A stretch of DNA of 64,000 nt, taken from Actinomycetes bacterium. GTDB taxonomy: Bacteria; Actinomycetota; Acidimicrobiia; Acidimicrobiales; Palsa-688. Made by a program: the position numbers and the translations under genes. The stretch is from contig JAKAQB010000004.1 of assembly GCA_021811865.1 (NCBI GenBank), positions 1 through 64,000 on the forward strand. The letters are read 5' to 3'. Below the pieces are notes generated by a model that made no database searches, was not told where the DNA came from, and worked only from the letters and a program-made list of their open reading frames with translations. Positions 1-64,000 of the stretch are shown piece after piece (position 1 is the first letter of the stretch; each line of letters starts with the position of its first letter).

Positions 1-40
1 GGCCCCCGCCGGCCCCCGCCGGCCCCCGCCGGCCCCCGCC
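1..40. repeat. 10-bp tandem repeat GGCCCCCGCC x4 at window edge
   Basis: Four exact consecutive copies of GGCCCCCGCC start at the first base, so the array probably continues into the previous window. A C-rich, imperfect tail follows to about base 80. It lies in the intergenic space before ilvD. It resembles the other GC-only intergenic arrays of this window in style but lacks the GGCGCC core inside the unit. Confidence 0.85.
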
Positions 41-86
41 GGCGCCCCCCCCCGCCCCGCCCCCGAGCCCCCGGCGCCGGCTCGCC

Positions 87-92
87 TACATT
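87..92 (+). promoter_or_regulatory. -10 element of ilvD (leaderless transcript)
   Basis: TACATT lies seven bases before the ATG of ilvD, so transcription would begin at or next to the start codon. No Shine-Dalgarno sequence is visible. The same TANNNT-to-start spacing of 6-8 bases recurs at many gene starts in this window. No convincing -35 hexamer was found in the C-rich upstream DNA. Confidence 0.5.
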
Positions 93-99
93 CGGGCAC

Positions 100-1785
100 A
101 TGCCTAGCACCCATCCCAAGCCGCGCAGCCGTGAGATCACCGACGGGTTCGAGCGGGCCCCGGCGCGGGCCATGCTCCGCGCCGTGGGGATGACAGACGA
201 GGACTGGGACAAGCCACAGGTGGGGGTGGCGTCGTCGTGGAACGAGGTGACCCCGTGCAACCTGCCGCTCGACCGGCTGGCGGGGCGCGCCAAGGAGGGT
301 GTCCGGCAGGCGGGCGGGTTCCCGCTCGAGTTCGTCACGATCGCGGTGTCCGACGGGATCTCGATGGGCCACGAGGGGATGCGGGCGTCACTCGTGAGCC
401 GGGAGGTCATCGCCGACTCGGTCGAGACGATGGTGCACGCCGAACGCTTCGACGCCCTCGTCACCTTCGCCGGCTGCGACAAGAGCCTCCCCGGGATGCT
501 CATGGCCGCCGCCCGTCTCGACGTGCCCTCGGTCTTCCTCTACGGCGGCACGATCCTGCCCGGGCGGGGCGCCCACGGCGAGCCGCTCGACATCACCAGC
601 GTCTTCGAGGCCGTCGGCGCCCGGGCCGCAGGAGGCTTGACCGACGAGGAGTTGTCGTTGATCGAGCGCAACGCCTGCCCGACGATCGGGAGCTGTGCCG
701 GCATGTTCACCGCCAACACGATGGCGTCGGTCAGCGAAGCGCTCGGCATGGCACTGCCGGGGTCGGCGTCGGCGCCGGCGATCGACGCCCGACGAGACGA
801 CCTCGCCTTCGAGTCGGGGCGGGCCGTCGTCGCTCTCCTCGACGCCGGCATCCACCCCCGTGACATCCTCACCAAGGAGGCGTTCGAGAACGCCATCGCC
901 GTGACCATGGCCCTGGGCGGCAGCACCAACGCCGTCCTCCACCTGCTCGCCATCGCCTACGAGGCCCGGGTCGATCTCACCCTCGACGACTTCGACCGCG
1001 TCGGCCGGCGCACGCCCCACATCGCCGATACCAAGCCTCATGGCCGTTACCACATGGTGGACCTGGATGGCGTGGGGGGGGTGCCTGTCGTCATGAAGGA
1101 GCTGCTCGACGCCGGCCTCCTCCACGGGGACTGCCTGACGGTCACCGGCCGCACGGTCGCCGAGAACCTGGCGACCACCCCGCCGGCGTTGCCGGACGGC
1201 TCCGTGGTCCACCCGCTGTCGGCCCCCATCCACAGCGACGGCGGCATCGCCATCCTGCGGGGATCGCTGGCGCCGGAGGGCGCGGTGGTCAAGGTCGCCG
1301 GCCTCGACACGGACCGCTTCGAAGGCAGCGCTCGAGTGTTCGACGGCGAGGACGGCGCCATGGAGGCGATCCTGGCGGGGCGGATCGAGCCGGGGACGGT
1401 GCTCGTGATCCGCTACGAAGGGCCGAAGGGCGGCCCGGGCATGCGGGAGATGCTCGCAGTGACCGGCGCCATGAAGGGAGCCGGGCGGGGAGGGGACTGC
1501 GCGCTGCTGACGGACGGCCGGTTCAGCGGCGGGACCCACGGGTTCTGCATAGGTCACGTCGCACCGGAAGCGGTCGACGGTGGCCCCATCGCGTTGGTCG
1601 CCGACGGGGATCGCGTCGCCATCGACGTGCCACGTCGTTCGATCGAGCTGCTGGTGGCCGGCGACGAGCTCGCCCGCCGCCGGCAGGACTGGAGGCTGCC
1701 CGAGCCTCGTTACCGCACCGGGGTCCTCGCCAAGTACGCCCGGCTGGTGACCGGCGCCGAGCGGGGGGCGGTCACCGAGGCATAG
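100..1785 (+). CDS. ilvD: Dihydroxy-acid dehydratase
   Basis: Converts 2,3-dihydroxy-isovalerate and 2,3-dihydroxy-3-methylvalerate to the 2-oxo acids, the third step of valine/isoleucine synthesis, in the cytosol. The 561 residues are normal for the IlvD/Edd family. The three conserved cysteines that bind the Fe-S cluster are visible: Cys53 (TPCNLP), Cys126 (GCDKSLPG) and Cys199 (IGSCAGM). The C-terminal half has the GRFSGG motif typical of the swivel domain. The ATG at 100 fits the family N-terminus and sits seven bases after a -10 element. The next genes are ilvBNC, but these have their own promoter and attenuator 150 bases after the ilvD stop, so ilvD is probably a separate unit. Confidence 0.97.
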
Positions 1786-1934
1786 GCCCTGCCTGCTCAT
1801 CGTGACCGCCTGGCCTCCCGGGCCCCCGTGCGTGAAGCGCCTGTCGCTCGACTTCCCGCCGGCGTCGCCCGCTCGACGACGGCGGCGTCGAGGTGGCTGC
1901 TGCGCAGCAACTGGCCGGCGCGCCCGTCCTGGCA

Positions 1935-1963
1935 TTGCGGCCGGCGCCGGCCCGTGCGAGAAT
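1935..1963 (+). promoter_or_regulatory. Promoter of the ilvBNC leader transcript
   Basis: TTGCGG (1935-1940) and GAGAAT (1958-1963) are separated by 17 bases. The predicted start of transcription, about seven bases after the -10, coincides with the GTG of the leader peptide at 1971. The hexamers are imperfect (3/6 and 4/6 to consensus), so the call rests on spacing and on what lies directly downstream. The roughly 150 bases between the ilvD stop and this promoter show nothing else recognisable. Confidence 0.5.
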
Positions 1964-1970
1964 CCCTGCC

Positions 1971-2009
1971 GTGCCGACGACCGTCCTCGTCCTCGTACTG
2001 ATCACCTGA
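1971..2009 (+). CDS. Branched-chain leader peptide [12 protein letters not shown]
   Basis: A 12-codon reading frame (GTG start, TGA stop) encodes [12 protein letters not shown]: seven of twelve residues are Val, Leu or Ile. It ends exactly where a hairpin begins and is followed by an intrinsic terminator ahead of ilvB. This is the arrangement of translational attenuation: when charged Val/Leu/Ile tRNAs are scarce the ribosome stalls on the codon run and changes folding downstream. The start codon lies at the predicted 5' end of the transcript, so the peptide would be made from a leaderless mRNA. The reading frame and composition are directly visible; regulation is inferred from the known ilv/leu leader paradigm. 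Confidence 0.85.
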
Positions 2010-2066
2010 CGCACGCGCCGAGCAGCGTGCGTCCCCGACGACCTCCTCAGGAGGTCGTCTTTTTTT
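2009..2066 (+). terminator. ilvBNC attenuator: pause hairpin plus intrinsic terminator
   Basis: First hairpin: ACGCACGC (2009-2016) pairs perfectly with GCGTGCGT (2025-2032) and overlaps the leader-peptide stop codon. Second hairpin: GACGACCTCC (2037-2046) pairs perfectly with GGAGGTCGTC (2050-2059) over a three-base loop and runs into seven T (2060-2066). This is the clearest intrinsic terminator in the window and lies 36 bases before ilvB. A ribosome finishing the leader peptide would cover the first stem; I could not identify the competing antiterminator pairing with certainty. Confidence 0.9.
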
Positions 2067-2101
2067 GCCCGACCCCCCGTCCACGTCCACACCGAGGAGC
2101 C

Positions 2102-3844
2102 ATGAACCTGACCGGGGCGCAAGCCCTCATCAAGAGCCTGGAGATGGAGCGTACCGAGGTCGTCTTCGGCCTTCCCGGCGGGGCCATCCTGCCCGCCTAC
2201 GACCCGCTGCTCGACTCGCCCATCCGCCACATCCTCGTGCGCCACGAGCAGGGCGCCGGCCACATGGCGGAGGGCTACGCCCACGTCACCGGGCGTCCCG
2301 GTGTGGTGATGGTGACGAGCGGCCCGGCGGCGACCAACCTCGTGACCCCCCTCTGCGACGCCTACATGGACTCCGTGCCCCTCGTAGCGATCACCGGGCA
2401 GGTGCCGCGCCCCGCCATCGGGACCGACGCCTTCCAGGAGTGCGACACCGTCGGCATCACCCGCTCGGTCACCAAGCACAACGAGTTGGTCATGGAGCCC
2501 GAGGAGCTGCCGCTCGTGGTGCGCCAGGCGTTCCACCTGGCGACGACCGGCCGGCCCGGCCCGGTCCTGGTCGACGTGCCCAAGGACGTGCTGACGGCGC
2601 GTGTGAAATGGTGGTGGCCGACCGATGAGGAGGTCGTCGCGTCCCTTCCCGGCTACCGGCCGACGGTGCGGGGCCACGCCCGCATGATCAAGGAGGCGGC
2701 CCGGCTGATCGCCGCCTCCGAGCGCCCGGTGGTCTACGCCGGCGGAGGGGTGCTGAAGGCGCGTGCCGCTCTGGAGCTGGGGGCGTTGGTCGAGCTGACG
2801 GGCATCCCGGTGGTGACGACCCTGATGGCTCGGGGCGCCTTCCCCGACGACCACCCCCTGAACCTGGGAATGCCGGGGATGCACGGCAACTACACCGCCA
2901 TCCGGGCGATGCAGGAGGCGGACCTGTTGATCACCCTCGGGGCCCGCTTCGACGATCGGGTCACCGGCCGGGTCGACGGGTTCGCGCCGGAGGCGAAGGT
3001 CGTCCACGTCGACATCGACCCGGCCGAGCTCGGCAAGGTCCGCCGGCCGGACGTGCCCATCGTCGGTGACTGCAAGCAGGTGATCGGCGAGCTCGTGCGG
3101 GTGCTGGGAGGCGGGGGTGACGCGCAGGCGGACCGCTCGGCGTGGCGCAGCCGCCTCTCCGGCTGGCAGGAGCGCTACCCGTTGCACTACGACCCACCGG
3201 CCGCCGGCGACGCCCTCAAGCCGCAGTTCGTGCTGGAGGCCCTCCGCGACGCCGCCCCGGAGGGCACGATCCTCGTCTCCGGCGTCGGACAGCACCAGAT
3301 GTGGGCCAGCCAGTACTGGCGGTTCACCGAGCCCTACTCGTGGGTCAACTCCGGTGGGCTCGGGACCATGGGCTTCTCGGTGCCCGCCGCCATCGGCGCG
3401 AAGGTCGGGCGGCCCGACCGGACGGTGTGGGCCGTCGACGGCGACGGGTGCTTCCAGATGACAGCACAGGAGCTGGTGACTGCAGCCAGCGAGCGCATCC
3501 CCATCAAGGTCGCCATCCTCAACAACGCCTACCTCGGCATGGTCCGCCAGTGGCAGGAGATGTTCTACGCCGAGCGCTACTCCGAGGTGTACCTGTCGCC
3601 CGACCTGCCCGACTACGTGAAGTGGTCCGAGGCGATGGGCTGCGTGGCGTTGCGCGTCGAGGACCCTGACGAGGTGCAGCCGGCCATCGACAAGGCCAAC
3701 GCCGTCGATGACCGCCCGGTCGTGATCGAGTTCCGCACCGACGCCAGCGAGAAGGTCTTCCCGATGGTCCCCTCCGGTGCCAGCAACAGCGACGTCGTGG
3801 TGCACCCGTCGCAGGCCGGCGACGCCCGCAAGGTGGTCCAATGA
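2102..3844 (+). CDS. ilvB: Acetolactate synthase large (catalytic) subunit
   Basis: ThDP/Mg/FAD enzyme that condenses two pyruvates, or pyruvate with 2-oxobutyrate, to acetohydroxy acids, the first committed step of branched-chain amino acid synthesis. The 580 residues hold the N-terminal pyrimidine-binding domain with catalytic Glu49 (RHEQGAGH), the central FAD-type domain and the C-terminal pyrophosphate domain with the GDG...NN ThDP/Mg motif near residues 430-460. The frame is open upstream, but ATG 2102 is chosen because GAGGAG lies just before it, the protein begins as family members do, and the attenuator occupies the DNA upstream. It overlaps ilvN by four bases (ATGA), indicating translational coupling of the two subunits. 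Confidence 0.97.
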
Positions 3845-4386
3845 AGGGTGCTGCATTGAACCGCCACCCCCATCACCACACGCTCACCGTGGTGGTGGAG
3901 AACCGCTCGGGCGTGCTCGCCCGGGTGAGCGGCCTGTTCGCCCGGCGCGGGTTCAACATCCAGTCACTCGCTGTGGCGCCGACCGACGACGAGCGTTTCA
4001 GCCGCATCACCATCGTCGTGGACGTGCGGGAGACCGACCCGGAGCAGATCACCAAGCAGCTGTTCAAGCTCGTCAACGTGGTGAAGATCACCGAGCTGGC
4101 GCCGGCCGACGCCGTCGAGCGGGAGCTGCTGCTCTGCACCGTCGTTGCCGACGCCGACACCCGCAGCCGGGTGCTCGAGCTCGTGGGCGTCTTCGGGGGG
4201 GCGATCGTGGATGTCGGCTACGCCGACATCAGCGTCATGCTGGCCGGGGAGCCGGCCAAGTTGGACGACTTCGAGGACTTGGTGCGACCCTACGGGATCA
4301 CCGAGCTGCAGCGCACCGGCCGGGTGGCGCTGCCCCGACTGGAGCGACAGGCACCCCGCCTGCGCACGACCGGAAAGGCGAGCTAG
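3841..4386 (+). CDS. ilvN: Acetolactate synthase small (regulatory) subunit
   Basis: Regulatory partner of IlvB that confers valine feedback inhibition. The 181-residue protein has an N-terminal ACT domain (about residues 10-85, starting [20 protein letters not shown]) and a second ACT-like C-terminal half, the normal two-domain form. The start overlaps the ilvB stop, and its own stop is immediately followed by the TTG of ilvC, so the three genes form one operon controlled by the upstream attenuator. Confidence 0.95.
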
Positions 4387-5415
4387 TTGCCTGCGACGAT
4401 CTACTACGCGGAGGACTCCGATCCTTCCATCATCCACGGGAAGAACGTCGCCGTCATCGGCTACGGCTCCCAGGGGCACGCGCATGCCCTCAACCTGCGG
4501 GACTCGGGGGTCGACGTGCGCGTCGGCCTGCGGGAGGGCTCCGGTTCGCGGGCCAAGGCTGAGGGCGAAGGGCTCCGGGTCACGTCCATCCCGGAGGCGG
4601 CCAGGGAGGCCGACGTCATCATGATGCTGGCTCCCGACACCGACCAGCCGGCGCTGTTCCAGGAGGCGATCGGCCCCAACCTGCGGGACGGGGACGCGGT
4701 CTTGTTCGCCCATGGGTTCGCTGTGCGGTTCGGGTTCGTGCAGGCCCCGCCCGGGGTGGACGTGGCCATGGTCGCCCCCAAGGGGCCCGGCCACCTCGTC
4801 CGCAGGACCTATGTCGGCGGAGGGGGGGTCCCCGCCCTCATCGCCGTCCACCAGGACGCCACCGGCACCGCCCGGCAGCTGGCTCTGTCCTACGCTGACG
4901 CCATCGGCGGCACCCGGGCCGGGGTCCTCGAGACCACCTTCGCCGAGGAGACCGAGACAGACCTCTTCGGGGAGCAGGTGGTGCTCTGCGGTGGGCTGAC
5001 CGCGTTGATCCAGGCCGGCTTCGAGACCCTCGTCGCCGCCGGCTATGCCCCGGAGTCGGCCTACTTCGAGTGCCTCCACGAGGTGAAGCTCATCGTCGAC
5101 CTGATGTACGAGCACGGCATCTCCGGCATGCGGTACTCCATATCGACAACCGCCGAGTACGGCGACTTGACCCGCGGGCCGCGGATCGTGGGCGACTCGG
5201 TCCGCGCCGAGATGCGCAAGATCCTCGAGGACATCCGCAGCGGCGCGTTCGCCGAGGAGTGGATGGGTGAGTACCGGGCCGGCCTGCCCAACTTCAAGCG
5301 CCTCGAGGCCGCCGGCGAGGCCCATCCGATCGAGGAGGTCGGTGCCCGGCTCCGGGCGATGATGCCGTTCATCAACGCCGGCTCCGCCCGCCCGCAGGAC
5401 GTATCGGGGGGCTGA
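4387..5415 (+). CDS. ilvC: Ketol-acid reductoisomerase, class I
   Basis: Catalyses Mg-dependent alkyl migration and NAD(P)H reduction of acetohydroxy acids. The 342 residues match the short (class I) form. The Rossmann motif [13 protein letters not shown] is near residue 24, followed by a Gly-Leu-Arg loop with serines ([10 protein letters not shown]) of the kind that normally binds NADPH phosphate. The knotted C-terminal domain carries the metal ligands in [13 protein letters not shown] and [15 protein letters not shown]. The start is TTG at 4387, directly after the ilvN stop with no gap; the sequence [10 protein letters not shown] is a typical KARI N-terminus. Confidence 0.96.
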
Positions 5416-5424
5416 GGCGCGCCC

Positions 5425-7158
5425 GTGCGACGCCGCTCCGCCGACGACCCGGCCCTCGATGCCCTCGCCGACCTCCACCGGGCCCGGCGCGCCCGGCGGG
5501 TGGCCAACATCGACTTCTTCGAGGCGCTCTACCGGGCCTACCTCACCGCCATCCTTGCCGGGGTGGCGCTGTGGCTGGGATCCGGGCTCGTCGGAGGCAG
5601 TCGCATGGGCGCCGCCGCCGCCGCCAGCGTCGAGGCCCACGGCGCGCCGGCGGTGGGGCTGGCCGTCGCTCTCGTCCTCGCCGTCGGGCTGCGCTCAGGC
5701 GGCCAGGGCGGCCCGCTGGCCCTGGAGGCGGCCGACGTGCGCCACGTGCTGCTCGCGCCGATCGACCGCAGCGCAGCCCTGCGGCCCCAGGCGTGGAAGC
5801 AGCTGCGCTCCGGGGTGGTCGCCGCCGCCGGCACCGGAGCGCTCCTCGGGCTGCTTGCCTACCGGAGGCTCCCAGGCAACGTCGCTCCGTGGATCGCCTG
5901 TGGCGGCGCGGTGGCCGCCCTGGCGGTGCTCGGCGGGTACGGCCTCGCCTTCGTGGCCTCCGGCCTGCGGATCGGCCGGCGCGCCGGCACGCTGCTCGCG
6001 CTCGCCGTGATCGGGTGGGCGGCGGCGGACTACGCCACCGGGCTCACCACCTCGCCGATGACGTTGCTCGGCGACCTCGCCCTCTGGCCGCTGCGCTTGC
6101 GCGCCGCCGGTACCGCCGGCATCCTCCTGCCCGTCGTCGCCGCGCTGGTGGGCCTCGCGGTCGTCGGTGGCACGTCGGTCGAGGACGCCGAACGCCGCTC
6201 CTCCCTCGTCGGCCAGCTCCGCTTCGCCGCGACCCTGCGCGACCTGCGCACCGTCGTCGTGCTCCGCCGGCAACTGGCCCAGGAGGTGCCCCGCCAGCGC
6301 CCGTGGTTGAAGCTCCCGGGACGCTACGCCGCCCCTGCCGCCCCTGCCGCCCCTGCCGCCCCGGCCGCCATCGGGGCCGCCGACGGTGCCGGCACCGGGG
6401 ATTCGCGCTCCCGACCCCAGCGCAACCTCTTCCCGGCGTGGCGCCGCGGCTGGCAGGGCATCCTCCGCTTCCCGGCGCTGCGCCTCGGGCGCCTCGTCGC
6501 CCTCGGGGTGCTGGCCGGCCTGGCCGAGCTCGGCGTATGGCGTGGCACGACGCCACTGCTGTTCGCTGCCGGCCTGGCCTTGTACCTGGCCGCCCTCGAC
6601 GCCGTGGAGCCGGTCGCCCAGGAGGCCGACCACCCTGACCGGCGGGACGCGTACAGCATCGAGGCCGGCGACTTGTACCTGCGCCAGGCGGTGCCGTCGA
6701 TCGTGGTGATGACCGTTGTCGGGCTGTGCGGCGCCGGCGCCGCTGCCCTCGCCGGCGGCAGCTTCCTCGGCTTCGAGGTGGGGGCGGTGATGGCCGTGCC
6801 CGCCGCAGTGGGCGCCGTCGCCGCCGGGCTGATGTCGACGGTGCAGGGACCGCCCGCTGTGTTCAACAGCTCCGACACCCTGATGCCGCCGGAGATGGCC
6901 GGGATCCGCAACCTGCTCCGTACGGTCATCCCGCCGGCGGTGGCGATGATCGGCGCCCTGCCCGTGCTCGCCGGCAGGCACCCGCACAGCGGGCTCAGCC
7001 ACCTGGCGGCCACGACGTCAGTGCTCCCGGAGGTGCTCTTCGCCGGCGTCGTCGCCCTCGGGTGGGTTCGCTACCACGACCGCATGACCGGATGGTGGCG
7101 CCAGTCGATGGAGGAGGCGCAGGTCACCCGCCGGCCGAGCCCGCACACCCCGTCGTAG
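5425..7158 (+). CDS. Polytopic membrane protein, probable ABC-2-type exporter permease
   Basis: 577 residues with about 12 hydrophobic segments in two blocks (roughly 30-245 and 350-560) separated by a hydrophilic linker near 245-345. The linker contains an Ala-Pro run (APAAPAAPAAPAA, encoded by 9-bp tandem repeats near 6330-6365). No family was recognised with certainty. The call comes from the next gene, an ABC ATPase of the ABC-2 exporter type that begins 16 bases downstream and has no other partner here. GTG 5425 lies nine bases after ilvC, so the pair may be partly read through from the ilv operon. The substrate is unknown. Confidence 0.6.
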   Translation: MRRRSADDPALDALADLHRARRARRVANIDFFEALYRAYLTAILAGVALWLGSGLVGGSRMGAAAAASVEAHGAPAVGLAVALVLAVGLRSGGQGGPLALEAADVRHVLLAPIDRSAALRPQAWKQLRSGVVAAAGTGALLGLLAYRRLPGNVAPWIACGGAVAALAVLGGYGLAFVASGLRIGRRAGTLLALAVIGWAAADYATGLTTSPMTLLGDLALWPLRLRAAGTAGILLPVVAALVGLAVVGGTSVEDAERRSSLVGQLRFAATLRDLRTVVVLRRQLAQEVPRQRPWLKLPGRYAAPAAPAAPAAPAAIGAADGAGTGDSRSRPQRNLFPAWRRGWQGILRFPALRLGRLVALGVLAGLAELGVWRGTTPLLFAAGLALYLAALDAVEPVAQEADHPDRRDAYSIEAGDLYLRQAVPSIVVMTVVGLCGAGAAALAGGSFLGFEVGAVMAVPAAVGAVAAGLMSTVQGPPAVFNSSDTLMPPEMAGIRNLLRTVIPPAVAMIGALPVLAGRHPHSGLSHLAATTSVLPEVLFAGVVALGWVRYHDRMTGWWRQSMEEAQVTRRPSPHTPS

Positions 7159-7174
7159 TAGCGTCAACGGACCG

Positions 7175-7864
7175 ATGCCGTCCGGCCCGCCGCCCGCGCT
7201 CGAGACGACGGTGCTGACCAAGTCCTACGGCGACCTGGTCGCCCTCGCCCCGCTCGACCTGTCGATCCCGGACGGCCAGCGAGTTGTGCTCGTCGGCCAC
7301 AACGGGTCCGGCAAGACCACCCTCCTGCGGATGGTCGCCGGGCTGCTCGAGCCGACGAGCGGCCGGGCCACGGTGTTCGGGCACCCCGCCGGTTCGATGG
7401 AGGCCCGTGCCACCCTGTCGTACCTGCCCGACAACCCGGTCCTCTACGACGACCTGTCGGTGCTCGAGCACATCGAGTTCACGTGCCGGCTGCACGGCGC
7501 CGAGGACTGGGAGGACCGCGCCGCCGGGTTGCTGCACGACCTGGGCCTCGCCCGCCGGGCGGAGGACCTGCCGTCCCGCTTCTCCCGGGGCCTTCGCCAG
7601 AAGACGGCGATCCTGCTCGGGCTGGTGCGGCCGTTCGGCCTGCTGGTCGTCGACGAGCCGTTCGTGGGGCTCGACCCGCAGGGGCGCGACGCCTTCATCG
7701 AGTTGCTCGATGATGCAGCTTCAGCGGGGGCGACGATCGTGGTTGCCACCCACCAGCTCGAGTACGTGCAGAAGGTGGACCGCTGCGTCGCCCTGCGCGA
7801 CGGCGAACTGGTCTTTGACGGGCCGCCCGGCGAGGTGGACGTCCTCGCGCTCGTCGGCTACTGA
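7175..7864 (+). CDS. ABC transporter ATP-binding protein
   Basis: ATPase subunit of 229 residues, usual for ABC-2-type exporters. Walker A GHNGSGKTT is at 41-49, followed by a Q-loop region, the degenerate signature SRGLRQK (instead of LSGGQ) and Walker B LLVVDEPF. The shortened signature is common in CcmA/NatA-like exporter ATPases. Its membrane partner is almost certainly the 577-residue protein just upstream. An 11-bp inverted repeat follows one base after the stop. Confidence 0.9.
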   Translation: MPSGPPPALETTVLTKSYGDLVALAPLDLSIPDGQRVVLVGHNGSGKTTLLRMVAGLLEPTSGRATVFGHPAGSMEARATLSYLPDNPVLYDDLSVLEHIEFTCRLHGAEDWEDRAAGLLHDLGLARRAEDLPSRFSRGLRQKTAILLGLVRPFGLLVVDEPFVGLDPQGRDAFIELLDDAASAGATIVVATHQLEYVQKVDRCVALRDGELVFDGPPGEVDVLALVGY

Positions 7865-7909
7865 GAAAGTCCTCGAGCTCCGCCTGCCCGGTTGGGGGCG
7901 AGGACTTTC
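7865..7909. terminator. Bidirectional terminator-like hairpin
   Basis: GAAAGTCCTCG (7865-7875) pairs perfectly with CGAGGACTTTC (7899-7909) over a 23-base GC-rich loop. It fills the gap between the convergent ABC ATPase and serC genes, touching both stop regions. There is no long T tract, so efficiency as an intrinsic terminator is uncertain. Confidence 0.6.
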
Positions 7910-7914
7910 CCCTT

Positions 7915-9033
7915 TCAGGTGAGCCGGCCGACAACGTGATCGATGCAGGACGTCAACGCGCGCACGTCCTCGGTGTCGACCGCCGGGAACATGCCGACCC
8001 GCAACTGGTTGCGCCCCAGCTTCCTGTAGGCCTCGGTGTCGACGATCCCGTTGGAGCGCAGCACCGCCGCCACCGTCGCCGCCGGCACGGCGGGGTCGAG
8101 GTCGACGGTGCCGACCACGGGGCTGCGGTACGCGGGGTCGGCGACGAACGGCGCCGCGAAGTCGCTGCGCTCCGCCCAGCCGTACAGCACTGCCGCCGAC
8201 GCAGCGCTGCGGGCGGCGGCGAACGCCGCGCCGCCGTTGGCGAGGAGCCACTCGAGCTGCGCGACGAACAGGACCAACGTGGAGACGGAGGGAGTGTTGG
8301 CAGTCTGGTCGAGGCGGTTGCTCTCGGCGGCGAGGGTGAGGTCGAGCGACGCCGGGACCCATCGCCCGGGGGCGTCCCGGAGCCGGCCGGCGCGCTCGAG
8401 CGCAGCGGGGGAGCAGACCGCCACCCACAGCCCGCCGTCGGCCGCGAAGACCTTCTGGGGCGCGAAGTAGTAGGCGTCCACTGCTGCGGGGTCCCACGGC
8501 AGGGCGCCGGCGCCGGAGGTGGCGTCGACGGCGACGAGCCCGTCCGCCGCCGGCCGCTCGACCGGGGCGCACACTCCGGTCGAGGTCTCGTTGTGGGTGA
8601 GGGCGTAGAGGTCGACGTCGGCCCGGGCGGCCGGCGGCGGCGGCCGGGCGCCCGCCTCCGCTCTGACCACGACCGGGTCGTCGAGGTGTGGCGCCCGGGT
8701 GGCCGCGCTGGCGAACTTGGCGGAGAACTCCCCGAAGACGAGGTGCTCGGTCCTCCGCTCTGCTAGGCAGGCGCAGGCCACGTCCCAGAACTGGCTTGCG
8801 CCGCCGTTGCCGAGCAGCACCTCGTGGCCGTCGGGCAGCGCCCACAACTCCCGCAGGCCGGCCCGCAGCCGGCGGACGAGGTCGCGCACGGGCGCCTGGC
8901 GGTGGTTGGTGCCGAGAGGTGCAGCCGCCAGCGCGGCGACGGCCGCCGCCGGGATCTTGGACGGACCGGAGCCGAACCGCCCGTCGGCAGGTAGCAGGCC
9001 TGCAGGGATGCGGATGTCGGGCGCGTCGGTCAT
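7915..9033 (-). CDS. serC: Phosphoserine aminotransferase, actinobacterial type
   Basis: PLP enzyme that converts 3-phosphohydroxypyruvate and glutamate to phosphoserine, the second step of serine synthesis. The 372 residues match the longer actinobacterial SerC. The N-terminus [11 protein letters not shown] and the substrate loop [10 protein letters not shown] are typical, and the PLP lysine is Lys194 in [12 protein letters not shown]. The ATG at 9033 is preceded by AAGGGA; upstream in-frame starts were rejected because they fall in the divergent aminotransferase gene. It is transcribed divergently from the next gene with 43 bases between start codons. Confidence 0.93.
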
Positions 9034-9076
9034 GAGTCCCTTCGGTGGCTCGCCCCCTGGGTACGGGCCTGCAAGC

Positions 9077-10288
9077 ATGGCAGACATGCCCCGCATCTCC
9101 GTGCGCATCGCGTCCGTGTCCGAGTCGGCGACCCTGGCCGTTGACACCAAGGCCAAGGCTCTTGCAGCCGCCGGCGAGGACGTCATCGGTTTTGGCGCCG
9201 GCGAGCCGGACTTCCCGACCCCGGCCTCGATCGTCGAGGCGGCCGTCGATGCCTGCCGCGACCCCAAGAACCACAAGTACACGCCGGCCCCGGGGCTGCC
9301 AGAGCTGCGCGAGGCGATCGCCGCCAAGACTCTCCGCGACTCGGGGTACCGGGTCGCGGCGTCCCAGGTGCTCGTCACCAACGGGGGCAAGCACGCCGTG
9401 CTGGAGGCGTGCGCGACCCTGCTCGACCCCGGCGACGAGGTGCTGCTGCCGGCGCCGTACTGGACGACGTACCCCGAGGCGATCCGCCTCAGCGGGGGCC
9501 GGGTGGTGGAGCTGCCCACGACGGGAACGACGGGTTTCAAGGTGACGGTCGACCAACTGGAGGCCGCCGTCACGCCGAGGACGAAGCTCTTGCTGTTCGT
9601 GTCGCCTTCCAACCCGACCGGCGCCGTCTACACCCCGGCGGAGGCACGCGAGATCGGCCGGTGGGCACTCGAGCGGGGCGTGTGGGTGCTGGCCGACGAG
9701 ATCTACGAGCACCTCGTCTACGGGGACGCCGTGTTCAGCTCCTTGCCGGCGCTGGTGCCGGAGCTGGCCGACACCTGCGTGATCGTCAACGGCGTCGCCA
9801 AGACCTACGCGATGACGGGCTGGCGGGTGGGGTGGATGGTGGGCCCCGGCGATGTCATCGCCGCCGCCGCCAACCTGCAGAGCCACGCCACGTCCAACGT
9901 GAGCAACGTGGCACAGCGGGCGGCGCTCGCTGCCGTCACCGGCCCGCTCGACGCCGTCGCGGAGATGCGTGACGTCTACGACCGGCGCCGGCGGACGATC
10001 GTCTCCATGCTGCGGGATATACCGGGCGTGGAGTGCTTGGAGCCGCAGGGAGCGTTTTACGCGTTCCCGAGCTTCGAGGGCGTGCTCGGTCGCACGCTGG
10101 GCGACCGGGTGCCGGCCACCACCCTCGAGCTGGCCGAGGTGGTGCTCGACGAGGCGAAGGTCGCGTTCGTACCAGGGGAGGCGTTCGGGGCGCCGGGTTA
10201 CGGGCGCTTCAGCTACGCCCTGGCCGATGACGCCATGGTGGAGGGCGTCGCCCGGCTGGCCAAGCTGCTGGGTCAGCCTGACATGTAG
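9077..10288 (+). CDS. aspC: Class I/II aminotransferase (aspartate aminotransferase-like)
   Basis: Fold-type I PLP transaminase of 403 residues, close to the AspB/AspAT Ib subgroup. Visible features: [10 protein letters not shown] near 40, the substrate tyrosine region [11 protein letters not shown], the SPSNPTG loop at 176-182, the ADEIY segment and PLP Lys242 in [12 protein letters not shown]. Likely interconverts aspartate and 2-oxoglutarate with oxaloacetate and glutamate, though substrate range cannot be read from sequence. ATG 9077 and ATG 9086 are both possible starts. Its divergence from serC suggests shared control of amino-group metabolism. Confidence 0.88.
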
Positions 10289-10293
10289 GCGGG

Positions 10294-10410
10294 GGCGCCG
10301 GCTGGGGCTGGGGCGCCGGCGCGGGGCTGGGGCGCCGGCTGGGGGCTGGGGCGCCGGCGCGGGGCTGGGGCGCCGGCGCGGGGCTGGGGCGCCGGCTGGG
10401 GGCGCTGGCG
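10294..10410. repeat. GGCGCC-core tandem array, about 19-bp period, six units
   Basis: GGCGCC occurs at 10294, 10312, 10331, 10350, 10369 and 10388, i.e. spacings of 18, 19, 19, 19 and 19 bases. Between the cores the sequence alternates between two variants (GGCGCGGGGCTGG and GGCTGGGGGCTGG). The array starts five bases after the aminotransferase stop codon. It is almost free of A and T and has no open frame that makes sense. Confidence 0.85.
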
Positions 10411-10481
10411 GCGGGAGGTCGGTGCATTGGCGGGAGGTCGGTGCATTGAGTGGCGCTTCCTGCCCCGAATGCACCGACCTC
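10411..10481. repeat. 19-bp tandem duplication plus 14-bp inverted repeat
   Basis: GCGGGAGGTCGGTGCATTG occurs twice in direct tandem (10411-10429, 10430-10448). The second copy forms a perfect 14-bp inverted repeat with downstream DNA: GAGGTCGGTGCATT (10434-10447) and AATGCACCGACCTC (10468-10481), loop 20 bases. It lies between convergent genes and could terminate transcription from both sides. A 13-bp part of it recurs next to another array at 37220. Confidence 0.8.
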
Positions 10482-10544
10482 GACGAAGGTGACGCCAACT
10501 GGGACCTCAGCCGAACATGGGGCGCCGGAGCTGAGGGCTGCGGT

Positions 10545-10937
10545 TCAGCGGCTGGCGCGCCGGAACCCGTCCGCCTCGGCGGCCTCGGCGCCGGCGTAGC
10601 AGCGGTCGGCACCTGTCCTCCCGTACGCCGCCATGCCCGGCAGGTGGAACACCCTGCTGCGGAGCTTCGCCTTGACTGGGTGGCTGGATGGGCACGCCCC
10701 GCCGTCGAGCGGCGCGACCCAGGTCCGGCCGGCGCTCGCCGGCGGATCGGCGGCTGCCGGCTCCCCTGCCGGCGGGCGCGGAGCCGATCCGTCGCGGCCG
10801 GGCAAGTCCGGCCAGGGTTCCGCCGGCGGCACTGCCAGCCGGCGACGTCCCGCCCGCTCGAGGAGGGTGAGGCGCAGGACCCAGCCGGCGCCGGCGAGGA
10901 TCACCGCCACGAGGACCCAGCGAATGAGCCGGCGCAC
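10545..10937 (-). CDS. Membrane-anchored sunset-domain protein
   Basis: 130 residues: an N-terminal transmembrane anchor (about 5-26), a Pro/Ala-rich linker (35-75) and a C-terminal conserved module (about 80-130) with CPSSHPVKAK, FHLPGMAAYGRT and DRCYAGAEAAEADGFRRA. This spacing of two cysteines (82 and 113), HP-K and YxRT matches the small actinobacterial domain known as the sunset domain, found at the end of secreted or membrane proteins; its function is unknown. The GTG start at 10937 is six bases after a TAGCGT -10 element, so the gene is probably leaderless and monocistronic. Confidence 0.8.
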   Translation of the reverse strand: MRRLIRWVLVAVILAGAGWVLRLTLLERAGRRRLAVPPAEPWPDLPGRDGSAPRPPAGEPAAADPPASAGRTWVAPLDGGACPSSHPVKAKLRSRVFHLPGMAAYGRTGADRCYAGAEAAEADGFRRASR

Positions 10938-11019
10938 GGCTGAACGCTACCGGGTCGGATGCCTCGCCGTCTCGGTCTCCGCACCGCTGGTCACTCCCGA
11001 TGGCAGCGTGGCTACGTGG

Positions 11020-11619
11020 CTACGTGCCAGCGGCCCTCGGCAGCCACGCCGGCCGGCGGGACTCGAATGCGTCGATGTCGGCGGCGTGGCGGAGGGTGAG
11101 GTCGACGTCGTCGAGGCCCTCGAGGAGGCGGTGCTGGGTGAAGGTGTCCATGCCGAACGGTGCCTCGAGGCCGGCGGCCGGTGCAGCGACGACCAGGCGC
11201 TCGACGTCCACCGTGACCTCCAGGGCGGCGTCGGCGAGGACAGCGTCGAGCAGCGCCCGCCCGAAGGCGGCGTCCACCTCGGCGGGAACCAGCCCTCCCT
11301 TGGTGGCGTTGTTGCGGAAGATGTCCCCGAAGCGGGGGGACACCACCGCCTGGAAGCCGTAATCCTGCAGGGCCCATACGGCGTGCTCGCGCGACGAGCC
11401 GACGCCGAAGTTCGGTCCGGCCACGAGGATGGTCGCGCCAGCGTGCTCCGGCTGGTTCAGCACGAAGGCACGGTCGTCCCGCCACTCGGCGAACAGGCCC
11501 CGCCCGAAGCCGGTGCGCTCCACCCGCTTCAGCCAGTCGCTCGGGATGATCTGGTCGGTGTCGACATCGCTGCGGTCGAGGGGGACAGCGGTGCCGGTGA
11601 CGGCTCGGACGGCTTCCAT
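11020..11619 (-). CDS. leuD: 3-Isopropylmalate dehydratase small subunit
   Basis: Partner of LeuC in isomerising 2- to 3-isopropylmalate in leucine synthesis. The 199 residues are the usual bacterial LeuD length. Diagnostic motifs are DVDTDQIIPSDWLK near residue 20, the AGPNFGVGSSREHAVWAL segment that covers the active site, and FGDIFRNNATKGGLVP. It lies 75 bases after leuC on the same strand and should be co-transcribed. The gap between them is G/C-only and contains no recognisable signal. Confidence 0.96.
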   Translation of the reverse strand: MEAVRAVTGTAVPLDRSDVDTDQIIPSDWLKRVERTGFGRGLFAEWRDDRAFVLNQPEHAGATILVAGPNFGVGSSREHAVWALQDYGFQAVVSPRFGDIFRNNATKGGLVPAEVDAAFGRALLDAVLADAALEVTVDVERLVVAAPAAGLEAPFGMDTFTQHRLLEGLDDVDLTLRHAADIDAFESRRPAWLPRAAGT

Positions 11620-11694
11620 GGGGGTGGCTCCGGGATCGGTGCTGGGTGACCGGCGGCGGCCGGCTGGGCGGGTGGGTGGGTGGTCGGCGGCGGT

Positions 11695-13095
11695 TCAGCC
11701 GAGGTCGGTGGGGGCGGCGAAGTGCCCGGCGACCGCGGTGGCGGCCGCCACGGCGGGTGAGACGAGGTGTGTCCTTCCCCCCCTTCCCTGGCGGCCCTCG
11801 AAGTTGCGGTTGGACGTCGACGCCGACCGCTCCCTGGGGGCGAGCTTGTCCGGGTTCATCGCCAGGCACATCGAGCAACCCGGCAGGCGCCACTCGAACC
11901 CGGCGGCCGTGAACAGCCGGTCCAGGCCCTCTGCCTCGGCCTGGGCCCTCACAGGCCCGCTGCCGGGCACGGCGAGGGCGCGCACGCCGGCGGCGACGTG
12001 CCGGCCTTCGAGAACAGCCGCGGCGGCGCGGAGGTCCTCGAGGCGTGAGTTGGTGCACGAACCGATGAACACGGTGTCGACCGGCACGTCGCGCATCGGC
12101 GTCCCGGCGCTGAGGCCCATGTAGGCCAGGGCGCGCCGCGCCGCCTCCGCCGCGCCCGGATCGTCGAAGGCGTCCGGGTCGGGAACGGCGCCGTCGACGG
12201 TCACCACCTGGGCCGGGTTGGTACCCCACGTGACATGAGGGCGCACGGAGGTGGCGTCGATCTCCACGGTCCGGTCGAAGGCGGCGCCGCCGTCGGTGCT
12301 GAGCGAGCGCCAGTCGTCCAGGGCCTGCTCCCAGTCGGCACCCCCGGGCGCGTACGGTCGGCCCTCCAGGTAGGCGAAGGTCGTGTCGTCGGGCGCGACC
12401 ATCCCGGCCCGGGCACCGGCCTCGATGGACATGTTGCAGACGGTCATCCGGCCTTCCATGGAAAGGTCGCGGATGGCGGAGCCCCGGTACTCGATCACGT
12501 GGCCGATGCCGCCGCCGGTGCCGATGCGGCCGATGACCGCCAGGACGAGGTCCTTGGCGCTGACGCCGGGGGGCGGGTCGCCCTCCACTTCCACCGCCAT
12601 CGTCCTGGCGCGCCGCTGCGGCAGGGTCTGGGTGGCCAGGACGTGCTCGACCTCACTGGTGCCGATGCCGAACGCCAGGGCCCCGAACGCGCCGTGCGTC
12701 GAGGTGTGGGAGTCCCCGCATACGATCGTCATCCCCGGCTGCGTGAGGCCGAGCTCCGGTCCGATCACGTGGACGATCCCCTGGTGAGGATCGCCCATCG
12801 GGAACAGCCGGATGCCGAACTCGTCGCAGTTGCGGGTCAGCACGTCCAGTTGCGTGGCGGAGACGGGGTCCTCGACCGGCCCCGGGGTGGTCGGCACGTT
12901 GTGATCGGCCGTGGCGACGGTGAGCTCCGGGCGGCGCGGGCGCCGCCCGGTCAGGCGGAGCCCGTCGAACGCCTGCGGCGAGGTGACCTCGTGGACGAGG
13001 TGCAGGTCGATGTAGAGGAGGTCAGGCTCCCCCGGGGTGGCCCGCACGACGTGGCGTTGCCACACCTTCTCGGCCAGGGTGCGGCGATCAGTCAT
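11695..13095 (-). CDS. leuC: 3-Isopropylmalate dehydratase large subunit
   Basis: Aconitase-family 4Fe-4S enzyme of 466 residues, normal for bacterial LeuC. The substrate-binding [13 protein letters not shown] and the three cluster cysteines (SCTNSR plus the pair in [11 protein letters not shown]) are present. The ATG at 13095 is 36 bases from the start of the divergent IclR regulator; the gap holds overlapping palindromes. The divergent leuCD/IclR layout is the known arrangement of NdgR (Streptomyces) and LtbR (Corynebacterium), so leucine-dependent repression is likely. Confidence 0.97.
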
Positions 13096-13102
13096 TCCAC
13101 CG

Positions 13103-13126
13103 TCTCACCTTCTGAGATAGAGTCTC
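13103..13126. promoter_or_regulatory. Overlapping palindromes in the leuC/IclR divergent promoter
   Basis: TCTCA-N5-TGAGA (13103-13107 and 13113-13117) and GAGA-N5-TCTC (13114-13117 and 13123-13126) overlap. TAGAGT at 13118-13123 is a -10 placed eight bases before the regulator's GTG, so a protein bound here would occlude it. This is the obvious candidate operator for the IclR protein acting on both itself and leuCD. Confidence 0.6.
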
Positions 13127-13131
13127 GCTTC

Positions 13132-13806
13132 GTGGGAGCAAGTCTAGAGGAGACGGTCCGCAGCGGGGTGGGCGTGGTCGACAAGACCGTCGCCATACTC
13201 GACACCCTGGAGCGCCGGCCGTGCTCGCTCTCAGAGTTGGCGTCGTCCACCGCGATGCCGCGGGCGACCGCTCACCGCCTCGCTGTCGCCCTGGAGCGCC
13301 ACGGCCTGGTTGACCGCGATGGCGCGGGACGGTTCCTGCTGGGCCCCCGACTGGCGGTGCTCGGTCGGGAGGCCGGACGGGGCGCTCGGAGCCTCGCCGA
13401 GGCGGCCGGCCCCGCCCTGGCGGAGCTGCGCGACCGCACGGGCGAGAGCACCCAGCTCTACGTCCCGGCGGGGGACCGGCGGGTGTGCGTGGTGTCGCTG
13501 GAGTCACCGCACGGGTTGCGGACGATCGTGCCGGTGGGGGCGTCCCTGCCGATGGACAGAGGGTCAGCGGGAAAGGTCCTCGGTCCCGGCGCCAGCTCGC
13601 AGCGACGGGGCTGGGCCGAGAGTGTGGAGGAGCGTGAGCGGGGCGTGGCATCGGTCTCCGCACCGGTGGTCTTCGACGGCGCCGTGGTGGCCGCCGTGTC
13701 GGTGTCCGGGCCGATCGAGCGCACCACCCGCCGGCCGGGTCGGCGCTACGGCGCCGCCGTGGTCCTGGCCGCCCGGGCGGTCGAGCGCCGGCTGGCAGGC
13801 GACTGA
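13132..13806 (+). CDS. IclR-family regulator, NdgR/LtbR-like
   Basis: 224 residues: an N-terminal winged helix (about 12-70, SGVGVVDKTVAILDTLER...LASSTAMPRATAHRL) followed by a GAF-like ligand-binding domain. Slightly shorter than the usual 235-250 residues because part of the C-terminal domain is compressed. Position head-to-head with leuCD identifies it as the likely leucine-pathway regulator of the NdgR/LtbR type. GTG 13132 is chosen because TAGAGT lies eight bases upstream; a GTG eleven or more codons downstream preceded by GAGGAG is an alternative. Ligand and targets are inferred from context. Confidence 0.85.
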   Translation: MGASLEETVRSGVGVVDKTVAILDTLERRPCSLSELASSTAMPRATAHRLAVALERHGLVDRDGAGRFLLGPRLAVLGREAGRGARSLAEAAGPALAELRDRTGESTQLYVPAGDRRVCVVSLESPHGLRTIVPVGASLPMDRGSAGKVLGPGASSQRRGWAESVEERERGVASVSAPVVFDGAVVAAVSVSGPIERTTRRPGRRYGAAVVLAARAVERRLAGD

Positions 13807-13957
13807 CGGCCATTCACCGGGGAATACGAGGACCGAACCCTCCTGCTGCGTCACGGGCACGCAGCGCCCCGCACGCCACCGTCCACCCTGGCCCGTCCGG
13901 CGCGGTCGTCCTGGTCGGCCGGCAAGGGGCGCCGGCAGCCCGCCAGGTGGTGGTAGC

Positions 13958-14021
13958 GCAACAAAGGCACCGCAACAAAGGCAGGGGGAGCCTTGACGAC
14001 GGGGCTCCATGGGGTTATGGT
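13958..14021 (+). promoter_or_regulatory. GntR promoter with upstream 12-bp direct repeats
   Basis: TTGACG (13993-13998), 17 bases, TATGGT (14016-14021): a near-consensus housekeeping promoter, rare in this window. Just upstream GCAACAAAGGCA occurs twice (13958-13969 and 13972-13983) with a 14-bp period, suitable for binding an activator or the GntR protein. Unlike most starts here the gene has a proper leader with a strong ribosome site (GGGAGGAGAGG at 14030-14040). The rest of the 13807-14044 gap shows nothing recognisable. Confidence 0.7.
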
Positions 14022-14044
14022 CCGTTCTAGGGAGGAGAGGTCGG

Positions 14045-14821
14045 ATGTCTGTCCACTCGTTTGAGCCTGACTCAGCACTACGGAGGCGGACCGATGTGGC
14101 CCGTGAGGAGCTGCTCAGGAACATCCTCACATCCCGTCAACCGGGAGATCGGCTGGCGTCGGAGGTGGAGCTGAGCAAGATGTTGGGCGTGAGTCGTGCC
14201 TCCGTCCGGGAGGCGCTCGCCAAGCTGGCTGCCGAGGGAGTGGTCGAACGTCGGTGGGGGGATGGGACTTTTGTGGCGCCTGCAAAGAGCCACATGGTCG
14301 CCCGGCTCGAGGAGCTGGCGCCGCTGAGCGAGATCATCACCCGCCACGGCCACTCTTGCGAGGTGGAGGTCGTGGAGGTCTGCCGGAAGACCGGACCCTC
14401 CGCAGCCCACGAGCTGCTCGAGGTGCCCGCCAATCACGCGATCTGGTCCATCAGCCGGGTGTACGTCGTTGACGGGGAACGTGCCCTCCACGTACAGGAC
14501 TTCGTACCCGGCGTGCTCAACGGCAAGTCGTTCGACGCGAGCACGGTGACCCAGGACCTCCTGCCCTTGCTCGCTCGCGAGTACGGGGTCACGGTGACGC
14601 ATGCGGTCACCACCCTCGAGCCCGCTCGGCCGAGCGCCGGGGTGGCTTCGCAGCTGGGCACATCTCGGGGGACGGTCCTGTTGCGGATTCGCCAGACCGC
14701 GTTTGCCTCGAGCCCTGCGCAGCCAGTCATTCACACAGTGGGGCTCTCCCATCCCAAGCGCTTCGCGTACACCACCCTGCGGCGTGCCTCGCCCACGGCT
14801 GACAGGCAGCACAACGACTAG
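14045..14821 (+). CDS. GntR/HutC-family regulator with UTRA domain
   Basis: 258 residues: winged helix (about 15-78, including LASEVELSKMLGVSRASVREAL and the wing GDGTFV) and a UTRA effector domain (about 95-240). ATG 14045 follows a GGAGGAG ribosome site. It heads a run of five same-strand genes (regulator, ABC binding protein, ATPase, permease, sulfatase-like hydrolase) with small gaps, so it should sense the imported compound or a product of its hydrolysis. Base composition is noticeably lower in GC than neighbouring genes, and RBSs are strong, which hints at transfer. Confidence 0.88.
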   Translation: MSVHSFEPDSALRRRTDVAREELLRNILTSRQPGDRLASEVELSKMLGVSRASVREALAKLAAEGVVERRWGDGTFVAPAKSHMVARLEELAPLSEIITRHGHSCEVEVVEVCRKTGPSAAHELLEVPANHAIWSISRVYVVDGERALHVQDFVPGVLNGKSFDASTVTQDLLPLLAREYGVTVTHAVTTLEPARPSAGVASQLGTSRGTVLLRIRQTAFASSPAQPVIHTVGLSHPKRFAYTTLRRASPTADRQHND

Positions 14822-14844
14822 TTGCAAATTTGGAGGAGAGAAAG

Positions 14845-15891
14845 ATGGATCCGAGGCCGATTCCGAACCAAACCTCGCAGCACCGGACAGGGGGACGCGC
14901 CACGCGCGTGCTCTCGCTCGGGAAGCGAAACCGCGCTGCAGGCCTGGCGCTCGCGGGAGTGTTAGCCCTCCTTGTGAGCGCATGCGGGAGCTCGACTTCG
15001 GCTCCCGCCAAGTCGCACCCGGCCCCTGTGACCTTTGCGGTCAGTGAGGACCTCTTCGGCCAGGCGATCGTGGCCAATGCCAGGGGCTACTTTGCCGGCC
15101 ACGGCATCAAGGCCACGGTCACCAACTACTCCACCGGTGTGGCCACGTTGGAGGCCGCGCTCACGGGTCGCGCCGACTTCGCGGCCGCGCTGGCGTTCCC
15201 GACTCTGACCTATCTGAAGAGCCACGCACTGGTCATCCTGGCCGCGGACATGCATCCTGCGCCGGGCTTCTACTCCCTTGCCCTGCGAAGCAACCTCGCC
15301 TATCCCCACCAGCTCGACAAGGCCACGTGGGGCCTGGAGACGGGCACGGACCAGGTCTACCAGACGTCAGCGCTGCTCAAGGCCTACGGGTTCTCCTTCT
15401 CGAAGGTCAAGACCGTCTCGTTCTCCGACCAGTTCGGGGAGATCTCCGCACTCCGAGCAGGAGAGATATCGGGGGCCTTGGTGTACGAACAGGGGATTGC
15501 CCAGGCGAAAGCAATCCCTGGGGTCTCGATTTACCCCGACGAGCTGAAGTCTGCGATCGAGCCGGCGTACATCGTGGTGAGCCGGAACTATCTGGCGCAC
15601 AACGAGGGAGTGGTGGTGAGAGCTCTTCAGGCCCTACGCGAGGCGAACGCCTGGATGCTCCCCAACATGCAGCAGGCAGCCAACATCGTGGGGAAGTTCG
15701 TGGGGGCGCCGCCCAGCTCTCTCTACTCCAGCATGAAAGGTGAGGACTACACCGTGAGCTGGTCGAGCTCGGATCTCAGTGCGTTCAAGTCCATCTCCAA
15801 GGTGCTCCTGGAACAGCACCTCACCAACACACTGCCGTCCACGGCGACGAACATCAACACGACCGCGATCGATGCAGCAGCGAAGAGCTAA
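14845..15891 (+). CDS. ABC transporter substrate-binding lipoprotein, NitT/TauT (SsuA-like) family
   Basis: 348 residues. The signal sequence is about 20-47 with lipobox VSAC, so the mature protein is lipid-anchored outside the membrane. The body is an NMT1/THI5-like periplasmic-binding fold (FAVSEDLFGQAIVANARGYFAGHGI near 62-86; later TWGLETGTDQVYQTSALLK). Family members bind aliphatic sulfonates, taurine, nitrate, pyrimidines or aromatic acids. ATG 14845 is chosen over the TTG at 14830 because GGAGGAGAG lies just before it. It starts 23 bases after the regulator and precedes the cognate ATPase and permease. Confidence 0.88.
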   Translation: MDPRPIPNQTSQHRTGGRATRVLSLGKRNRAAGLALAGVLALLVSACGSSTSAPAKSHPAPVTFAVSEDLFGQAIVANARGYFAGHGIKATVTNYSTGVATLEAALTGRADFAAALAFPTLTYLKSHALVILAADMHPAPGFYSLALRSNLAYPHQLDKATWGLETGTDQVYQTSALLKAYGFSFSKVKTVSFSDQFGEISALRAGEISGALVYEQGIAQAKAIPGVSIYPDELKSAIEPAYIVVSRNYLAHNEGVVVRALQALREANAWMLPNMQQAANIVGKFVGAPPSSLYSSMKGEDYTVSWSSSDLSAFKSISKVLLEQHLTNTLPSTATNINTTAIDAAAKS

Positions 15892-15897
15892 GGCCTC

Positions 15898-16734
15898 GTG
15901 AGACCGACCCCGTCTGCAGTGATGGCAGATGGCTTGGTTGAGCACGGCAGGGCAAGGTTCGGAGACCCTCTGGTCGAGCTCGACAGAGTCGGGAAGCAGT
16001 TCCAGGACGGGCAGGGCCACTTGACCTGGGTCCTTCGCGGGCTGTGCCTGGACGTTCGGATGGGGGAGTTCGTGACGATCGTGGGCCCGAGCGGCAGCGG
16101 GAAGACCACGCTCCTGCGGCTGGCTGCGGGCATCCTGAAGCCGTCGGAAGGCGCCGTGACCTTCGCCGGGCAACCGGTTCGCGGACCGGGGCCTGAGCGG
16201 GTGATGGTCTTCCAGTCGAGTGAGGCGGCGCTGTTCGAATGGCTGACGGCCAGGCAGAACGTGGAGTTCGGTCTGCGGGCCATGGGTGTGGGCCGCAAGC
16301 TACGAGAGGATCGTGCGGCAGGCGCGCTGCAGCTCGTCGGGCTCGGCGACCATGCAGGGAAGTTCCCCGATGAGCTCTCCGGAGGAATGCAGCAGCGACT
16401 GCAGATCGCCAGGGCCCTTGCGGTGGAGCCGAAGTTGCTCCTGATGGACGAGCCTCTCGCAGCCCTCGACGCGCAGACCCGCCGGATTCTCCTGCGAGAG
16501 CTCGTGCGGATCTGGCAGACCACCCGCACCACGTTCATCTACGTGACCCACGACATCCGTGAGGCGGTGCTCCTCGGACAGCGAGTCGTCGTGGTGAGCC
16601 GCGCCCCTGCGCGGGTAAAGCAGGTGTTGGCGTGCCCACTGCCCTATCCCCGCGACGAGTTCGGACCCACCTTCGTCGAGCTCTTCCGGAAGGTCGACCA
16701 AGCCATCTCGGAGGAAGTGGGCACCGAGCTGTGA
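15898..16734 (+). CDS. ABC transporter ATPase, NitT/TauT (SsuB/TauB) family
   Basis: 278 residues. Walker A GPSGSGKTT near 63-71, Q-loop VFQSSEAALFEW, signature LSGGMQQRLQIARAL, Walker B LLLMDEPLAALD and H-loop VTHD are all intact, so it should be active. GTG 15898 lies six bases after the binding-protein stop; ATG 15922 is an alternative start. It overlaps the permease gene by four bases (GTGA), so the three transporter genes are translationally coupled. Confidence 0.92.
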   Translation: MRPTPSAVMADGLVEHGRARFGDPLVELDRVGKQFQDGQGHLTWVLRGLCLDVRMGEFVTIVGPSGSGKTTLLRLAAGILKPSEGAVTFAGQPVRGPGPERVMVFQSSEAALFEWLTARQNVEFGLRAMGVGRKLREDRAAGALQLVGLGDHAGKFPDELSGGMQQRLQIARALAVEPKLLLMDEPLAALDAQTRRILLRELVRIWQTTRTTFIYVTHDIREAVLLGQRVVVVSRAPARVKQVLACPLPYPRDEFGPTFVELFRKVDQAISEEVGTEL

Positions 16735-17576
16735 TCCGGATCGACCGCGAAGCGCTGGCAGAGGCCACGAGCAAGCCGGGGGAGGTGCCGGCGCGGCCCG
16801 GTTCGTGGTTGGTGCGCCACTCCCTGGTGGGGCTCTCGCTAGGAAGCGTGGTCGTCGTGATAGGAGCCTGGCAACTGGCGTCCACCTACCTGATATCCCC
16901 GTTCTTCCTTCCGTCGCCGAGCTCGATCCTGCAGGCGTTCCAGCACCTCCTGGCCAACGGCCAGTTGGAGCAGGACACAGGAATCAGCCTGTTCCGGATC
17001 CTGTCCGGTTGGCTGTTGGGCTCCTTGGTAGGAGCTCCGGTCGGCTTCCTCCTCGGCACCTCCCGTGTCGCCAAAGCCGTGCTCGACCCGTTCGTCCACT
17101 TCCTTCGATTCATCCCAGCCCTGGCGCTGGTGTCGCTGTTCATGGTCTGGTTCGGGGTCGGCGAGGAATCGAAGATCCTCCTGATCATGTACGCCGTGGC
17201 CTTCCTCGTGACAGTCACCACGGCGACGGGCGTAGCCGCCATCTCCGACGACAAGGTGGCTGCTGCCAAGTGCCTGGGAGCGTCTGGACTAGCGTTGTTC
17301 TGGCGGGTTCGTGTCCCGGCAGCGATGCCTCATATCTATACCGCCATGCGATTGGGAATGGCGAATGCGTTCCTGGTCATCATCGCGGTGGAGATCATCG
17401 CGGCCAACTCGGGATTGGGCTATCTCATCTGGACGGCGCGGCTCTACTTCCAGATCTCTTGGATGTTCGTCGGTGTGGTCACGCTGGGTATACTCGGTGT
17501 GGTCACGGATCGGCTGTGGAGGCTGCTCGGCCGGACGCTGCTGCGACGGTACGTGGGAGCATCAGCGCGCTACTAG
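16731..17576 (+). CDS. ABC transporter permease, NitT/TauT (SsuC/TauC) family
   Basis: 281 residues with six predicted membrane helices and the EAA-like loop AAKCLGASGLALFWRVRVPA that contacts the ATPase. The frame is open 33 codons upstream, but GTG 16731 overlapping the ATPase stop gives the right family N-terminus. It completes a single importer. Substrate cannot be read from the sequence; the following sulfatase-fold hydrolase suggests an organosulfate, sulfonate or organophosphorus compound. Confidence 0.92.
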   Translation: MIRIDREALAEATSKPGEVPARPGSWLVRHSLVGLSLGSVVVVIGAWQLASTYLISPFFLPSPSSILQAFQHLLANGQLEQDTGISLFRILSGWLLGSLVGAPVGFLLGTSRVAKAVLDPFVHFLRFIPALALVSLFMVWFGVGEESKILLIMYAVAFLVTVTTATGVAAISDDKVAAAKCLGASGLALFWRVRVPAAMPHIYTAMRLGMANAFLVIIAVEIIAANSGLGYLIWTARLYFQISWMFVGVVTLGILGVVTDRLWRLLGRTLLRRYVGASARY

Positions 17577-17599
17577 TGCGATGACAACTGAGGACGGCA

Positions 17600-17670
17600 G
17601 CTCAGACCGGGTTGGCTCAGACCGAGTTGGGTTGGGTTGCCGGAATGGCCGAGAGGTGTCTAGAGGTGTT
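17600..17670 (+). repeat. Short direct repeats upstream of the sulfatase-like gene
   Basis: GCTCAGACCGGGTTG (17600-17614) is followed by GCTCAGACCGAGTTG (17615-17629), a 15-bp tandem with one mismatch. Further on AGAGGTGT occurs at 17652-17659 and 17662-17669 with a 10-bp period. They lie in the 112-base gap between permease and hydrolase, the only sizeable gap in this operon, and could be binding sites for separate control of the hydrolase. Confidence 0.6.
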
Positions 17671-17688
17671 CGCAATGAGGAGGTTGAA

Positions 17689-19185
17689 GTGTCTTTGAAG
17701 TCGCGAGTGTTCAATACTGCCGATGGGCGTCCAAACATCTTGATTGTAGTGAGTGACACCTTTCGTCGTGACAATATGGAGTGTTATGGCGGAGATCCCA
17801 ACCGGACGCCGGCGCTGAACCGGTTTGCAGCCGAGGGAAAGGTGTTCAAGAGGTTCTACAGCTGCTCGTTTCCCACCGTGCCGGCGCGCGCCGATCTGCT
17901 GACCGGCAGGATCGCCTTCACCAGGCAGGGTTGGGGACCGCTCGAGGCGTCGTGGGGCACCGTTGCCGAGGCGGCGACGGACGCCGGGTACAAGACGATG
18001 TGCGTGACGGACGTTCCCTTCCTAATGCGGTCCGGCTTTGGCTACGATCGCGGCTTCAGTGACTACCTGTGGGTTCGCGGGCAGCCGGACCGGCTGCATC
18101 CCGACAGCGCCGCGGACGTTGTCGGGTTGCGGCGGACGGAAGCTGACCACTGTGCTCCTGCCACCATGCGACTGGCGGCGGAGTGGATGGAGCGACAGGC
18201 CGGCCAGAAGAGGGCGACGCCGTTCCTACTCGTAGCGGATACGTGGGACCCCCATGAGCCCTGGGACGCTCCTGCCTACTACGTGCGTGAGTTCAGCAGG
18301 GAGTACGAGCAACAGGAGGTTCCATACCCGGCATATGCCAGGATGGGCGCTGCTGGAGCGGCGGCCGAGGACGTGGCGCTCGGCCGTGCCGCCTACCTTG
18401 GCAAGACGAAGATGGTGGACCACTGGATCGGGCATCTTCTCGGACGATTGGATGTGTTCGGGTTCCGTGACAACACAGTGGTGTTCTTCCTGACAGACCA
18501 CGGGTTCTACTTCGGGGAACACGGATACTTCGGCAAGTCGATCGGTTGGCGGATCGGACCTGTGACAGAGGATCGGAGCGCCGTGGGGGAGATGGGCCAT
18601 TCTCCCCTCTACGAGGAGGTGTGCCACATCCCTCTCGTCGTACGCGCCCCCGGCATCACTCCGGGGGAGATCGACGGGCTGGCATGCATCGCCGACGTCG
18701 GAGCGACGGTGCGCGACATTGTGGGTGCGGAGCCGTTGGGGGAAGGAAGGTCCCTCCTCGCCTCGGAGGGGACTGAGCTGCAAGCTCCGCGGACATTCAC
18801 CGTCACGTCGTGGCCGATGCACCTGCCGGGCGAGCGTACCCGGTCGGTGGATTCTGCAGAGCGGTCATTCAGCGGGTTCATGCCCATGACAGTCACCACC
18901 GACCGATGGTCGATGCTGTACTCGAGCGGGGAGGATCCCGTTGAGCTCTATGACCTCTGGCACGATCCCACACAGGCGTCCGATGTCGCCGAGGCTCATC
19001 CGGAGGTTGTGGGCGAGCTGCACGGCCTGTTGGTCTCCTTCCTGGAGGATGCCTCCTGCCCCGCCGCCTACTTGGCGCCCCGGTCGGTGTTGCCCCCGCG
19101 ATTCGCCGCAACGGACGGTGCCGCCAGCGGTCACGACGGGCTGGTTGTGACGCCCCGGGGCGAGGACTTGGCGGCGGATGTCTGA
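17689..19185 (+). CDS. Sulfatase-fold hydrolase with Thr in the nucleophile position
   Basis: Alkaline-phosphatase-superfamily protein of 498 residues. The N-terminal metal site (VVSDTFRRDN, Asp23) and the later DHG motif (Asp270-His271) are as in sulfatases. The active-site signature reads T63-V-P-A-R67 followed by LLTGR; classic sulfatases have Cys or Ser at position 63, which is converted to formylglycine. Threonine cannot be converted, but it serves as direct nucleophile in phosphodiesterase and phosphotransferase relatives. GTG 17689 is chosen because AGGAGG lies five bases before it; an upstream ATG (17581) would add a repetitive, non-conserved tail. It is the last gene of the GntR-ABC module. 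No signal peptide is seen, so it probably acts on the compound after import. Confidence 0.85.
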   Translation: MSLKSRVFNTADGRPNILIVVSDTFRRDNMECYGGDPNRTPALNRFAAEGKVFKRFYSCSFPTVPARADLLTGRIAFTRQGWGPLEASWGTVAEAATDAGYKTMCVTDVPFLMRSGFGYDRGFSDYLWVRGQPDRLHPDSAADVVGLRRTEADHCAPATMRLAAEWMERQAGQKRATPFLLVADTWDPHEPWDAPAYYVREFSREYEQQEVPYPAYARMGAAGAAAEDVALGRAAYLGKTKMVDHWIGHLLGRLDVFGFRDNTVVFFLTDHGFYFGEHGYFGKSIGWRIGPVTEDRSAVGEMGHSPLYEEVCHIPLVVRAPGITPGEIDGLACIADVGATVRDIVGAEPLGEGRSLLASEGTELQAPRTFTVTSWPMHLPGERTRSVDSAERSFSGFMPMTVTTDRWSMLYSSGEDPVELYDLWHDPTQASDVAEAHPEVVGELHGLLVSFLEDASCPAAYLAPRSVLPPRFAATDGAASGHDGLVVTPRGEDLAADV

Positions 19186-19335
19186 GACGGCCGGCTGCGT
19201 GCGTGGCCGGTGACATCTCGTGCCGACGCCGTCCCCAGGGGTGGGAGGAGGAGGTGCGCGACCGCCACGTTGGATCGTGCACGGTGCCTCTCCTGGCTCC
19301 CGCCGGTGGGGTGGTCGGCTGTGGCGGGGTGAGCT

Positions 19336-20181
19336 TCAGGCGCCGGCGGCGTGGCGGACCGCTCCGAGCAGGGCCGGCACGAAGCGGTCGGCGGACTCGA
19401 CGCAGGCGCGGTGGTTGGCTTCTACCTCGAAGACCCGGGCTCCCGGGATGGCACTGGCGAGGGCGCGCTGGCGCGGCGGTGGGACAGTGCGATCCTCGGT
19501 CGTGACCACAACGGCCGTCGGGCGGTCGACCTGCGAGACCCAGCGGGTGGCGTCGTAGGCGGCTGTCGCTGCGCCGGCCTGCACGAAGGCGACGGGGCTC
19601 CCGTACGAGCTCTCTGCCGCCACCCACGGTGCGACGGTGCGGGGCCCGCCGCCGGAGCGGCCCAGGCGGCGCAGGCCCTCTTCCCGCAGGGCGGCCGGTA
19701 CCGTGGCGAGGACCAGAGACAGGCCGATGCCGAGGGCCTGCATGGCGGCAGGCGGGAGCGTGCCGGCCCCGAGCCGGGCGGCGGTGGCGCACAGGACCAG
19801 GCCGCGCACGACGTCGGGATGGCGGCGCCACAGGAGCTGGGTGACCGGCCCGCCCATGGAGTAGCCGGCGGCGACGACCGGGCCGGTGCCGAGGAGGTCC
19901 ACGAGGGCGGCCGTGTCGTCGGCGCAGTCCTCGAGCGTGAAGGGCTTGAGCGAGCGGATACCCCGGCCGTGACCGCGGTGGTCGATGGCGACGACCCGTG
20001 CCTCGCGGGCGAGCGGCCGGAAGCAGCGGCACCAGGTCAGGGCGGCGGTGGAGGTCCAGCCGTGGAGGAGGACCACCGTCGGCGCGCCCGGGCGCGGGCC
20101 GCTGTCCCACAGCCACGCCCTGCCCCGGCGGGGGATGGCGATCCAGTCGCCCGGTGGGAGCGGCGGCCGGACGTCAACCAT
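19336..20181 (-). CDS. Alpha/beta-fold hydrolase
   Basis: 281 residues. Oxyanion motif LLHGW (38-42), nucleophile elbow GYSMGG (Ser108) and a C-terminal His region (EANHRACVES) give an intact catalytic triad, with an acidic residue near VVTTEDRTVP. Closest by eye to 3-oxoadipate enol-lactonase/esterase-like hydrolases, but the substrate is not predictable. ATG 20181 is preceded seven bases upstream by TACCGT, implying a leaderless single-gene transcript. It converges on the sulfatase-like gene; the 150-base gap holds no strong hairpin. Confidence 0.85.
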   Translation of the reverse strand: MVDVRPPLPPGDWIAIPRRGRAWLWDSGPRPGAPTVVLLHGWTSTAALTWCRCFRPLAREARVVAIDHRGHGRGIRSLKPFTLEDCADDTAALVDLLGTGPVVAAGYSMGGPVTQLLWRRHPDVVRGLVLCATAARLGAGTLPPAAMQALGIGLSLVLATVPAALREEGLRRLGRSGGGPRTVAPWVAAESSYGSPVAFVQAGAATAAYDATRWVSQVDRPTAVVVTTEDRTVPPPRQRALASAIPGARVFEVEANHRACVESADRFVPALLGAVRHAAGA

Positions 20182-20347
20182 GACCGGGACGGTACCGTCA
20201 CAGGCGCCGCCAGCGGCTGGCGAGCATGGAGACGGTCCTGCTGCGCGCCGACGGCCCGCCCTGAGGGGTGGGGCGGGCCGTCGGGTGCCGGGGGGACGGG
20301 TGCTCGGCGGTGGGTCCTACGGCGGCGGATTGTCGAGCGGTGGGCTC

Positions 20348-20860
20348 TCAGGCGGTGGCGCCGCTGCCGGCCAACTCCTCCTTCTGGCCCTCGGGGGCCG
20401 GCATCGACGTGGCGTCGATGGTCGGCGCCGCTGTGGCGCTCACGCCGATCGACACCTGGACGGGCTGGGGCGGCGAGTAGGCGCCCACGACCCGGACGGT
20501 GAGGACGCCGGCGTCGTAGGACGCCGCCAGGCTCTCCGGCCCGACATGGTCGGGGAGCCGGAACACCCGGCGGAAGCTGCCGTACCGGCGCTCCCTCACG
20601 CTGCCGCGCTGGATCTGGGCATCGTTCTGCTGGCGCCGCTCGCCCCGGATCACCAGGTGGCCCTTCTCCACCTCGACGGTGACATCGCGGGTTGGATCGA
20701 GCCCCGGCAGTTCGACCGCCACGACGGCGTCGTCACCGTCGCGGAAGACCTCGGAGGCGGGCGTCCAGCCTTGGGGCCGATCCGGCTGGTTGCCGAAGAC
20801 GGTCCGGACGAGTTGCTCGACGTCAGCGAAGGGGTCTTGCCAGAGGTTGAGCGTGGTCAT
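20348..20860 (-). CDS. Hsp20-family small heat-shock protein
   Basis: ATP-independent holdase of 170 residues. The alpha-crystallin domain spans about 36-132, with VVAVELPGLDPTRDVTVEVEK and the C-terminal beta-strand signature ASYDAGVLTVRV; a C-terminal extension without a clear IXI motif follows. The upstream region has a GGAGAACC ribosome site, a TATACT -10 and an inverted repeat resembling the HspR operator, consistent with heat or stress induction. Confidence 0.93.
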   Translation of the reverse strand: MTTLNLWQDPFADVEQLVRTVFGNQPDRPQGWTPASEVFRDGDDAVVAVELPGLDPTRDVTVEVEKGHLVIRGERRQQNDAQIQRGSVRERRYGSFRRVFRLPDHVGPESLAASYDAGVLTVRVVGAYSPPQPVQVSIGVSATAAPTIDATSMPAPEGQKEELAGSGATA

Positions 20861-20898
20861 GAGGTTCTCCTCTCACACCGAAGAAACGTACGGTAATG

Positions 20899-20931
20899 AG
20901 TATAGCAAAGCCTCAGTCGTTCTATATCAAG
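20899..20931 (-). promoter_or_regulatory. hsp20 promoter with HAIR-like inverted repeat
   Basis: On the minus strand TATACT (20904-20899) is a near-consensus -10. Directly upstream, CTTGATA-N7-ACTGAGG (20931-20911) resembles the HspR operator HAIR (CTTGAGT-N7-ACTCAAG): five of seven positions match in each arm. The position over the -35 region would block polymerase. This AT-richer patch stands out from its surroundings and overlaps the end of the upstream gene. Confidence 0.5.
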
Positions 20932-21526
20932 TTTCTTGCTCGGCGTGATGAGACGAGGCCCAGGCCGCGGCGTCGCGTGCCAGTCCGGGGTGGTAACGCC
21001 AGCGCAGGAGCTGGCGTTCGGTCGCCTCCTCGTCCTCGCCCAACTCGACGAGGCTGAGAGCGAGCTGCCGGCACCGGCGGCGCAGATCCTCCTCGGGCAC
21101 CTCGCGCTCCGCTTGCTGCCAGCGATGATGCGCCTCTTGCAGGGCAGGGGGCAGGCGATCGGCGTATCGGGCCGGCAGTGGGGGAACCCGCCGGCGGACG
21201 GCCAGCTGCGCCTCGCCGGTCCCCATGGCCATGTTGAACTGCACCATCCTGTTGACCGTCCGCAGGAAGGCCCCGCTGCGGCCGGTGCTGTCGCCGAGAC
21301 CGAGCGCCCGGGCAGTCTCGAGCAGCGGCAGATCGAAACCGGCGGGCTCGGCGTCGAAGCCCGCCGCCAGCCGCCGCAGCAGCCAGGTGGTGCTCGGTCC
21401 GAGCACGCCGAGCCAGAACTTCTCGACGTAGGGCGAGCGGGGATCGAAGCCGAGCCGATCGATGACCTCGTCGGCCCATGGCGTGATGCGGAGGCGATCG
21501 GTGGTGAACGTCAGCAGCGGAGGCAT
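20927..21526 (-). CDS. Conserved actinobacterial hypothetical protein
   Basis: 199 residues, soluble, mostly helical, rich in Arg/Leu/Ala, no signal peptide or membrane segment. The segment DPRSPYVEKFWLGVLGPSTTWLLRRLAAG looks strongly constrained and I have an impression of similar uncharacterised actinobacterial proteins, but no function is known to me. It is followed 66 bases later on the same strand by hsp20, which has its own promoter. ATG 21526 is six bases downstream of TAACAT, so the message is likely leaderless. Two ATCTCATG repeats overlap this promoter. Confidence 0.75.
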   Translation of the reverse strand: MPPLLTFTTDRLRITPWADEVIDRLGFDPRSPYVEKFWLGVLGPSTTWLLRRLAAGFDAEPAGFDLPLLETARALGLGDSTGRSGAFLRTVNRMVQFNMAMGTGEAQLAVRRRVPPLPARYADRLPPALQEAHHRWQQAEREVPEEDLRRRCRQLALSLVELGEDEEATERQLLRWRYHPGLARDAAAWASSHHAEQET

Positions 21527-21527
21527 G

Positions 21528-21545
21528 ATCTCATGTTATCTCATG
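21528..21545. promoter_or_regulatory. Paired ATCTCATG direct repeat at a start codon
   Basis: ATCTCATG occurs at 21528-21535 and 21538-21545, one helical turn (10 bp) apart. The pair covers the -10 (TAACAT on the minus strand) and the bases just before the ATG of the 199-residue protein. It is therefore a plausible repressor site. No palindrome is present within each half. Confidence 0.45.
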
Positions 21546-21586
21546 CAGCTCCGGCTGTCAACTGCCGGCCGGTTGCCTCGTTTCGC

Positions 21587-21883
21587 TCACCAGGCTCCCC
21601 GGTGGACCTGGTCGGTGAGCGGCCGGCGCGGCCGTGAGCGCGCCGACGACCCGGGGCGTTCCCCGGGCTCGGGCCAGCCGAGGACGACGGTGCCGAGGGG
21701 CAGCCGTCGGGGGGGAACCCCTAAGGCCGCCATCGTCGAACGAGGATCGGCGTGGAGTCGGAGGAACGCCGCGCCCGCCCGGGCGGCCCGCGAGTTCACC
21801 CGGTCGACGACCTCCGGCGCCACCGGCCGGTCGAGGAACCGGCGGCGCATCCGCCGGCGGGCGAGGAGCTCGTCGAGTTGCAC
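21587..21883 (-). pseudogene. Nitroreductase remnant with internal deletion
   Basis: 98 codons. The N-terminus (QLDELLARRRMRRRFLDRPVAPEVVDRV) is the start of an FMN-dependent nitroreductase, and the C-terminus (MAALGVPPRRLPLGTVVLGWPEP...RRPLTDQVHRGAW) is the end of the same family. About 90-100 residues that should lie between them, including most FMN-binding and dimer contacts, are missing. Only a short junction (NSRAARAGAAFLRLHADPRS) joins the two. Family members are about 190-210 residues. The frame is still open, so it is either a recent in-frame deletion or a shortened protein; loss of function is more likely. GTG 21883 gives the typical start. Confidence 0.65.
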
Positions 21884-21953
21884 CAGCAGAGGTTCGCATG
21901 CCCGGGAATGTCGACCCAGGAGGTAATGTTTCTGCTCGGAGAGAGGAGAGCGC

Positions 21954-23135
21954 ATGCCGAGCTTCCGTGACCTGCTGAAGTCGACCAAGGAGCGCATCCG
22001 CGAAGTCGACACCTCCGAGGCCGCCGCCGAGGTGGCCGAGGTGGGCACCGTCGTCATCGACGTGCGAGAGCCCGACGAGTACGAGCAGGGCGCTCTCCCC
22101 GGGGCCGTCCACATCCCCCGTGGGCACCTGGAGAGCCAGGTCGAGGGGCGCATCCCCGACCGCTACGCCCACATCGTGGTCTACTGCGCCGGCGGTACCC
22201 GCAGCGCCTTCGCTGCCGACACGCTGACCCAGCTCGGGTACGCCGACGTGGCATCGATGGCCGGGGGCTTCAACAAGTGGAAGGACGAGGGACGGCCGTG
22301 GCGGACGCCGGCGGTGCTGTCGCCGCACCAGCGCAACCGCTACCAGCGCCACCTCCTGCTTCCCGAGGTGGACGTGGCCGGCCAGCAGAAGCTGCTCGAC
22401 TCCAAGGTCCTCCTCATCGGCGCCGGCGGCCTCGGCTCCCCAGCTGCGCTGTACCTGGCCGCCGCTGGTGTCGGCACGCTCGGCATCCTCGACATGGACG
22501 TCGTCGACGCGTCCAACCTCCAGCGCCAGATACTGCACAACCTCGACCGCATCGGCGAGCGCAAGGTCGACTCCGCCAAGAAGACCCTCACGGCCATGAA
22601 CCCCGACGTCGACGTCGTCACCTACGACGTGCGCCTCGGGGCCGACAACATCCTCGGGATCTTCGCCGGCTACGACGTGGTCGTCGACGGGACCGACAAC
22701 TTCCCGACCCGCTACCTCGTCAACGACGCCTCCGTGAAGCTCGACATCCCGGTGGTGCACGGGTCGATCTTCCGCTTCGAGGGTCAGGCGTCGGTGTACA
22801 TGCCGCACCACGGTCCCTGCTACCGCTGCCAGGTGCCCGAGCCCCCGCCGGCCGAACTGGCCCCGTCGTGCGCCGAGGCGGGGGTGCTCGGTGTGCTGCC
22901 CGGCATCATCGGGTCCGTCCAGGCGATGGAGACGATCAAGCTCCTCCTCGGCATCGGTGAGCCCCTCGCCGGCCGCCTCCTGGCCTACGACGCCCTCGAC
23001 GAGAGCTTCCGGACCTTCCGGGTCAACCGGGACCCAGGTTGCCCGGCGTGCTCCATCCCGCCCGAGCAGCTCGTCATAGCCGAGTACGACGAGCTGTGCA
23101 TGCCGCACCCGATCGCCCCCCCGCCTGCTGCGTAG
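21954..23135 (+). CDS. Rhodanese-MoeB/ThiF fusion (sulfur-carrier adenylyltransferase)
   Basis: 393 residues: rhodanese domain (about 15-118, active-site loop Cys78-AGGTRS) followed by an E1-like adenylyltransferase domain (about 120-390) with ATP motif GAGGLGS (156-162), catalytic [10 protein letters not shown] cysteine region, and zinc pairs CYRC and CPAC. Such proteins adenylate the C-terminal glycine of ThiS/MoaD-type sulfur carriers and pass on sulfur from the rhodanese cysteine. In the well-known MoeZ/Uba4 layout the rhodanese is C-terminal; here it is N-terminal. GAGAGGAGAG precedes the ATG. The partner carrier is not in the window. Confidence 0.9.
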
Positions 23136-23235
23136 GGGCACCTGGGAGCGGCGGCCGCAGTTGTTCTTCACCGAGCCCTGCCTGCCCGGGGTGCGACGGG
23201 GGGCCACTGCGGCGAGCACCGTAGGCTCTGGGCCC

Positions 23236-24819
23236 ATGGCCAGCGACGAGCGCCGCACCGATTCGGGCATAACCATCCGTCCGGTTTACCGGGCGGCGGA
23301 TCTCGCCGGGTGGGACCCCGCCGAGCGTCTCGGCGAGCCGGGCCAGCCGCCGTACACCCGCGGCATCCACCCGACGATGTACCGCGGCCGGCCGTGGACG
23401 ATCAGGCAGTACTCCGGGTTTGGCACGGCCGAGTCAACCAACGAGCGGTGGCGGCTGCTGCTCGCCGCCGGCGGCACGGGCCTCTCGTGCGCGTTCGACC
23501 TGCCGACCCAGATGGGGTACGACTCGGACCACCCGCTGGCGCTGGGCGAGGTGGGTCGGGTCGGCGTCGCGATCGACTCCATCGACGACATGCGGGTCCT
23601 GCTCGCCGGCCTCCCCCTGGACCAGGTGACGACGTCGATGACGATCAACGCCACCGCCGCCATCCTCCTGCTGCTCTACCAGCTCGTGGCCGAGGAGAAC
23701 GGGGTCGACCCGGCGCGCCTCGGCGGCACCATCCAGAACGACATCCTGAAGGAGTACGTGGCCCGGGGCACCTACATCTTCCCGCCCCGGCCGTCGATGC
23801 GGATCGTGACCGACACCTTCGCCTACTGCCGGCGGCACCTCCCATCGTGGAACACGATCTCCATCTCCGGCTACCACATCCGGGAGGCCGGTTCCACGGC
23901 CGTGCAGGAGATCGCATTCACCCTCGCCAACGGCATCGCTTACGTGCAGGCCGCCGTGGGCGCCGGCCTCCCCGTCGACGAGCTCGCCCCCCGCCTGAGC
24001 TTCTTCTGGAACGCCCACAACAACCTCTTCGAGGAGGTCGCCAAGTTCCGGGCAGCGAGGCGGATGTGGGCGCGGATCATGGCGGAGCGGTTTGGGGCGA
24101 CCGACCCGAGGAGCCTGCTGCTGCGCTTCCACGCGCAGACCGGCGGCTCCACGCTCACCGCCCAGCAACCGGAGAACAACATGGTGCGGGTGACCCTGCA
24201 GTCCCTCGCCGCCGTGCTGGGCGGGACCCAGAGCCTGCACGCCAACGGCTTCGACGAGGCGCTCGGGCTTCCGACCGAGCGAGCGGCGCGCATCGCCCTG
24301 CGCACCCAGCAGATCATCGCCAACGAGTCGGGGGTCGCCGACACCGTCGACCCTCTCGCCGGCTCCTACTTCGTCGAGACCCTCACCGACGCCATCGAGG
24401 CAGCGGCGTGGTCCTACCTCGACAAGATCGATGGGATGGGTGGTGCGGTGGCTGCCATCGAGGCCGGCTACGTGCAACAGGAGATCGAGCAGGCCGCCTA
24501 CGAGCACGCCACCGCCGTCGACCGGGGCGACAAGGTGGTCGTCGGCGTGAACCGCTTCGGCGACGGCGAGCCGACGACCGCCGAGGTGTTCCCAATCGAC
24601 CCGTCCCTAGAGGACCACCAGATCGCCCGGGTGCGCCAGACACGGGCCTCGCGTGACGGCGGCGCCGTCACCGCTGCCCTCGCCGACGTGGCGGCCGCCG
24701 CCCGCGGCACGCAGAACCTCCTGGTGCCGATGAAGGAGGCGCTCCGGCGCCGTGCCACGCTCGGCGAGATCAGCGACGTCCTCCGGGAGGAGCTCGGTGT
24801 CCACAGCGCCGCGCGCTGA
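23236..24819 (+). CDS. Methylmalonyl-CoA mutase large (substrate-binding) chain
   Basis: Adenosylcobalamin-dependent isomerase chain of 527 residues: the TIM-barrel domain only, ending at ELGVHSAAR before any cobalamin-binding domain (no DxHxxG), so a separate B12-binding small subunit is needed. Substrate residues point to methylmalonyl-CoA: Tyr59 (TIRQYSGF) and Arg177 (KEYVARGTY) lie 118 residues apart exactly like Tyr89/Arg207 of the Propionibacterium enzyme; isobutyryl- and hydroxyisobutyryl-CoA mutases have Phe/Gln or Ile/Gln. ATG 23236 follows TAGGCT by eight bases. It overlaps the next flavoprotein gene by 23 bases and lies near the acyl-CoA carboxylase and biotin ligase genes. Confidence 0.92.
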
Positions 24820-26182
24820 CCGCCACGTCCGCCTCGTCGTCCTCGGCGGCGGCCCGGGTGGGCATTCGGCAGCGTCGACCGCCGCCCGCCTCGGCGCCGA
24901 GGTGGTGCTGGTCGAGAGGGACCTGATCGGCGGGGCCGCCCACCTCTGGGACTGCATCCCCTCCAAGACCATGATCGCGACGGGCGGAGCGCTCAACTTC
25001 GCCCGTCGCATCACCGGCATGGGCCTCGAGCACCTCGACGCCCACCTCGACCGGGCCGCACAGCGCCAGCGGGTGGATAGCATCGAGCACCGTCTCAACG
25101 CCCAGGTGGAGCAGCTGCTCACCAGCCAGGGCGTGCGCATGCTCCGCGGCGAGGGGCGGCTGAAGGGCCCCCACGAGGTCGTTGCCGAGACGGCGACTGG
25201 CGTCGAGGAGCTCGAGGCCGACGCCATCGTGATCGCCACCGGCACCCGGCCGCGGGTCCCGGACTGGGCCACCACCGACGGCGACCGGGTCCTGACCACC
25301 CGCCAGGCGTACCCGCCGCCCACCGTACCCGAGCACCTGGTCGTCATCGGGTCCGGGGTGACAGGCGTGGAGTTCGTCCACATGTTCTCGTCGTTGGGCT
25401 CGAAGGTCACCCTCATCGTGTCCCGCCAGCAGGTGCTGCCCTACAAGGACCCCGAGGTCGCCGCCGCCCTCGAGGACAGCCTGTTGAGGCGCGGGGTCCG
25501 CCTGCTCAAGGGTGCCCGGGCGGAGATGGTCGAACGAACCGGTGACGGCGTCGCCGTCGCCTGCGACGACGGCCGTACCGCCCTCGGCAGCCACGCCCTG
25601 TTCTGCATAGGGTCGATCCCCAACAGCGAGGGCCTGGGCTTGGAGGCGGCCGGCGTCGAGGTCAACCGTGGCGGCTACGTGGTCGTCAACCACCACTGCC
25701 AGTCCAACGTCGCGCACATATACGCCGCCGGTGACGTCTCGGGGAAGCTCCCGCTCTCGTCGGTGGCGTCGATGCAGGGCCGCAAGGTCGCCGAGCACCT
25801 GATGGGCCTGCACACCCGCGAGCACCACCACATCGACTACGACAAGGCGGCCTCCGCCATCTTCACCGAGCCGGAGATCGCCGATGTCGGCCTGGCGGAG
25901 GCGGAGGCCTTCTCGAGCGGGCGGAAGATCCGCGTCACCAAGGTTCCGTACGCGTCGACGGCCAAGGCGCTCATCAACGACGACCCGGGCGGGTTCGTCA
26001 AGATCGTCTCCGACCCGGTCACCGGTGTCGTGCTCGGCGGCTCCATCGTGGGGCGTCACGCCGCCGAGCTGATCTCGGTCATCGCCGTCGCCGTGACCGC
26101 CCACCTGAAGGTCAGCGACATCGTCGAGAGCTGCCTGGTGCACCCGACGCTCTCCGAGGCGCTGGCGGACGCGGCCGAGTAG
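24797..26182 (+). CDS. LpdA-like NAD(P)H oxidoreductase lacking the redox disulfide
   Basis: 461-residue pyridine nucleotide-disulfide oxidoreductase-family flavoprotein: FAD motif GGGPGG (17-22), NAD motif GSGVTGVEF near 190, C-terminal dimerisation domain from about 350. In true lipoamide dehydrogenases the active site is GGTCLNVGC; here it is GGAAHLWDC, so the first cysteine is Ala48 and only Cys53 remains. The C-terminal His-Glu pair of lipoamide dehydrogenase is also not evident. Mycobacterial LpdA (a quinone reductase) likewise lacks the disulfide. GTG 24797 overlaps the mutase gene by 23 bases, implying coupling. Confidence 0.85.
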
Positions 26183-26223
26183 GTAGCCAGGCGACCGTGC
26201 TCCCGCCGGCGACGGGGGCGCTG

Positions 26224-27990
26224 CTACCCGATCACGACGACCACGTCGCCGGCTCCGACGGCGTCGCCGGGCGCCACCCGGACCTCCAGCACGGTCCCGG
26301 AGGTCTCGGCGGCGATGTTGTTCTCCATCTTCATCGCCTCCAGGACCACGACGGCCTGCCCGACCTCGACCGCGTCGCCGCCGGCGACGAGCACCTTCAC
26401 GATCGTGCCCTGCATAGGCACGGTGACCGCCCCGCTCCCGGCAGCGCCGCCGGTGTTGCCGCCGGCGGGACGGGAGCGAGCACGGGGCGTGGCGTCGCCG
26501 GCGGCGGGTGCAGCCGCAGCACCCTCGGGCACCCACAGGCGCACCGAGTAGCGGCGCCCACCGACCTCCACGTCGATGTCCCGGCGGACCCGGGCCGGGC
26601 CGGCGTCGCTGCCGGCGGCGCCCACCTGCGCTGCTGCGGCCACGCCGGAGAGGTCGAGGCGTGTCTCCACCCAGTTGGTCGAGTGCTCCACCGCCACGAA
26701 GTCAGGGTGCGAGAGGATCGCCACGTCGGCCGGCGCTGTGGTGGCGACGCCCTCGATCACCAGCTCTTCGAGGGCGCGCACCATCCGGCGGCGCGCCGCC
26801 TCCCGGTCCGGGCCCCAGGTGACGAGCTTGGCGATCAGGTTGTCGTAGTACTGGCTGACCGTGTCCCCCTCGTCGTAGCCGGCGTCGGTGCGGACCCCGT
26901 AGCCGTCGGGACGGTAGAACCGGGTGATCCTCCCCGGCGACGGCAGGAACCGGCCGCCGGCCGGGTCCTCGGCGTTGAGGCGAACCTCGAAGGCGTGACC
27001 CGTGAGGCGGACGTCGCCCTGCGACAGCGGCAACGGCTCGCCGTCGGCGACCGCTAGCTGCAGCGCCACGAGGTCCCTGCCGACGACCTGCTCGGTCACC
27101 GGGTGCTCCACCTGGAGGCGCGTGTTCATCTCCAGGAAGAAGAACTCGCCGTCCTGGTAGATGAACTCGACGGTGCCGGCGTTGGTGTAGCCGCAGGCCG
27201 TGGCCACCTTCACGGCGGCGTCACCCATCGCCTCGAGCGTCTCCGCCGGGATGGACGGTGCCGGCGCCTCCTCGATCAGCTTCTGGTGGCGTCGCTGCGC
27301 CGAGCAGTCGCGGGTGCCGAAGTGGATGCAGTTGCCGTGCTGGTCGGCGAACACCTGGACCTCCACGTGGCGCGGCCAGGCGAGGTAACGCTCGAGGTAG
27401 CACTCCGGCCGGCCGAAGGCCTTCCCCGCCTCGCGCTGCGCCGACTCCAAGGCGGCAGGCGCCTCCGCCGCCGAGGGGACCACCCGCATGCCCCGGCCCC
27501 CACCGCCGTAGGCCGCTTTGATGGCCACCGGCCAGCCGTGCTGGCCGCCGAACGCGACCACCTCGTCGGCCGACACCAGGACCTCCGTCGTGCCGGGCAC
27601 CCCGGCGACGCCCGCACGTTGCGCCGCGACTCGTGAGCTGATCTTGTCGCCCATGACCTCGATGGCCTCCGGCGGCGGGCCGATCCACACCAGGCCAGCT
27701 GCCGTGACCGCCCGGGCGAACTCGGCGTTCTCCGACAGGAACCCGTAGCCGGGGTGCACCGCGTCGGCGCCGCTGCGTCGGGCCGCCTCCAGGACCTTGG
27801 CGGCGTCGAGGTAGCTCTCCGGTGCAGTCTGGCCGCCCAGGGCGTACGCCTCGCCGGCGAGCCTCACGTGCAGGGCGTCACGGTCGAGGTCAGAGTAGAC
27901 AGCGACCGTCGCCACGCCCAGCTCCCGGCAAGTGCGGATGACCCGGACGGCGATCTCGCCCCGATTGGCGATGAGGACCTTGCTCGGCAC
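26224..27990 (-). CDS. accA: Acyl-CoA carboxylase alpha chain (biotin carboxylase + BCCP)
   Basis: 588 residues. Biotin carboxylase domain (about 1-445) with ATP-loop GGGGRGMR and active-site [14 protein letters not shown]; then a linker; then a C-terminal biotinyl domain (about 515-588) with biotin lysine Lys554 in EAMKMEN. This is the actinobacterial AccA architecture, which works with separate AccB/PccB carboxyltransferase chains to carboxylate acetyl- or propionyl-CoA. Propionyl-CoA carboxylation would supply the mutase upstream. GTG 27990 gives the typical start [20 protein letters not shown] 28011 is an alternative. It is head-to-head with the biotin ligase that should modify it. Confidence 0.94.
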
Positions 27991-28009
27991 GGGAAGGCAG
28001 TCTGTCAGC

Positions 28010-28780
28010 ATGCAGGACTGCGAGCGAGTTGTCGCCCACCTGGGCGCTGGCACCCGGTTCGGTCCCATCCGCCATTTGGAGGAGACCGACTCCACCAACC
28101 GGGTGGTCGCCGAGGCGGCCCTCGCCGGCGCGCCGGAGGGGCTCGTCGTCGTCGCCGACCACCAGACCGCCGGGCGCGGGCGGCTCGGCCGGCGCTGGGA
28201 CGCGGCGCCAGGCACCGCCCTGCTCGTGTCGGTCCTGCTCCGCCCCAGCGACCTCGACGCCTCGCGCTACCACCTTGCCGGCTCGGCCGCCGCCTTGGCG
28301 GCAGCGGCCGCCTGCCGGAGGGTGGGGGGCTTCAGCCCCGCTGTGAAGTGGCCCAACGACCTGCTCGTCGACGACCGCAAGCTCGCCGGCATCCTCGCCG
28401 AGTCGAACGCCGGCGCCGTCGTCGTCGGCATCGGCCTCAACCTGTCGGCCGCTCCGCCGGGCGCCGTCTGCGCGGGCCAAGCCGCCGGCCGGCCCGTCGA
28501 CGGCGCCGCCCTGCTCGCCGGCCTGCTCGGGGAGCTCGACAGGCGCTGCGGCCACTGGGACGAAGTGGCCGCCGAGTACGGCGCGGCATGCGCCACCGTC
28601 GGCCGGCGCGTCAGGGTGGAAGCGTCGGGGACGGCCCGGGAGGGTGACGCCGTGGCCGTCGACGGGGATGGCCGCCTGGTCGTCGACTTCGGCACCGGCC
28701 GGCTCGAGGCGCTCGCGGCCGGCGACGTCGTCCACCTGCGGGGTGCCCGAGCCCCCCTCCGGCCGCCCCCGCAGGCGTAG
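28010..28780 (+). CDS. birA: Biotin--[acetyl-CoA carboxylase] ligase
   Basis: 256 residues, monofunctional (no N-terminal helix-turn-helix). Catalytic core has EETDSTN (about 23-29), the biotin-AMP loop [17 protein letters not shown] with the catalytic lysine and a second KLAGILAE motif; a small SH3-like C-terminal domain (about 205-250) follows. It attaches biotin to the BCCP lysine of the divergent accA product. The start codons of the two genes are within 20 bases of each other, or overlap if accA uses ATG 28011. Confidence 0.92.
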
Positions 28781-28790
28781 CCTCGAAGGC

Positions 28791-29903
28791 ATGCGAGCGC
28801 TGATCTTGTGCGGCGGGGCCGGTACACGGTTGCGGCCCATCACGCACACCCGGGCGAAGCAGCTGGTACCGGTGGCGAACAAGCCGATCCTCTTCTACGG
28901 CCTGGAAGCGATTGCAGGGGCGGGGATCAAGCAGGTCGGGATCATCGTTGGGGACACCGCCGCCGAGGTGGAGGAAGCCGTCGGCGACGGCGGCGCCTGG
29001 GGCCTCGAGGTCACCTACATCCCCCAGGAGGCGCCCCTGGGGCTGGCGCACTGCGTGTTGATCGCCCGCGACTGGCTCGGTGAAGACGACTTCGTGCTCT
29101 GGCTGGGCGACAACCTGCTGCAGCAGGACCTGCAGGGGTTCGTGGACCGCTTCGAGGCGGACCGGGTGGCGACCATGACCCCGACGCTCACCGGCGGGCA
29201 GGACGCGCCGGCAGCGGCACAGATCCTCTTGAAGCGAGTGCCCGACCCCCACCGCTTCGGGATAGCGGAGCTGGACAGGGAAGGGCGCGTGGTGCGCCTG
29301 GTGGAGAAGCCGGAGGAGCCGCGCTCGGACCTGGCACTGGTCGGCGTCTACCTGTTCGACCCGACCATCCACGAGGCGGTGGCGTCGATCTCCCCGTCGG
29401 CCCGGGGCGAGCTCGAGATCACCGACGCGATCCAGTGGTTGATCGACCGCGGCCGCCGGGTTCGCTCGGAGGTGTTGGAGGGATGGTGGATCGACACCGG
29501 GAAGCTGACGCCGCTGCTCGACGCCAACCGGCTGTTGCTGGAGACGATCGAAGCGCGCATGGAGGGTGAGGCGGACGCCGGGTCGCGCCTCGACGGGCGG
29601 GTGGTCGTCGAGCCTGGTGCCCGCCTCGTACGCTCCCACGTGCGGGGGCCGGCGGTGATCGGTGCGGGCAGCGAGGTGGTCGACTCCTTCATCGGGCCGT
29701 TCACGGCGATCGGCCAGCGCTGCCACATCGAAGGTTCGGAGGTCGAGCACTCGGTGGTCATGGACGACAGCAGCATCGTCGACGCCGGGCGGATCGAGGA
29801 CTCGTTGCTGGGCCACCACGTGACGGTGAGCCGCTCGCGGGCGCTGCCGCGCGCCACGCGCCTGATGGTGGGCGACCACTGCCAGGTGGCGATCGGCACA
29901 TGA
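28791..29903 (+). CDS. rmlA: Glucose-1-phosphate thymidylyltransferase, long (StrD/RmlA-long) form
   Basis: 370 residues: N-terminal nucleotidyltransferase (GGAGTRLRP at 9-17, DNLL..QD metal site, EKPEEP) plus a C-terminal left-handed beta-helix of hexapeptides (about 260-365), the form found in archaea and actinobacteria. Makes dTDP-glucose (or UDP-glucose, not distinguishable here) from glucose-1-phosphate. ATG 28791 is seven bases after TAGCCT and ten bases after birA, so it has its own leaderless promoter inside the birA end. Confidence 0.9.
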   Translation: MRALILCGGAGTRLRPITHTRAKQLVPVANKPILFYGLEAIAGAGIKQVGIIVGDTAAEVEEAVGDGGAWGLEVTYIPQEAPLGLAHCVLIARDWLGEDDFVLWLGDNLLQQDLQGFVDRFEADRVATMTPTLTGGQDAPAAAQILLKRVPDPHRFGIAELDREGRVVRLVEKPEEPRSDLALVGVYLFDPTIHEAVASISPSARGELEITDAIQWLIDRGRRVRSEVLEGWWIDTGKLTPLLDANRLLLETIEARMEGEADAGSRLDGRVVVEPGARLVRSHVRGPAVIGAGSEVVDSFIGPFTAIGQRCHIEGSEVEHSVVMDDSSIVDAGRIEDSLLGHHVTVSRSRALPRATRLMVGDHCQVAIGT

Positions 29904-29943
29904 GGGGAGGGCGGCGCCGCCGGCTGGCGTAGCCTCGTTCGCC

Positions 29944-30933
29944 ATGCATCTGTTGGTGACCGGCGGCGCCGGGTTCATCGGTTCCAACTACACGCGTTGG
30001 GTGCTGGAGAACAGCGACGACCGGGTGACGGTGTACGACGCGCTGACCTATGCAGGCAACCGCTCGACCCTGAGGGACGTCGAGGAGCGCTGGGGGGAGC
30101 GGTTGGGGTTCGTGCACGCCGATGTGTGCGACGCCGGCGCCCTGACTGCGGCCGCCGCCGGTTGCGACGCCGTCGTGCACTTCGCGGCCGAGAGCCACGT
30201 GGACCGCTCCATCGTTGGGCCGGACGCCTTCGTGCGGACCAACTGCGTGGGCACCAACACGGTGATGCGGGTGTGCCGGGAACTGGGCACGCGCAGGGTC
30301 GTGCACATCTCCACCGACGAGGTGTACGGCTCGGTCGGAACGGGCCGCTCCAAGGAGACCGACGCCCTCGACCCGCGCTCGCCCTACAGCGCGTCCAAGG
30401 CGGGCTCGGATCTCGTCGCCCTGTCCTACCACTCGACCTACGGGCTGCCGGTGGTGGTGACGCGCAGCTCCAACAACTTCGGGCCCTGGCAGTACCCGGA
30501 GAAGGTGATCCCGCTGTTCACCACCAACCTCCTCGACGGGGGGACCGTGCCCCTGTACGGCGACGGGCTCAACCAGCGCGACTGGCTGCACGTGGAGGAC
30601 AACTGTGCCGCCGTCGACCGGGTCCTGCGGTCGGGGGAGCCGGGGGAGATATACAACATCGGCGCCGGTGCGGAGATCACCAACCGGGAGCTGACCGAGC
30701 GCATCCTCGCTTTGTGCGGAGCCGGCCCCGAGCGCATCGAGATGGTCCCGGACCGCCTCGGCCACGACCGTCGCTACGCTCTCGACACGGCGAAGGTGCG
30801 CGCCCTCGGCTGGCAGCCGCGCCGGGGCTTCGACGATGCCCTGGCCGCGACCGTCGAGTGGTACCGCGACAACCGCTGGTGGTGGGAACCCCTCAAGGGC
30901 GGGCGGGCCGAGGGCGTCCGGGCGACGTCGTGA
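29944..30933 (+). CDS. rmlB: dTDP-glucose 4,6-dehydratase
   Basis: 329-residue extended SDR. NAD motif GGAGFIGSNY (7-16), the dehydratase signature HISTDEVYGSVG with catalytic Thr/Asp/Glu, and YSASK (Tyr-x-x-x-Lys) are intact; the RSSNNFGPWQYPEK motif is diagnostic for RmlB. Converts dTDP-glucose to dTDP-4-keto-6-deoxyglucose. ATG 29944 follows TAGCCT by eight bases. It overlaps rmlD by four bases (GTGA). Confidence 0.95.
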   Translation: MHLLVTGGAGFIGSNYTRWVLENSDDRVTVYDALTYAGNRSTLRDVEERWGERLGFVHADVCDAGALTAAAAGCDAVVHFAAESHVDRSIVGPDAFVRTNCVGTNTVMRVCRELGTRRVVHISTDEVYGSVGTGRSKETDALDPRSPYSASKAGSDLVALSYHSTYGLPVVVTRSSNNFGPWQYPEKVIPLFTTNLLDGGTVPLYGDGLNQRDWLHVEDNCAAVDRVLRSGEPGEIYNIGAGAEITNRELTERILALCGAGPERIEMVPDRLGHDRRYALDTAKVRALGWQPRRGFDDALAATVEWYRDNRWWWEPLKGGRAEGVRATS

Positions 30934-31784
30934 GGGTTCTCCTCACCGGGGCGGGGGGCCAGCTCGGCGTCGAGCTGCAGGCGGCCTTCGGTGGTAGCCA
31001 CCACGAGCTTGTCGCCGCCGACCACACTCGCCTCGACATCGGCGACCGGGATGCCGTCGCGTCCCTCGTCGGCGCCGTCGGGCCCGACCTGGTGGTCAAC
31101 GCGGCCGCCTGGACGGCGGTCGACGCCTGCGAGTCGGATCCCGATCGGGCCTGGCGGGTCAACGCCCTCGGGGCGCGCCATGTCGCCGAGGCGGCCGCGC
31201 GCGCCGGCGCCCACATCCTGCACGTCTCGACGGACTACGTCTTCGACGGCACCAAGGAGGCGCCCTATCTGGAATGGGACGAGCCGCGCCCGCTCTCTGT
31301 CTACGGGAGCAGCAAGCTCGGCGGCGAGCGGGAGGTCGTCGCCGCCTGCCCAGGGGCGACGGTGGTGCGCACGTCGTGGGTCGTCGGGCCCAACGGCTCC
31401 AACATGGTGAGGACCATCCTCCGCCTGGCCGAGCGGGGCGGGCCGCTGGCCTTCGTCGACGACCAACGCGGCTGCCCCACATTCACGGTGGACCTGGCGG
31501 CCAAGCTGTACGAGCTCGGCGTGGCCCGCCGGCCGGGCATGTTCCATGTGACGAACCAGGGGATCACGACCTGGTACGGCTTCGCCCGGGACGTCCTCGC
31601 CGCCGCCGGCGACGATCCCGGGCGTGTCGCGCCCATCACCACCGCCGAGCTGCAGCCGCCCCGGCCGGCGCCGCGCCCCGCCAACTCTGTGCTCGACAAC
31701 GCCGCGCTGCGGCTCGCCGGCGAGCGGCTCCTGCCCGACTACCACGACAGCCTCGAGCGCACCGTCCGGCGCCTTACCGCATGA
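30930..31784 (+). CDS. rmlD: dTDP-4-dehydrorhamnose reductase
   Basis: 284-residue SDR with GAGGQLG (7-13), VSTDYVFDG and YGSSK catalytic motifs and the RmlD-specific RTSWVVGPNGSNMV segment. Carries out the last step to dTDP-L-rhamnose. The frame extends far upstream, but GTG 30930 overlapping the rmlB stop gives the correct N-terminus. The 3,5-epimerase RmlC that should act between RmlB and RmlD is not in this window. Confidence 0.94.
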   Translation: MRVLLTGAGGQLGVELQAAFGGSHHELVAADHTRLDIGDRDAVASLVGAVGPDLVVNAAAWTAVDACESDPDRAWRVNALGARHVAEAAARAGAHILHVSTDYVFDGTKEAPYLEWDEPRPLSVYGSSKLGGEREVVAACPGATVVRTSWVVGPNGSNMVRTILRLAERGGPLAFVDDQRGCPTFTVDLAAKLYELGVARRPGMFHVTNQGITTWYGFARDVLAAAGDDPGRVAPITTAELQPPRPAPRPANSVLDNAALRLAGERLLPDYHDSLERTVRRLTA

Positions 31785-32707
31785 ACGGACGGTCTGCAGG
31801 GCGCGCCGGTGGACCGGCCGCCGTCGCCGCGGTCGTTGTCAACTACAACGCTGGGCCGCACCTCGCCGCCTGCCTGGCGTCACTTCTCCGGGCCGGCGTG
31901 GCGGAGCGCATCGTGGTCGACAACGCCTCGACGGACGGCTCCTACGACCTGGCTCGCGTCGCCGACCCGCAGTTGGAGTGGGTCGACAGCGGCGCCAACC
32001 TCGGCTACGGCCGGGCCGCCAACATGGGAGCGGGGACGACCGACCTGCCCTACCTGCTCGTCTGCAACCCGGACGTGACAGTGGACGAGGCAGCCGTGGG
32101 CGCCCTCGTCCACCGCCTCGAGACCGACGGCTCGCTCGGCTTCGTCGGCCCGCGGATCTTGAACCCGGACGGTTCGGTCTACCCGTCGGCTCGCACCTTC
32201 CCGGACCTCGTCGACGCACTCGGTCACGGGGTGCTCGGCCTCCTGGCGCCGCGCAACCGGTTCACGGCCCGCTACCGGATGCTCGATTGGGATCACGAGC
32301 GGGCCGCCCACGTCGACTGGGTGTCGGGAGCGTGCGTGCTCGCCCGCCGGGTGGCGTGGGACGACGTCGGAGGCTTCGACCCTGCCTACTTCATGTACCT
32401 GGAGGACGTCGACATGTGCTGGCGCGCCTCGCGCGCCGGGTGGGCTGTGGGCTACGAGCCGGCGGCGACGGTGACCCATGTCCAGGGGGTTTCCGCCGAC
32501 CGCCACCCGTACCGCATGCTGGCGGCCCACCACCGCTCCCTCTGGAGGTTCGCCCGCGACAGCTCCGCCGGCTGGCGGCGCCTGGCCCTGCCCGTGGTCG
32601 GCGCCGGCCTCGTCGGCCGCCTCGGCGTAGCGGCCGCCCAGCACCGCTTCGCCGGTGGCGCGCCGGCCCAGGCGATCCGCTCAGGGGCCCGCCGGCGGAT
32701 ACCCTGA
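31781..32707 (+). CDS. Family 2 glycosyltransferase, probable rhamnosyltransferase (WbbL-like)
   Basis: 308 residues, GT-A fold: VVVNYNAGPHL near 19-29, DNASTDGS, ANLGYGRAANMG, the metal-binding region CNPDVTV (in place of DxD) and acceptor region FDPAYFMYLEDVDMCWRASRAGW. This pattern matches WbbL-type rhamnosyltransferases that use dTDP-rhamnose. It overlaps rmlD by four bases, so it is made together with the sugar-nucleotide enzymes. The C-terminus has a helical segment that may associate with the membrane. Confidence 0.85.
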   Translation: MNGRSAGRAGGPAAVAAVVVNYNAGPHLAACLASLLRAGVAERIVVDNASTDGSYDLARVADPQLEWVDSGANLGYGRAANMGAGTTDLPYLLVCNPDVTVDEAAVGALVHRLETDGSLGFVGPRILNPDGSVYPSARTFPDLVDALGHGVLGLLAPRNRFTARYRMLDWDHERAAHVDWVSGACVLARRVAWDDVGGFDPAYFMYLEDVDMCWRASRAGWAVGYEPAATVTHVQGVSADRHPYRMLAAHHRSLWRFARDSSAGWRRLALPVVGAGLVGRLGVAAAQHRFAGGAPAQAIRSGARRRIP

Positions 32708-32714
32708 CTGCGCT

Positions 32715-33515
32715 ATGGGCAAGGCCTCCTCCAGCAAGAAGGTGGCGCGCGTCGCCGGCATCGGCGGAGGTCGCACCAACCGTTCCCGGCGGTCGTGGGG
32801 TTACACGGCCGTCATCACCGTGATCGTCGTGGTCGGCGTGGCGCTCACCTACACCAGCCGGCAGGGCTACATCACCCGCATCCACAACACGACCGTCGCC
32901 AACGCCCAGGTGGCTCCCAAGGTGGGTGGCGCCCCGTGGAACGAGGGGTACGGCATCTGGATCTGCGGCAGATGGGCTCCGGACATCAAGCGCCCCGTGA
33001 CCACCACGGGGATCACCACGGCCGGCAACGGCGTCATCCACATCGCCCCCAAGATCCAGGCCGCTGCCGGCCGCAACGCGACCCTGGGCGAGTTCGCCAC
33101 ATCGGTCGGCATGACGCTGTCCGGCAACCAGGTCCAGCTACCCAAGGGCAAGGACTACGTCAACGGCAACAGCTGCGGCTCACGGCCAGCCCAGGTCTTC
33201 GTCAAGCAGTACGCCTTCGTCGGCGACCCGACGGGCGCGATCTTGAACCAGGACCCGCGCACCGTCCGGCTGCAGGACCAGGCCCTGGTCACGATCGCGT
33301 TCGTCCCCAGCTCGGAGAAGGGCAAGATCCCGCCGCCGCCGGCGTCGGTCGAAAAGGCCCTGCAGAAGGCGGCCACCCCGACGACGACCACGACCCTGCC
33401 GTCCAAGACCATCACCGTCCCGCCGACCTCTACCAAGGCCGTGAAGGGCCGCACCTCCCCGACGACGGTGAAGGGCGGCACCACCACCCCGACGACGGCC
33501 AAGAAGAAGTCGTGA
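32715..33515 (+). CDS. Membrane-anchored protein of unknown function, Thr/Pro/Lys-rich tail
   Basis: 266 residues: a short basic cytoplasmic N-terminus, one transmembrane helix (about 32-52), then an extracellular domain (about 70-205) and a low-complexity C-terminus rich in Thr, Pro and Lys (for example TPTTTTTLPSKTITVPPTST). The extracellular part contains two cysteines (ICGRW and NSCGS) that could form a disulfide. I do not recognise the family. It starts 8 bases after the rhamnosyltransferase and sits inside the sugar gene run, so a role at the cell surface is plausible. Confidence 0.8.
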   Translation: MGKASSSKKVARVAGIGGGRTNRSRRSWGYTAVITVIVVVGVALTYTSRQGYITRIHNTTVANAQVAPKVGGAPWNEGYGIWICGRWAPDIKRPVTTTGITTAGNGVIHIAPKIQAAAGRNATLGEFATSVGMTLSGNQVQLPKGKDYVNGNSCGSRPAQVFVKQYAFVGDPTGAILNQDPRTVRLQDQALVTIAFVPSSEKGKIPPPPASVEKALQKAATPTTTTTLPSKTITVPPTSTKAVKGRTSPTTVKGGTTTPTTAKKKS

Positions 33516-33553
33516 GCAACGGGCGCCCGACCCGTCGCTGCCGAAGGTAGTCG

Positions 33554-34540
33554 TTGCAACCGGTGCCGACAGCCGTGGTGCTGGTCGGTGGCATGGGCAC
33601 CCGCCTCCGCCCGCTGACTCTCAGCACGCCCAAGCAGATGCTCCCCGTCGGCCACCGCCCGATGATCGAGCACGTCGTCGAGCACCTCGCCCGTCACGGT
33701 GTCGAAGAGGTTGTCCTGGCCCTCGGCTTCCGGCCCGACGCCTTCACGGCCGCCTACCCCGACGGGCGCTGCAACGGGGTGCGCTTGCGGTACGCGGTCG
33801 AGCCCCGACCACTCGACACTGCCGGGGCGATCGCGTTCGCCGCAGCGGAGGCCGGCGTCGACCAGACGGTCGTCGCTTGCAACGGCGACGTTCTCACCGA
33901 CATGGACCTGAGCGAGCTCGTCGACTTCCACCGCCGCCAGGGTGCCGCCGCCACCATCCACCTCACGCCCGTGGACGATCCGTCCCGCTACGGGGTGGTG
34001 TCAACCGACGACGAAGGACGGGTGGTGGCGTTCATCGAGAAGCCATCGATCGAGGCCGCTCCGACCAACCTCATCAACGCCGGGACCTACGTCCTCGAAC
34101 CGGAGGTGCTCGCTGGCATCCCCCTGGGCCGCCCGGTCTCCATCGAGCGGGAGACCTTCCCGGCGCTCGCTGCGCAGGGACGTCTCTACGCGCTCGCATC
34201 GGCGGCCGCCTGGATCGACGCGGGCACGCCGGCGTCCTACCTCGCGGCCAATCTCCGCCACGCCACCGACGGGACCGCCGGCGGCGTCGACACCACGGCT
34301 TCGGTGACATCCAGCGTCATCGCCGCTGGCGTCACGGTCGGCCCCGGCGCCGTGGTCGAGCGGTCGGTGCTGATGCCGGGCGCTGACATCGGGCGGGGGG
34401 CGCTCGTACGGGACTCGCTCGTCGGGCCGGGCGCGCGGATCGGCGACCGGGCCCGCCTCGACGGCCTGTCGGTCGTCGGCGCTGGCGTCGAGGTGCCGGC
34501 GGGGGAGGAGCTGGTCGGGGTTCGCCTTCCGGCGTCATGA
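33554..34540 (+). CDS. Mannose-1-phosphate guanylyltransferase-like nucleotidyltransferase
   Basis: 328 residues: nucleotidyltransferase domain with GGMGTRLRPLTLSTPKQMLPVG near 12-33, CNGDVLTDMD metal site, FIEKP, then a left-handed beta-helix C-terminus (about 250-320). The family makes GDP-mannose or related NDP-sugars. The base cannot be assigned firmly. TTG 33554 has GAAGG seven bases upstream; GTG 33563 is an alternative. It overlaps the following epimerase-like gene by four bases. GDP-mannose would serve the later RMD-like reductase and the GT4 enzymes. Confidence 0.82.
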   Translation: MQPVPTAVVLVGGMGTRLRPLTLSTPKQMLPVGHRPMIEHVVEHLARHGVEEVVLALGFRPDAFTAAYPDGRCNGVRLRYAVEPRPLDTAGAIAFAAAEAGVDQTVVACNGDVLTDMDLSELVDFHRRQGAAATIHLTPVDDPSRYGVVSTDDEGRVVAFIEKPSIEAAPTNLINAGTYVLEPEVLAGIPLGRPVSIERETFPALAAQGRLYALASAAAWIDAGTPASYLAANLRHATDGTAGGVDTTASVTSSVIAAGVTVGPGAVVERSVLMPGADIGRGALVRDSLVGPGARIGDRARLDGLSVVGAGVEVPAGEELVGVRLPAS

Positions 34541-35463
34541 GGGTCCTCGTCGCCGGGGGAGCGGGCTTCCTCGGCTCGCACCTGGTGGAGCGGCTCCTCG
34601 CCGAGGGCCGCAGCGTCGACGTGGTCGACGACCTGTCGACCGGGACCCTCGCCAACCTGGCCGACGCTCGTTCCGACCCGGGACGCCAGCTCCGCTTCCA
34701 CCAGTTGGACATCCGCACCGCCGAGCTCGACGCGCTGCTCGGGCGCCGCGAGGCGGAGGTGGCCTACCACCTCGTAGCTTCGCCGGCCGGTCCGGACAGT
34801 GCAGTGCAGGTTGCCCTCCTCGGCGGGCTGCGGCTCTTGGAGGCGGCTCGCCGCGGGCGCATCGGCAAGGTCGTGTTCGTGCTGCGCGCCTCGGAGCTGT
34901 ACGCCGACGCCACCGCCGGCCAGCTCCCCATCCGGGAATCGCACCTGCAGCAGCCCCGCACCGTCGATGCCGTGGTGGCGCGGGCCGTGCTCGACTCCCT
35001 CCACCTCTACCGCGAGCGCCACGCCGTGGAGTACACGGCGCTCGCCGTGGGTGAGGTGTACGGCCCGCGGGCAGCTCCCACCGGTGGGCTGGTCGGTGCC
35101 CTCTGCGCCGGGCTCGTTGCTGGCGGACCCTGCCCGCTCCCCGGCGACGGCCGGCAGACCAGCGACTACCTGTACGTCGACGACGCCGTCGACGCCCTGG
35201 CACGCAGCGCCGGGCGGGGCAGTGGCCTGGTGCTCAACGTGGGCACCGGCCAGGAGACGAGCGCCAACGCCGTCTTCGGCGTGCTCGCCGCTGCTGCCGG
35301 GCTCGACCGGCGGCCGGACCCGGCGCCGGCCGATCCGGCGACGCCCCGGCGCTTCGCCCTCGACGCCGCCCGGGCCAAGCTGCACCTCGGGTGGGAGCCG
35401 TGGACGGCGCTGGTCGACGGGGCCGGCGCCACCGTGTCCTGGTGGACGTCGCGCGTCGCTTGA
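34537..35463 (+). CDS. NAD-epimerase-family protein with degenerate active site
   Basis: 308-residue extended SDR. The NAD motif GGAGFLGSHL (7-16) and Asp31-Asp32 are intact and GDGRQTSDYLYVDDAVDA, typical of UDP-glucose 4-epimerase relatives, is present. But the catalytic Tyr-x-x-x-Lys is absent: the stretch after RASELYADATAGQLP reads RTVDAVVARAVLD where PYxxSK is expected (about residues 141-148). Ser119 survives. The protein may bind nucleotide sugar without epimerising it, or use an altered mechanism. It is translationally coupled to the upstream nucleotidyltransferase. Confidence 0.8.
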   Translation: MRVLVAGGAGFLGSHLVERLLAEGRSVDVVDDLSTGTLANLADARSDPGRQLRFHQLDIRTAELDALLGRREAEVAYHLVASPAGPDSAVQVALLGGLRLLEAARRGRIGKVVFVLRASELYADATAGQLPIRESHLQQPRTVDAVVARAVLDSLHLYRERHAVEYTALAVGEVYGPRAAPTGGLVGALCAGLVAGGPCPLPGDGRQTSDYLYVDDAVDALARSAGRGSGLVLNVGTGQETSANAVFGVLAAAAGLDRRPDPAPADPATPRRFALDAARAKLHLGWEPWTALVDGAGATVSWWTSRVA

Positions 35464-35491
35464 GACGGCGCGGCGACGGGCGGGTGGCCCC

Positions 35492-36187
35492 TCAGCGGAA
35501 CAGGTCCTCCCGGTGCGGCCGGACGACCTCGAGAGCCACCGACGCCTCCCGCAGCCAGGAGGGGTCGACGCCCCGGACGATCGCCACGGGGATCCCGCTC
35601 GCCTTTCCCATCACCAGCTCGGCGGCGCCGGCGAGCTCGTCAGCGACGCACACCTCGGTGACGGCGAGCTCCCGGCCGAGGGCGTCGCGGGTGCCCCGCA
35701 GGTCGATGACGCCGGCGACGCCGGCGGACCCGATGGCGACATCGGTGACGCCCCGTCGCCATGCCCGTCCGAAGGTGTCCGACACGATCACCCCCACCCG
35801 CACCCCGCACCGGCCGAGCAGACCGTCCCTGATGCGCCGGGCCGACCGGTCGGGGTCCACCGGCAGGAGGGCCGCCCAGCCGGACTCGACGTTGGAGAGG
35901 TCCACGCCGGCATTGGCGCAGACGAAGCCGTGCCGGGTCTCGGTCATGATCAGGTCGCCCCGACGCCGCAGGATCCTGACGGCCTCCCGCTCCACGATCG
36001 CCGCCCGCCCGGCGCGGTCGTCGGGGTCGACGGGCACGAGGCGGCCCTCCGCCTTCGAGACGACCTTCTGGGTGACGACGACCACGTCACCGTCCTGCAA
36101 CGCCGCGGCGGCGGAGACGAGGGCGGCGAGATCGTCGCCGGCCCGGACTTGGGGGATGCCCTCGACGGGCAGGAGCGTGATGCTCAC
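35492..36187 (-). CDS. cofE: F420-0:gamma-glutamyl ligase
   Basis: Adds glutamates to F420-0 (GTP-dependent), giving mature coenzyme F420. 231 residues, the stand-alone CofE form rather than the two-domain FbiB of mycobacteria (no nitroreductase half follows). Recognised by VEGIPQVRAGDDLAAL near the start, QKVVSKAEGR, SDTFGRAWRRG and GVIDLRGT. GTG 36187 overlaps the cofD stop by four bases, so both F420 genes are one unit. Confidence 0.92.
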   Translation of the reverse strand: MSITLLPVEGIPQVRAGDDLAALVSAAAALQDGDVVVVTQKVVSKAEGRLVPVDPDDRAGRAAIVEREAVRILRRRGDLIMTETRHGFVCANAGVDLSNVESGWAALLPVDPDRSARRIRDGLLGRCGVRVGVIVSDTFGRAWRRGVTDVAIGSAGVAGVIDLRGTRDALGRELAVTEVCVADELAGAAELVMGKASGIPVAIVRGVDPSWLREASVALEVVRPHREDLFR

Positions 36188-37116
36188 CCCCGTGCCGCCA
36201 GCACCGTGCGGGCCAGGGCGGCCGCCTCCTCCGGTCCCGACATGACTGTCGGGGCGACCACACAGCGCACGCCTTCGGCCTCGACCGCTGAGGCGTCGCC
36301 GGCGTCGGCGACGTCCACCACCAACGTCCCGGCCCAAGGCGCCCACAGCCGGGCCACGCCGGCGACGCTCGGCTCGTGACCGAGCTCGGCGAGCAACCGG
36401 TCGGCGGGGCCCTTGAGGGCCCGGCCGGCCACGATGGGCGAGACGGCGACCACCGAGTCCCGGCGCCTGGCGACGGCGTCGCCGATGCCGGGCACGGCCA
36501 GCACCGGCGCAACGGACACGATCGGGTTGGACGGGCAAACGACGACGAGGGCGGCGCCGGCGACGGCGTCGAGCACACCGGGTGCGGGGCGGGCGGCCCC
36601 GACGCCGGCGAAGCGCACGGCGGAGACCGCCACGTCGTGTCGGCGGCCCACGAAGTACTCCTGGAACCCGATCTCCGGGCCGCCGGCGAGGGTGACACGG
36701 GTCTCGACCCGGTCGTCCGACATCGGCAGGACCCTGACGCCCACACCCCAGCGTGCCGCGATCTCGGCTGTCACCTCGGTCAGGCTGGCACCCTCCGAGA
36801 GGCGTGTCGTGCGGAACAGGTGCGTGCCGAGGTCCCCGTCGCCGAGGTTGAACCACGTGAGCCTGCCGCCCGACAGGGCGCGCAGCTCGGCCATGGCCTC
36901 CCACGTCTCGTCCCGCCGCCCCCACCCGGTGTCGGGGTTGGAGGCGCCGCCGAGGGTGTAGACGACGGTGTCCACGTCGGGGCTCACGTACAGGCCGTGG
37001 AGGACAACGTCGTCGCCGGTGTTGACCACGGCCGTGAGCTCGGAGGGGGGCACGACGGCGGCCAGCGCCCGCAGCATCCGGGCACCGCCCACGCCGCCGG
37101 CGAGGGCGGTGAGCAC
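36184..37116 (-). CDS. cofD: 2-phospho-L-lactate transferase (FbiA/CofD)
   Basis: Joins the lactyl/enolpyruvyl phosphate moiety to Fo to make F420-0 (or its dehydro form). 310 residues with AGGVGGARMLRAL near the start, VVNTGDDVVLHGLYVSPDVDT and the nucleotide loop CPSNPIVSV. GTG 37116 is chosen because it begins the family N-terminus and TACGGT lies six bases upstream; the longer upstream frame runs into repeats. Its presence with cofE shows that the organism makes F420. Confidence 0.93.
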   Translation of the reverse strand: MLTALAGGVGGARMLRALAAVVPPSELTAVVNTGDDVVLHGLYVSPDVDTVVYTLGGASNPDTGWGRRDETWEAMAELRALSGGRLTWFNLGDGDLGTHLFRTTRLSEGASLTEVTAEIAARWGVGVRVLPMSDDRVETRVTLAGGPEIGFQEYFVGRRHDVAVSAVRFAGVGAARPAPGVLDAVAGAALVVVCPSNPIVSVAPVLAVPGIGDAVARRRDSVVAVSPIVAGRALKGPADRLLAELGHEPSVAGVARLWAPWAGTLVVDVADAGDASAVEAEGVRCVVAPTVMSGPEEAAALARTVLAARG

Positions 37117-37219
37117 CAACGCACCGTACCCGCTCGTGGTCCAGCCCCTGGCGGTGCCCGGCACCGACCGGAGCTGGGTGCGCTCGTGGAGGTGGGGGGA
37201 TCCAGGCCCGGAACCGGCG

Positions 37220-37365
37220 CTCAATGCACCGAGGTGCTGGCGGCGCCGCCGGCGCAGGGGGATCGCCTGCTGGCGCGCGGGCGCCGGCGCAGGGGGATCG
37301 CCTGCTGGCGCGCGGGCGCCGGCGCAGGGGGGTCGCCTGCTGGCGCGCGGGCGCCGGCGCAGGGG
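37220..37365. repeat. GGCGCC-core array, 35-bp units x3, with flanking CTCAATGCACCGA
   Basis: Three tandem 35-bp units at 37261-37295, 37296-37330 and 37331-37365; the first two are identical and the third differs at one position near its start. Each unit carries GGGCGCCGGCGCAGGGG at its end. A partial unit precedes them (37241-37260). CTCAATGCACCGA at 37220-37232 is identical over 13 bases to the reverse complement of 10438-10450 beside the other array. It fills the gap between divergent cofD and a glycosyltransferase. Confidence 0.85.
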
Positions 37366-37400
37366 GTGGCCGGCGCACCAGCCGGTACGCTCGCCGCCCC

Positions 37401-38504
37401 ATGGCCACCGTCGCCGTCGACGCCGCACCCCTGCTCGGCCGGCCGACGGGGGTGGGGGTGGCGGTGAGGGGCCTGCTCGAGGCGCTGGCGCGGCAGCGGC
37501 CCGCCGGAGACCTGCTCGCCTACGGGCTGACCGGCACCGGCTGGCGGCAGTTGCGCCTGGTCCTCCCCCCCGGCGTCGGCCACGCGCGGGCGGCCATGCC
37601 AGCGCGGCCGTTGCTCGCCATATGGGCGCGGCGCGACACGCCGCCGGCGGAGTGGTGGACGGGACCGGTCGGCGTGGTCCACGGCACCAACTTCGTCGTC
37701 CCGCCGACCCGCCGGGCGGCCCGTCTCGTGACCGTGAACGACCTGACGCCGCTCCGCTTCCCCGAGCTGGTGACGCCGGCGTCGCGCCGGTACCCCGAGC
37801 TCGTCCGCCGCGCCGTCGAGGGGGGGGCGCACGTCCACACCCCCTCGGCGTGGGTGGCGGCGGAGCTGCGCGACCACCTGGGCGTGCCGGCCCAACGCCT
37901 CCACGTCATCGCGTGGGGCGTCCCGCCGGCGCCCGCCGTTGCCGCCGCACCCGCCGCTGGCGCCCACGACGGCCCGCCGTACATCTTGGCGGTGGGGACC
38001 TCCGAGCCCCGCAAGGACCTGCCGCTGCTCGTCGCCGCCTTCGACCGGGTGGCCGCCGAGGTGGCCGACGTGCGGCTCCGCCTGGCCGGGCCGGAGGGGT
38101 GGGGGGAGGCGGCCCTGGCGGCCGCGATCGCCGCCGCCGCCCACCGGGACCGCATCGAGCGGGCCGGCTGGGTGGCCGACATGGCGCCGCTCCTGGCCGG
38201 CGCCGCCGTCTTCGCCTACCCGTCGCGCTACGAGGGCTTCGGCTTCCCGCCGCTCGAGGCGATGGCGGCCGGGGTCCCGGTGGTGGCGACCGCCGCCGGT
38301 GCCGTGCCCGAGGTGGTGGGCTCCGCCGCCGAGGTGGTGGCGCCGGGCGACGCCGACGCCCTCGCCGCCGCCCTGGTGCGGGTGCTGACCGACGAGCGCC
38401 GGCGGCAGGAGCTGGTGGCGGCCGGGCGCGAGCGGGCCGCCGCCTTCGGTTGGGACCGCGTCGCTCTGGCGTTTGGGGCGCTCTACGACAGGCTCGTGTC
38501 CTAG
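37401..38504 (+). CDS. Family 4 glycosyltransferase
   Basis: 367-residue GT-B enzyme. N-terminal domain starts DAAPLLGRPTGVGVAVRGLLEAL; the C-terminal donor-binding domain has AVGTSEPRKDLPLLVAAF (about 194-211) and the EX7E region YPSRYEGFGFPPLEAMAAGVPVV (about 271-294). This combination is typical of mannosyl- or rhamnosyltransferases of exopolysaccharide clusters. ATG 37401 is nine bases after TACGCT. It ends in a TAG whose bases overlap the stop of the convergent glycosyltransferase. Confidence 0.88.
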   Translation: MATVAVDAAPLLGRPTGVGVAVRGLLEALARQRPAGDLLAYGLTGTGWRQLRLVLPPGVGHARAAMPARPLLAIWARRDTPPAEWWTGPVGVVHGTNFVVPPTRRAARLVTVNDLTPLRFPELVTPASRRYPELVRRAVEGGAHVHTPSAWVAAELRDHLGVPAQRLHVIAWGVPPAPAVAAAPAAGAHDGPPYILAVGTSEPRKDLPLLVAAFDRVAAEVADVRLRLAGPEGWGEAALAAAIAAAAHRDRIERAGWVADMAPLLAGAAVFAYPSRYEGFGFPPLEAMAAGVPVVATAAGAVPEVVGSAAEVVAPGDADALAAALVRVLTDERRRQELVAAGRERAAAFGWDRVALAFGALYDRLVS

Positions 38505-39676
38505 CCGAAAACCGCCGCCCTCCCCGGCCGCCCTCCGCCCATCGGCACCCGCCGCCGGCGGCTCCCGCCGAGCAGCTCGCCGAAGAGGGCGTTCCAATCT
38601 GGCTCGTGGGTGGCGCGCAGGACGCCCCGGGCACGCCGGGCGGCCGCGGACGACGGCCCGGCCGGGAGGAGGGCGGCCACGGCGCCGGCCAGGGCGACGG
38701 GGTCGCCGGCGGGCACGAGGCGGCCGGCGGAGGAGTCGAGCCCTTCCAGGATCTCCACCGGCCCGCCGGTGTCACCGGCGACGACGGGCGTGCCGCTGGC
38801 GAGCGCCTCGGCGTGCACCAACCCGAACGGCTCGGGCTCGGTGGACACCTGCACGAACACGTCGAGGTCGGCCATCAGCTGCGGCATGTCACGCCGGGGC
38901 CCGAGCCAGCGCACGCCGAGTCCCGCCGCCCGGCGGGCCAGCCCGGCGGCGAGCTCCTCCTTGCCGCCTACGGGCGCGCCGGCGACGACCACCTGGACGC
39001 CCGCCGGGAGGAGCGGCACGGCGTCGAGGAGCACCCCGAAGCCCTTCCAGGTGTCGATGCGTGCCGCCGACCCCACGAGCGCCACATCGTCGGGGATGCC
39101 CTCGGCGGCCCGGAACACCCCGGCGCGCGCCGGGGAGAACTCCGGCGCCGGCGGGTCGAGGACCACCCTGACGTTGGCCTGGTCGAGCTGGGCGGCCACG
39201 GCTCGTGAGGTGGCGACGACGATGTCGGCGTAGCGGCGTGCCAGGAGGCGTTCGACCCGCAAGGCGGTGGGGGACTGGACGACGATCTCGCGGGCGTGCC
39301 AGACGTGGGGTCGTCGCACCATTCGCGCCGCTGCCCACCCGTACCAGGAGTGCAGCGAGTTGGTGTGCACCACGTCGGCGCCGACCCGCCCGGCGAGGGT
39401 GGCGAGGGCGGCGACGCTGCCCGGCCAGCGGGCCGCGTACGCCCCCGCCCAGTGCAGCCTGCCGCCCTGGGTCGTCAGTCGTGGCATCGCCACGACGTGC
39501 AGCCTGACCCCGGCGGCGGCATACTCGGCGGCCAGCACGGCCGGGTGCGGCACGGCGACGTGGCACTCCCACCCCGCTGTGGCGAGGGCGGCGAGCATGC
39601 GGATGAGAGCCGTCTCCGAGCCGCCCCCGTCGGCGGCCGGCTGGACCGTGAGGAGGCGCCGGGTGCGGGTTGGCAT
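38501..39676 (-). CDS. Family 4 glycosyltransferase
   Basis: 391-residue GT-B enzyme: acceptor domain with QPAADGGGSETALIRMLAAL near 12, VVHTNSLHSWYGWAAA, and donor domain with GSAARIDTWKGFGVLLDAV and STEPEPFGLVHAEALASGTPVV carrying the EX7E glutamates. ATG 39676 is preferred over TTG 39679. It overlaps the start of the next divergent GT4 gene by 14 bases and the 3' end of the previous one by four bases, an unusually compressed arrangement. The specific sugar cannot be inferred. Confidence 0.87.
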   Translation of the reverse strand: MPTRTRRLLTVQPAADGGGSETALIRMLAALATAGWECHVAVPHPAVLAAEYAAAGVRLHVVAMPRLTTQGGRLHWAGAYAARWPGSVAALATLAGRVGADVVHTNSLHSWYGWAAARMVRRPHVWHAREIVVQSPTALRVERLLARRYADIVVATSRAVAAQLDQANVRVVLDPPAPEFSPARAGVFRAAEGIPDDVALVGSAARIDTWKGFGVLLDAVPLLPAGVQVVVAGAPVGGKEELAAGLARRAAGLGVRWLGPRRDMPQLMADLDVFVQVSTEPEPFGLVHAEALASGTPVVAGDTGGPVEILEGLDSSAGRLVPAGDPVALAGAVAALLPAGPSSAAARRARGVLRATHEPDWNALFGELLGGSRRRRVPMGGGRPGRAAVFG

Positions 39677-40783
39677 CAACGTGGAGCAGCTCCTGTCCCC
39701 GTCGCCGGGGGTGTCGGCCGTTACGCGGCGCAGCTCGTGATGCTACTGGCGACCCTCCCACCGACTGACGACCCGGTGCCGTTCGTGGCCCGCCACCGGC
39801 CCGGGCAGGTGGCCGAGGGGCTCGCCGGCTCCGGCCTCGGTCCGGAGGTGACCAGGCTGCCCTTTCCCCGGAAGCTCCTCTACGAGACATGGGTGCGCTT
39901 GGGCCTGCCGCCGCTCGCCTGGGGCGCCCCCGCCCTCCGCCACCTCGACGTCGTCCACGCCCCTTCCGTCGCCGTCCCCGGGCGGCCCGGCGCCCCGCTG
40001 GTGGTCACCGTCCACGACGCCGCTCCTCTGCTGTTCCCCGACGCCTTCACCGGCCGGGGCCGGCGCTGGCACGCCCTCGGCGCCGCCGCCGCCGCCCGCC
40101 GGGCCGATCTCGTCATCGCCCCGAGCGCCGCCGCCGCCGAGGAGATCGCCGGGCACACCCCCATCCCTGCGGCCCGGATCCGGGTGGTGCACCACGCCGT
40201 GGCCACGCCCCCCGCCGGCGGGCGCCTGCCGGCCGGTCTCGGCGGGGTGCCGTTCGTGCTGTGGGTCGGCTCCCTCGAGCCGCGCAAGGGCGTCGCCACC
40301 GTCGTGGAGGCGATGGCCGCTCTCGGTGCCGGCCGGCGCGGCGCCCGGCTCGTGCTCGCCGGCTACGCCGGCTGGCTGACCGACGACCTCGTGCCCCCAC
40401 GGGCTCGCCACTCGCTCGGCGCCGACCTCGTCACCCTCGGCCGGGTGTCCGAACCCGACCTGTGGGAGCTGTACCGGGCGGCGACCGTGTTCGCCTTCCC
40501 GAGCCGCCACGAGGGTTTCGGCCTCCCGCCGCTCGAGGCCATGAGCCAAGGGGCTCCGGTCGTCGCGTCGGACCTGCCGAGCACCCGCGAGGTCCTCGGC
40601 GGCGCAGCCGAGCTCGTCCCCGCCGGGGACGTCGGCGCCTGGTCGGCAGCGCTCGGGGCGCTCCTCGGCGACGACGCCTCCCGGCGGGCGCACGCCGGTG
40701 CAGGGCGGCTGCAGGCGGCGCGCTACACGCCGGAGGCGTTCGTCAGCGCGACGCGGGCCGTCTACCGGGAGGCGATCGGCTGA
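39663..40783 (+). CDS. Family 4 glycosyltransferase with a frameshift near the N-terminus
   Basis: The N-terminus VRVGINVEQLLSPSPG is read from GTG 39663 in one frame, while GVGRYAAQL and the rest (about 355 residues) are in another. One extra G in the G5 run at 39707-39711 would join them into the canonical SPGGVGRYAAQL of GT4 enzymes. The remainder is intact: VVHAPSVAVP, WVGSLEPRKGVATVVEAM, and FPSRHEGFGLPPLEAMSQGAPVV with both EX7E glutamates. It is either a sequencing/assembly error, a true frameshift mutation, or phase variation in a homopolymer. If not repaired, translation could restart at the GTG-ATG near 39740, losing the first strand of the fold. Confidence 0.8.
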
Positions 40784-40814
40784 GGCGATCAGCTGATCCG
40801 GTACGGTCGGTCCG

Positions 40815-41726
40815 GTGCGCGTGCTCATGACCGGGGCCAGCGGGTTCGTCGGCCGCTGGATGGAGGCGGACCTGGCGGCCGCCGGCGACGAGGTCGTGTG
40901 CCTCCCCGAGGACGTCGACGTCCGCGACCGCGACGCCTTGGGCGCGGCTGTCGCCACGGCCGCGCCCGACGCCGTCTGCCACCTGGCGGCCCAGGCGAGC
41001 GTGCGGGCTTCGTGGGACGACGCTCCGGCGACCTTCGGGGTGAACACGCTCGGGACGGTGCACCTCCTCGAGGCCGTCGCCCGGCTGGCGGCACCACCGA
41101 GGGTGCTGCTTGTGAGCTCGGCGGAGGTCTACGGGGCGGTGGCCGGCGACGCCCTGCCGATCGGGGAGACCGAGCCGTTCCGCCCCGCCAACCCCTACGC
41201 GGCCAGCAAGGCCGCCGCCGAGCTGGCCGGCCTCCAGGCGTGGCTGGGCAGGGGGGCGTGGGTCGTGCGGGCACGCCCGTTCAACCACACAGGGCCGGGG
41301 CAGGCGCCCGACTTCGTGGTGCCGGCCCTGGCGCGACAGATCGTGGAGGCAGCCGCGACCGGCGCCCCCCGCCTCCTCGTGGGCAACGTCTCCGTCCGCC
41401 GCGACCTGACCGACGTGCGCGACGTCGTGCGCGCCTACCGGCTGCTGCTCGAGCGGGGCGAGCCGGGCGAGGCCTACAACGTCTGCCGCGGGGAGTCGGT
41501 CGCGATCGCGGACCTCGTCACCCGGCTCCTCCGCCTGGCGGGGCAGGAGGGCATGCCCGTCGAAGTCGACCCGTCCCGCCTGCGGCCGGCGGACGTCCCC
41601 GACCTCCGCGGCGACAACACCCGACTCCGGGCTGCAACCGGGTGGCGCCCGGAGATCGACCTCGACCGCACGCTCGGCGACGTGCTCGCCTACTGGCGGC
41701 AGCGGCAGGGCTCGCCGCCCGCCTGA
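40815..41726 (+). CDS. rmd: GDP-4-dehydro-6-deoxy-D-mannose reductase-like SDR
   Basis: 303-residue extended SDR with GASGFVGRWM (7-16), SSAEVYG (Ser101/102) and PYAASK (Tyr128, Lys132) intact. RPFNHTGPGQAPDFVVPALARQI and RRDLTDVRDVVRAY are typical of the GDP-mannose 4,6-dehydratase/RMD group, and the short length and missing dehydratase Glu favour the reductase (RMD) that makes GDP-D-rhamnose. No GMD dehydratase gene is in this window. GTG 40815 follows TACGGT by seven bases. Confidence 0.8.
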   Translation: MRVLMTGASGFVGRWMEADLAAAGDEVVCLPEDVDVRDRDALGAAVATAAPDAVCHLAAQASVRASWDDAPATFGVNTLGTVHLLEAVARLAAPPRVLLVSSAEVYGAVAGDALPIGETEPFRPANPYAASKAAAELAGLQAWLGRGAWVVRARPFNHTGPGQAPDFVVPALARQIVEAAATGAPRLLVGNVSVRRDLTDVRDVVRAYRLLLERGEPGEAYNVCRGESVAIADLVTRLLRLAGQEGMPVEVDPSRLRPADVPDLRGDNTRLRAATGWRPEIDLDRTLGDVLAYWRQRQGSPPA

Positions 41727-41905
41727 GACCTCTCACCCTGGTTGTCGGGCCGAGGCCGTCAGACGGCCGGCGGGCGGTGCTTCGCACCTGTTCATCATCT
41801 CTTCGGGCTTGGTACACCCCCGCTTCTGTCTGGCGAAACCCTCAGGTAATAGACACAGGAAGTAGGACGCCGCGGACGGCGGCAGGACCCTGGAGAGAAT
41901 CACAG

Positions 41906-42343
41906 TTGGCCCAGATCACCTTGGAGGGCGTGTCCAAGACATTGGGCCGTGCCGGCGAGCCGGTGGTGGATTCCATCGACTTGGAGATCGACGAGGGAGA
42001 GCTCGTCGTGCTGCTCGGCCCGTCGGGTTGCGGCAAGACGACCACGCTCCGGCTCATCGCCGGCCTGGAGAAATTGACCTCGGGCCAGTTGCGCTTCGAC
42101 GGGCGGATCATGAATGACGTACCGGGCGACCAACGTCACATCGGCATGGTGTTCCAGAATTACGCGCTGTATCCCCATATGGCTCACATACTCACGGCAT
42201 TCCTGAGCGATGGGGGCGAGGTGCCGGCGGTACTCGAAAGTGCCTTCCAGCAAGTTGTGACGGGGGCGGTGCCCGTGGGATCAGGTCTCGCCAAACTCGA
42301 CTCGCAGGGCGACGGGTACATGCGCGGGGCCAGCGAGCTGTGA
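41906..42343 (+). pseudogene. Chimeric remnant: sugar-ABC ATPase N-terminus fused to a binding-protein-like tail
   Basis: 145 codons. Residues 1-92 are a MalK/UgpC-type ATPase start with Walker A GPSGCGKTT (38-46) and Q-loop VFQNYALYPHM; it then stops matching before the signature and Walker B motifs. The tail (about 93-145, for example PAVLESAFQQVVTGAVPVGSGLAKLDSQG) resembles the C-terminal helices of sugar-binding lipoproteins. The simplest reading is that one deletion fused the first and last parts of an ABC operon near 42182. TTG 41906 has GGAGAG upstream. GC content is lower and codons differ from neighbours. Its stop overlaps the start of the response regulator. Confidence 0.6.
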
Positions 42344-43110
42344 CGGCGGCAGTCGTGACCGCCGAGCGGGTGGTCCCCGAGGGTCGGGAGAGGGCCGTCG
42401 CTAGGGTGCTGGTCGTGGAGGACGACCGGGAGCTGGCGGCGGCGGTCGCCGCCACCCTGACCGACGAGTACTACGACGTGAGCGTCGCCGGCGACGGGGA
42501 GGAGGCCCTGGAGCTGGCAAGGGCCAGTGCGTTCGACGCGGCCCTCGTGGACCTGCTCCTGCCGGGGCTCGCCGGCAGCGAGGTCTGCCGGGTCCTCCGC
42601 GAGGTCAGCCCGCACACCTCCGTCCTGGTCATGACCGCCCTCGGCAGCCCGGACGACGTGCTGCGGGGATTCGAGTCGGGTGCCGACGACTACCTGGTCA
42701 AGCCGTTCGGCTTGGCGGAGCTGCGGGCACGCCTGCACGCGGTGCTCCGCCGTCACGGTCCACCACCCTCCGCTCCGTCGGGCGTTGGCACCGCCGTGGT
42801 GCACAGCTTCGGGGGCTTGCACCTCGACACCGAGTCGGGTCGGGTGTGGGTGCGACAGGCCGAGGTTCACCTGCGTCCCCGGGAGCGGGCCCTGCTCGAG
42901 GTCTTGCTGCGTAGCCCAGGGCTGGTGCTCACGCGGCGGACGATCAAAGCTGCGGTGTGGGGAGCCGGTTCCGGCGCAGGCGTGGCGGACGCGACGATCC
43001 TCTACCACGTCTCGCAGCTACGGAGGAGCCTCGTCGCGGCTGGAGCGGGTTGCGTGATCGAGACGGTCTACGGGCTCGGCTGGCGGCTCGTTGCCTGCCC
43101 CGGCGGCTGA
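42340..43110 (+). CDS. OmpR-family response regulator
   Basis: 256 residues: receiver domain (about 22-135; acidic pair Glu27-Asp28-Asp29, phosphoacceptor Asp71 in LVDLLLPG, Lys in LVKPFG) and C-terminal winged helix (about 150-250; RPRERALLEVLLRSPG, YGLGWRLV). GTG 42340 overlaps the chimeric ABC remnant by four bases; later in-frame GTG codons near 42400 could also start it. It is followed without a gap by its sensor kinase, forming a standard two-component pair. DNA targets are unknown, but the coupled etf gene is an obvious candidate. Confidence 0.9.
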   Translation: MTAAVVTAERVVPEGRERAVARVLVVEDDRELAAAVAATLTDEYYDVSVAGDGEEALELARASAFDAALVDLLLPGLAGSEVCRVLREVSPHTSVLVMTALGSPDDVLRGFESGADDYLVKPFGLAELRARLHAVLRRHGPPPSAPSGVGTAVVHSFGGLHLDTESGRVWVRQAEVHLRPRERALLEVLLRSPGLVLTRRTIKAAVWGAGSGAGVADATILYHVSQLRRSLVAAGAGCVIETVYGLGWRLVACPGG

Positions 43111-44574
43111 ATGGCGCTGCGGTACCGCATCGTGGCAGCAGTGGCTGCCCTCACCGTCGTCCTGGCGGTCGCAGGCGGGACCGGCTTCTACCTGTACCTG
43201 GGCCGTGCCACGAGAGCCACCCTCGAGTACTCCCTCAGCAGGAGGGCGGCACGGGTGCAGGCGGCACTCTCCAGCAACCTCCTCACCCTGGCGGCACCGG
43301 GCGTCACCGCCCACCCGGTGGTCGACCAGGCGGTGGTGCAGGTGCTCGGCCCGAGCGGGGTCGCCTACACCACCGCCGTCGCGGGCGGCTCTCCACTGGT
43401 CTCCCGGTCCGAGATGCCGCGGACCGCGAAGGCACCGATCTGGCTGGTCCGCAAGGAACCGGGATGGGCCAACCCGCACCTGGTGCTCGCCGAGGCCGTC
43501 AGCGGGAAGCCGGGGGACGTGCTCGCAGTGGGGGCCTCCATGGACCAGATGCTGGACTCCCTCCGGCTCGCCCGAGAGGCCCTGCTCGGCGCGGCTGCTC
43601 TGGCGGTGCTGCTCAGCGGAGCCGGCGCCTGGATGCTCGCCGGCGCGGCGCTGCGACCGGTGGAGGCCCTGCGCGCCGAAGCCGACAGGCTCGAGCCCGG
43701 CGCCGCCGCCGAGTACCTCCCGGTGCCACCGACCGGTGACGAGCTCGCGGCGCTCGCCGAGACCCTCAACGCCATGATGGCTCGGTCGAGGGCGGCCTCC
43801 GAGCACCAGAGACGCTTCCTGGCGGCCGCCAGCCACGAGCTGCGGACGCCTCTTGCGGGCATGAGGGCGGAGCTGGATCTGGCAGCCGACGGCCCGCACC
43901 ACGGGTCCTACGAGGGGGTGCTGAGCCGCCTCGCCGCCCGGGTCGACCACCTGGGGCGGGTGTGCGAGGGCCTGCTGATCGTCGCCCAAGGTGAGGAGTC
44001 GACGCTGCCCCTCCGCAAGAGGCTGCAGCCGCTCGAGCCGATCGTCCTCGATGCCCTGGAGGCCGTTGGCCCAGTGGCGGCCCGCTGCGGGGTCGACCTG
44101 GTGCTCGACACCTCGGGCGAGGCGGTGGCACTCGTCGATGCCGTGCGGGCCCGACAGGTGCTCGACAACCTGTTGGCCAACGCGTTGGCCCACGCTCCGG
44201 CGCACAGCGCCGTGACAGTGGCTGTCCACGCCGACGGCACGGGTGTTCTGCTGGAGATCCGGGACGAGGGCCCCGGCTTCGGACCGAGCATGCTCGCTCA
44301 CGCGGTCGATCCGTTTGCTCGCAGCCCTGAAGGTGGCGGCCGGCCGGGCGGTTGCGGGCTCGGGTTGACCATCGTCGAGCTGATCGTGCGTGCCCACGAA
44401 GGGACGTTGCGCTTGAGCGACCCTCCCGGGGGTGGAGCCCTGGTGCGGGTGGAGTGGCCCGGAGCGACATCCCCCACGACCACCCCGGCCACCCGGAGGG
44501 GGACGGCTCTGGCAGTCTGCGGGCGTCGTAGCGCTCCGCCACGGATGGCGGTTCCGCCTGGCAGGGAGAGGTGA
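43111..44574 (+). CDS. Sensor histidine kinase
   Basis: 487 residues: TM1 (about 8-30), extracytoplasmic sensor (31-155), TM2 (156-180), HAMP, HisKA with His242 (SHELRTPL), HATPase with N-box NLLANALAHAP, G1 DEGPGFG and G2 GGCGLGLTIV. All catalytic motifs are intact. Pro/Arg-rich C-terminal tail. ATG 43111 directly follows the response-regulator stop. The stop overlaps the GTG of the fused electron-transfer flavoprotein by four bases, so the three genes are one translational unit. Confidence 0.93.
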   Translation: MALRYRIVAAVAALTVVLAVAGGTGFYLYLGRATRATLEYSLSRRAARVQAALSSNLLTLAAPGVTAHPVVDQAVVQVLGPSGVAYTTAVAGGSPLVSRSEMPRTAKAPIWLVRKEPGWANPHLVLAEAVSGKPGDVLAVGASMDQMLDSLRLAREALLGAAALAVLLSGAGAWMLAGAALRPVEALRAEADRLEPGAAAEYLPVPPTGDELAALAETLNAMMARSRAASEHQRRFLAAASHELRTPLAGMRAELDLAADGPHHGSYEGVLSRLAARVDHLGRVCEGLLIVAQGEESTLPLRKRLQPLEPIVLDALEAVGPVAARCGVDLVLDTSGEAVALVDAVRARQVLDNLLANALAHAPAHSAVTVAVHADGTGVLLEIRDEGPGFGPSMLAHAVDPFARSPEGGGRPGGCGLGLTIVELIVRAHEGTLRLSDPPGGGALVRVEWPGATSPTTTPATRRGTALAVCGRRSAPPRMAVPPGRER

Positions 44575-46367
44575 CGTTGCGCGTCGCGGTCCTCGTGAAG
44601 TCGGTACCGCGCGCCGAGGACCTCGCCCTCGGTCCTGGCAACCGCCTCGACCGCTCCCGCCCCGCTGCCGAGACCAACCCGTACTGCCGGCGAGCGGTTG
44701 CCAAGGGAGTCGAGCTGGCACGCGATGCCTCCGGCACGTGCGTCGCCTTCAGCCTCGGCCCGCCAAACGCTTCCGACGTGCTCCGCGAGGCCGTCGCCGC
44801 TGGCGCCGACCGGGGGATCCTCGTGTCGGACGCCGCGTTCGCAGGCTCCGACACCCTGGCGTCGTCGCGGGCCTTGGTCGCCGCCATCGAACGAGAAGGC
44901 CCGTTCGACCTGGTGCTGGCCGGGCGGAGCTCCATCGACTCGGGCACTGGACAGGTGCCAGCCCAGGTGGCGGAGCTGCTGGGCCTTCCCATGCTCTCGT
45001 CGGTACGTGCCATGACCATCGCCGGGCGTCTGGCCCGCGCCGAGTGCGAGACCGACGATGGCTTCCACGAGTCGGAGGTTCGCCTGCCGGCGCTCCTGTC
45101 CTGCGCCGAGCGGCTGTGCGCGCCGGCGAAGGTGACTCCCGATCAGAGGGAATCGGTGCCCGACGGGTTGATCACCCGTGTGAGCGCGGCGGACCTCGGC
45201 CCCGGTCCGTGGGGGGCGGCAGGCAGCCCCACACGGGTCGGCGCCCTGCGCGAGGCAGGCAGTGACCGCCTCTGCCGGGTCTTTGCGGGACCGGTGGCCG
45301 AGCAGGTCCAGGAGGCGCTGGTGGTGGTCTCGGGCCTGCTCGCCGGCGACCCCGACCGGCGGGGTGGGGCTCTGGAGGTGCCCGACGGGTCGGCGCGTGG
45401 ATCGACCCTGGTCGCCGTCCTCGCAGAGCCGAAGCGCCTGGGCGCCACCCGCGAGCTGCTTGGAGCGGCGGCGGTCCTCGCAGGGCAGGTGGGGGGCCGG
45501 GTGTGCGTCGTCGTCCCGTCTCCCCTGGTTGCACCGGCGACGTTGGGAGCCTGGGGCGCCGACGAGGTGGTGGAGATGCGTGGTGGATCCCTGGCCGGCG
45601 ACGTTGCCGCTGCGCTGGCGGGCTGGGTCGAGCTCCGGGTGCCTTGGGCGCTGCTGGCGCCGGCGAGCTCGTGGGGACGGGAGGTGGCGGCGAGGTTGGC
45701 GGCGCACCGGGGCGAAGGTCTGGTCGGCGACGCCGTAGGAGTCGGAGTCGATCCGGGCTCGGGGAGGATGGTGAGTTGGAAACCGGCCTTCGGGGGATCG
45801 TTCCTCGCGTCGATCACCTCCAGCTCGCCGACGCAGATGGCCACGGTCGTGCCGGGCTTCCTGCCCGTCCTCGCTCCACGGCGTTCACAGCCGCCCGGGT
45901 TGGGCTCGCTCCAAGTCCAAAGCACCGACCGCGTCCGCCTGCTTCGCGTCGAGCACGCTGACGACCCCGGCGCGCTGGCCGCCGCCCGGATCGTGATCGG
46001 CGTCGGGATGGGGGTGGTGCCCGGCGAGTACCCGACGATGTGCGAGCTGGCAGCTGCCCTCGGAGCCGAGCTGGCTGCGACGAGGAAGGTGACCGACCGG
46101 GGGTGGTTGCCCCGCAGCCGCCAGGTGGGTGTGACCGGTCGCAGCATCTCGCCGGCGCTGTACCTCGCCGTCGGCCTGTCGGGCAAGCCCAATCACATGA
46201 TCGGCGTCCGCGGGGCACGAGCCGTCCTCGCCGTGAACTCCGATCCCGACGCGGCCGTCTTCGCCTGGTCGGACGCCGGGATCGTTGCAGGCTGGCGCGA
46301 GGCACTGCCACCTCTGGTCTCGGCGCTCGTCGGGCTGGCTGGCTCCGTGCAGTCCCGGCCGGGCTGA
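44571..46367 (+). CDS. Fused electron transfer flavoprotein, EtfB-EtfA
   Basis: 598 residues. Residues about 1-245 are EtfB-like (RVAVLVKSVPRAED; ETNPYCRRAV; LAGRSSIDSGTGQVPAQVAELLGLP, AMP/FAD-site region), residues about 270-598 are EtfA-like with the FAD motif RQVGVTGRSISPALYLAVGLSGKPNHMIG and AVNSDPDAAVF. Normally EtfB and EtfA are separate genes; the fused order beta-alpha is visible in one uninterrupted frame. ETF carries electrons from acyl-CoA and related dehydrogenases to the quinone pool. No dehydrogenase or ETF-quinone oxidoreductase is adjacent. Coupling by overlap to a histidine kinase is unusual. Confidence 0.88.
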   Translation: MTLRVAVLVKSVPRAEDLALGPGNRLDRSRPAAETNPYCRRAVAKGVELARDASGTCVAFSLGPPNASDVLREAVAAGADRGILVSDAAFAGSDTLASSRALVAAIEREGPFDLVLAGRSSIDSGTGQVPAQVAELLGLPMLSSVRAMTIAGRLARAECETDDGFHESEVRLPALLSCAERLCAPAKVTPDQRESVPDGLITRVSAADLGPGPWGAAGSPTRVGALREAGSDRLCRVFAGPVAEQVQEALVVVSGLLAGDPDRRGGALEVPDGSARGSTLVAVLAEPKRLGATRELLGAAAVLAGQVGGRVCVVVPSPLVAPATLGAWGADEVVEMRGGSLAGDVAAALAGWVELRVPWALLAPASSWGREVAARLAAHRGEGLVGDAVGVGVDPGSGRMVSWKPAFGGSFLASITSSSPTQMATVVPGFLPVLAPRRSQPPGLGSLQVQSTDRVRLLRVEHADDPGALAAARIVIGVGMGVVPGEYPTMCELAAALGAELAATRKVTDRGWLPRSRQVGVTGRSISPALYLAVGLSGKPNHMIGVRGARAVLAVNSDPDAAVFAWSDAGIVAGWREALPPLVSALVGLAGSVQSRPG

Positions 46368-46369
46368 GG

Positions 46370-46440
46370 GGTGCCTCCGGCCCAAGGAGCCGGGGCTCGG
46401 GTGCCGGCGGCGGCAGGACTCGCCGACCGCCGGAGGCACC
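46370..46440. terminator. Bidirectional terminator-like inverted repeat
   Basis: GGTGCCTCCGG (46370-46380) pairs with CCGGAGGCACC (46430-46440), extendable by one C-G pair inside, with a 47-49 base GC-rich loop. It fills the gap between the convergent etf and hypothetical genes. No T tract is present on either strand. Confidence 0.5.
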
Positions 46441-46456
46441 TCACCCGCACGCGACA

Positions 46457-46927
46457 TCAGTCGAGGCCGAGGGCGGCGCGCAGGCGCGCCTCGGGTGCCG
46501 AGACAGCGGAGCGCGCGCCAGCGAGCACCTCGCGCGCCGGCGACGGCAGGCGTGACTGGAGGGCGTCGGCCCGCTCACCCATCTGGCGACGCGTGGGGGC
46601 GATGGCGGCGTCCCAGCTGCGGGCGATCTCGCGCAGCTGGGCCCGGGTCGCGCCGGCGTTGGCGGACAGGGACCGGCCGATCTCGTCCAGGCGTGCCGTC
46701 AGCTGCCCGGCGGCGTCCTCCGGCCGTCCCTCCCGGAGCTTCTCGAGCTCCTTCGCCAGCTGGCGGCGCTGCACCTGGGCCCGCTGGAAGGCGAGGATGC
46801 CGGCACCGACGGCGATGTAGGCGCCGTCGCGGACGGCCTTCTCCGCCTCGGCGATGACCTGGTTGACGTCTGGGACGCCGGCCCTGCAGCCGTCGGCCTG
46901 GTGGTTGTTGCTCGTGCTCCCTGCCAT
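46457..46927 (-). CDS. Small helical hypothetical protein
   Basis: 156 residues. After a polar N-terminus there is a hydrophobic/amphipathic stretch (VRDGAYIAVGAGILAFQRA, about 40-58) and then long charged helices (QRRQLAKELEKLREG...QLTARLDEIGRSL). The pattern resembles phasin-like or membrane-surface coiled-coil proteins, but I recognise no family. ATG 46927 is chosen because GGAGG lies seven bases upstream and an AT-rich promoter precedes it. Confidence 0.75.
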   Translation of the reverse strand: MAGSTSNNHQADGCRAGVPDVNQVIAEAEKAVRDGAYIAVGAGILAFQRAQVQRRQLAKELEKLREGRPEDAAGQLTARLDEIGRSLSANAGATRAQLREIARSWDAAIAPTRRQMGERADALQSRLPSPAREVLAGARSAVSAPEARLRAALGLD

Positions 46928-46934
46928 CGGGGGA

Positions 46935-46969
46935 CCTCCACTGCTAGCTGATGATGGCCACAGTGTATA
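46935..46969 (-). promoter_or_regulatory. Promoter and RBS of the 156-residue protein
   Basis: On the minus strand an extended -10 (TGTTATACA; hexamer TATACA at 46969-46964) lies in an unusually AT-rich patch, and GGAGG (46939-46935) lies seven bases before the ATG. No good -35 at 17 bases; the TG extension may compensate. This is one of the few conventional 5' leaders in the window. Confidence 0.5.
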
Positions 46970-47067
46970 ACAATTGCAAGCAAGAGGGGAACGGGATCCC
47001 TCCAACCGGCAGGACTGCGGGCGTCCCGACGCCCGGTCGGCGGCCCACTACGCTCGACGCCCCGAGC

Positions 47068-50000
47068 ATGGCTTCAGACCGTTCGGTGCCGCCGGTGGTG
47101 GCCGTCGTCGTCACGCGTCAGCCCGCACCGTGGCTGGAGGAGACGCTCCACGCCATGGGGGCCCAGGATTACCCCAACCTCTCGGTGATCGTCATCGACG
47201 CCAGCGCTGCGCCCGCACCAGGGCCGGATCTCGCCTCCCGCGTGGCGGCCGCCCTGCCCGGCGCCTACCTCCGTGGGATGGCGCAGCCGGCGTCGTGGGG
47301 CGCGGCCGCCAACGAGGTGATCGGAGTGGTAGACGGCGCCTCCCACTACCTGCTGTGCCACGACGACGTGGCTCCCGACCCGCAGGCGCTGCGGCTGATG
47401 GTGGAGGAGGCGTTCCGGTCCAACGCCGGCATCGTCACGCCCAAGCTCGTCGACTGGGACGACCAACGCCGGCTGCTCGTCGTGGGCGCCAGCGTCGATC
47501 GTGTCGGCGTCCTCCAGCCCCTCGTCGAGCGCGGAGAGCTCGACCAGGGGCAGCACGACGCGGCGCGCGACGTGTTCGTCGCCCCGGGTGGGGCGGTCCT
47601 CGTGCGGGCCGACCTGTTCGAGGCCCTCGGCGGGTACGACGCGTCCGTGCCGGAGGGCGGGGAGAACCTGGACCTTTCGTGGCGCGCCCTGCTCGCCGGG
47701 GCGCGGGTCAGGGTGGCGCCGGCCGCCCGGGTCCGCCACCGGGAGGGCGCCGGCTGCGGGCTGGCGACCCAGGTCGACGCCCCGAGCGGCGTGGCGCCGG
47801 GCGAGGACCGCTACCGGTTCCACGTCCTGCTCGCATGCCTCGGTGCCGTCACCCTTGTCTGGGCCTACCCGCTCGCTGTGGTTTTCGCCCTGGCCGAAGC
47901 CCTCGCCGCCCTCGTCACCGGTGAGCCGGGCCGTGCCGCCAGCCTTGCGGCAGGACCCTGGCGACCCTGGGCGCACCCCGTCCGGCTGTGGCACTCCCGG
48001 TGCCGTGCGCAGCGCCGCCGCGCCGTGCGCGATCACCGCCTGCGGAGCTTTCAGGTCGGCGGCAACGGCCGCTTCAGGGCGTGGATCGCCGGCCTGGCCG
48101 AGCGGGACGCGGCGACCGCGTGGCAGGGCCTGGCGGTAGGGCCGTTGGAAGCCCTGGAGGTGGGCAGCGATGCCACGCCGCAGGGGGAGCTGGCGCAGCG
48201 CGGCCGCGCCCGCGTGCGCGCGGCGATGGCGGGCGACCAGCTGCTGGGTGACGCTCCCGGCGGGCCTCCTGCCGGCGGCGGCGATGTTGAGGCGGACAGG
48301 CACTCGCCGGATGCCACCGGGGCGGACGTGCTCACCGGGCCGGCAGCCGTGCAGGTCCGTACGGCGGCCACGGCCGGCCGGGGGTCGGTCACCACAGCGG
48401 TGGTCGGGCTCCTCGCCGTCTTCCTCGTCGGCAGCCGGGGCCTGCTCCTCAACCCGCTTCCCCACATCGGGCTGATCCCCAACCTCTCGGGTGGTATCGG
48501 CTCGTGGTGGCGGGCGTGGGTCTCCACGTGGCAGCCCGCCGGCGTCGGCTCCACCGCCCCTGGGGCGCCCGCCCTGGGGTTGCTGAGCCTCGCCGGCATC
48601 TTGTTCGTCGGTGCCACTGGCACCCTCGAGCACGTCCTCGTCCTCGCCCCGCTGCTCGTCGGGCCGTTGGGCGCCTACCGGCTCGCCCGGCCCTGGGGAA
48701 CGGGATGGGCGCGGGCCGGGGCCCTCATCGCCTACGCGGCGTGCCCCGTGGCGTACGGGGCGCTGGAGTGGGGCCGGTGGGACGCGCTCGTCGTGTACGC
48801 CGCCGCCCCGTGGGCGCTCGCCGGCCTCGGGAGGCTGTCGGACGCACTGCCCTACCCTCGGGTGCAGGGCCGACGGCTCGCCGGCCAGCTCTGCCTTCTC
48901 GGCCTGCTCACGGCGTTGACGGCGTCGGTGGCGCCGTCCTGGCTGATCGTCCTACCGGTCGTGGCCGCCGCCCTCGCCGGCGGCTCCCTGCTGGCCGGGC
49001 AGTCGCCGGTCGCCGGCCGGCTGTTGGCGGTCGGTGCCATCACGGGCGGGGTCGGCTTCGTGCTGCTGTGCCCGTGGTCGGCGGTCGTGATCATCCACCG
49101 CGCAGCGCTCTTCGGCGCTCCCTGGGGAGGGCGCCACCCCGGCGTCGCCGGGCTCCTCCGCTTCCATGTCGGCTCGGTAGGCGGCAGCCCCCTCGAGTGG
49201 GGTCTGCTCGCCGCAGCAGCGTCGCCCTTGCTGATCGGCCGTTCGTGGCGGCTCGCGTGGGCGATCCGTTTGTGGACCGTCGTCGTCGTGGCGGTGGCCT
49301 GGGCGTACCTCGCCGGCCTCGGCTTGCTCCCCGGGCCCGCCCCCGCCGTGCTCCTCGCGCCGGCCGCCGCCGCCCTCTCCGGGTGCGTGGCCCTGGGGGT
49401 GGTGGCCTTCCAGCAGGACCTGCCCGGGTACCGCTTCGGGTGGCGGCAGGCGGTGTCGGCCGCCGCCGCCGCCGGCCTGGCCCTCACCGTCTTCCCCGTG
49501 CTCGTGGCGGCCACCGGTGGCCGGTGGGGGATGCCCAGCAGCGGACCTTCGGCGGTGCTCGGCTCGCTCAACCGCCTCCCCGGCGGCGGCTACCGGGTCC
49601 TGTGGGTGGGCGACCCGCGGGCGATCCCGGAGGCGTCGGTGCCCCTCGGGCATGGTCAGGCGTGGGCGACCTCCTTGGACGGGCTTCCGGCCGTCACCTA
49701 CACCTGGCTCGACGGCGCGGCCGGCGCTGGAGCGACGATCAGCCGCGACCTGCGCCTCGCCCAGACCGGCCTCACGACGCGGCTGGGCCACCTCCTCGCA
49801 CCTCTCGGCGTGCGCTTCGTCGTCGTGCCGAGGGCCGATGCGCCCTCCCAGAGCGGCGAGCGGCCGGTGCCGGTGCCGGTGGCACTGCTCCGCGGCCTCC
49901 CACTCCAGACGGACCTCGAGACCGTGGGCTCCGACTCCCGGTACGTCGTGTACGCCAACGCCGCCTGGTGGCCCGTCGAGGCCACCGTGCCGGCGGGCAC

Positions 50001-50484
50001 GGTCCTGGCGGCCCGTCCGACCCTACGGCAGTTGGGCGTCACCGAGCTCGGCCGGGCCCGGCCGGCGCTGACCAGCGTGTCGCCGACGCGGGCGACCGGT
50101 CGGCTCGGCGGGCCGCTCCAGGTCTATGTCGCCGCCGGCCCGGGCGGCCGGTGGCGCCTGCGGGTGGGAGCGACGGCTCTCCGGGGCCGGCGAGCGTTGG
50201 ACGTGGGGACGTCCTTCGCCGTTCCCGCCGGCGTGGCCGGGCCCGCCGTCCTCGCCGCCGGGGTGGAGCCATGGCTGCGTGTCGTGCAGTGGGTCGCAGC
50301 GCTGCTCTGGCTGGCTGCCCTGGCGGTGGTCTTCACCAGCCGGCGGGCCGGCTCCGAGCGGGACGGCGTCCGGCCGGAGTGGTTCCAGCCGTTGGCTCCG
50401 ATGCGGCCGTCGCTGCGCCGGGCGCCGAGACGGCCCGTAGCCGCCGAGGCGCCCGCCGATGAGGAGGTTTGGGCCGATGGCTGA
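47068..50484 (+). CDS. Giant membrane glycosyltransferase (GT2 domain + polytopic region)
   Basis: 1138 residues. Residues about 8-260 form a GT2 GT-A domain (VVAVVVTRQPAPWLEETL, LLCHDDVAPDP in place of DxD, GGENLDLSWRALLAG). After helices at about 270-320 and a soluble linker, a block of about twelve membrane helices runs from about 440 to 790, then an extracellular beta-rich domain (about 810-1080) and a final helix near 1090. Similar two-part proteins occur in actinobacterial cell-wall polysaccharide assembly. The frame opens at 46951, but ATG 47068 starts the conserved domain. It overlaps the following DUF5719 gene by eight bases. Confidence 0.85.
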   Translation: MASDRSVPPVVAVVVTRQPAPWLEETLHAMGAQDYPNLSVIVIDASAAPAPGPDLASRVAAALPGAYLRGMAQPASWGAAANEVIGVVDGASHYLLCHDDVAPDPQALRLMVEEAFRSNAGIVTPKLVDWDDQRRLLVVGASVDRVGVLQPLVERGELDQGQHDAARDVFVAPGGAVLVRADLFEALGGYDASVPEGGENLDLSWRALLAGARVRVAPAARVRHREGAGCGLATQVDAPSGVAPGEDRYRFHVLLACLGAVTLVWAYPLAVVFALAEALAALVTGEPGRAASLAAGPWRPWAHPVRLWHSRCRAQRRRAVRDHRLRSFQVGGNGRFRAWIAGLAERDAATAWQGLAVGPLEALEVGSDATPQGELAQRGRARVRAAMAGDQLLGDAPGGPPAGGGDVEADRHSPDATGADVLTGPAAVQVRTAATAGRGSVTTAVVGLLAVFLVGSRGLLLNPLPHIGLIPNLSGGIGSWWRAWVSTWQPAGVGSTAPGAPALGLLSLAGILFVGATGTLEHVLVLAPLLVGPLGAYRLARPWGTGWARAGALIAYAACPVAYGALEWGRWDALVVYAAAPWALAGLGRLSDALPYPRVQGRRLAGQLCLLGLLTALTASVAPSWLIVLPVVAAALAGGSLLAGQSPVAGRLLAVGAITGGVGFVLLCPWSAVVIIHRAALFGAPWGGRHPGVAGLLRFHVGSVGGSPLEWGLLAAAASPLLIGRSWRLAWAIRLWTVVVVAVAWAYLAGLGLLPGPAPAVLLAPAAAALSGCVALGVVAFQQDLPGYRFGWRQAVSAAAAAGLALTVFPVLVAATGGRWGMPSSGPSAVLGSLNRLPGGGYRVLWVGDPRAIPEASVPLGHGQAWATSLDGLPAVTYTWLDGAAGAGATISRDLRLAQTGLTTRLGHLLAPLGVRFVVVPRADAPSQSGERPVPVPVALLRGLPLQTDLETVGSDSRYVVYANAAWWPVEATVPAGTVLAARPTLRQLGVTELGRARPALTSVSPTRATGRLGGPLQVYVAAGPGGRWRLRVGATALRGRRALDVGTSFAVPAGVAGPAVLAAGVEPWLRVVQWVAALLWLAALAVVFTSRRAGSERDGVRPEWFQPLAPMRPSLRRAPRRPVAAEAPADEEVWADG

Positions 50485-51988
50485 GCCGTGGCATCGCCGG
50501 TGCTCGGCGGTTCCGCGGCTGCCCGCCCTCGCCGCTCTGGGTGCCGTCCTGGTCGTCGGGGTCGTCGCCGGCCGCCCCACGAAGGATGCGTCCGCCCCTG
50601 TCCCTCCCGCCGCCTCCGGACCGGCGGCCGCCCCTCCTGCCGCCTTGTCGTCGTCGTGGTTCTGCGCAGGGGCCACCGACGTCCCCCGCGGGCCCGCCGG
50701 CGGCCGCCTCGTGCTGACCAACGCCGGGAGCCGGGCCCTTCGTGCCGAGGTGACGATCGTCCCCAGCGCTGGCGCGTCCTCCGGCCTCTCGGTCCAGGTG
50801 CCCGCCGGCGGCCGGGCCGAGGTCCCCGAGAGCGTGCCGGGCGGTGCCGCCTGGGTCGGCGCCATCGTCACTTTCGACGGGGGGCGGGCGACGGTGGAGC
50901 AGGAGGTCAGCGGCCCGCTCGGCGCCGCCATCTCCCCCTGTGCCACGGCCGGTTCGCCCACGTGGTACTTCGCCGCCGGGGCAACGCTCCTCAACGCCGA
51001 GTCGACGATCTCGCTGCTGAACCCGTACCCGGCCCCCGCCATCGTGAACCTGTCGTTCACGACCGACCAGGGACAGGAGGTGCCCGGGGCGTTCCAGGGC
51101 CTGGTCGTCCCACCGCACGGCCTTCTCGCCGTCCCGCTACGTTCCCACCTTCGCCGGCGGAGCTTCATCGCCACGACCGTGCAGGCCAGTGCGGGAGAGG
51201 TCGTCGCCTGGAAGACCGACGTCGTGGCGCGACCGCCCAAGGGTGCGCCGCTGGTCGGGTCGCGGGCGGCCGCAGCGCCGCTGGCGGACCCGGCGTCCCC
51301 ATTTGTGGGCGTCACCACCCTGCCCGGGGCACCGCAGCCGTCGACGTCATGGATGTGGCCGGACGGTGGGACCGGTCCCGGGACCGACGAGACGTTCGAG
51401 TTGTACAACCCCGGCTCGGCGACCGCCCGCGTCCTGCTGTCGGTCCGGCTCGACCAGGGGACGGCTGAGCCGTTCGCCCTCACCGTCGGCCCCGGCCAGG
51501 TGACGACGCTCGACACCTCGGCGTCGGCGCGGATCCCTTCCGGCGTGGCCTACGCCGTCAGGCTGCAGAGCACCAACGGGGTGCCGGTCGTCGCGGAGCG
51601 GGTGGTGACGGCCGCCCCCCCGGCGGTCGGTCGGGGCACCGCGGAGTTGCTGGGGGCGACCACCGCCGCCCGGTCGTGGCTGATCGGCTCGGACGCCGCC
51701 GGCGCCGACCGGCACGAGATCCTGACGGTCGCCGCCGCTTCGGGTCGACCTGTTGTCGTTCGGGTGTCGCAGATGGTCGGCAACCGCCGCGTCACCCTCC
51801 CCGGTCTCGGGGGAGTCAGTGTCGGCGGACCCGGCCCGCTGGTCGTCGACCTCGGGCGTCTCGGCGTCCCCGTGACGGCGCCGCTGCTCGTGACGGCGAC
51901 GGCTCCGGTCGTCGTCGCCCGCCAGCTTGTCGCCGGTGGCCGTCCCGGCGGCCTCACCGGCTGCCTGGCGGTGCCACTGGTGCCGTAG
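50477..51988 (+). CDS. Secreted DUF5719-family protein
   Basis: 503 residues: N-terminal membrane anchor/signal (about 13-32), then repeated beta-rich modules of about 120 residues (WFCAGATDVPRGPAGGRLVLTNAG, WYFAAGATLLNAESTISLLNPY, TFELYNPGSATARVLLSV). The WFCxG/WYFAxG starts with NPG/NAG strands are what I associate with DUF5719. Function unknown; it is coupled by an eight-base overlap and an AGGAGG site to the giant glycosyltransferase, a pairing that suggests a shared role outside the membrane. Confidence 0.8.
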   Translation: MAEPWHRRCSAVPRLPALAALGAVLVVGVVAGRPTKDASAPVPPAASGPAAAPPAALSSSWFCAGATDVPRGPAGGRLVLTNAGSRALRAEVTIVPSAGASSGLSVQVPAGGRAEVPESVPGGAAWVGAIVTFDGGRATVEQEVSGPLGAAISPCATAGSPTWYFAAGATLLNAESTISLLNPYPAPAIVNLSFTTDQGQEVPGAFQGLVVPPHGLLAVPLRSHLRRRSFIATTVQASAGEVVAWKTDVVARPPKGAPLVGSRAAAAPLADPASPFVGVTTLPGAPQPSTSWMWPDGGTGPGTDETFELYNPGSATARVLLSVRLDQGTAEPFALTVGPGQVTTLDTSASARIPSGVAYAVRLQSTNGVPVVAERVVTAAPPAVGRGTAELLGATTAARSWLIGSDAAGADRHEILTVAAASGRPVVVRVSQMVGNRRVTLPGLGGVSVGGPGPLVVDLGRLGVPVTAPLLVTATAPVVVARQLVAGGRPGGLTGCLAVPLVP

Positions 51989-51990
51989 CG

Positions 51991-52042
51991 GGCGCCCGTG
52001 TGCGTGCCGGCGCCCGTGTGCGTGCCGGCGCCCGTGTGCGTC
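51991..52042. repeat. 18-bp tandem repeat x3 with GGCGCC core
   Basis: GGCGCCCGTGTGCGTGCC occurs at 51991-52008 and 52009-52026, and most of a third copy at 52027-52042 runs into the end of ftsH on the other strand. It begins two bases after the DUF5719 stop codon. The core GGCGCC is shared with the arrays at 10.3, 37.3 and 62.3 kb, but the flanking bases differ. Confidence 0.85.
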
Positions 52043-54086
52043 AGTCCCCGTGGGGCTTGACGTCGGCGCGCTGCCAGCCGTTGGTGGGCAGCGGGAAGCT
52101 CGTCGTCACCGGACCTTCCCCCACCGGAGTGGCCTCGGGGTCGTGACCGTCGACGGATTCTGTAGGAGCGAAGCTCGGCACCACGTCGCTTCGGTCGTGC
52201 ACCGGTCGGCCGAACGCCTCGTCGACGAGGCGCCGGACCTCGGCGCCGTCGATCGTCTCCCGTTCCAACAGGGCCTGTGCCACCTTGGCCAGGCCGCCGC
52301 GGTGGAGGGTGAGGAGGCGGGACGCCCTGGCCTCTTGCTCGCGGAGGATGCGCTCGACCTCCTCGTCGATCACCCGGGAGGTCACGTCGCTGTAGTCCCG
52401 GGCGGCGTGCATGAGGTCCTCGCCGAGGAACACCTGACCCTCCTGGCCCCAAGCCATCGGCCCGACCCGGTCGCTCATGCCGAACTCGCGCACCATCTTG
52501 CGGGCCAACTCGGTCGCGCGCTGAATGTCGTTGGAGCCGCCCGTCGAGATCGTGCCGAACTCGAGCTTCTCGGCGCAGCGCCCGCCCATCATCACGCAGA
52601 CGGTGTCCTCGATGTACTCCCGCCAGTAGGTGTGGCGCTCCTCGATGGGCAGCTGCTGGGTGACCCCCAGCGCCATCCCCGTCGGCAGGATCGTCACCTT
52701 GTGCACGGGGTCGGCGTCAGGCAGCACATAGGCGAGAAGGGCGTGGCCGCCCTCGTGGTAGGCGGTCGCCTCCTTCTCCTTCTCCGACAGCACCGTCGAC
52801 TCCCGACGCTGACCCATGAGCACCCGGTCGCGCGCCGCCTCGAAGTCCACCATGTGGATTGCCTGCGCGCCCCGCCGCACGGCGTGGAGGGCGGCCTCGT
52901 TGACGAGGTTGGCCAGGTCGGCTCCGCTCATCCCCGGTGTGCCGCGTGCCACCACCGAGAGGTCCACGTCCGGCGCGATCCGCTTGTCACGGCAGTGCAC
53001 GGCGAGGATCGGCAGTCGCTCGTTGAGGTCGGGGAGGGGTACGACGACCTGGCGGTCGAAGCGGCCAGGCCTGAGCAGGGCGGGGTCGAGGATGTCGGGA
53101 CGGTTGGTGGCCGCCATCATGACGACGCCCTCGGTCGCCTCGAAGCCATCCATCTCGGCGAGCATCTGGTTGAGCGTCTGCTCCCGCTCGTCGTGGCCCC
53201 CACCGAGGCCAGCGCCCCGCTTGCGCCCGATGGAGTCGATCTCGTCGATGAAGATGATCGCCGGCGCCTGCTTGCGAGCGGTCTGGAACAGGTCCCGCAC
53301 CCGTGAGGCCCCCACACCGACGAACATCTCCATGAAGTCCGATCCGGTCACCGACATGAACGGCACGCCCGCTTCGCCGGCGACAGCCCGGGCCAGCAGG
53401 GTCTTGCCGGTACCGGGCGGGCCGACCAGCAGCACACCCTTTGGGATCTTTGCGCCGATCTCCTTGAACCGGTTGGCGTTTCGGAGGAAGTCGACGACTT
53501 CCCGTATCTCGAGCTTGACGCCGTCGTAGCCAGCTACGTCCGCGAAGGTCGTGCGGGGGCGCTCGGTGGTGTACACCTTCGCCTTGGAGCGGCCGATCGA
53601 CATGATCCCGCTCATCTGGCCCTGCGCCCGGCGTGAGATCCAGACGAAGAAGCCCACCAGTAGCAGGATCCAGATCAGGTAGGGCAGGAGGCTCGACCAG
53701 ATGGTGGAGGCGTTGCTGTTGACCTTCACTGACGTGTACTTCGAGTAGTAGTTGATCAGGTCGCTGCCGGCGATGGGCGACCCAGTCGTCTGGTAGGAGG
53801 CGGCTGGCTTGCTCAGGGTGTAGGAGATGTGGCCCGTCTGGGAGTTGAACGTCGCGGACGCGATCTGGTGGTGGAGGAGCTCCTGCTGGAACTGGCTGTA
53901 GGTCTGGGACGGTGTGGCCGGCTGGGCGAACAACTGGGGGATGAGGATGAGCAGGACGACGACCGCGACACCGATGCCAGCGATCCACCGCCAGTTGTTG
54001 TTGAGCGACGGAGGGCCCCCCGGACCGCCCGGCCCCGAGGGACGGTCCGGCTTGCCGGAGCGGAAGTCGCCTGGCTGACGAGACAT
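52041..54086 (-). CDS. ftsH: ATP-dependent zinc metalloprotease FtsH
   Basis: Membrane AAA+ protease of 681 residues that degrades misfolded and regulatory membrane proteins. Gly/Pro-rich N-terminus, TM1 (about 33-53), extracytoplasmic domain, TM2 (about 132-151), AAA module with Walker A GPPGTGKT (222-229), Walker B IFIDEID, pore [13 protein letters not shown] and SRH; zinc site H444-E-G-G-H448, with Gly in place of the more usual Ala. ATG 54086 is seven bases after TACGAT, so the mRNA is probably leaderless. The 3' end carries a GGCGCC repeat. Confidence 0.97.
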
Positions 54087-54185
54087 GGGAGCAATCGTAC
54101 GCCCGCCAGGGTGCTACCGCCCTGGCACCCTGCTCGCGGGCCGGGGTCCGCGAGGCCGGCAGGGCGCGCCGGTACGGTGAGCGGC

Positions 54186-54479
54186 ATGCGACCCACCACG
54201 TGCGCCCGGCCGGGCTGCCCTTCTCCAGCCGACGCATGGCTCACCTACGACTACGGGGGGCAGCGTGTGTGGCTGGACGACCGGCCTGGGCCGAGCGGGG
54301 ACCAGTGGGGGTTGTGCGGCTCGCACGCCGCCCGCCTCCGGGCGCCCCGTGGCTGGGCCCAGGTCGATCGCCGCGTCGGCGCGGAGGGCTCGACGGCTGC
54401 CGGCGCAGGTCCTGGACCAATCCCCGCACATCCCGCTACGGGTGACCGCTGGGATCCGCCAGCGACGCTCGTCTCCTAG
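54186..54479 (+). CDS. DUF3499-like small protein
   Basis: 97 residues. The N-terminus TCARPGCPSPADAWLTYDYGGQRVWL and the later GLCGSHAARLRAPRGW, with paired cysteines and CxxH, match my memory of the actinobacterial DUF3499 family (a small metal-ribbon-like protein of unknown function). The remaining C-terminus is low-complexity Ala/Gly/Pro. ATG 54186 follows TACGGT by seven bases and is divergent from ftsH. Confidence 0.7.
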   Translation: MRPTTCARPGCPSPADAWLTYDYGGQRVWLDDRPGPSGDQWGLCGSHAARLRAPRGWAQVDRRVGAEGSTAAGAGPGPIPAHPATGDRWDPPATLVS

Positions 54480-54508
54480 CTGGCGCCGGCCGGCATTCAC
54501 ACCCCGCC

Positions 54509-55231
54509 GTGCCGGCGCCGCCCAACCGCTGGGGTCTGCCCGAGGCGCTCTTCGGCTTTGCCGTCGGCATCCTCGTGTCGGCGGCCGCGACCTTGGTGGC
54601 GGAGGCGGCGACGGGCTACCGGTTCGCCGGCGGCGCCCCGCTCCCCCTCCCCGTCACCGCTGCCGACATCGGGGGACTGTGGGTCGGGCTCCTCGCTGCC
54701 GTGTCGATCGCCAGCAGGCGGAACGGTCGCGGCGTGCTGTCGGAGGACTACGGCCTCGCCTTCCACTGGTGGGATGCCCCCGTCGGGGTGGCCGTCGGCG
54801 CCGCTGGCCAGTACCTGCTGTTCCCCGCCCTCTACCTGCCGGTGGAGGCGGCGAACCACCGCCTGGGCAGGAACATCGTCGACCACCTCGGCGGTCCAGC
54901 GCTCCGCGAGACGGCCGCCGTGCACGGCCCCGGCCGGGTGGTGTTGCTCTACATCCTGCTGGCTGCCGGCGCACCTCTCGTGGAGGAGCTGTTCTTCCGC
55001 GGGCTGCTGCTACGCGGCCTTCTGGCCCGGCTCCCGGGGATCCCCTCCGTGCTCGTCTCCGCAGTGTTCTTCGCCGTGGCGCACTTCGAGTTGCTGCAGT
55101 TCGCTGGGCTTGCCGCGTTCGGGGTCGTCCTCGGCCTCCTGTCCTGGCGGTCCGGTCGGCTCGGCCCCGGCGTCGTTGCCCACGCCACCTTCAACGCCGC
55201 GGCACTCGCGGCTTACGTCCGGATTCACTGA
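54509..55231 (+). CDS. CPBP-family intramembrane metalloprotease
   Basis: 240 residues with about seven membrane helices. Catalytic motif 1 EExxxR is Glu159-Glu160-Leu-Phe-Phe-Arg164; motif 2 is FAVAHFE and the third motif is HATFNAAA. This is the Abi/CAAX-protease (CPBP, Rce1-like) family, which cleaves membrane-bound substrates or processes prenylated/other peptides. GTG 54509 starts 29 bases after the DUF3499 gene. Substrate unknown. Confidence 0.88.
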   Translation: MPAPPNRWGLPEALFGFAVGILVSAAATLVAEAATGYRFAGGAPLPLPVTAADIGGLWVGLLAAVSIASRRNGRGVLSEDYGLAFHWWDAPVGVAVGAAGQYLLFPALYLPVEAANHRLGRNIVDHLGGPALRETAAVHGPGRVVLLYILLAAGAPLVEELFFRGLLLRGLLARLPGIPSVLVSAVFFAVAHFELLQFAGLAAFGVVLGLLSWRSGRLGPGVVAHATFNAAALAAYVRIH

Positions 55232-55336
55232 AGCGGGCGTGGAAGAAACGCGCAAACACCTCAAGGCCCTTCCCGGCCCCGCCGATGGACCACCTGCAGG
55301 AGAGCGCCCTCAAGCATGGATGCGAGGAACCGAACG

Positions 55337-55504
55337 ATGAAGTGCCCGAGTTGCCGGACCCGTGAGCTGGTGGTCATCACGATGAGGGTCGGGGGCGAGC
55401 AGGTCGCCCTCCGCACCTGCTCGTACTGCGATCTCCGGTGCTGGGAGGGGTTGGACGGGCAGCTGGCGCTCGCGTCGGTGCTCAACTTGGTGGCCAGCGC
55501 CTAG
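55337..55504 (+). CDS. Small zinc-ribbon protein
   Basis: 55 residues: MKCPSC...CSYCDLRCW gives two CxxC pairs about 26 residues apart, a zinc-ribbon knuckle, followed by a short helical C-terminus. ATG 55337 with GAGGAACC upstream is preferred; ATG 55316 would add seven residues. Located 105 bases after the CPBP protease on the same strand. No function can be assigned; nucleic-acid or protein contact is the usual role of such ribbons. Confidence 0.65.
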   Translation: MKCPSCRTRELVVITMRVGGEQVALRTCSYCDLRCWEGLDGQLALASVLNLVASA

Positions 55505-55663
55505 CGGGACCCACAGAACGCTGAGGCCACCCGGCAAGTGGGCTTTCAGGGTGGCGGCTTGCAGGCTGCGGGCGGGCAGCCACCACCTGGCGCCGCGCGT
55601 TGGGCAACATGGCGGGGTGCGGCGGCTTCGTACTCTGACCGGGCGTCCGGCCCGGACTATCCC

Positions 55664-58372
55664 ATGACGCAGCTGCTCCGCGGCGGACACGTCGCCGGCG
55701 ACGCCGACGAGACCGGCGACCCGACCGGCGCGGTGGGCGAGCCCCGCCCGCCGGGGCCGCTCCGCTGGCAGCGCCTCACCCAGCCGGACGTCGTCGTAAC
55801 GGCCCTGGTGGTCGCCGCCTGCACGGTCTTCGTCTTCGTCCAGCTCGAGCCGGGCCAACTGTTCCGCAACACCACACCTGCCGGCGGCGACATGGGAGCC
55901 CACGTGTGGCTGCCGGCGTTCCTGCGGCGCGTGCTGCTGCCACGCGGACAGCTCCTCGGCTGGACGATGGACTGGTACGCGGGCTTCCCGGCCCTCACCT
56001 ATTACTTCCCCCTGCCGGCGTGGGCCATTGCCCTGCTCAGCTTCGTGATCCCCTACAACGTGGCGTTCAAGCTCGTCAGCGCCGCCGGGTTGATCACCCT
56101 TCCCCTCGCGTGCTGGGCCCTCGGCCGCTTGGCGCAGATGCGCTTCCCCGGCCCGGCCTGCCTGGCGGCGGCGGCCGTGCCCTACCTCTTCAATCGGGAC
56201 TTCACGATCTACGGGGGCAACATCGCTTCGACGATGGCGGGGGAGTTCTCCTTCTCCATCAGCCTGGCCTTCGCTGTGCTGTTCTGCGGGTTGGTGGCGA
56301 GAGGGCTCCGGACCGGGAGGGGGGGCATCCTCGCGGCGGCGGTTATGACCGCCTGCGGGCTGTCCCACATCCTGCCCCTGCTCTTCGCCATCGGCGGGTC
56401 CCTCGTGCTCCTCCTGCTGCAGCTCACTCCCCGCCGGCTGGTCTGGCTGGCGACAGTGGGCGTCACGGGCAGCCTCCTGCTGGCGTTCTGGGCCCTCCCG
56501 TTCTACGTCCGCCTCCCGTACGCCACCAACATGGGCTACGGGAAGATCACGACCTACCTGGCCACGCTGTTCCCGAAGGGCGACATCTGGCTCTTCGTCC
56601 TGGCCGCCGTCGGGGCCACGCTCTCCTTCGCCCGCTCCAACCTCGTCGGCCGTTGGCTCACGCTCATGGCGGCGCTCACGGTGCTCGTCTTCCGCTTCGC
56701 CCCTTCCGACCGGCTGTGGAACGCCCGATCGCTGCCCTTCTGGTTCCTGTGCCTGTACCTGCTGGCGGGCGTGGCCTTCGCCGAAGCCGGGACCGGGATC
56801 TCCGAAGCCGTGGGCAGTTGGTGGTCCCGCCGGCCGGCGGGCACCGCCGGGATCCGGTCGGCGCCGGTCGGCGCCGGTTCGCTCGGGACTGCCTGGCGAC
56901 TGGTCTGGGTTCCGGTGGTCACGCTCCTGGTTGCCCTGATCTGGGTGGGCTACCCGCTGCGCATCCTGCCCTTCGGGACGGTCACTCGCAACGGCGACTA
57001 CTCCTGGCTCGGCATGACGAGCTCCGACAACTCCTACATACCCGACTGGGTGCACTGGAACTACAGCGGCTACCAGGACGCCGGCAAGTCCGGCCGCCAG
57101 GCGTACTTCGCCATCATCCGGACCATGCGCCACATCGGCGCGACCGACGGGTGCGGTCGCGCCATGTACGAGTACGAGCCGGCGCTCAATGACATGGGAA
57201 CGCCGGACGCCCTCATGCTCCTGCCGTACTGGACCAACGGCTGCATCGCCACCATGGAAGGGCTGTACTACGAGTCGTCGGCGACCACGCCGTTCCATTT
57301 CCTGAACAGCGCCGAGCTGTCGGTGCAGCCCTCCAACCCGATGCGCGGTCTCGACTACCCGTCGGCGCCAAACGTCACGGAGGGGATCAAGCACCTGCAG
57401 ATGTTCGGGGTGCGCTACTACCTGGCCGTCAGCCCGTCCATCCAGCGGCAGGCCGCCGCCAACCCGAGCCTGCGCCTGCTGGCGTCGGTCGGCCCCTTCC
57501 CGATGCCGCTCAGCAACGGCACGACGCAGGAACAGACCTGGAAGGTCTACAGGGTCCTCGACTCGCCGCTCGTCCAGCCACTCGCCAACCAGCCCGTCGT
57601 CGTCCCCGGGACGCTGCGGACGGCTACATCCTGGCTCGACCTCGCCCAAGGCTGGTACCTCGACCCGCGCCGCTGGGACGTGTTCCTGACCGCGGGCGGT
57701 CCACGGTCGTGGGTGCGGGTGACACCCGGCGACACGTCCCCTCCGGTCCACGCCGAGCCACCGGTCACCGTCAGCCACGTCCGGCTCCACGAGGAGTCGG
57801 TGTCGTTCGACGTGAGCCGGACGGGCGTGCCGATGCTGGTGAAGGTCTCGTACTTCCCCAACTGGCAGGTGCGAGGCGCCGCAGCGGTGTACCGGGCCAC
57901 GCCCAACCTGATGGTGGTCGTCCCTACGGCGACGCACGTGACCCTCACCTACGGCAGCACCCCGGTCGACTGGACCGCCAGGGGCATGACCCTGCTCGGA
58001 GTCATTGCTCTCATGGGCATGTGGTGGCTGCCGCGGCGCCGGCGTCGCCACATCCGGGGTGCCGGTGTGGGTGCGGGGGGCGGGGCGCTCCTCCCCGGAG
58101 GCGAGGACACGGCGGGCGGGCCGGCGCACTCCCAGCGCCGGCGGCGTCTGGTCGGACCTCCCGAGGACCCCGAATTCTGGGGTGGCGCACCGCGGACGAG
58201 AAGGCCTCCGGGAGCCGCCACGGGCGAGGCGCCGGCGGCGAGCCCGGTGCCGGGTGGCGACGGTGCGGTGCCGGGTGGCGACGGTGAGACGGGAGGGGCG
58301 ACCCCTTTGTCCCCTGGCTGGCGGCCTCCGCAGCCCCCGACACCCGGTTCCGCTGCTGACGACATCCACTGA
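55664..58372 (+). CDS. Large polytopic membrane protein, GT-C-like
   Basis: 902 residues. About twelve membrane helices from roughly 45 to 460, with TPAGGDMGAHVW in the first extracytoplasmic loop (acidic residue after TM1 as in GT-C glycosyltransferases), then a large extracytoplasmic domain (about 470-755), a terminal helix (about 770-785) and a Pro/Gly-rich cytoplasmic tail containing repeated VPGGDG. Resembles membrane proteins often annotated as 6-pyruvoyl-tetrahydropterin synthase-related; I infer a lipid-linked sugar transferase role. ATG 55664 is chosen at the first hydrophilic start; upstream frame is low-complexity. Confidence 0.75.
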   Translation: MTQLLRGGHVAGDADETGDPTGAVGEPRPPGPLRWQRLTQPDVVVTALVVAACTVFVFVQLEPGQLFRNTTPAGGDMGAHVWLPAFLRRVLLPRGQLLGWTMDWYAGFPALTYYFPLPAWAIALLSFVIPYNVAFKLVSAAGLITLPLACWALGRLAQMRFPGPACLAAAAVPYLFNRDFTIYGGNIASTMAGEFSFSISLAFAVLFCGLVARGLRTGRGGILAAAVMTACGLSHILPLLFAIGGSLVLLLLQLTPRRLVWLATVGVTGSLLLAFWALPFYVRLPYATNMGYGKITTYLATLFPKGDIWLFVLAAVGATLSFARSNLVGRWLTLMAALTVLVFRFAPSDRLWNARSLPFWFLCLYLLAGVAFAEAGTGISEAVGSWWSRRPAGTAGIRSAPVGAGSLGTAWRLVWVPVVTLLVALIWVGYPLRILPFGTVTRNGDYSWLGMTSSDNSYIPDWVHWNYSGYQDAGKSGRQAYFAIIRTMRHIGATDGCGRAMYEYEPALNDMGTPDALMLLPYWTNGCIATMEGLYYESSATTPFHFLNSAELSVQPSNPMRGLDYPSAPNVTEGIKHLQMFGVRYYLAVSPSIQRQAAANPSLRLLASVGPFPMPLSNGTTQEQTWKVYRVLDSPLVQPLANQPVVVPGTLRTATSWLDLAQGWYLDPRRWDVFLTAGGPRSWVRVTPGDTSPPVHAEPPVTVSHVRLHEESVSFDVSRTGVPMLVKVSYFPNWQVRGAAAVYRATPNLMVVVPTATHVTLTYGSTPVDWTARGMTLLGVIALMGMWWLPRRRRRHIRGAGVGAGGGALLPGGEDTAGGPAHSQRRRRLVGPPEDPEFWGGAPRTRRPPGAATGEAPAASPVPGGDGAVPGGDGETGGATPLSPGWRPPQPPTPGSAADDIH

Positions 58373-58497
58373 CGCCACATTCGGGAGGGTTCACGCCCGC
58401 GCCGGCGGGGACCCCACGGACCTATCAACGGTCAGGCTGCCACACCCGAGGCGGGTTGTCCCGGGTCGTCCCCTTACCCTCTACAGTGCTGGGCCTC

Positions 58498-59871
58498 ATG
58501 CCCCGGCTCGACGCGATCTTCAAGGCCTACGACGTCCGGGGAACCGTCCCCGACCAGCTCGACCCTACGGTCGCCCGTGCCGTCGGGGGCGCCTTTGCCC
58601 GGTTCAGCAAGGCGTCTGCGATCGTGGTGGGCCGGGACATGCGCCCTTCTGGACCAGAGCTGGTCGACGCCTTCGCGTCCGGCGCCACCGACGCCGGCGC
58701 CGACGTCGTCCTCCTCGGGCTCACCTCGACCGACGAGCTGTACTACGCGTCCGGGGCGCTGGATGCCCCAGGAGCGATGTTCACCGCGTCCCACAACCCG
58801 GCCCAGTACAACGGGATCAAGCTCTGCCTGGGCGGCGCCCGCCCGGTGGGATCCGAGTCCGGGCTCGCCGCCATCCGGGCCGACGTCGAGGCCCAACTGC
58901 GGGGCGACGGCGGTCCGCCCGCTGGCCCTGGTCGGCTGGGATCGGTGAGGCAGCTTGACGTGCTCGCCGACTACGCGGCCAAGGTGCGGTCGCTCGTCGA
59001 CCTGGAGCGGCTGCGCCCCCTGAAAGTCGTCGCCGACACCGCCAACGGTATGGGCGGCCTGGTGGTGCCCGCTGTTTTCGACCGCCTTCCCTTCGCCCTC
59101 GAGATCCTCTTCGGCGAGCTCGACGGCACGTTCCCAAACCATCCCGCCGATCCCATCCAGCCCGCCAACCTGGTGGCGCTCCGTGACCGTGTGACGGCCA
59201 CGGGTGCCGACGTCGGGCTCGCCTTCGACGGCGACGCCGACCGGTGCTTCCTCGTGGACGACAGCGGCGAGCCCGTGTCAGGCTCCACGACCACCGCAAT
59301 GGTGGCCAAGTCGATGCTCGAGAAGCACCCCGGGGCGACGATCCTGTACAACCTCATCTGCTCCAAGGCCGTCCCCGAGATCGTCCGGGAAAGCGGTGGC
59401 ACACCGATCCGGACCCGCGTCGGCCACTCGTTCATAAAGGGGGTCATGGCGGAGACGGGCGCGGTGTTCGGCGGCGAGCACTCGGGCCACTACTACTTCG
59501 CCGACAACTACCGCGCCGACTCCGGCTGCATCGCGGCGTTGGTCGTGCTCGAGATGCTGTCCGCCACTGGCCGTTCCCTGTCGGACCTCCGGCGTGACTT
59601 CGAACGCTACGCCGACTCCGGGGAGATCAATACGGAGGTCACCGATCCGCTGGCTGTGATCGAGGCCGTCGCTGCCCACTTCGGAGAGGCTGCGCCCGGC
59701 GCCACGCAGGACCGCACCGACGGGCTCACCGTCGACCTCGGGTCCTGGTGGTTCAACCTCCGGCCCTCCAACACCGAGCCGCTACTGCGGCTCAACATCG
59801 AGGCCGACACCGGCGAGGAATGTGCCGCACGGGCCGCCGAGGTGACCTTGCTGCTACAGGAGGTGTCGTAG
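58498..59871 (+). CDS. manB: Phosphomannomutase/phosphoglucomutase
   Basis: 457-residue alpha-D-phosphohexomutase. Catalytic phosphoserine Ser98 in TASHNP, metal loop DGDADR (about 239-244), sugar-specificity loop GEHSGH and phosphate loop RPSNTEP are intact; GEHSGHYYF is typical of enzymes taking mannose and glucose phosphates. It interconverts hexose 6- and 1-phosphates and feeds GDP-mannose and dTDP-glucose synthesis at 28-41 kb. ATG 58498 is the family start. It runs directly into the Trm112-like and isomerase genes. Confidence 0.94.
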   Translation: MPRLDAIFKAYDVRGTVPDQLDPTVARAVGGAFARFSKASAIVVGRDMRPSGPELVDAFASGATDAGADVVLLGLTSTDELYYASGALDAPGAMFTASHNPAQYNGIKLCLGGARPVGSESGLAAIRADVEAQLRGDGGPPAGPGRLGSVRQLDVLADYAAKVRSLVDLERLRPLKVVADTANGMGGLVVPAVFDRLPFALEILFGELDGTFPNHPADPIQPANLVALRDRVTATGADVGLAFDGDADRCFLVDDSGEPVSGSTTTAMVAKSMLEKHPGATILYNLICSKAVPEIVRESGGTPIRTRVGHSFIKGVMAETGAVFGGEHSGHYYFADNYRADSGCIAALVVLEMLSATGRSLSDLRRDFERYADSGEINTEVTDPLAVIEAVAAHFGEAAPGATQDRTDGLTVDLGSWWFNLRPSNTEPLLRLNIEADTGEECAARAAEVTLLLQEVS

Positions 59872-59873
59872 CC

Positions 59874-60119
59874 ATGCCGCTCGATCCACTCCTTCTCGAG
59901 ATCCTTGCCTGCCCGGAGGACAAGGGTCCGTTGCTCTACTTCCCCGACGAGAGCTCGCTCTACAACCCTCGCCTCCGCCGGCGCTACGACGTGCAGGACG
60001 ACATCCCGGTGATGCTCGTGGAGGAGGCCGAGACCGTGACCGACGACGAGCATGCCCGCCTCACGTCCAAGGCCGAGCGGGAAGGCATCACTCCCACCTT
60101 CCCCGAGGGCACGGACTGA
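59874..60119 (+). CDS. Trm112-like protein
   Basis: 81 residues. LDPLLLEILACPEDKGPLLYFPDE and the later RRRYDVQDDIPVMLVEEAE are the bacterial Trm112/YcaR pattern (a small, often zinc-binding adaptor; here only one Cys of the usual pairs is kept). The ATG is two bases after the manB stop with AGGAGG in the manB end, and its stop overlaps the next start by one base. Function in bacteria is poorly defined; the syntenic link with manB and the isomerase is repeatedly seen in actinobacteria as far as I know. Confidence 0.85.
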   Translation: MPLDPLLLEILACPEDKGPLLYFPDESSLYNPRLRRRYDVQDDIPVMLVEEAETVTDDEHARLTSKAEREGITPTFPEGTD

Positions 60120-61153
60120 TGGCGGTCCTCGACACGGTCGGCATGTTTGATCTCACCGCCACCTGGCCGGAGCAGGTTGCGGCCGCAGCTGCCGCCTCCG
60201 CCGGCCTCGAGGGGCTGCCCGACGCGGACGCAGTAGAGCAGGTTGTCGTGCTCGGGATGGGCGGCAGCGGCTTCACCGGCGACGTGGTCACCGCCGTGGC
60301 TTCCCCGCTGGTGCCCGTGCCGGTGCTGGTCGTCAAGTCGTACGAGTGCCCCGCCTTCGTCGGCGACAACACCCTGGTCTTCGCTGTCTCCGCGTCCGGC
60401 AACACCGAAGAGACGATCCAGGCAGCGTCCGACGCGGCCGTCGCCGGCGCACACATGGTGGTCGTCACCGGCGGCGGTGAGCTCGCCCACCTGGCAACGA
60501 GCTGGGGCGCCCCCCTGGTGACCATCCCGGCGGACATCCCGCAGCCTCGCGCTGCGCTCGGGTCGATGGCGATCCCACCACTCGTGGTACTGGAAGACGT
60601 CGGTCTCTTCCGGGGTGCCTCGTACTGGATCGGCGAGGCGGTGGAACAGTTGAAGCGACGCCGGGACGAGCTCTCCGTGGCGGGAGACACCAGCGCCGCC
60701 GCCGAGGTGGCGCGCCTGATCGGGGCAACCATCCCGGTCATCCACGGCGGTGGGGCTGTAGGCGCCGCCGCCGCGGGGAGGTGGCGTACGCAGGTCAACG
60801 AGAACGCCAAGCGGCTCGCCTTCTCGTCCCCCCAGCCGGAGCTGTGCCACAACGAGGTGTGCGGCTGGGCGCCACCCGGCGGCGCCGTGTCTGCCGGGTT
60901 CACGGCGGTGGAGCTACGCCACGACGGCGAGCACCCCCAGGTGAGCCGTCGCTTCGAGCTGGTGCGGGAGATCCTGCTCCGCTCCGGTACGGAGGTGGTG
61001 GAGATCCGTGCTGACGGCGACGGTGACCTCGCCCAGTTGCTCGACCTGGTCATGTTCGGCGACTACGTGTCGCTCTGGCTGGCCGCAGGTGCTGGCGTCG
61101 ATCCCGGACCGGTCCCTGTGCTCGCCGACCTGAGGCAGCAGCTGACGGCCTGA
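60119..61153 (+). CDS. Bifunctional phosphoglucose/phosphomannose isomerase (SIS domain)
   Basis: 344 residues with two SIS domains. GMGGSGFTGDV (about 45-55), SASGNTEET (about 99-107), the catalytic Glu region NEVCGW and a His-containing loop (ELCHNEVCG) place it in the PGI/PMI family first described in archaea. Converts fructose-6-phosphate to glucose- or mannose-6-phosphate, the entry to the manB reaction. ATG 60119 overlaps the Trm112 stop by one base. A TATACT promoter for the downstream RNA begins 13 bases after its stop. Confidence 0.9.
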   Translation: MAVLDTVGMFDLTATWPEQVAAAAAASAGLEGLPDADAVEQVVVLGMGGSGFTGDVVTAVASPLVPVPVLVVKSYECPAFVGDNTLVFAVSASGNTEETIQAASDAAVAGAHMVVVTGGGELAHLATSWGAPLVTIPADIPQPRAALGSMAIPPLVVLEDVGLFRGASYWIGEAVEQLKRRRDELSVAGDTSAAAEVARLIGATIPVIHGGGAVGAAAAGRWRTQVNENAKRLAFSSPQPELCHNEVCGWAPPGGAVSAGFTAVELRHDGEHPQVSRRFELVREILLRSGTEVVEIRADGDGDLAQLLDLVMFGDYVSLWLAAGAGVDPGPVPVLADLRQQLTA

Positions 61154-61172
61154 CCGCGGGCACCCGTATACT
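61144..61172 (+). promoter_or_regulatory. Promoter of the structured RNA
   Basis: TATACT (61167-61172) is a near-consensus -10, best of its kind on this strand nearby. Weak -35 candidates (TGACGG at 61143-61148) lie 18 bases upstream, inside the end of the isomerase gene. Transcription would begin near 61179, one to three bases before the 5' strand of the closing stem of the RNA. Confidence 0.6.
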
Positions 61173-61179
61173 CTCGTGC

Positions 61180-61435
61180 CGGGCCCCAGCGGGTCTGTGG
61201 TTGCAAGTCGAAGCCAGTCGCAGGCGAAACGATCCACGTAAGGCGACTCGTGGTCGCCGAGCACGGTGCGGTTTAGAGGTAAGTCCTGCCCGCCGAGGGG
61301 CCACCGTGGCCCCCCGGCGGAGACGGCCCTACGTGGGGTCACCGGTGGTGTTGGGCGCGAGCCGCCACCGCCGGCCCAGCACGGTTGCAGCAGGCGGGTG
61401 TGGGGACGAAGACCAGGTCAGCCGCTGGGGCCTTC
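61180..61435 (+). ncRNA. Structured noncoding RNA candidate, about 255 nt
   Basis: No sensible protein is encoded, yet both ends pair: GGCCCCAGCGG (61182-61192) with CCGCTGGGGCC (61422-61432), an 11-bp perfect closing stem over 229 bases. Inside are GGCGAC/GTCGCC (61242-61247, 61253-61258), a long hairpin CCGCCG+GGGGCCA with TGGCCCC+CGGCGG (61290-61303, 61307-61320; 13 bp with one mismatch), and a TGGGC/GCCCA pair (about 61351 to 61379). Single-stranded A-rich pieces such as GCGAAACGATCC and GGTTTAGAGGTAAG look conserved-motif-like. A -10 element sits just upstream. Its position before a NarL regulator near a probable secA start is the kind of place where the raiA-type RNA of Actinomycetota occurs, but I cannot confirm membership. 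Confidence 0.7.
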
Positions 61436-61487
61436 TCGCAGTGACTGATCCACTCGGGCTGCTCCGCGGGTACTACCGTGAGCGGCC

Positions 61488-62186
61488 GTGAGCATCGCCG
61501 GCGCAGAGCCCGACGAGGTCATCCGGGTGCTGATCGCAGACGACCAGGCGCTCTTCCGGCGTGGAGTGTTCGTGGTGTTGGCCGGCGAGGATGGCATCAA
61601 GGTCGTGGCGGAGGTCGACAACGGCGAGGACGCCGTTGCCCGCGCCGAGCAACTCGCACCCGACGTGGTCCTCATGGACGTCCGCATGCCCCGCCTCTCC
61701 GGCATCGAGGCCGCCAGGGAGGTCCGAGACCTGCTGCCCACGACCAAGATCCTGATGCTCACTGTGAGTGACGAGGAGGACGACCTCTACGAGGCGATCA
61801 AAGCCGGGGCCAACGGCTACTTGCTCAAGGAGATCTCCGTCGAGGAGGTGGCCGAGGCTATCCGCGCTGTCGTGCAGGGCCAGTCCCTCATCTCGCCGTC
61901 GATGGCCTCCAAGCTCCTCAACGAGTTCAACGCCCTGGCCCGGAGGGCGGCCCAGCAGGAGCAGGTGTCGGCACCGGTGCTCACCGCCCGGGAGCTCCAG
62001 GTGCTGAAACTCGTCGCCCGCGGCCTGTCCAACCGGGAGGTCGCGGAAGAGTTGTTCATATCCGAGAACACAGTGAAGAACCACGTGCGGAACATCCTGG
62101 AGAAGCTTCACCTCCACTCACGCATGGAGGCGGTGATGTACGCCGTCCGGAAGCGGCTCCTCGACCCACACCACCCCGAGGCGTAG
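61488..62186 (+). CDS. NarL/FixJ-family response regulator
   Basis: 232 residues: receiver domain (about 12-130; Asp18-Asp19, phosphoacceptor Asp64 in LMDVRMP, Lys in LLKE) and LuxR-type helix-turn-helix (about 160-220; LTARELQVLKLVARGLSNREVAEELFISENTVKNH). GTG 61488 follows TACCGT by eight bases, so it has its own leaderless promoter downstream of the structured RNA. No histidine kinase is adjacent; an orphan regulator of this type is common near secA in actinobacteria. Confidence 0.92.
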   Translation: MSIAGAEPDEVIRVLIADDQALFRRGVFVVLAGEDGIKVVAEVDNGEDAVARAEQLAPDVVLMDVRMPRLSGIEAAREVRDLLPTTKILMLTVSDEEDDLYEAIKAGANGYLLKEISVEEVAEAIRAVVQGQSLISPSMASKLLNEFNALARRAAQQEQVSAPVLTARELQVLKLVARGLSNREVAEELFISENTVKNHVRNILEKLHLHSRMEAVMYAVRKRLLDPHHPEA

Positions 62187-62245
62187 CACGCTCGCCGCTT
62201 TGCGTGGCGATCCGGGGCGGCGAAGGGCTCCCAGAAGCTCGAACC

Positions 62246-62270
62246 GCGCGCAGCAGCTGGTACTGCGCGC
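62246..62270 (+). terminator. Hairpin downstream of the response regulator
   Basis: GCGCGCAG (62246-62253) pairs with CTGCGCGC (62263-62270) over nine bases, 60 bases after the stop codon. No T tract follows, so this is only a candidate terminator. The surrounding 62187-62447 gap otherwise holds a GC-rich repeat array. Confidence 0.35.
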
Positions 62271-62317
62271 ATAGACGACGCCATTTGGTCGGCTGTGCGC
62301 GCGGTTGCTCTCGGTGC

Positions 62318-62437
62318 GCGCGGCAAGGCGCCGGCGGGGGGTGTGGCGCCGGCGGCGGGGGGGTGTGGGGCCGGTGCGCGCGGCAAGGCGCCGGCGGGCG
62401 CGGCAAGGCGCCGGCGGGCGCGGCAAGGCGCCGGCGG
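62318..62437. repeat. 20-bp tandem repeat x3 plus one separated copy, GGCGCC core
   Basis: GCGCGGCAAGGCGCCGGCGG occurs in direct tandem at 62378-62397, 62398-62417 and 62418-62437, with another exact copy at 62318-62337 separated by degenerate G/C sequence that also contains GGCGCC. It lies between the convergent response regulator and DUF2079 gene, ending ten bases from the latter's stop codon. Confidence 0.85.
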
Positions 62438-62447
62438 GGTGGCGGAC

Positions 62448-63914
62448 TCAGCGCCGCTTCCACAACGTCGCCACGGCGTTGCCGGCGACGACGCGGAAGT
62501 CGGGCTGGAGGGAGTGCAGCAGGGCGCGCCCGGGGGTGTCGGGGAGCACGGTCGGTAGGAACAGGTACTGCACCTGGCCGGCGAAGGGCAGGCGCTTGCC
62601 TTCCTCGGTGTAGAGCCCCCAGTACTGGGCGGCGAACGGCGTGGGCCACTGGTAGCAGCGCAGCCGGTGGTCGACGTGCGGCACGTAGTTGTAGTAGGCG
62701 GAGACGGCGGCGCCGGGCGGCAGGTCACGGCGGATGGCGTTGATGGCGGCGACCTGCGGGCTCGAGGGCGACCAGTGGGGGTAGGTCTGGCGCGACCACG
62801 GCGCCAGCCCCCACAACGTCCCGCACGCGAGGGCGCAGGCGAACGAGACGCCGGCGAAGAGCACCCGCCGGCGGGGGGTCCCCAGCCGGGAGACCGCCCA
62901 CACGGTGCCGAGCGCCAGCACCGGCTCGATGGCGAGGCTGTAGTGGTACCGGATCTCGTGCATGTAGGGGAAGGTGCTGATGAAGTTCTCGAGGAAGTTC
63001 AGCACCCCGATCAGCGCCACCTCGGGGGCGAGCAGCCACACCCACCCGAACGACGACCCGAGCTGCCACAGGTACCAGAGCTGGTTCCCGGAGCGGATGT
63101 ACCGCCACAGGCGCAGCGGGTGGGTGAGGGTGGTCGTCACGAGCCCGCCGGCCCCCCCGAACGGCAGCCGGCTCAGGTAGAACCCCATGTCCCCCAGCAG
63201 GAGCCGGATGACCACGAGGTAGTCGAGGGCCATCGAGGCGAGGGCGCCGACCACGATGCGGGCCCCCCAGCGCCAGTTCCGCCGGGCAGCGACCCACACG
63301 CCGAGGGGGGCCATCAGCAGGGCCGTGTCCTCCTTCACGAGCAGCCCGAGCACGACGCCCACCGCCAGCAGGCGCCCGTTGCCCACGACGGCGGCGTAGA
63401 CGGCCAGCGACATGGCGAGCACGAGGAAGCACTCGGGATGGAACTGCTCCAAGTTGCCGTACTGCAGCGCCGGGTTGAGCAGGAAGGCGGCGGTGAGAAG
63501 GGTGGCGATCAGCGTGCTGTCGGTGAGCCGGCGGCCCAGCAGGTAGACGGGGACGGCGGCGCCGGCGATGAGTGCCGCCTGCAGGACGAGCAGCGTCTGG
63601 GCGTAGGGGGCGATCCAGTAGAGCGGCACGGCGAGGAGCAGCACGAAGTCGGTGTGATCGCCCCACAGGTTGCGGCCCATCACGGTGACGAACGGGGCGT
63701 GGAAGCGGCTCAGCAGCCACACTCCCTGGTCGAAGATGCCGAGGTCGTAGCCGCCCGTCCCGTAACCGTCGTTGACGGCGACGCTCAGGTGCGTGAACCA
63801 CACGAAGTAGGCGGCGACGAGGGCGCCGGCAGGCGCGTGGGACCAGATGTGCGTCGACGCTCGACGGGACGAAAGAGCGGCCCGTCGCCTCCCCACCACG
63901 AGCTGCCCTTGCAC
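62448..63914 (-). CDS. DUF2079-family polytopic membrane protein
   Basis: 488 residues with about ten to twelve membrane helices. GGYDLGIFDQGVWLLSRF in the first extracytoplasmic loop, WGDHTDFVLLLAVPLYW and QFHPECFLVLAMSLA are the hallmark of DUF2079, a GT-C-like family of presumed membrane glycosyltransferases. The GTG start at 63914 is seven bases after TAACCT on the minus strand. The 3' end abuts the GGCGCC repeat array. It separates the NarL regulator from the presumed secA. Confidence 0.85.
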   Translation of the reverse strand: MQGQLVVGRRRAALSSRRASTHIWSHAPAGALVAAYFVWFTHLSVAVNDGYGTGGYDLGIFDQGVWLLSRFHAPFVTVMGRNLWGDHTDFVLLLAVPLYWIAPYAQTLLVLQAALIAGAAVPVYLLGRRLTDSTLIATLLTAAFLLNPALQYGNLEQFHPECFLVLAMSLAVYAAVVGNGRLLAVGVVLGLLVKEDTALLMAPLGVWVAARRNWRWGARIVVGALASMALDYLVVIRLLLGDMGFYLSRLPFGGAGGLVTTTLTHPLRLWRYIRSGNQLWYLWQLGSSFGWVWLLAPEVALIGVLNFLENFISTFPYMHEIRYHYSLAIEPVLALGTVWAVSRLGTPRRRVLFAGVSFACALACGTLWGLAPWSRQTYPHWSPSSPQVAAINAIRRDLPPGAAVSAYYNYVPHVDHRLRCYQWPTPFAAQYWGLYTEEGKRLPFAGQVQYLFLPTVLPDTPGRALLHSLQPDFRVVAGNAVATLWKRR

Positions 63915-63974
63915 CGCTCGCAGGTTAGGGGGGCTGGTGGGAACGGGGGACGGCCACCGGTACCATGACCGTTC

Positions 63975-64000
63975 ATGAGCATCTTCACCAGAGTCCTGCG
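63975..64000 (+). CDS. secA: Probable start of secA (partial, cut by window end)
   Basis: Only eight codons are visible (MSIFTRVL). They resemble the start of SecA preprotein translocase ATPases (M-S-hydrophobic-x-x-x-V-L), and TACCAT lies eight bases before the ATG, matching the leaderless start pattern of this genome. A NarL regulator shortly upstream is the usual actinobacterial secA neighbourhood. The identification is tentative. Confidence 0.4.

Follow-up and report, generated by a model that had tools for sequence, protein, structure and literature searches.

Positions 61184-61430 of the window, which is the whole 64-kb stretch of DNA analysed here, are a member of raiA (ModT), a known family of bacterial structured RNAs. 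What seems to be new is the context, as the RNA appears from genome sequence to be retained in relatives where the HPF gene was not found. We consider it very probable that the window encodes a separately transcribed, compact and pseudoknotted raiA RNA that has its own promoter, is not the leader of the neighbouring regulator gene, acts in trans, and was kept after HPF was lost. Judged by title and beginning of abstract, the papers listed in literature searches included none on a raiA RNA without RaiA; the gene-order survey of Soares et al. 2024 may mention such cases. The locus consists of the following features.

60119-61153, + strand: upstream gene, bacterial phosphoglucose isomerase-type SIS protein (PF10432, PF01380)
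61184-61430, + strand: raiA RNA (RF03072), 133.2 bits, model positions 1-209 of 209
61488-62186, + strand: downstream gene, NarL/LuxR-type response regulator (PF00072, PF00196)

The match to RF03072 spans the full length of the model, lies 32 bits above the curated Rfam cut-off of 101.3 bits, and is the sole Rfam match in the window at the gathering threshold. A first-pass annotation of this DNA had left the class of the RNA unidentified and possibly new, but had named raiA-type RNA as one class to try. The Rfam scan that it proposed, with raiA among the models, settled the matter for raiA from end to end and contradicted the idea of a new class, which we rejected because of this match. Since pk-1 of the solved raiA structure (PMC11751092) is also present in the window, the chance that the RNA represents a new class is negligible. 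ARAGORN detected neither tRNA nor tmRNA in the 64 kb. A scan for relatives based on the isomerase gave 33 loci. The nearest (L001) is from a metagenome bin, G001, with 96% identity, and the next (L002) is from Acidiferrimicrobium sp. IK (G002) with 75% identity; Acidiferrimicrobium is placed in the Acidimicrobiaceae, Acidimicrobiales. The source of the window is most likely an uncultured relative. A strong RF03072 copy was present, one per genome, in 25 of 27 related genomes, and the search for a second raiA RNA elsewhere in the 27 gave nothing beyond matches of 20.5 bits or less.

The structural elements of the RNA in the window are listed below. The helix number of the P6-type stem is our own assignment.

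61182-61192, + strand: P1 outer stem, 5' arm, paired with 61422-61432 (11/11 Watson-Crick)
61195-61202, + strand: inner P1, 5' arm, paired with 61419-61421 and 61411-61415
61213-61225, + strand: P3 hairpin, whose loop (61216-61222) is one side of pk-1
61242-61258, + strand: P5 hairpin, with both-side changes in 5/6 pairs and 97.9% of cells paired
61267-61273, + strand: pk-Loop side of pk-1, forming 7 pairs with 61216-61222
61285-61289, + strand: P6-type stem, 5' arm, paired with 61390-61394
61290-61389, + strand: arm inside the P6-type stem (P7/P8 region), 32-34 nt in 10/65 RNAs
61390-61394, + strand: P6-type stem, 3' arm, paired with 61285-61289
61411-61421, + strand: inner P1, 3' arm, partner of 61195-61202
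61422-61432, + strand: P1 outer stem, 3' arm, paired with 61182-61192

We aligned 65 RNAs, namely the window and 64 relatives, the latter being 64 of the 77 distinct genomes over the RF03072 cut-off. Scoring covered 40 named pairs and left out pk-2, the P7/P8 pairs and the non-canonical core contacts. Standard pairs were found in 98.3% of 2598 cells (shuffled mean, 87.4%), 19 pairs changed on both sides (12.8 after shuffling), and the covariation score was 0.348 (0.138 after shuffling); 0 of 500 shuffles reached any of the three values. When the partners were slid by 1-3 columns, pairing dropped to 27-52%, a comparison of pairing percentages that by its design favours the unslid structure because the pair list derives from the RNA of the window and from the Rfam model, and 9-13 pairs still had some both-side change. 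The 11-bp closing stem (61182-61192 with 61422-61432) had been described exactly in the first-pass annotation, and in the 65 sequences both partners vary at 10 of its 11 pairs. Both-side changes were also seen in 3 of the 5 pairs of the P6-type stem. The inner P1 is 100% paired and nearly invariant, and since neither it nor P3 varies much, both carry little information by covariation. All seven pairs of pk-1 are standard in 65/65 sequences, with a both-side change in only one of the seven. In the cryo-EM structure of a raiA RNA, pk-1 is formed by seven consecutive pairs (PMC11751092), and another structure paper resolved raiA as a monomer (PMC12286853). The minimum free energy of the window RNA is -138.4 kcal/mol (z = -2.57; an equal or better fold in 2 of 200 shuffles), which is suggestive with regard to the strong internal hairpins noted earlier. 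The real evidence comes from covariation among homologs, a check that had likewise been proposed, and it is found in the outer P1 stem and P5.

61167-61172, + strand: TATACT, the -10 element of the RNA promoter (TANNNT conserved in 65/65)

The TATACT that had been picked out as the -10 of the RNA was upheld by the alignment. A TANNNT starts in the same interval of 17 positions in all 65 sequences, compared with 3.1% of 5235 flank windows, and this conserved -10 follows either the isomerase gene or comFC, depending on the genome. A -35 element is not established because the scan of 61100-61600 gave no sigma-70-type promoter with two hexamers, and the same scan gave nothing resembling a terminator. 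The separate -10 that had been assigned to the regulator (61474-61479) was not borne out; it reads TACCGT and matches weakly, and a promoter of the regulator's own is at most putative. A mechanical 96-codon TTG frame (61201-61491) crosses the RNA. The RNA measures 247 nt in the window, one more than the 246 nt of its nearest relative (G001), and therefore this frame is not kept. Only mechanical frames are present in the gap, so we rejected a coding gap, as the first-pass annotation had done. The covariation, the conserved -10 and the changes in gene order support its proposal of an independent structured RNA that has a promoter of its own.

The gap between the end of the isomerase ORF (61153) and the start of the regulator ORF (61488) has the 334 bases reported earlier. 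The usual neighbors of raiA RNAs are comFC (74%) and the raiA gene (66%), which are common but not defining (quoted in PMC11706538). Both are absent at the RNA of the window, where the isomerase and the response regulator are found instead. In several members of the order (e.g., G186, G035 and G129) the gene order is comFC - RNA - HPF - regulator - secA, and in G008, which is sister to the clade of the window, it is isomerase - RNA - HPF - regulator - secA. The older order was probably comFC - RNA - raiA/HPF - regulator - secA. The RNA of the window is followed by the regulator with no HPF in between, and by gene order the response regulator occupies the place that HPF has in relatives. G+C-rich tandem repeats with units of 20 and 60 bases are found at 62312-62438, in the space that separates the regulator from the convergent DUF2079 gene.

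The lists of RF03072 and PF02482 (RaiA/HPF) matches were compared in 198 genomes from the order of G002. RF03072 was over the cut-off in 59 of them and PF02482 was found in 121. Both were present in 35 genomes, the RNA without HPF in 24, HPF without the RNA in 86, and neither in 53; the filters of the RNA search were stricter and lose weak matches, so the RNA-negative counts are upper bounds. HPF was about equally frequent with the RNA (35/59) and without it (86/139), in a count uncorrected for kinship. HPF follows the RNA directly, no more than 191 nt away, in 33 of the 35 genomes with both, the exceptions being G128, where the RNA is near a contig end, and G141, where the two are on different contigs. 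Of the 24 HPF-less genomes, 10 have the regulator as the first gene recognised behind the RNA, 2 an inverted regulator and 7 secA, so that 19 of the 24 have no room for HPF between the RNA and the next gene. In one of the other five secA lies about 3 kb from the RNA, and in four no gene was recognised within about 4 kb. Most of these genomes are metagenome bins and completeness is stated for none, but loss of HPF through gaps in the bins is unlikely since in these 19 genomes the RNA is followed immediately, within a single contig, by the regulator or by secA. We also made a lineage-tuned profile from 16 HPFs of the order and used it with E up to 1. It detected HPF in 4/4 controls, whose HPFs are of the same kind as the profile rows and in three cases are in or next to these rows, and in 0 of 41 RNA-bearing genomes, including all 24 from the order sample. 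A merely divergent HPF was rejected on this result, and HPF is probably absent from the genome of the window as well.

In a sample of the phylum, the RNA was present in 137 of 396 genomes with an E-value limit of 0.001, 135 of which exceed the cut-off, and PF02482 in 340 of 396. HPF was found in 129 of the 137 RNA-bearing genomes. The eight with the RNA alone are all members of the same order and were already in the order sample. In this sample the uncoupling is thus seen in this order only, and outside it the two occur together, a pattern that speaks for some link between the RNA and HPF. Short HPFs of about 97-136 residues, compared with about 190-220 in many others, were observed behind the RNA in G113, G098, G045 and G068 (L128, L130, L139 and L143). 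It is possible that they are steps towards the loss of HPF.

A quick tree was made for 59 genomes (18 with HPF and 41 without) from concatenated SecA, PMM and PGI sequences, some with missing parts; the window itself is outside this tree. The presence or absence of HPF requires 10 changes on the tree, 7 of which are forced by well-supported branches, and 0 of 500 shuffles gave a number as low. We infer that these changes were losses of HPF rather than gains because its place behind the RNA is constant; the change counts cannot separate the two. The nearest relatives of the window form a clade of 25 HPF-less genomes beside the HPF-bearing G008 (support 99). The RNA is present in 24 of the 25, and the contig of the remaining one, G026, breaks off within the isomerase gene. 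Long branches lead to G027, G141 and G195, the last of which was flagged as meeting the G140 branch.

The position of the RNA in the window, 57 nt upstream of the regulator and on the same strand, together with the Rfam type label of RF03072 (cis-regulatory/riboswitch), would suit control of the NarL-type regulator in cis by a leader or riboswitch. We looked at this in the isomerase-linked HPF-less set (n = 22; G001-G025 minus G008, G023 and G024), with genes recognised by phmmer using single reference proteins, so that small unrecognised genes may intervene. The regulator is next and on the same strand in 12 of the 22, as a leader would have it, but the other ten are different: two have a partial LuxR-like match, two an inverted regulator, one a weak inverted match, three no regulator before the next recognised gene, and two a contig end, one of which shows a fragment of an inverted regulator. 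The two inverted regulators behind the RNA are in G018 (L018) and G022 (L022). Moreover, HPF precedes the regulator in HPF-bearing relatives, and the 3' gene varies by genome among HPF, the regulator, the inverted regulator, secA and others. A riboswitch would be expected to keep its place and strand ahead of the gene that it regulates. This was not found, and because the regulator is inverted or missing in some relatives, the RNA is not tied to it. ModT mutants were complemented in trans (PMC11706538), and a review argues against a riboswitch from distance and orientation (PMC11477304). We rejected a cis element of the regulator on gene order, and a leader function is very improbable.

A function tied to RaiA/HPF, with the HPF-less genomes using a missed HPF or a replacement, would explain the linkage in 33/35 genomes of the order sample and the presence of HPF in 129/137 genomes of the phylum sample. 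The empty search with the tuned profile, the lack of room for HPF and the equal frequency of HPF with and without the RNA all speak against it, and we regard it as very improbable. It is also unlikely, if slightly less so, that the raiA RNA acts alone in RaiA physiology (growth arrest and ribosome storage) and, perhaps with another partner, covers the job of HPF in these Acidimicrobiales, allowing repeated loss of HPF. If the RNA had become purposeless after the loss of HPF and persisted by chance, HPF-less RNAs should be decaying. They are somewhat more diverse, with a mean pairwise identity of 0.771 (n = 41, window excluded) compared with 0.822 in HPF-bearing RNAs (n = 23), which is no test of selection because the sets differ in size and kinship. 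The HPF-less set has 82 invariant columns and the HPF-bearing set 94, and 19 columns fixed in HPF-bearing RNAs, several of them in P5, vary in HPF-less ones. However, all 65 sequences agree at 75 of the 181 well-filled columns, P1 and P5 covary, pk-1 is paired and the -10 present throughout, and nearly the whole HPF-less clade has the RNA (24/25). A decaying relic is thus extremely unlikely, and constraint without HPF remains strong and is perhaps slightly relaxed.

The reading we prefer is that of an independent RNA kept after HPF was lost. Against it we counted the cis-regulatory label, the association with HPF in both samples (HPF directly behind the RNA in 33/35, HPF present in 129/137), the -35 and terminator that were not found, the slightly greater diversity of HPF-less RNAs, and the large share of metagenome bins with no stated completeness. 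Under this reading the RNA would be transcribed from its own promoter as a discrete RNA in this organism and would act in trans, by analogy with Clostridioides ModT. Most likely it would be an abundant and stable RNA that helps to set the transition between growth and stationary phase. The HPF gene, which is between the RNA and the regulator in relatives, would be gone here and the RNA kept, in which case the conserved job of the RNA would be independent of the RaiA protein. Judged by the compared loci, neither HPF nor the neighboring regulator seems to be required for keeping the RNA. The raiA family was named after the gene that it usually precedes, and bacteria that have no HPF and keep the RNA would be a natural knock-out, indicating that the conserved job of the RNA would not need RaiA. 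Acidiferrimicrobium sp. IK, a relative in which HPF was not found, would allow the RNA to be studied by itself.

The stretch within the P6-type stem is 32-34 nt long in 10 of the 65 RNAs, 65 nt in G141 and 81-198 nt in the rest. Nine of the ten short stumps are in one group of the HPF-less clade, and the tenth is in the HPF-bearing G024, elsewhere on the tree. The P7/P8 arm can thus disappear, and whether it does shows no relation to HPF. These compact raiA RNAs are at L045, L048, L049, L051, L052, L054, L056, L110, L119 and L037. In C. difficile ModT, the reactivity of P7 and P8 shifts once proteins are removed (PMC11706538). The short-stump RNAs would be a second natural deletion, in which the arm that responds in this way in C. 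difficile is missing.

The growth-transition role proposed for the RNA of the window would be the one described in the Clostridia. The family Halobacteroidaceae belongs to the Bacillota. Acetohalobium arabaticum (Halobacteroidaceae) is given as Actinomycetota in section 10 of PMC11706538; with the family in the Bacillota, no actinobacterial raiA RNA would have been tried in the complementation of that paper. According to the same paper, C. difficile ModT rivals rRNA in abundance and stability and acts in trans, its deletion led to a later transition to stationary phase, there is a link to c-di-GMP, and ligand binding and RNA processing were raised as options for it (PMC11706538). C. difficile ModT has an intrinsic terminator (PMC11706538), whereas none was found in 61100-61600 of the window. 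Unlike the raiA/ModT RNAs studied in C. acetobutylicum and C. difficile, the RNA of the window is behind an isomerase gene rather than comFC and before a response regulator rather than HPF, and no HPF was found in the relatives of the window. Within the order, the comFC-linked loci of G186, G035 and G129 have the same RNA and an orthologous regulator and secA, and differ in the HPF between the RNA and the regulator, which the window lacks there. With the raiA/ModT RNAs of Clostridium acetobutylicum and Clostridioides difficile, the RNA of the window shares P1, P3, P5, a P6-type stem and the 7-bp pk-1, and like them it matches the full-length model, has its own promoter and, judging by its relatives, occurs as a single strong copy.
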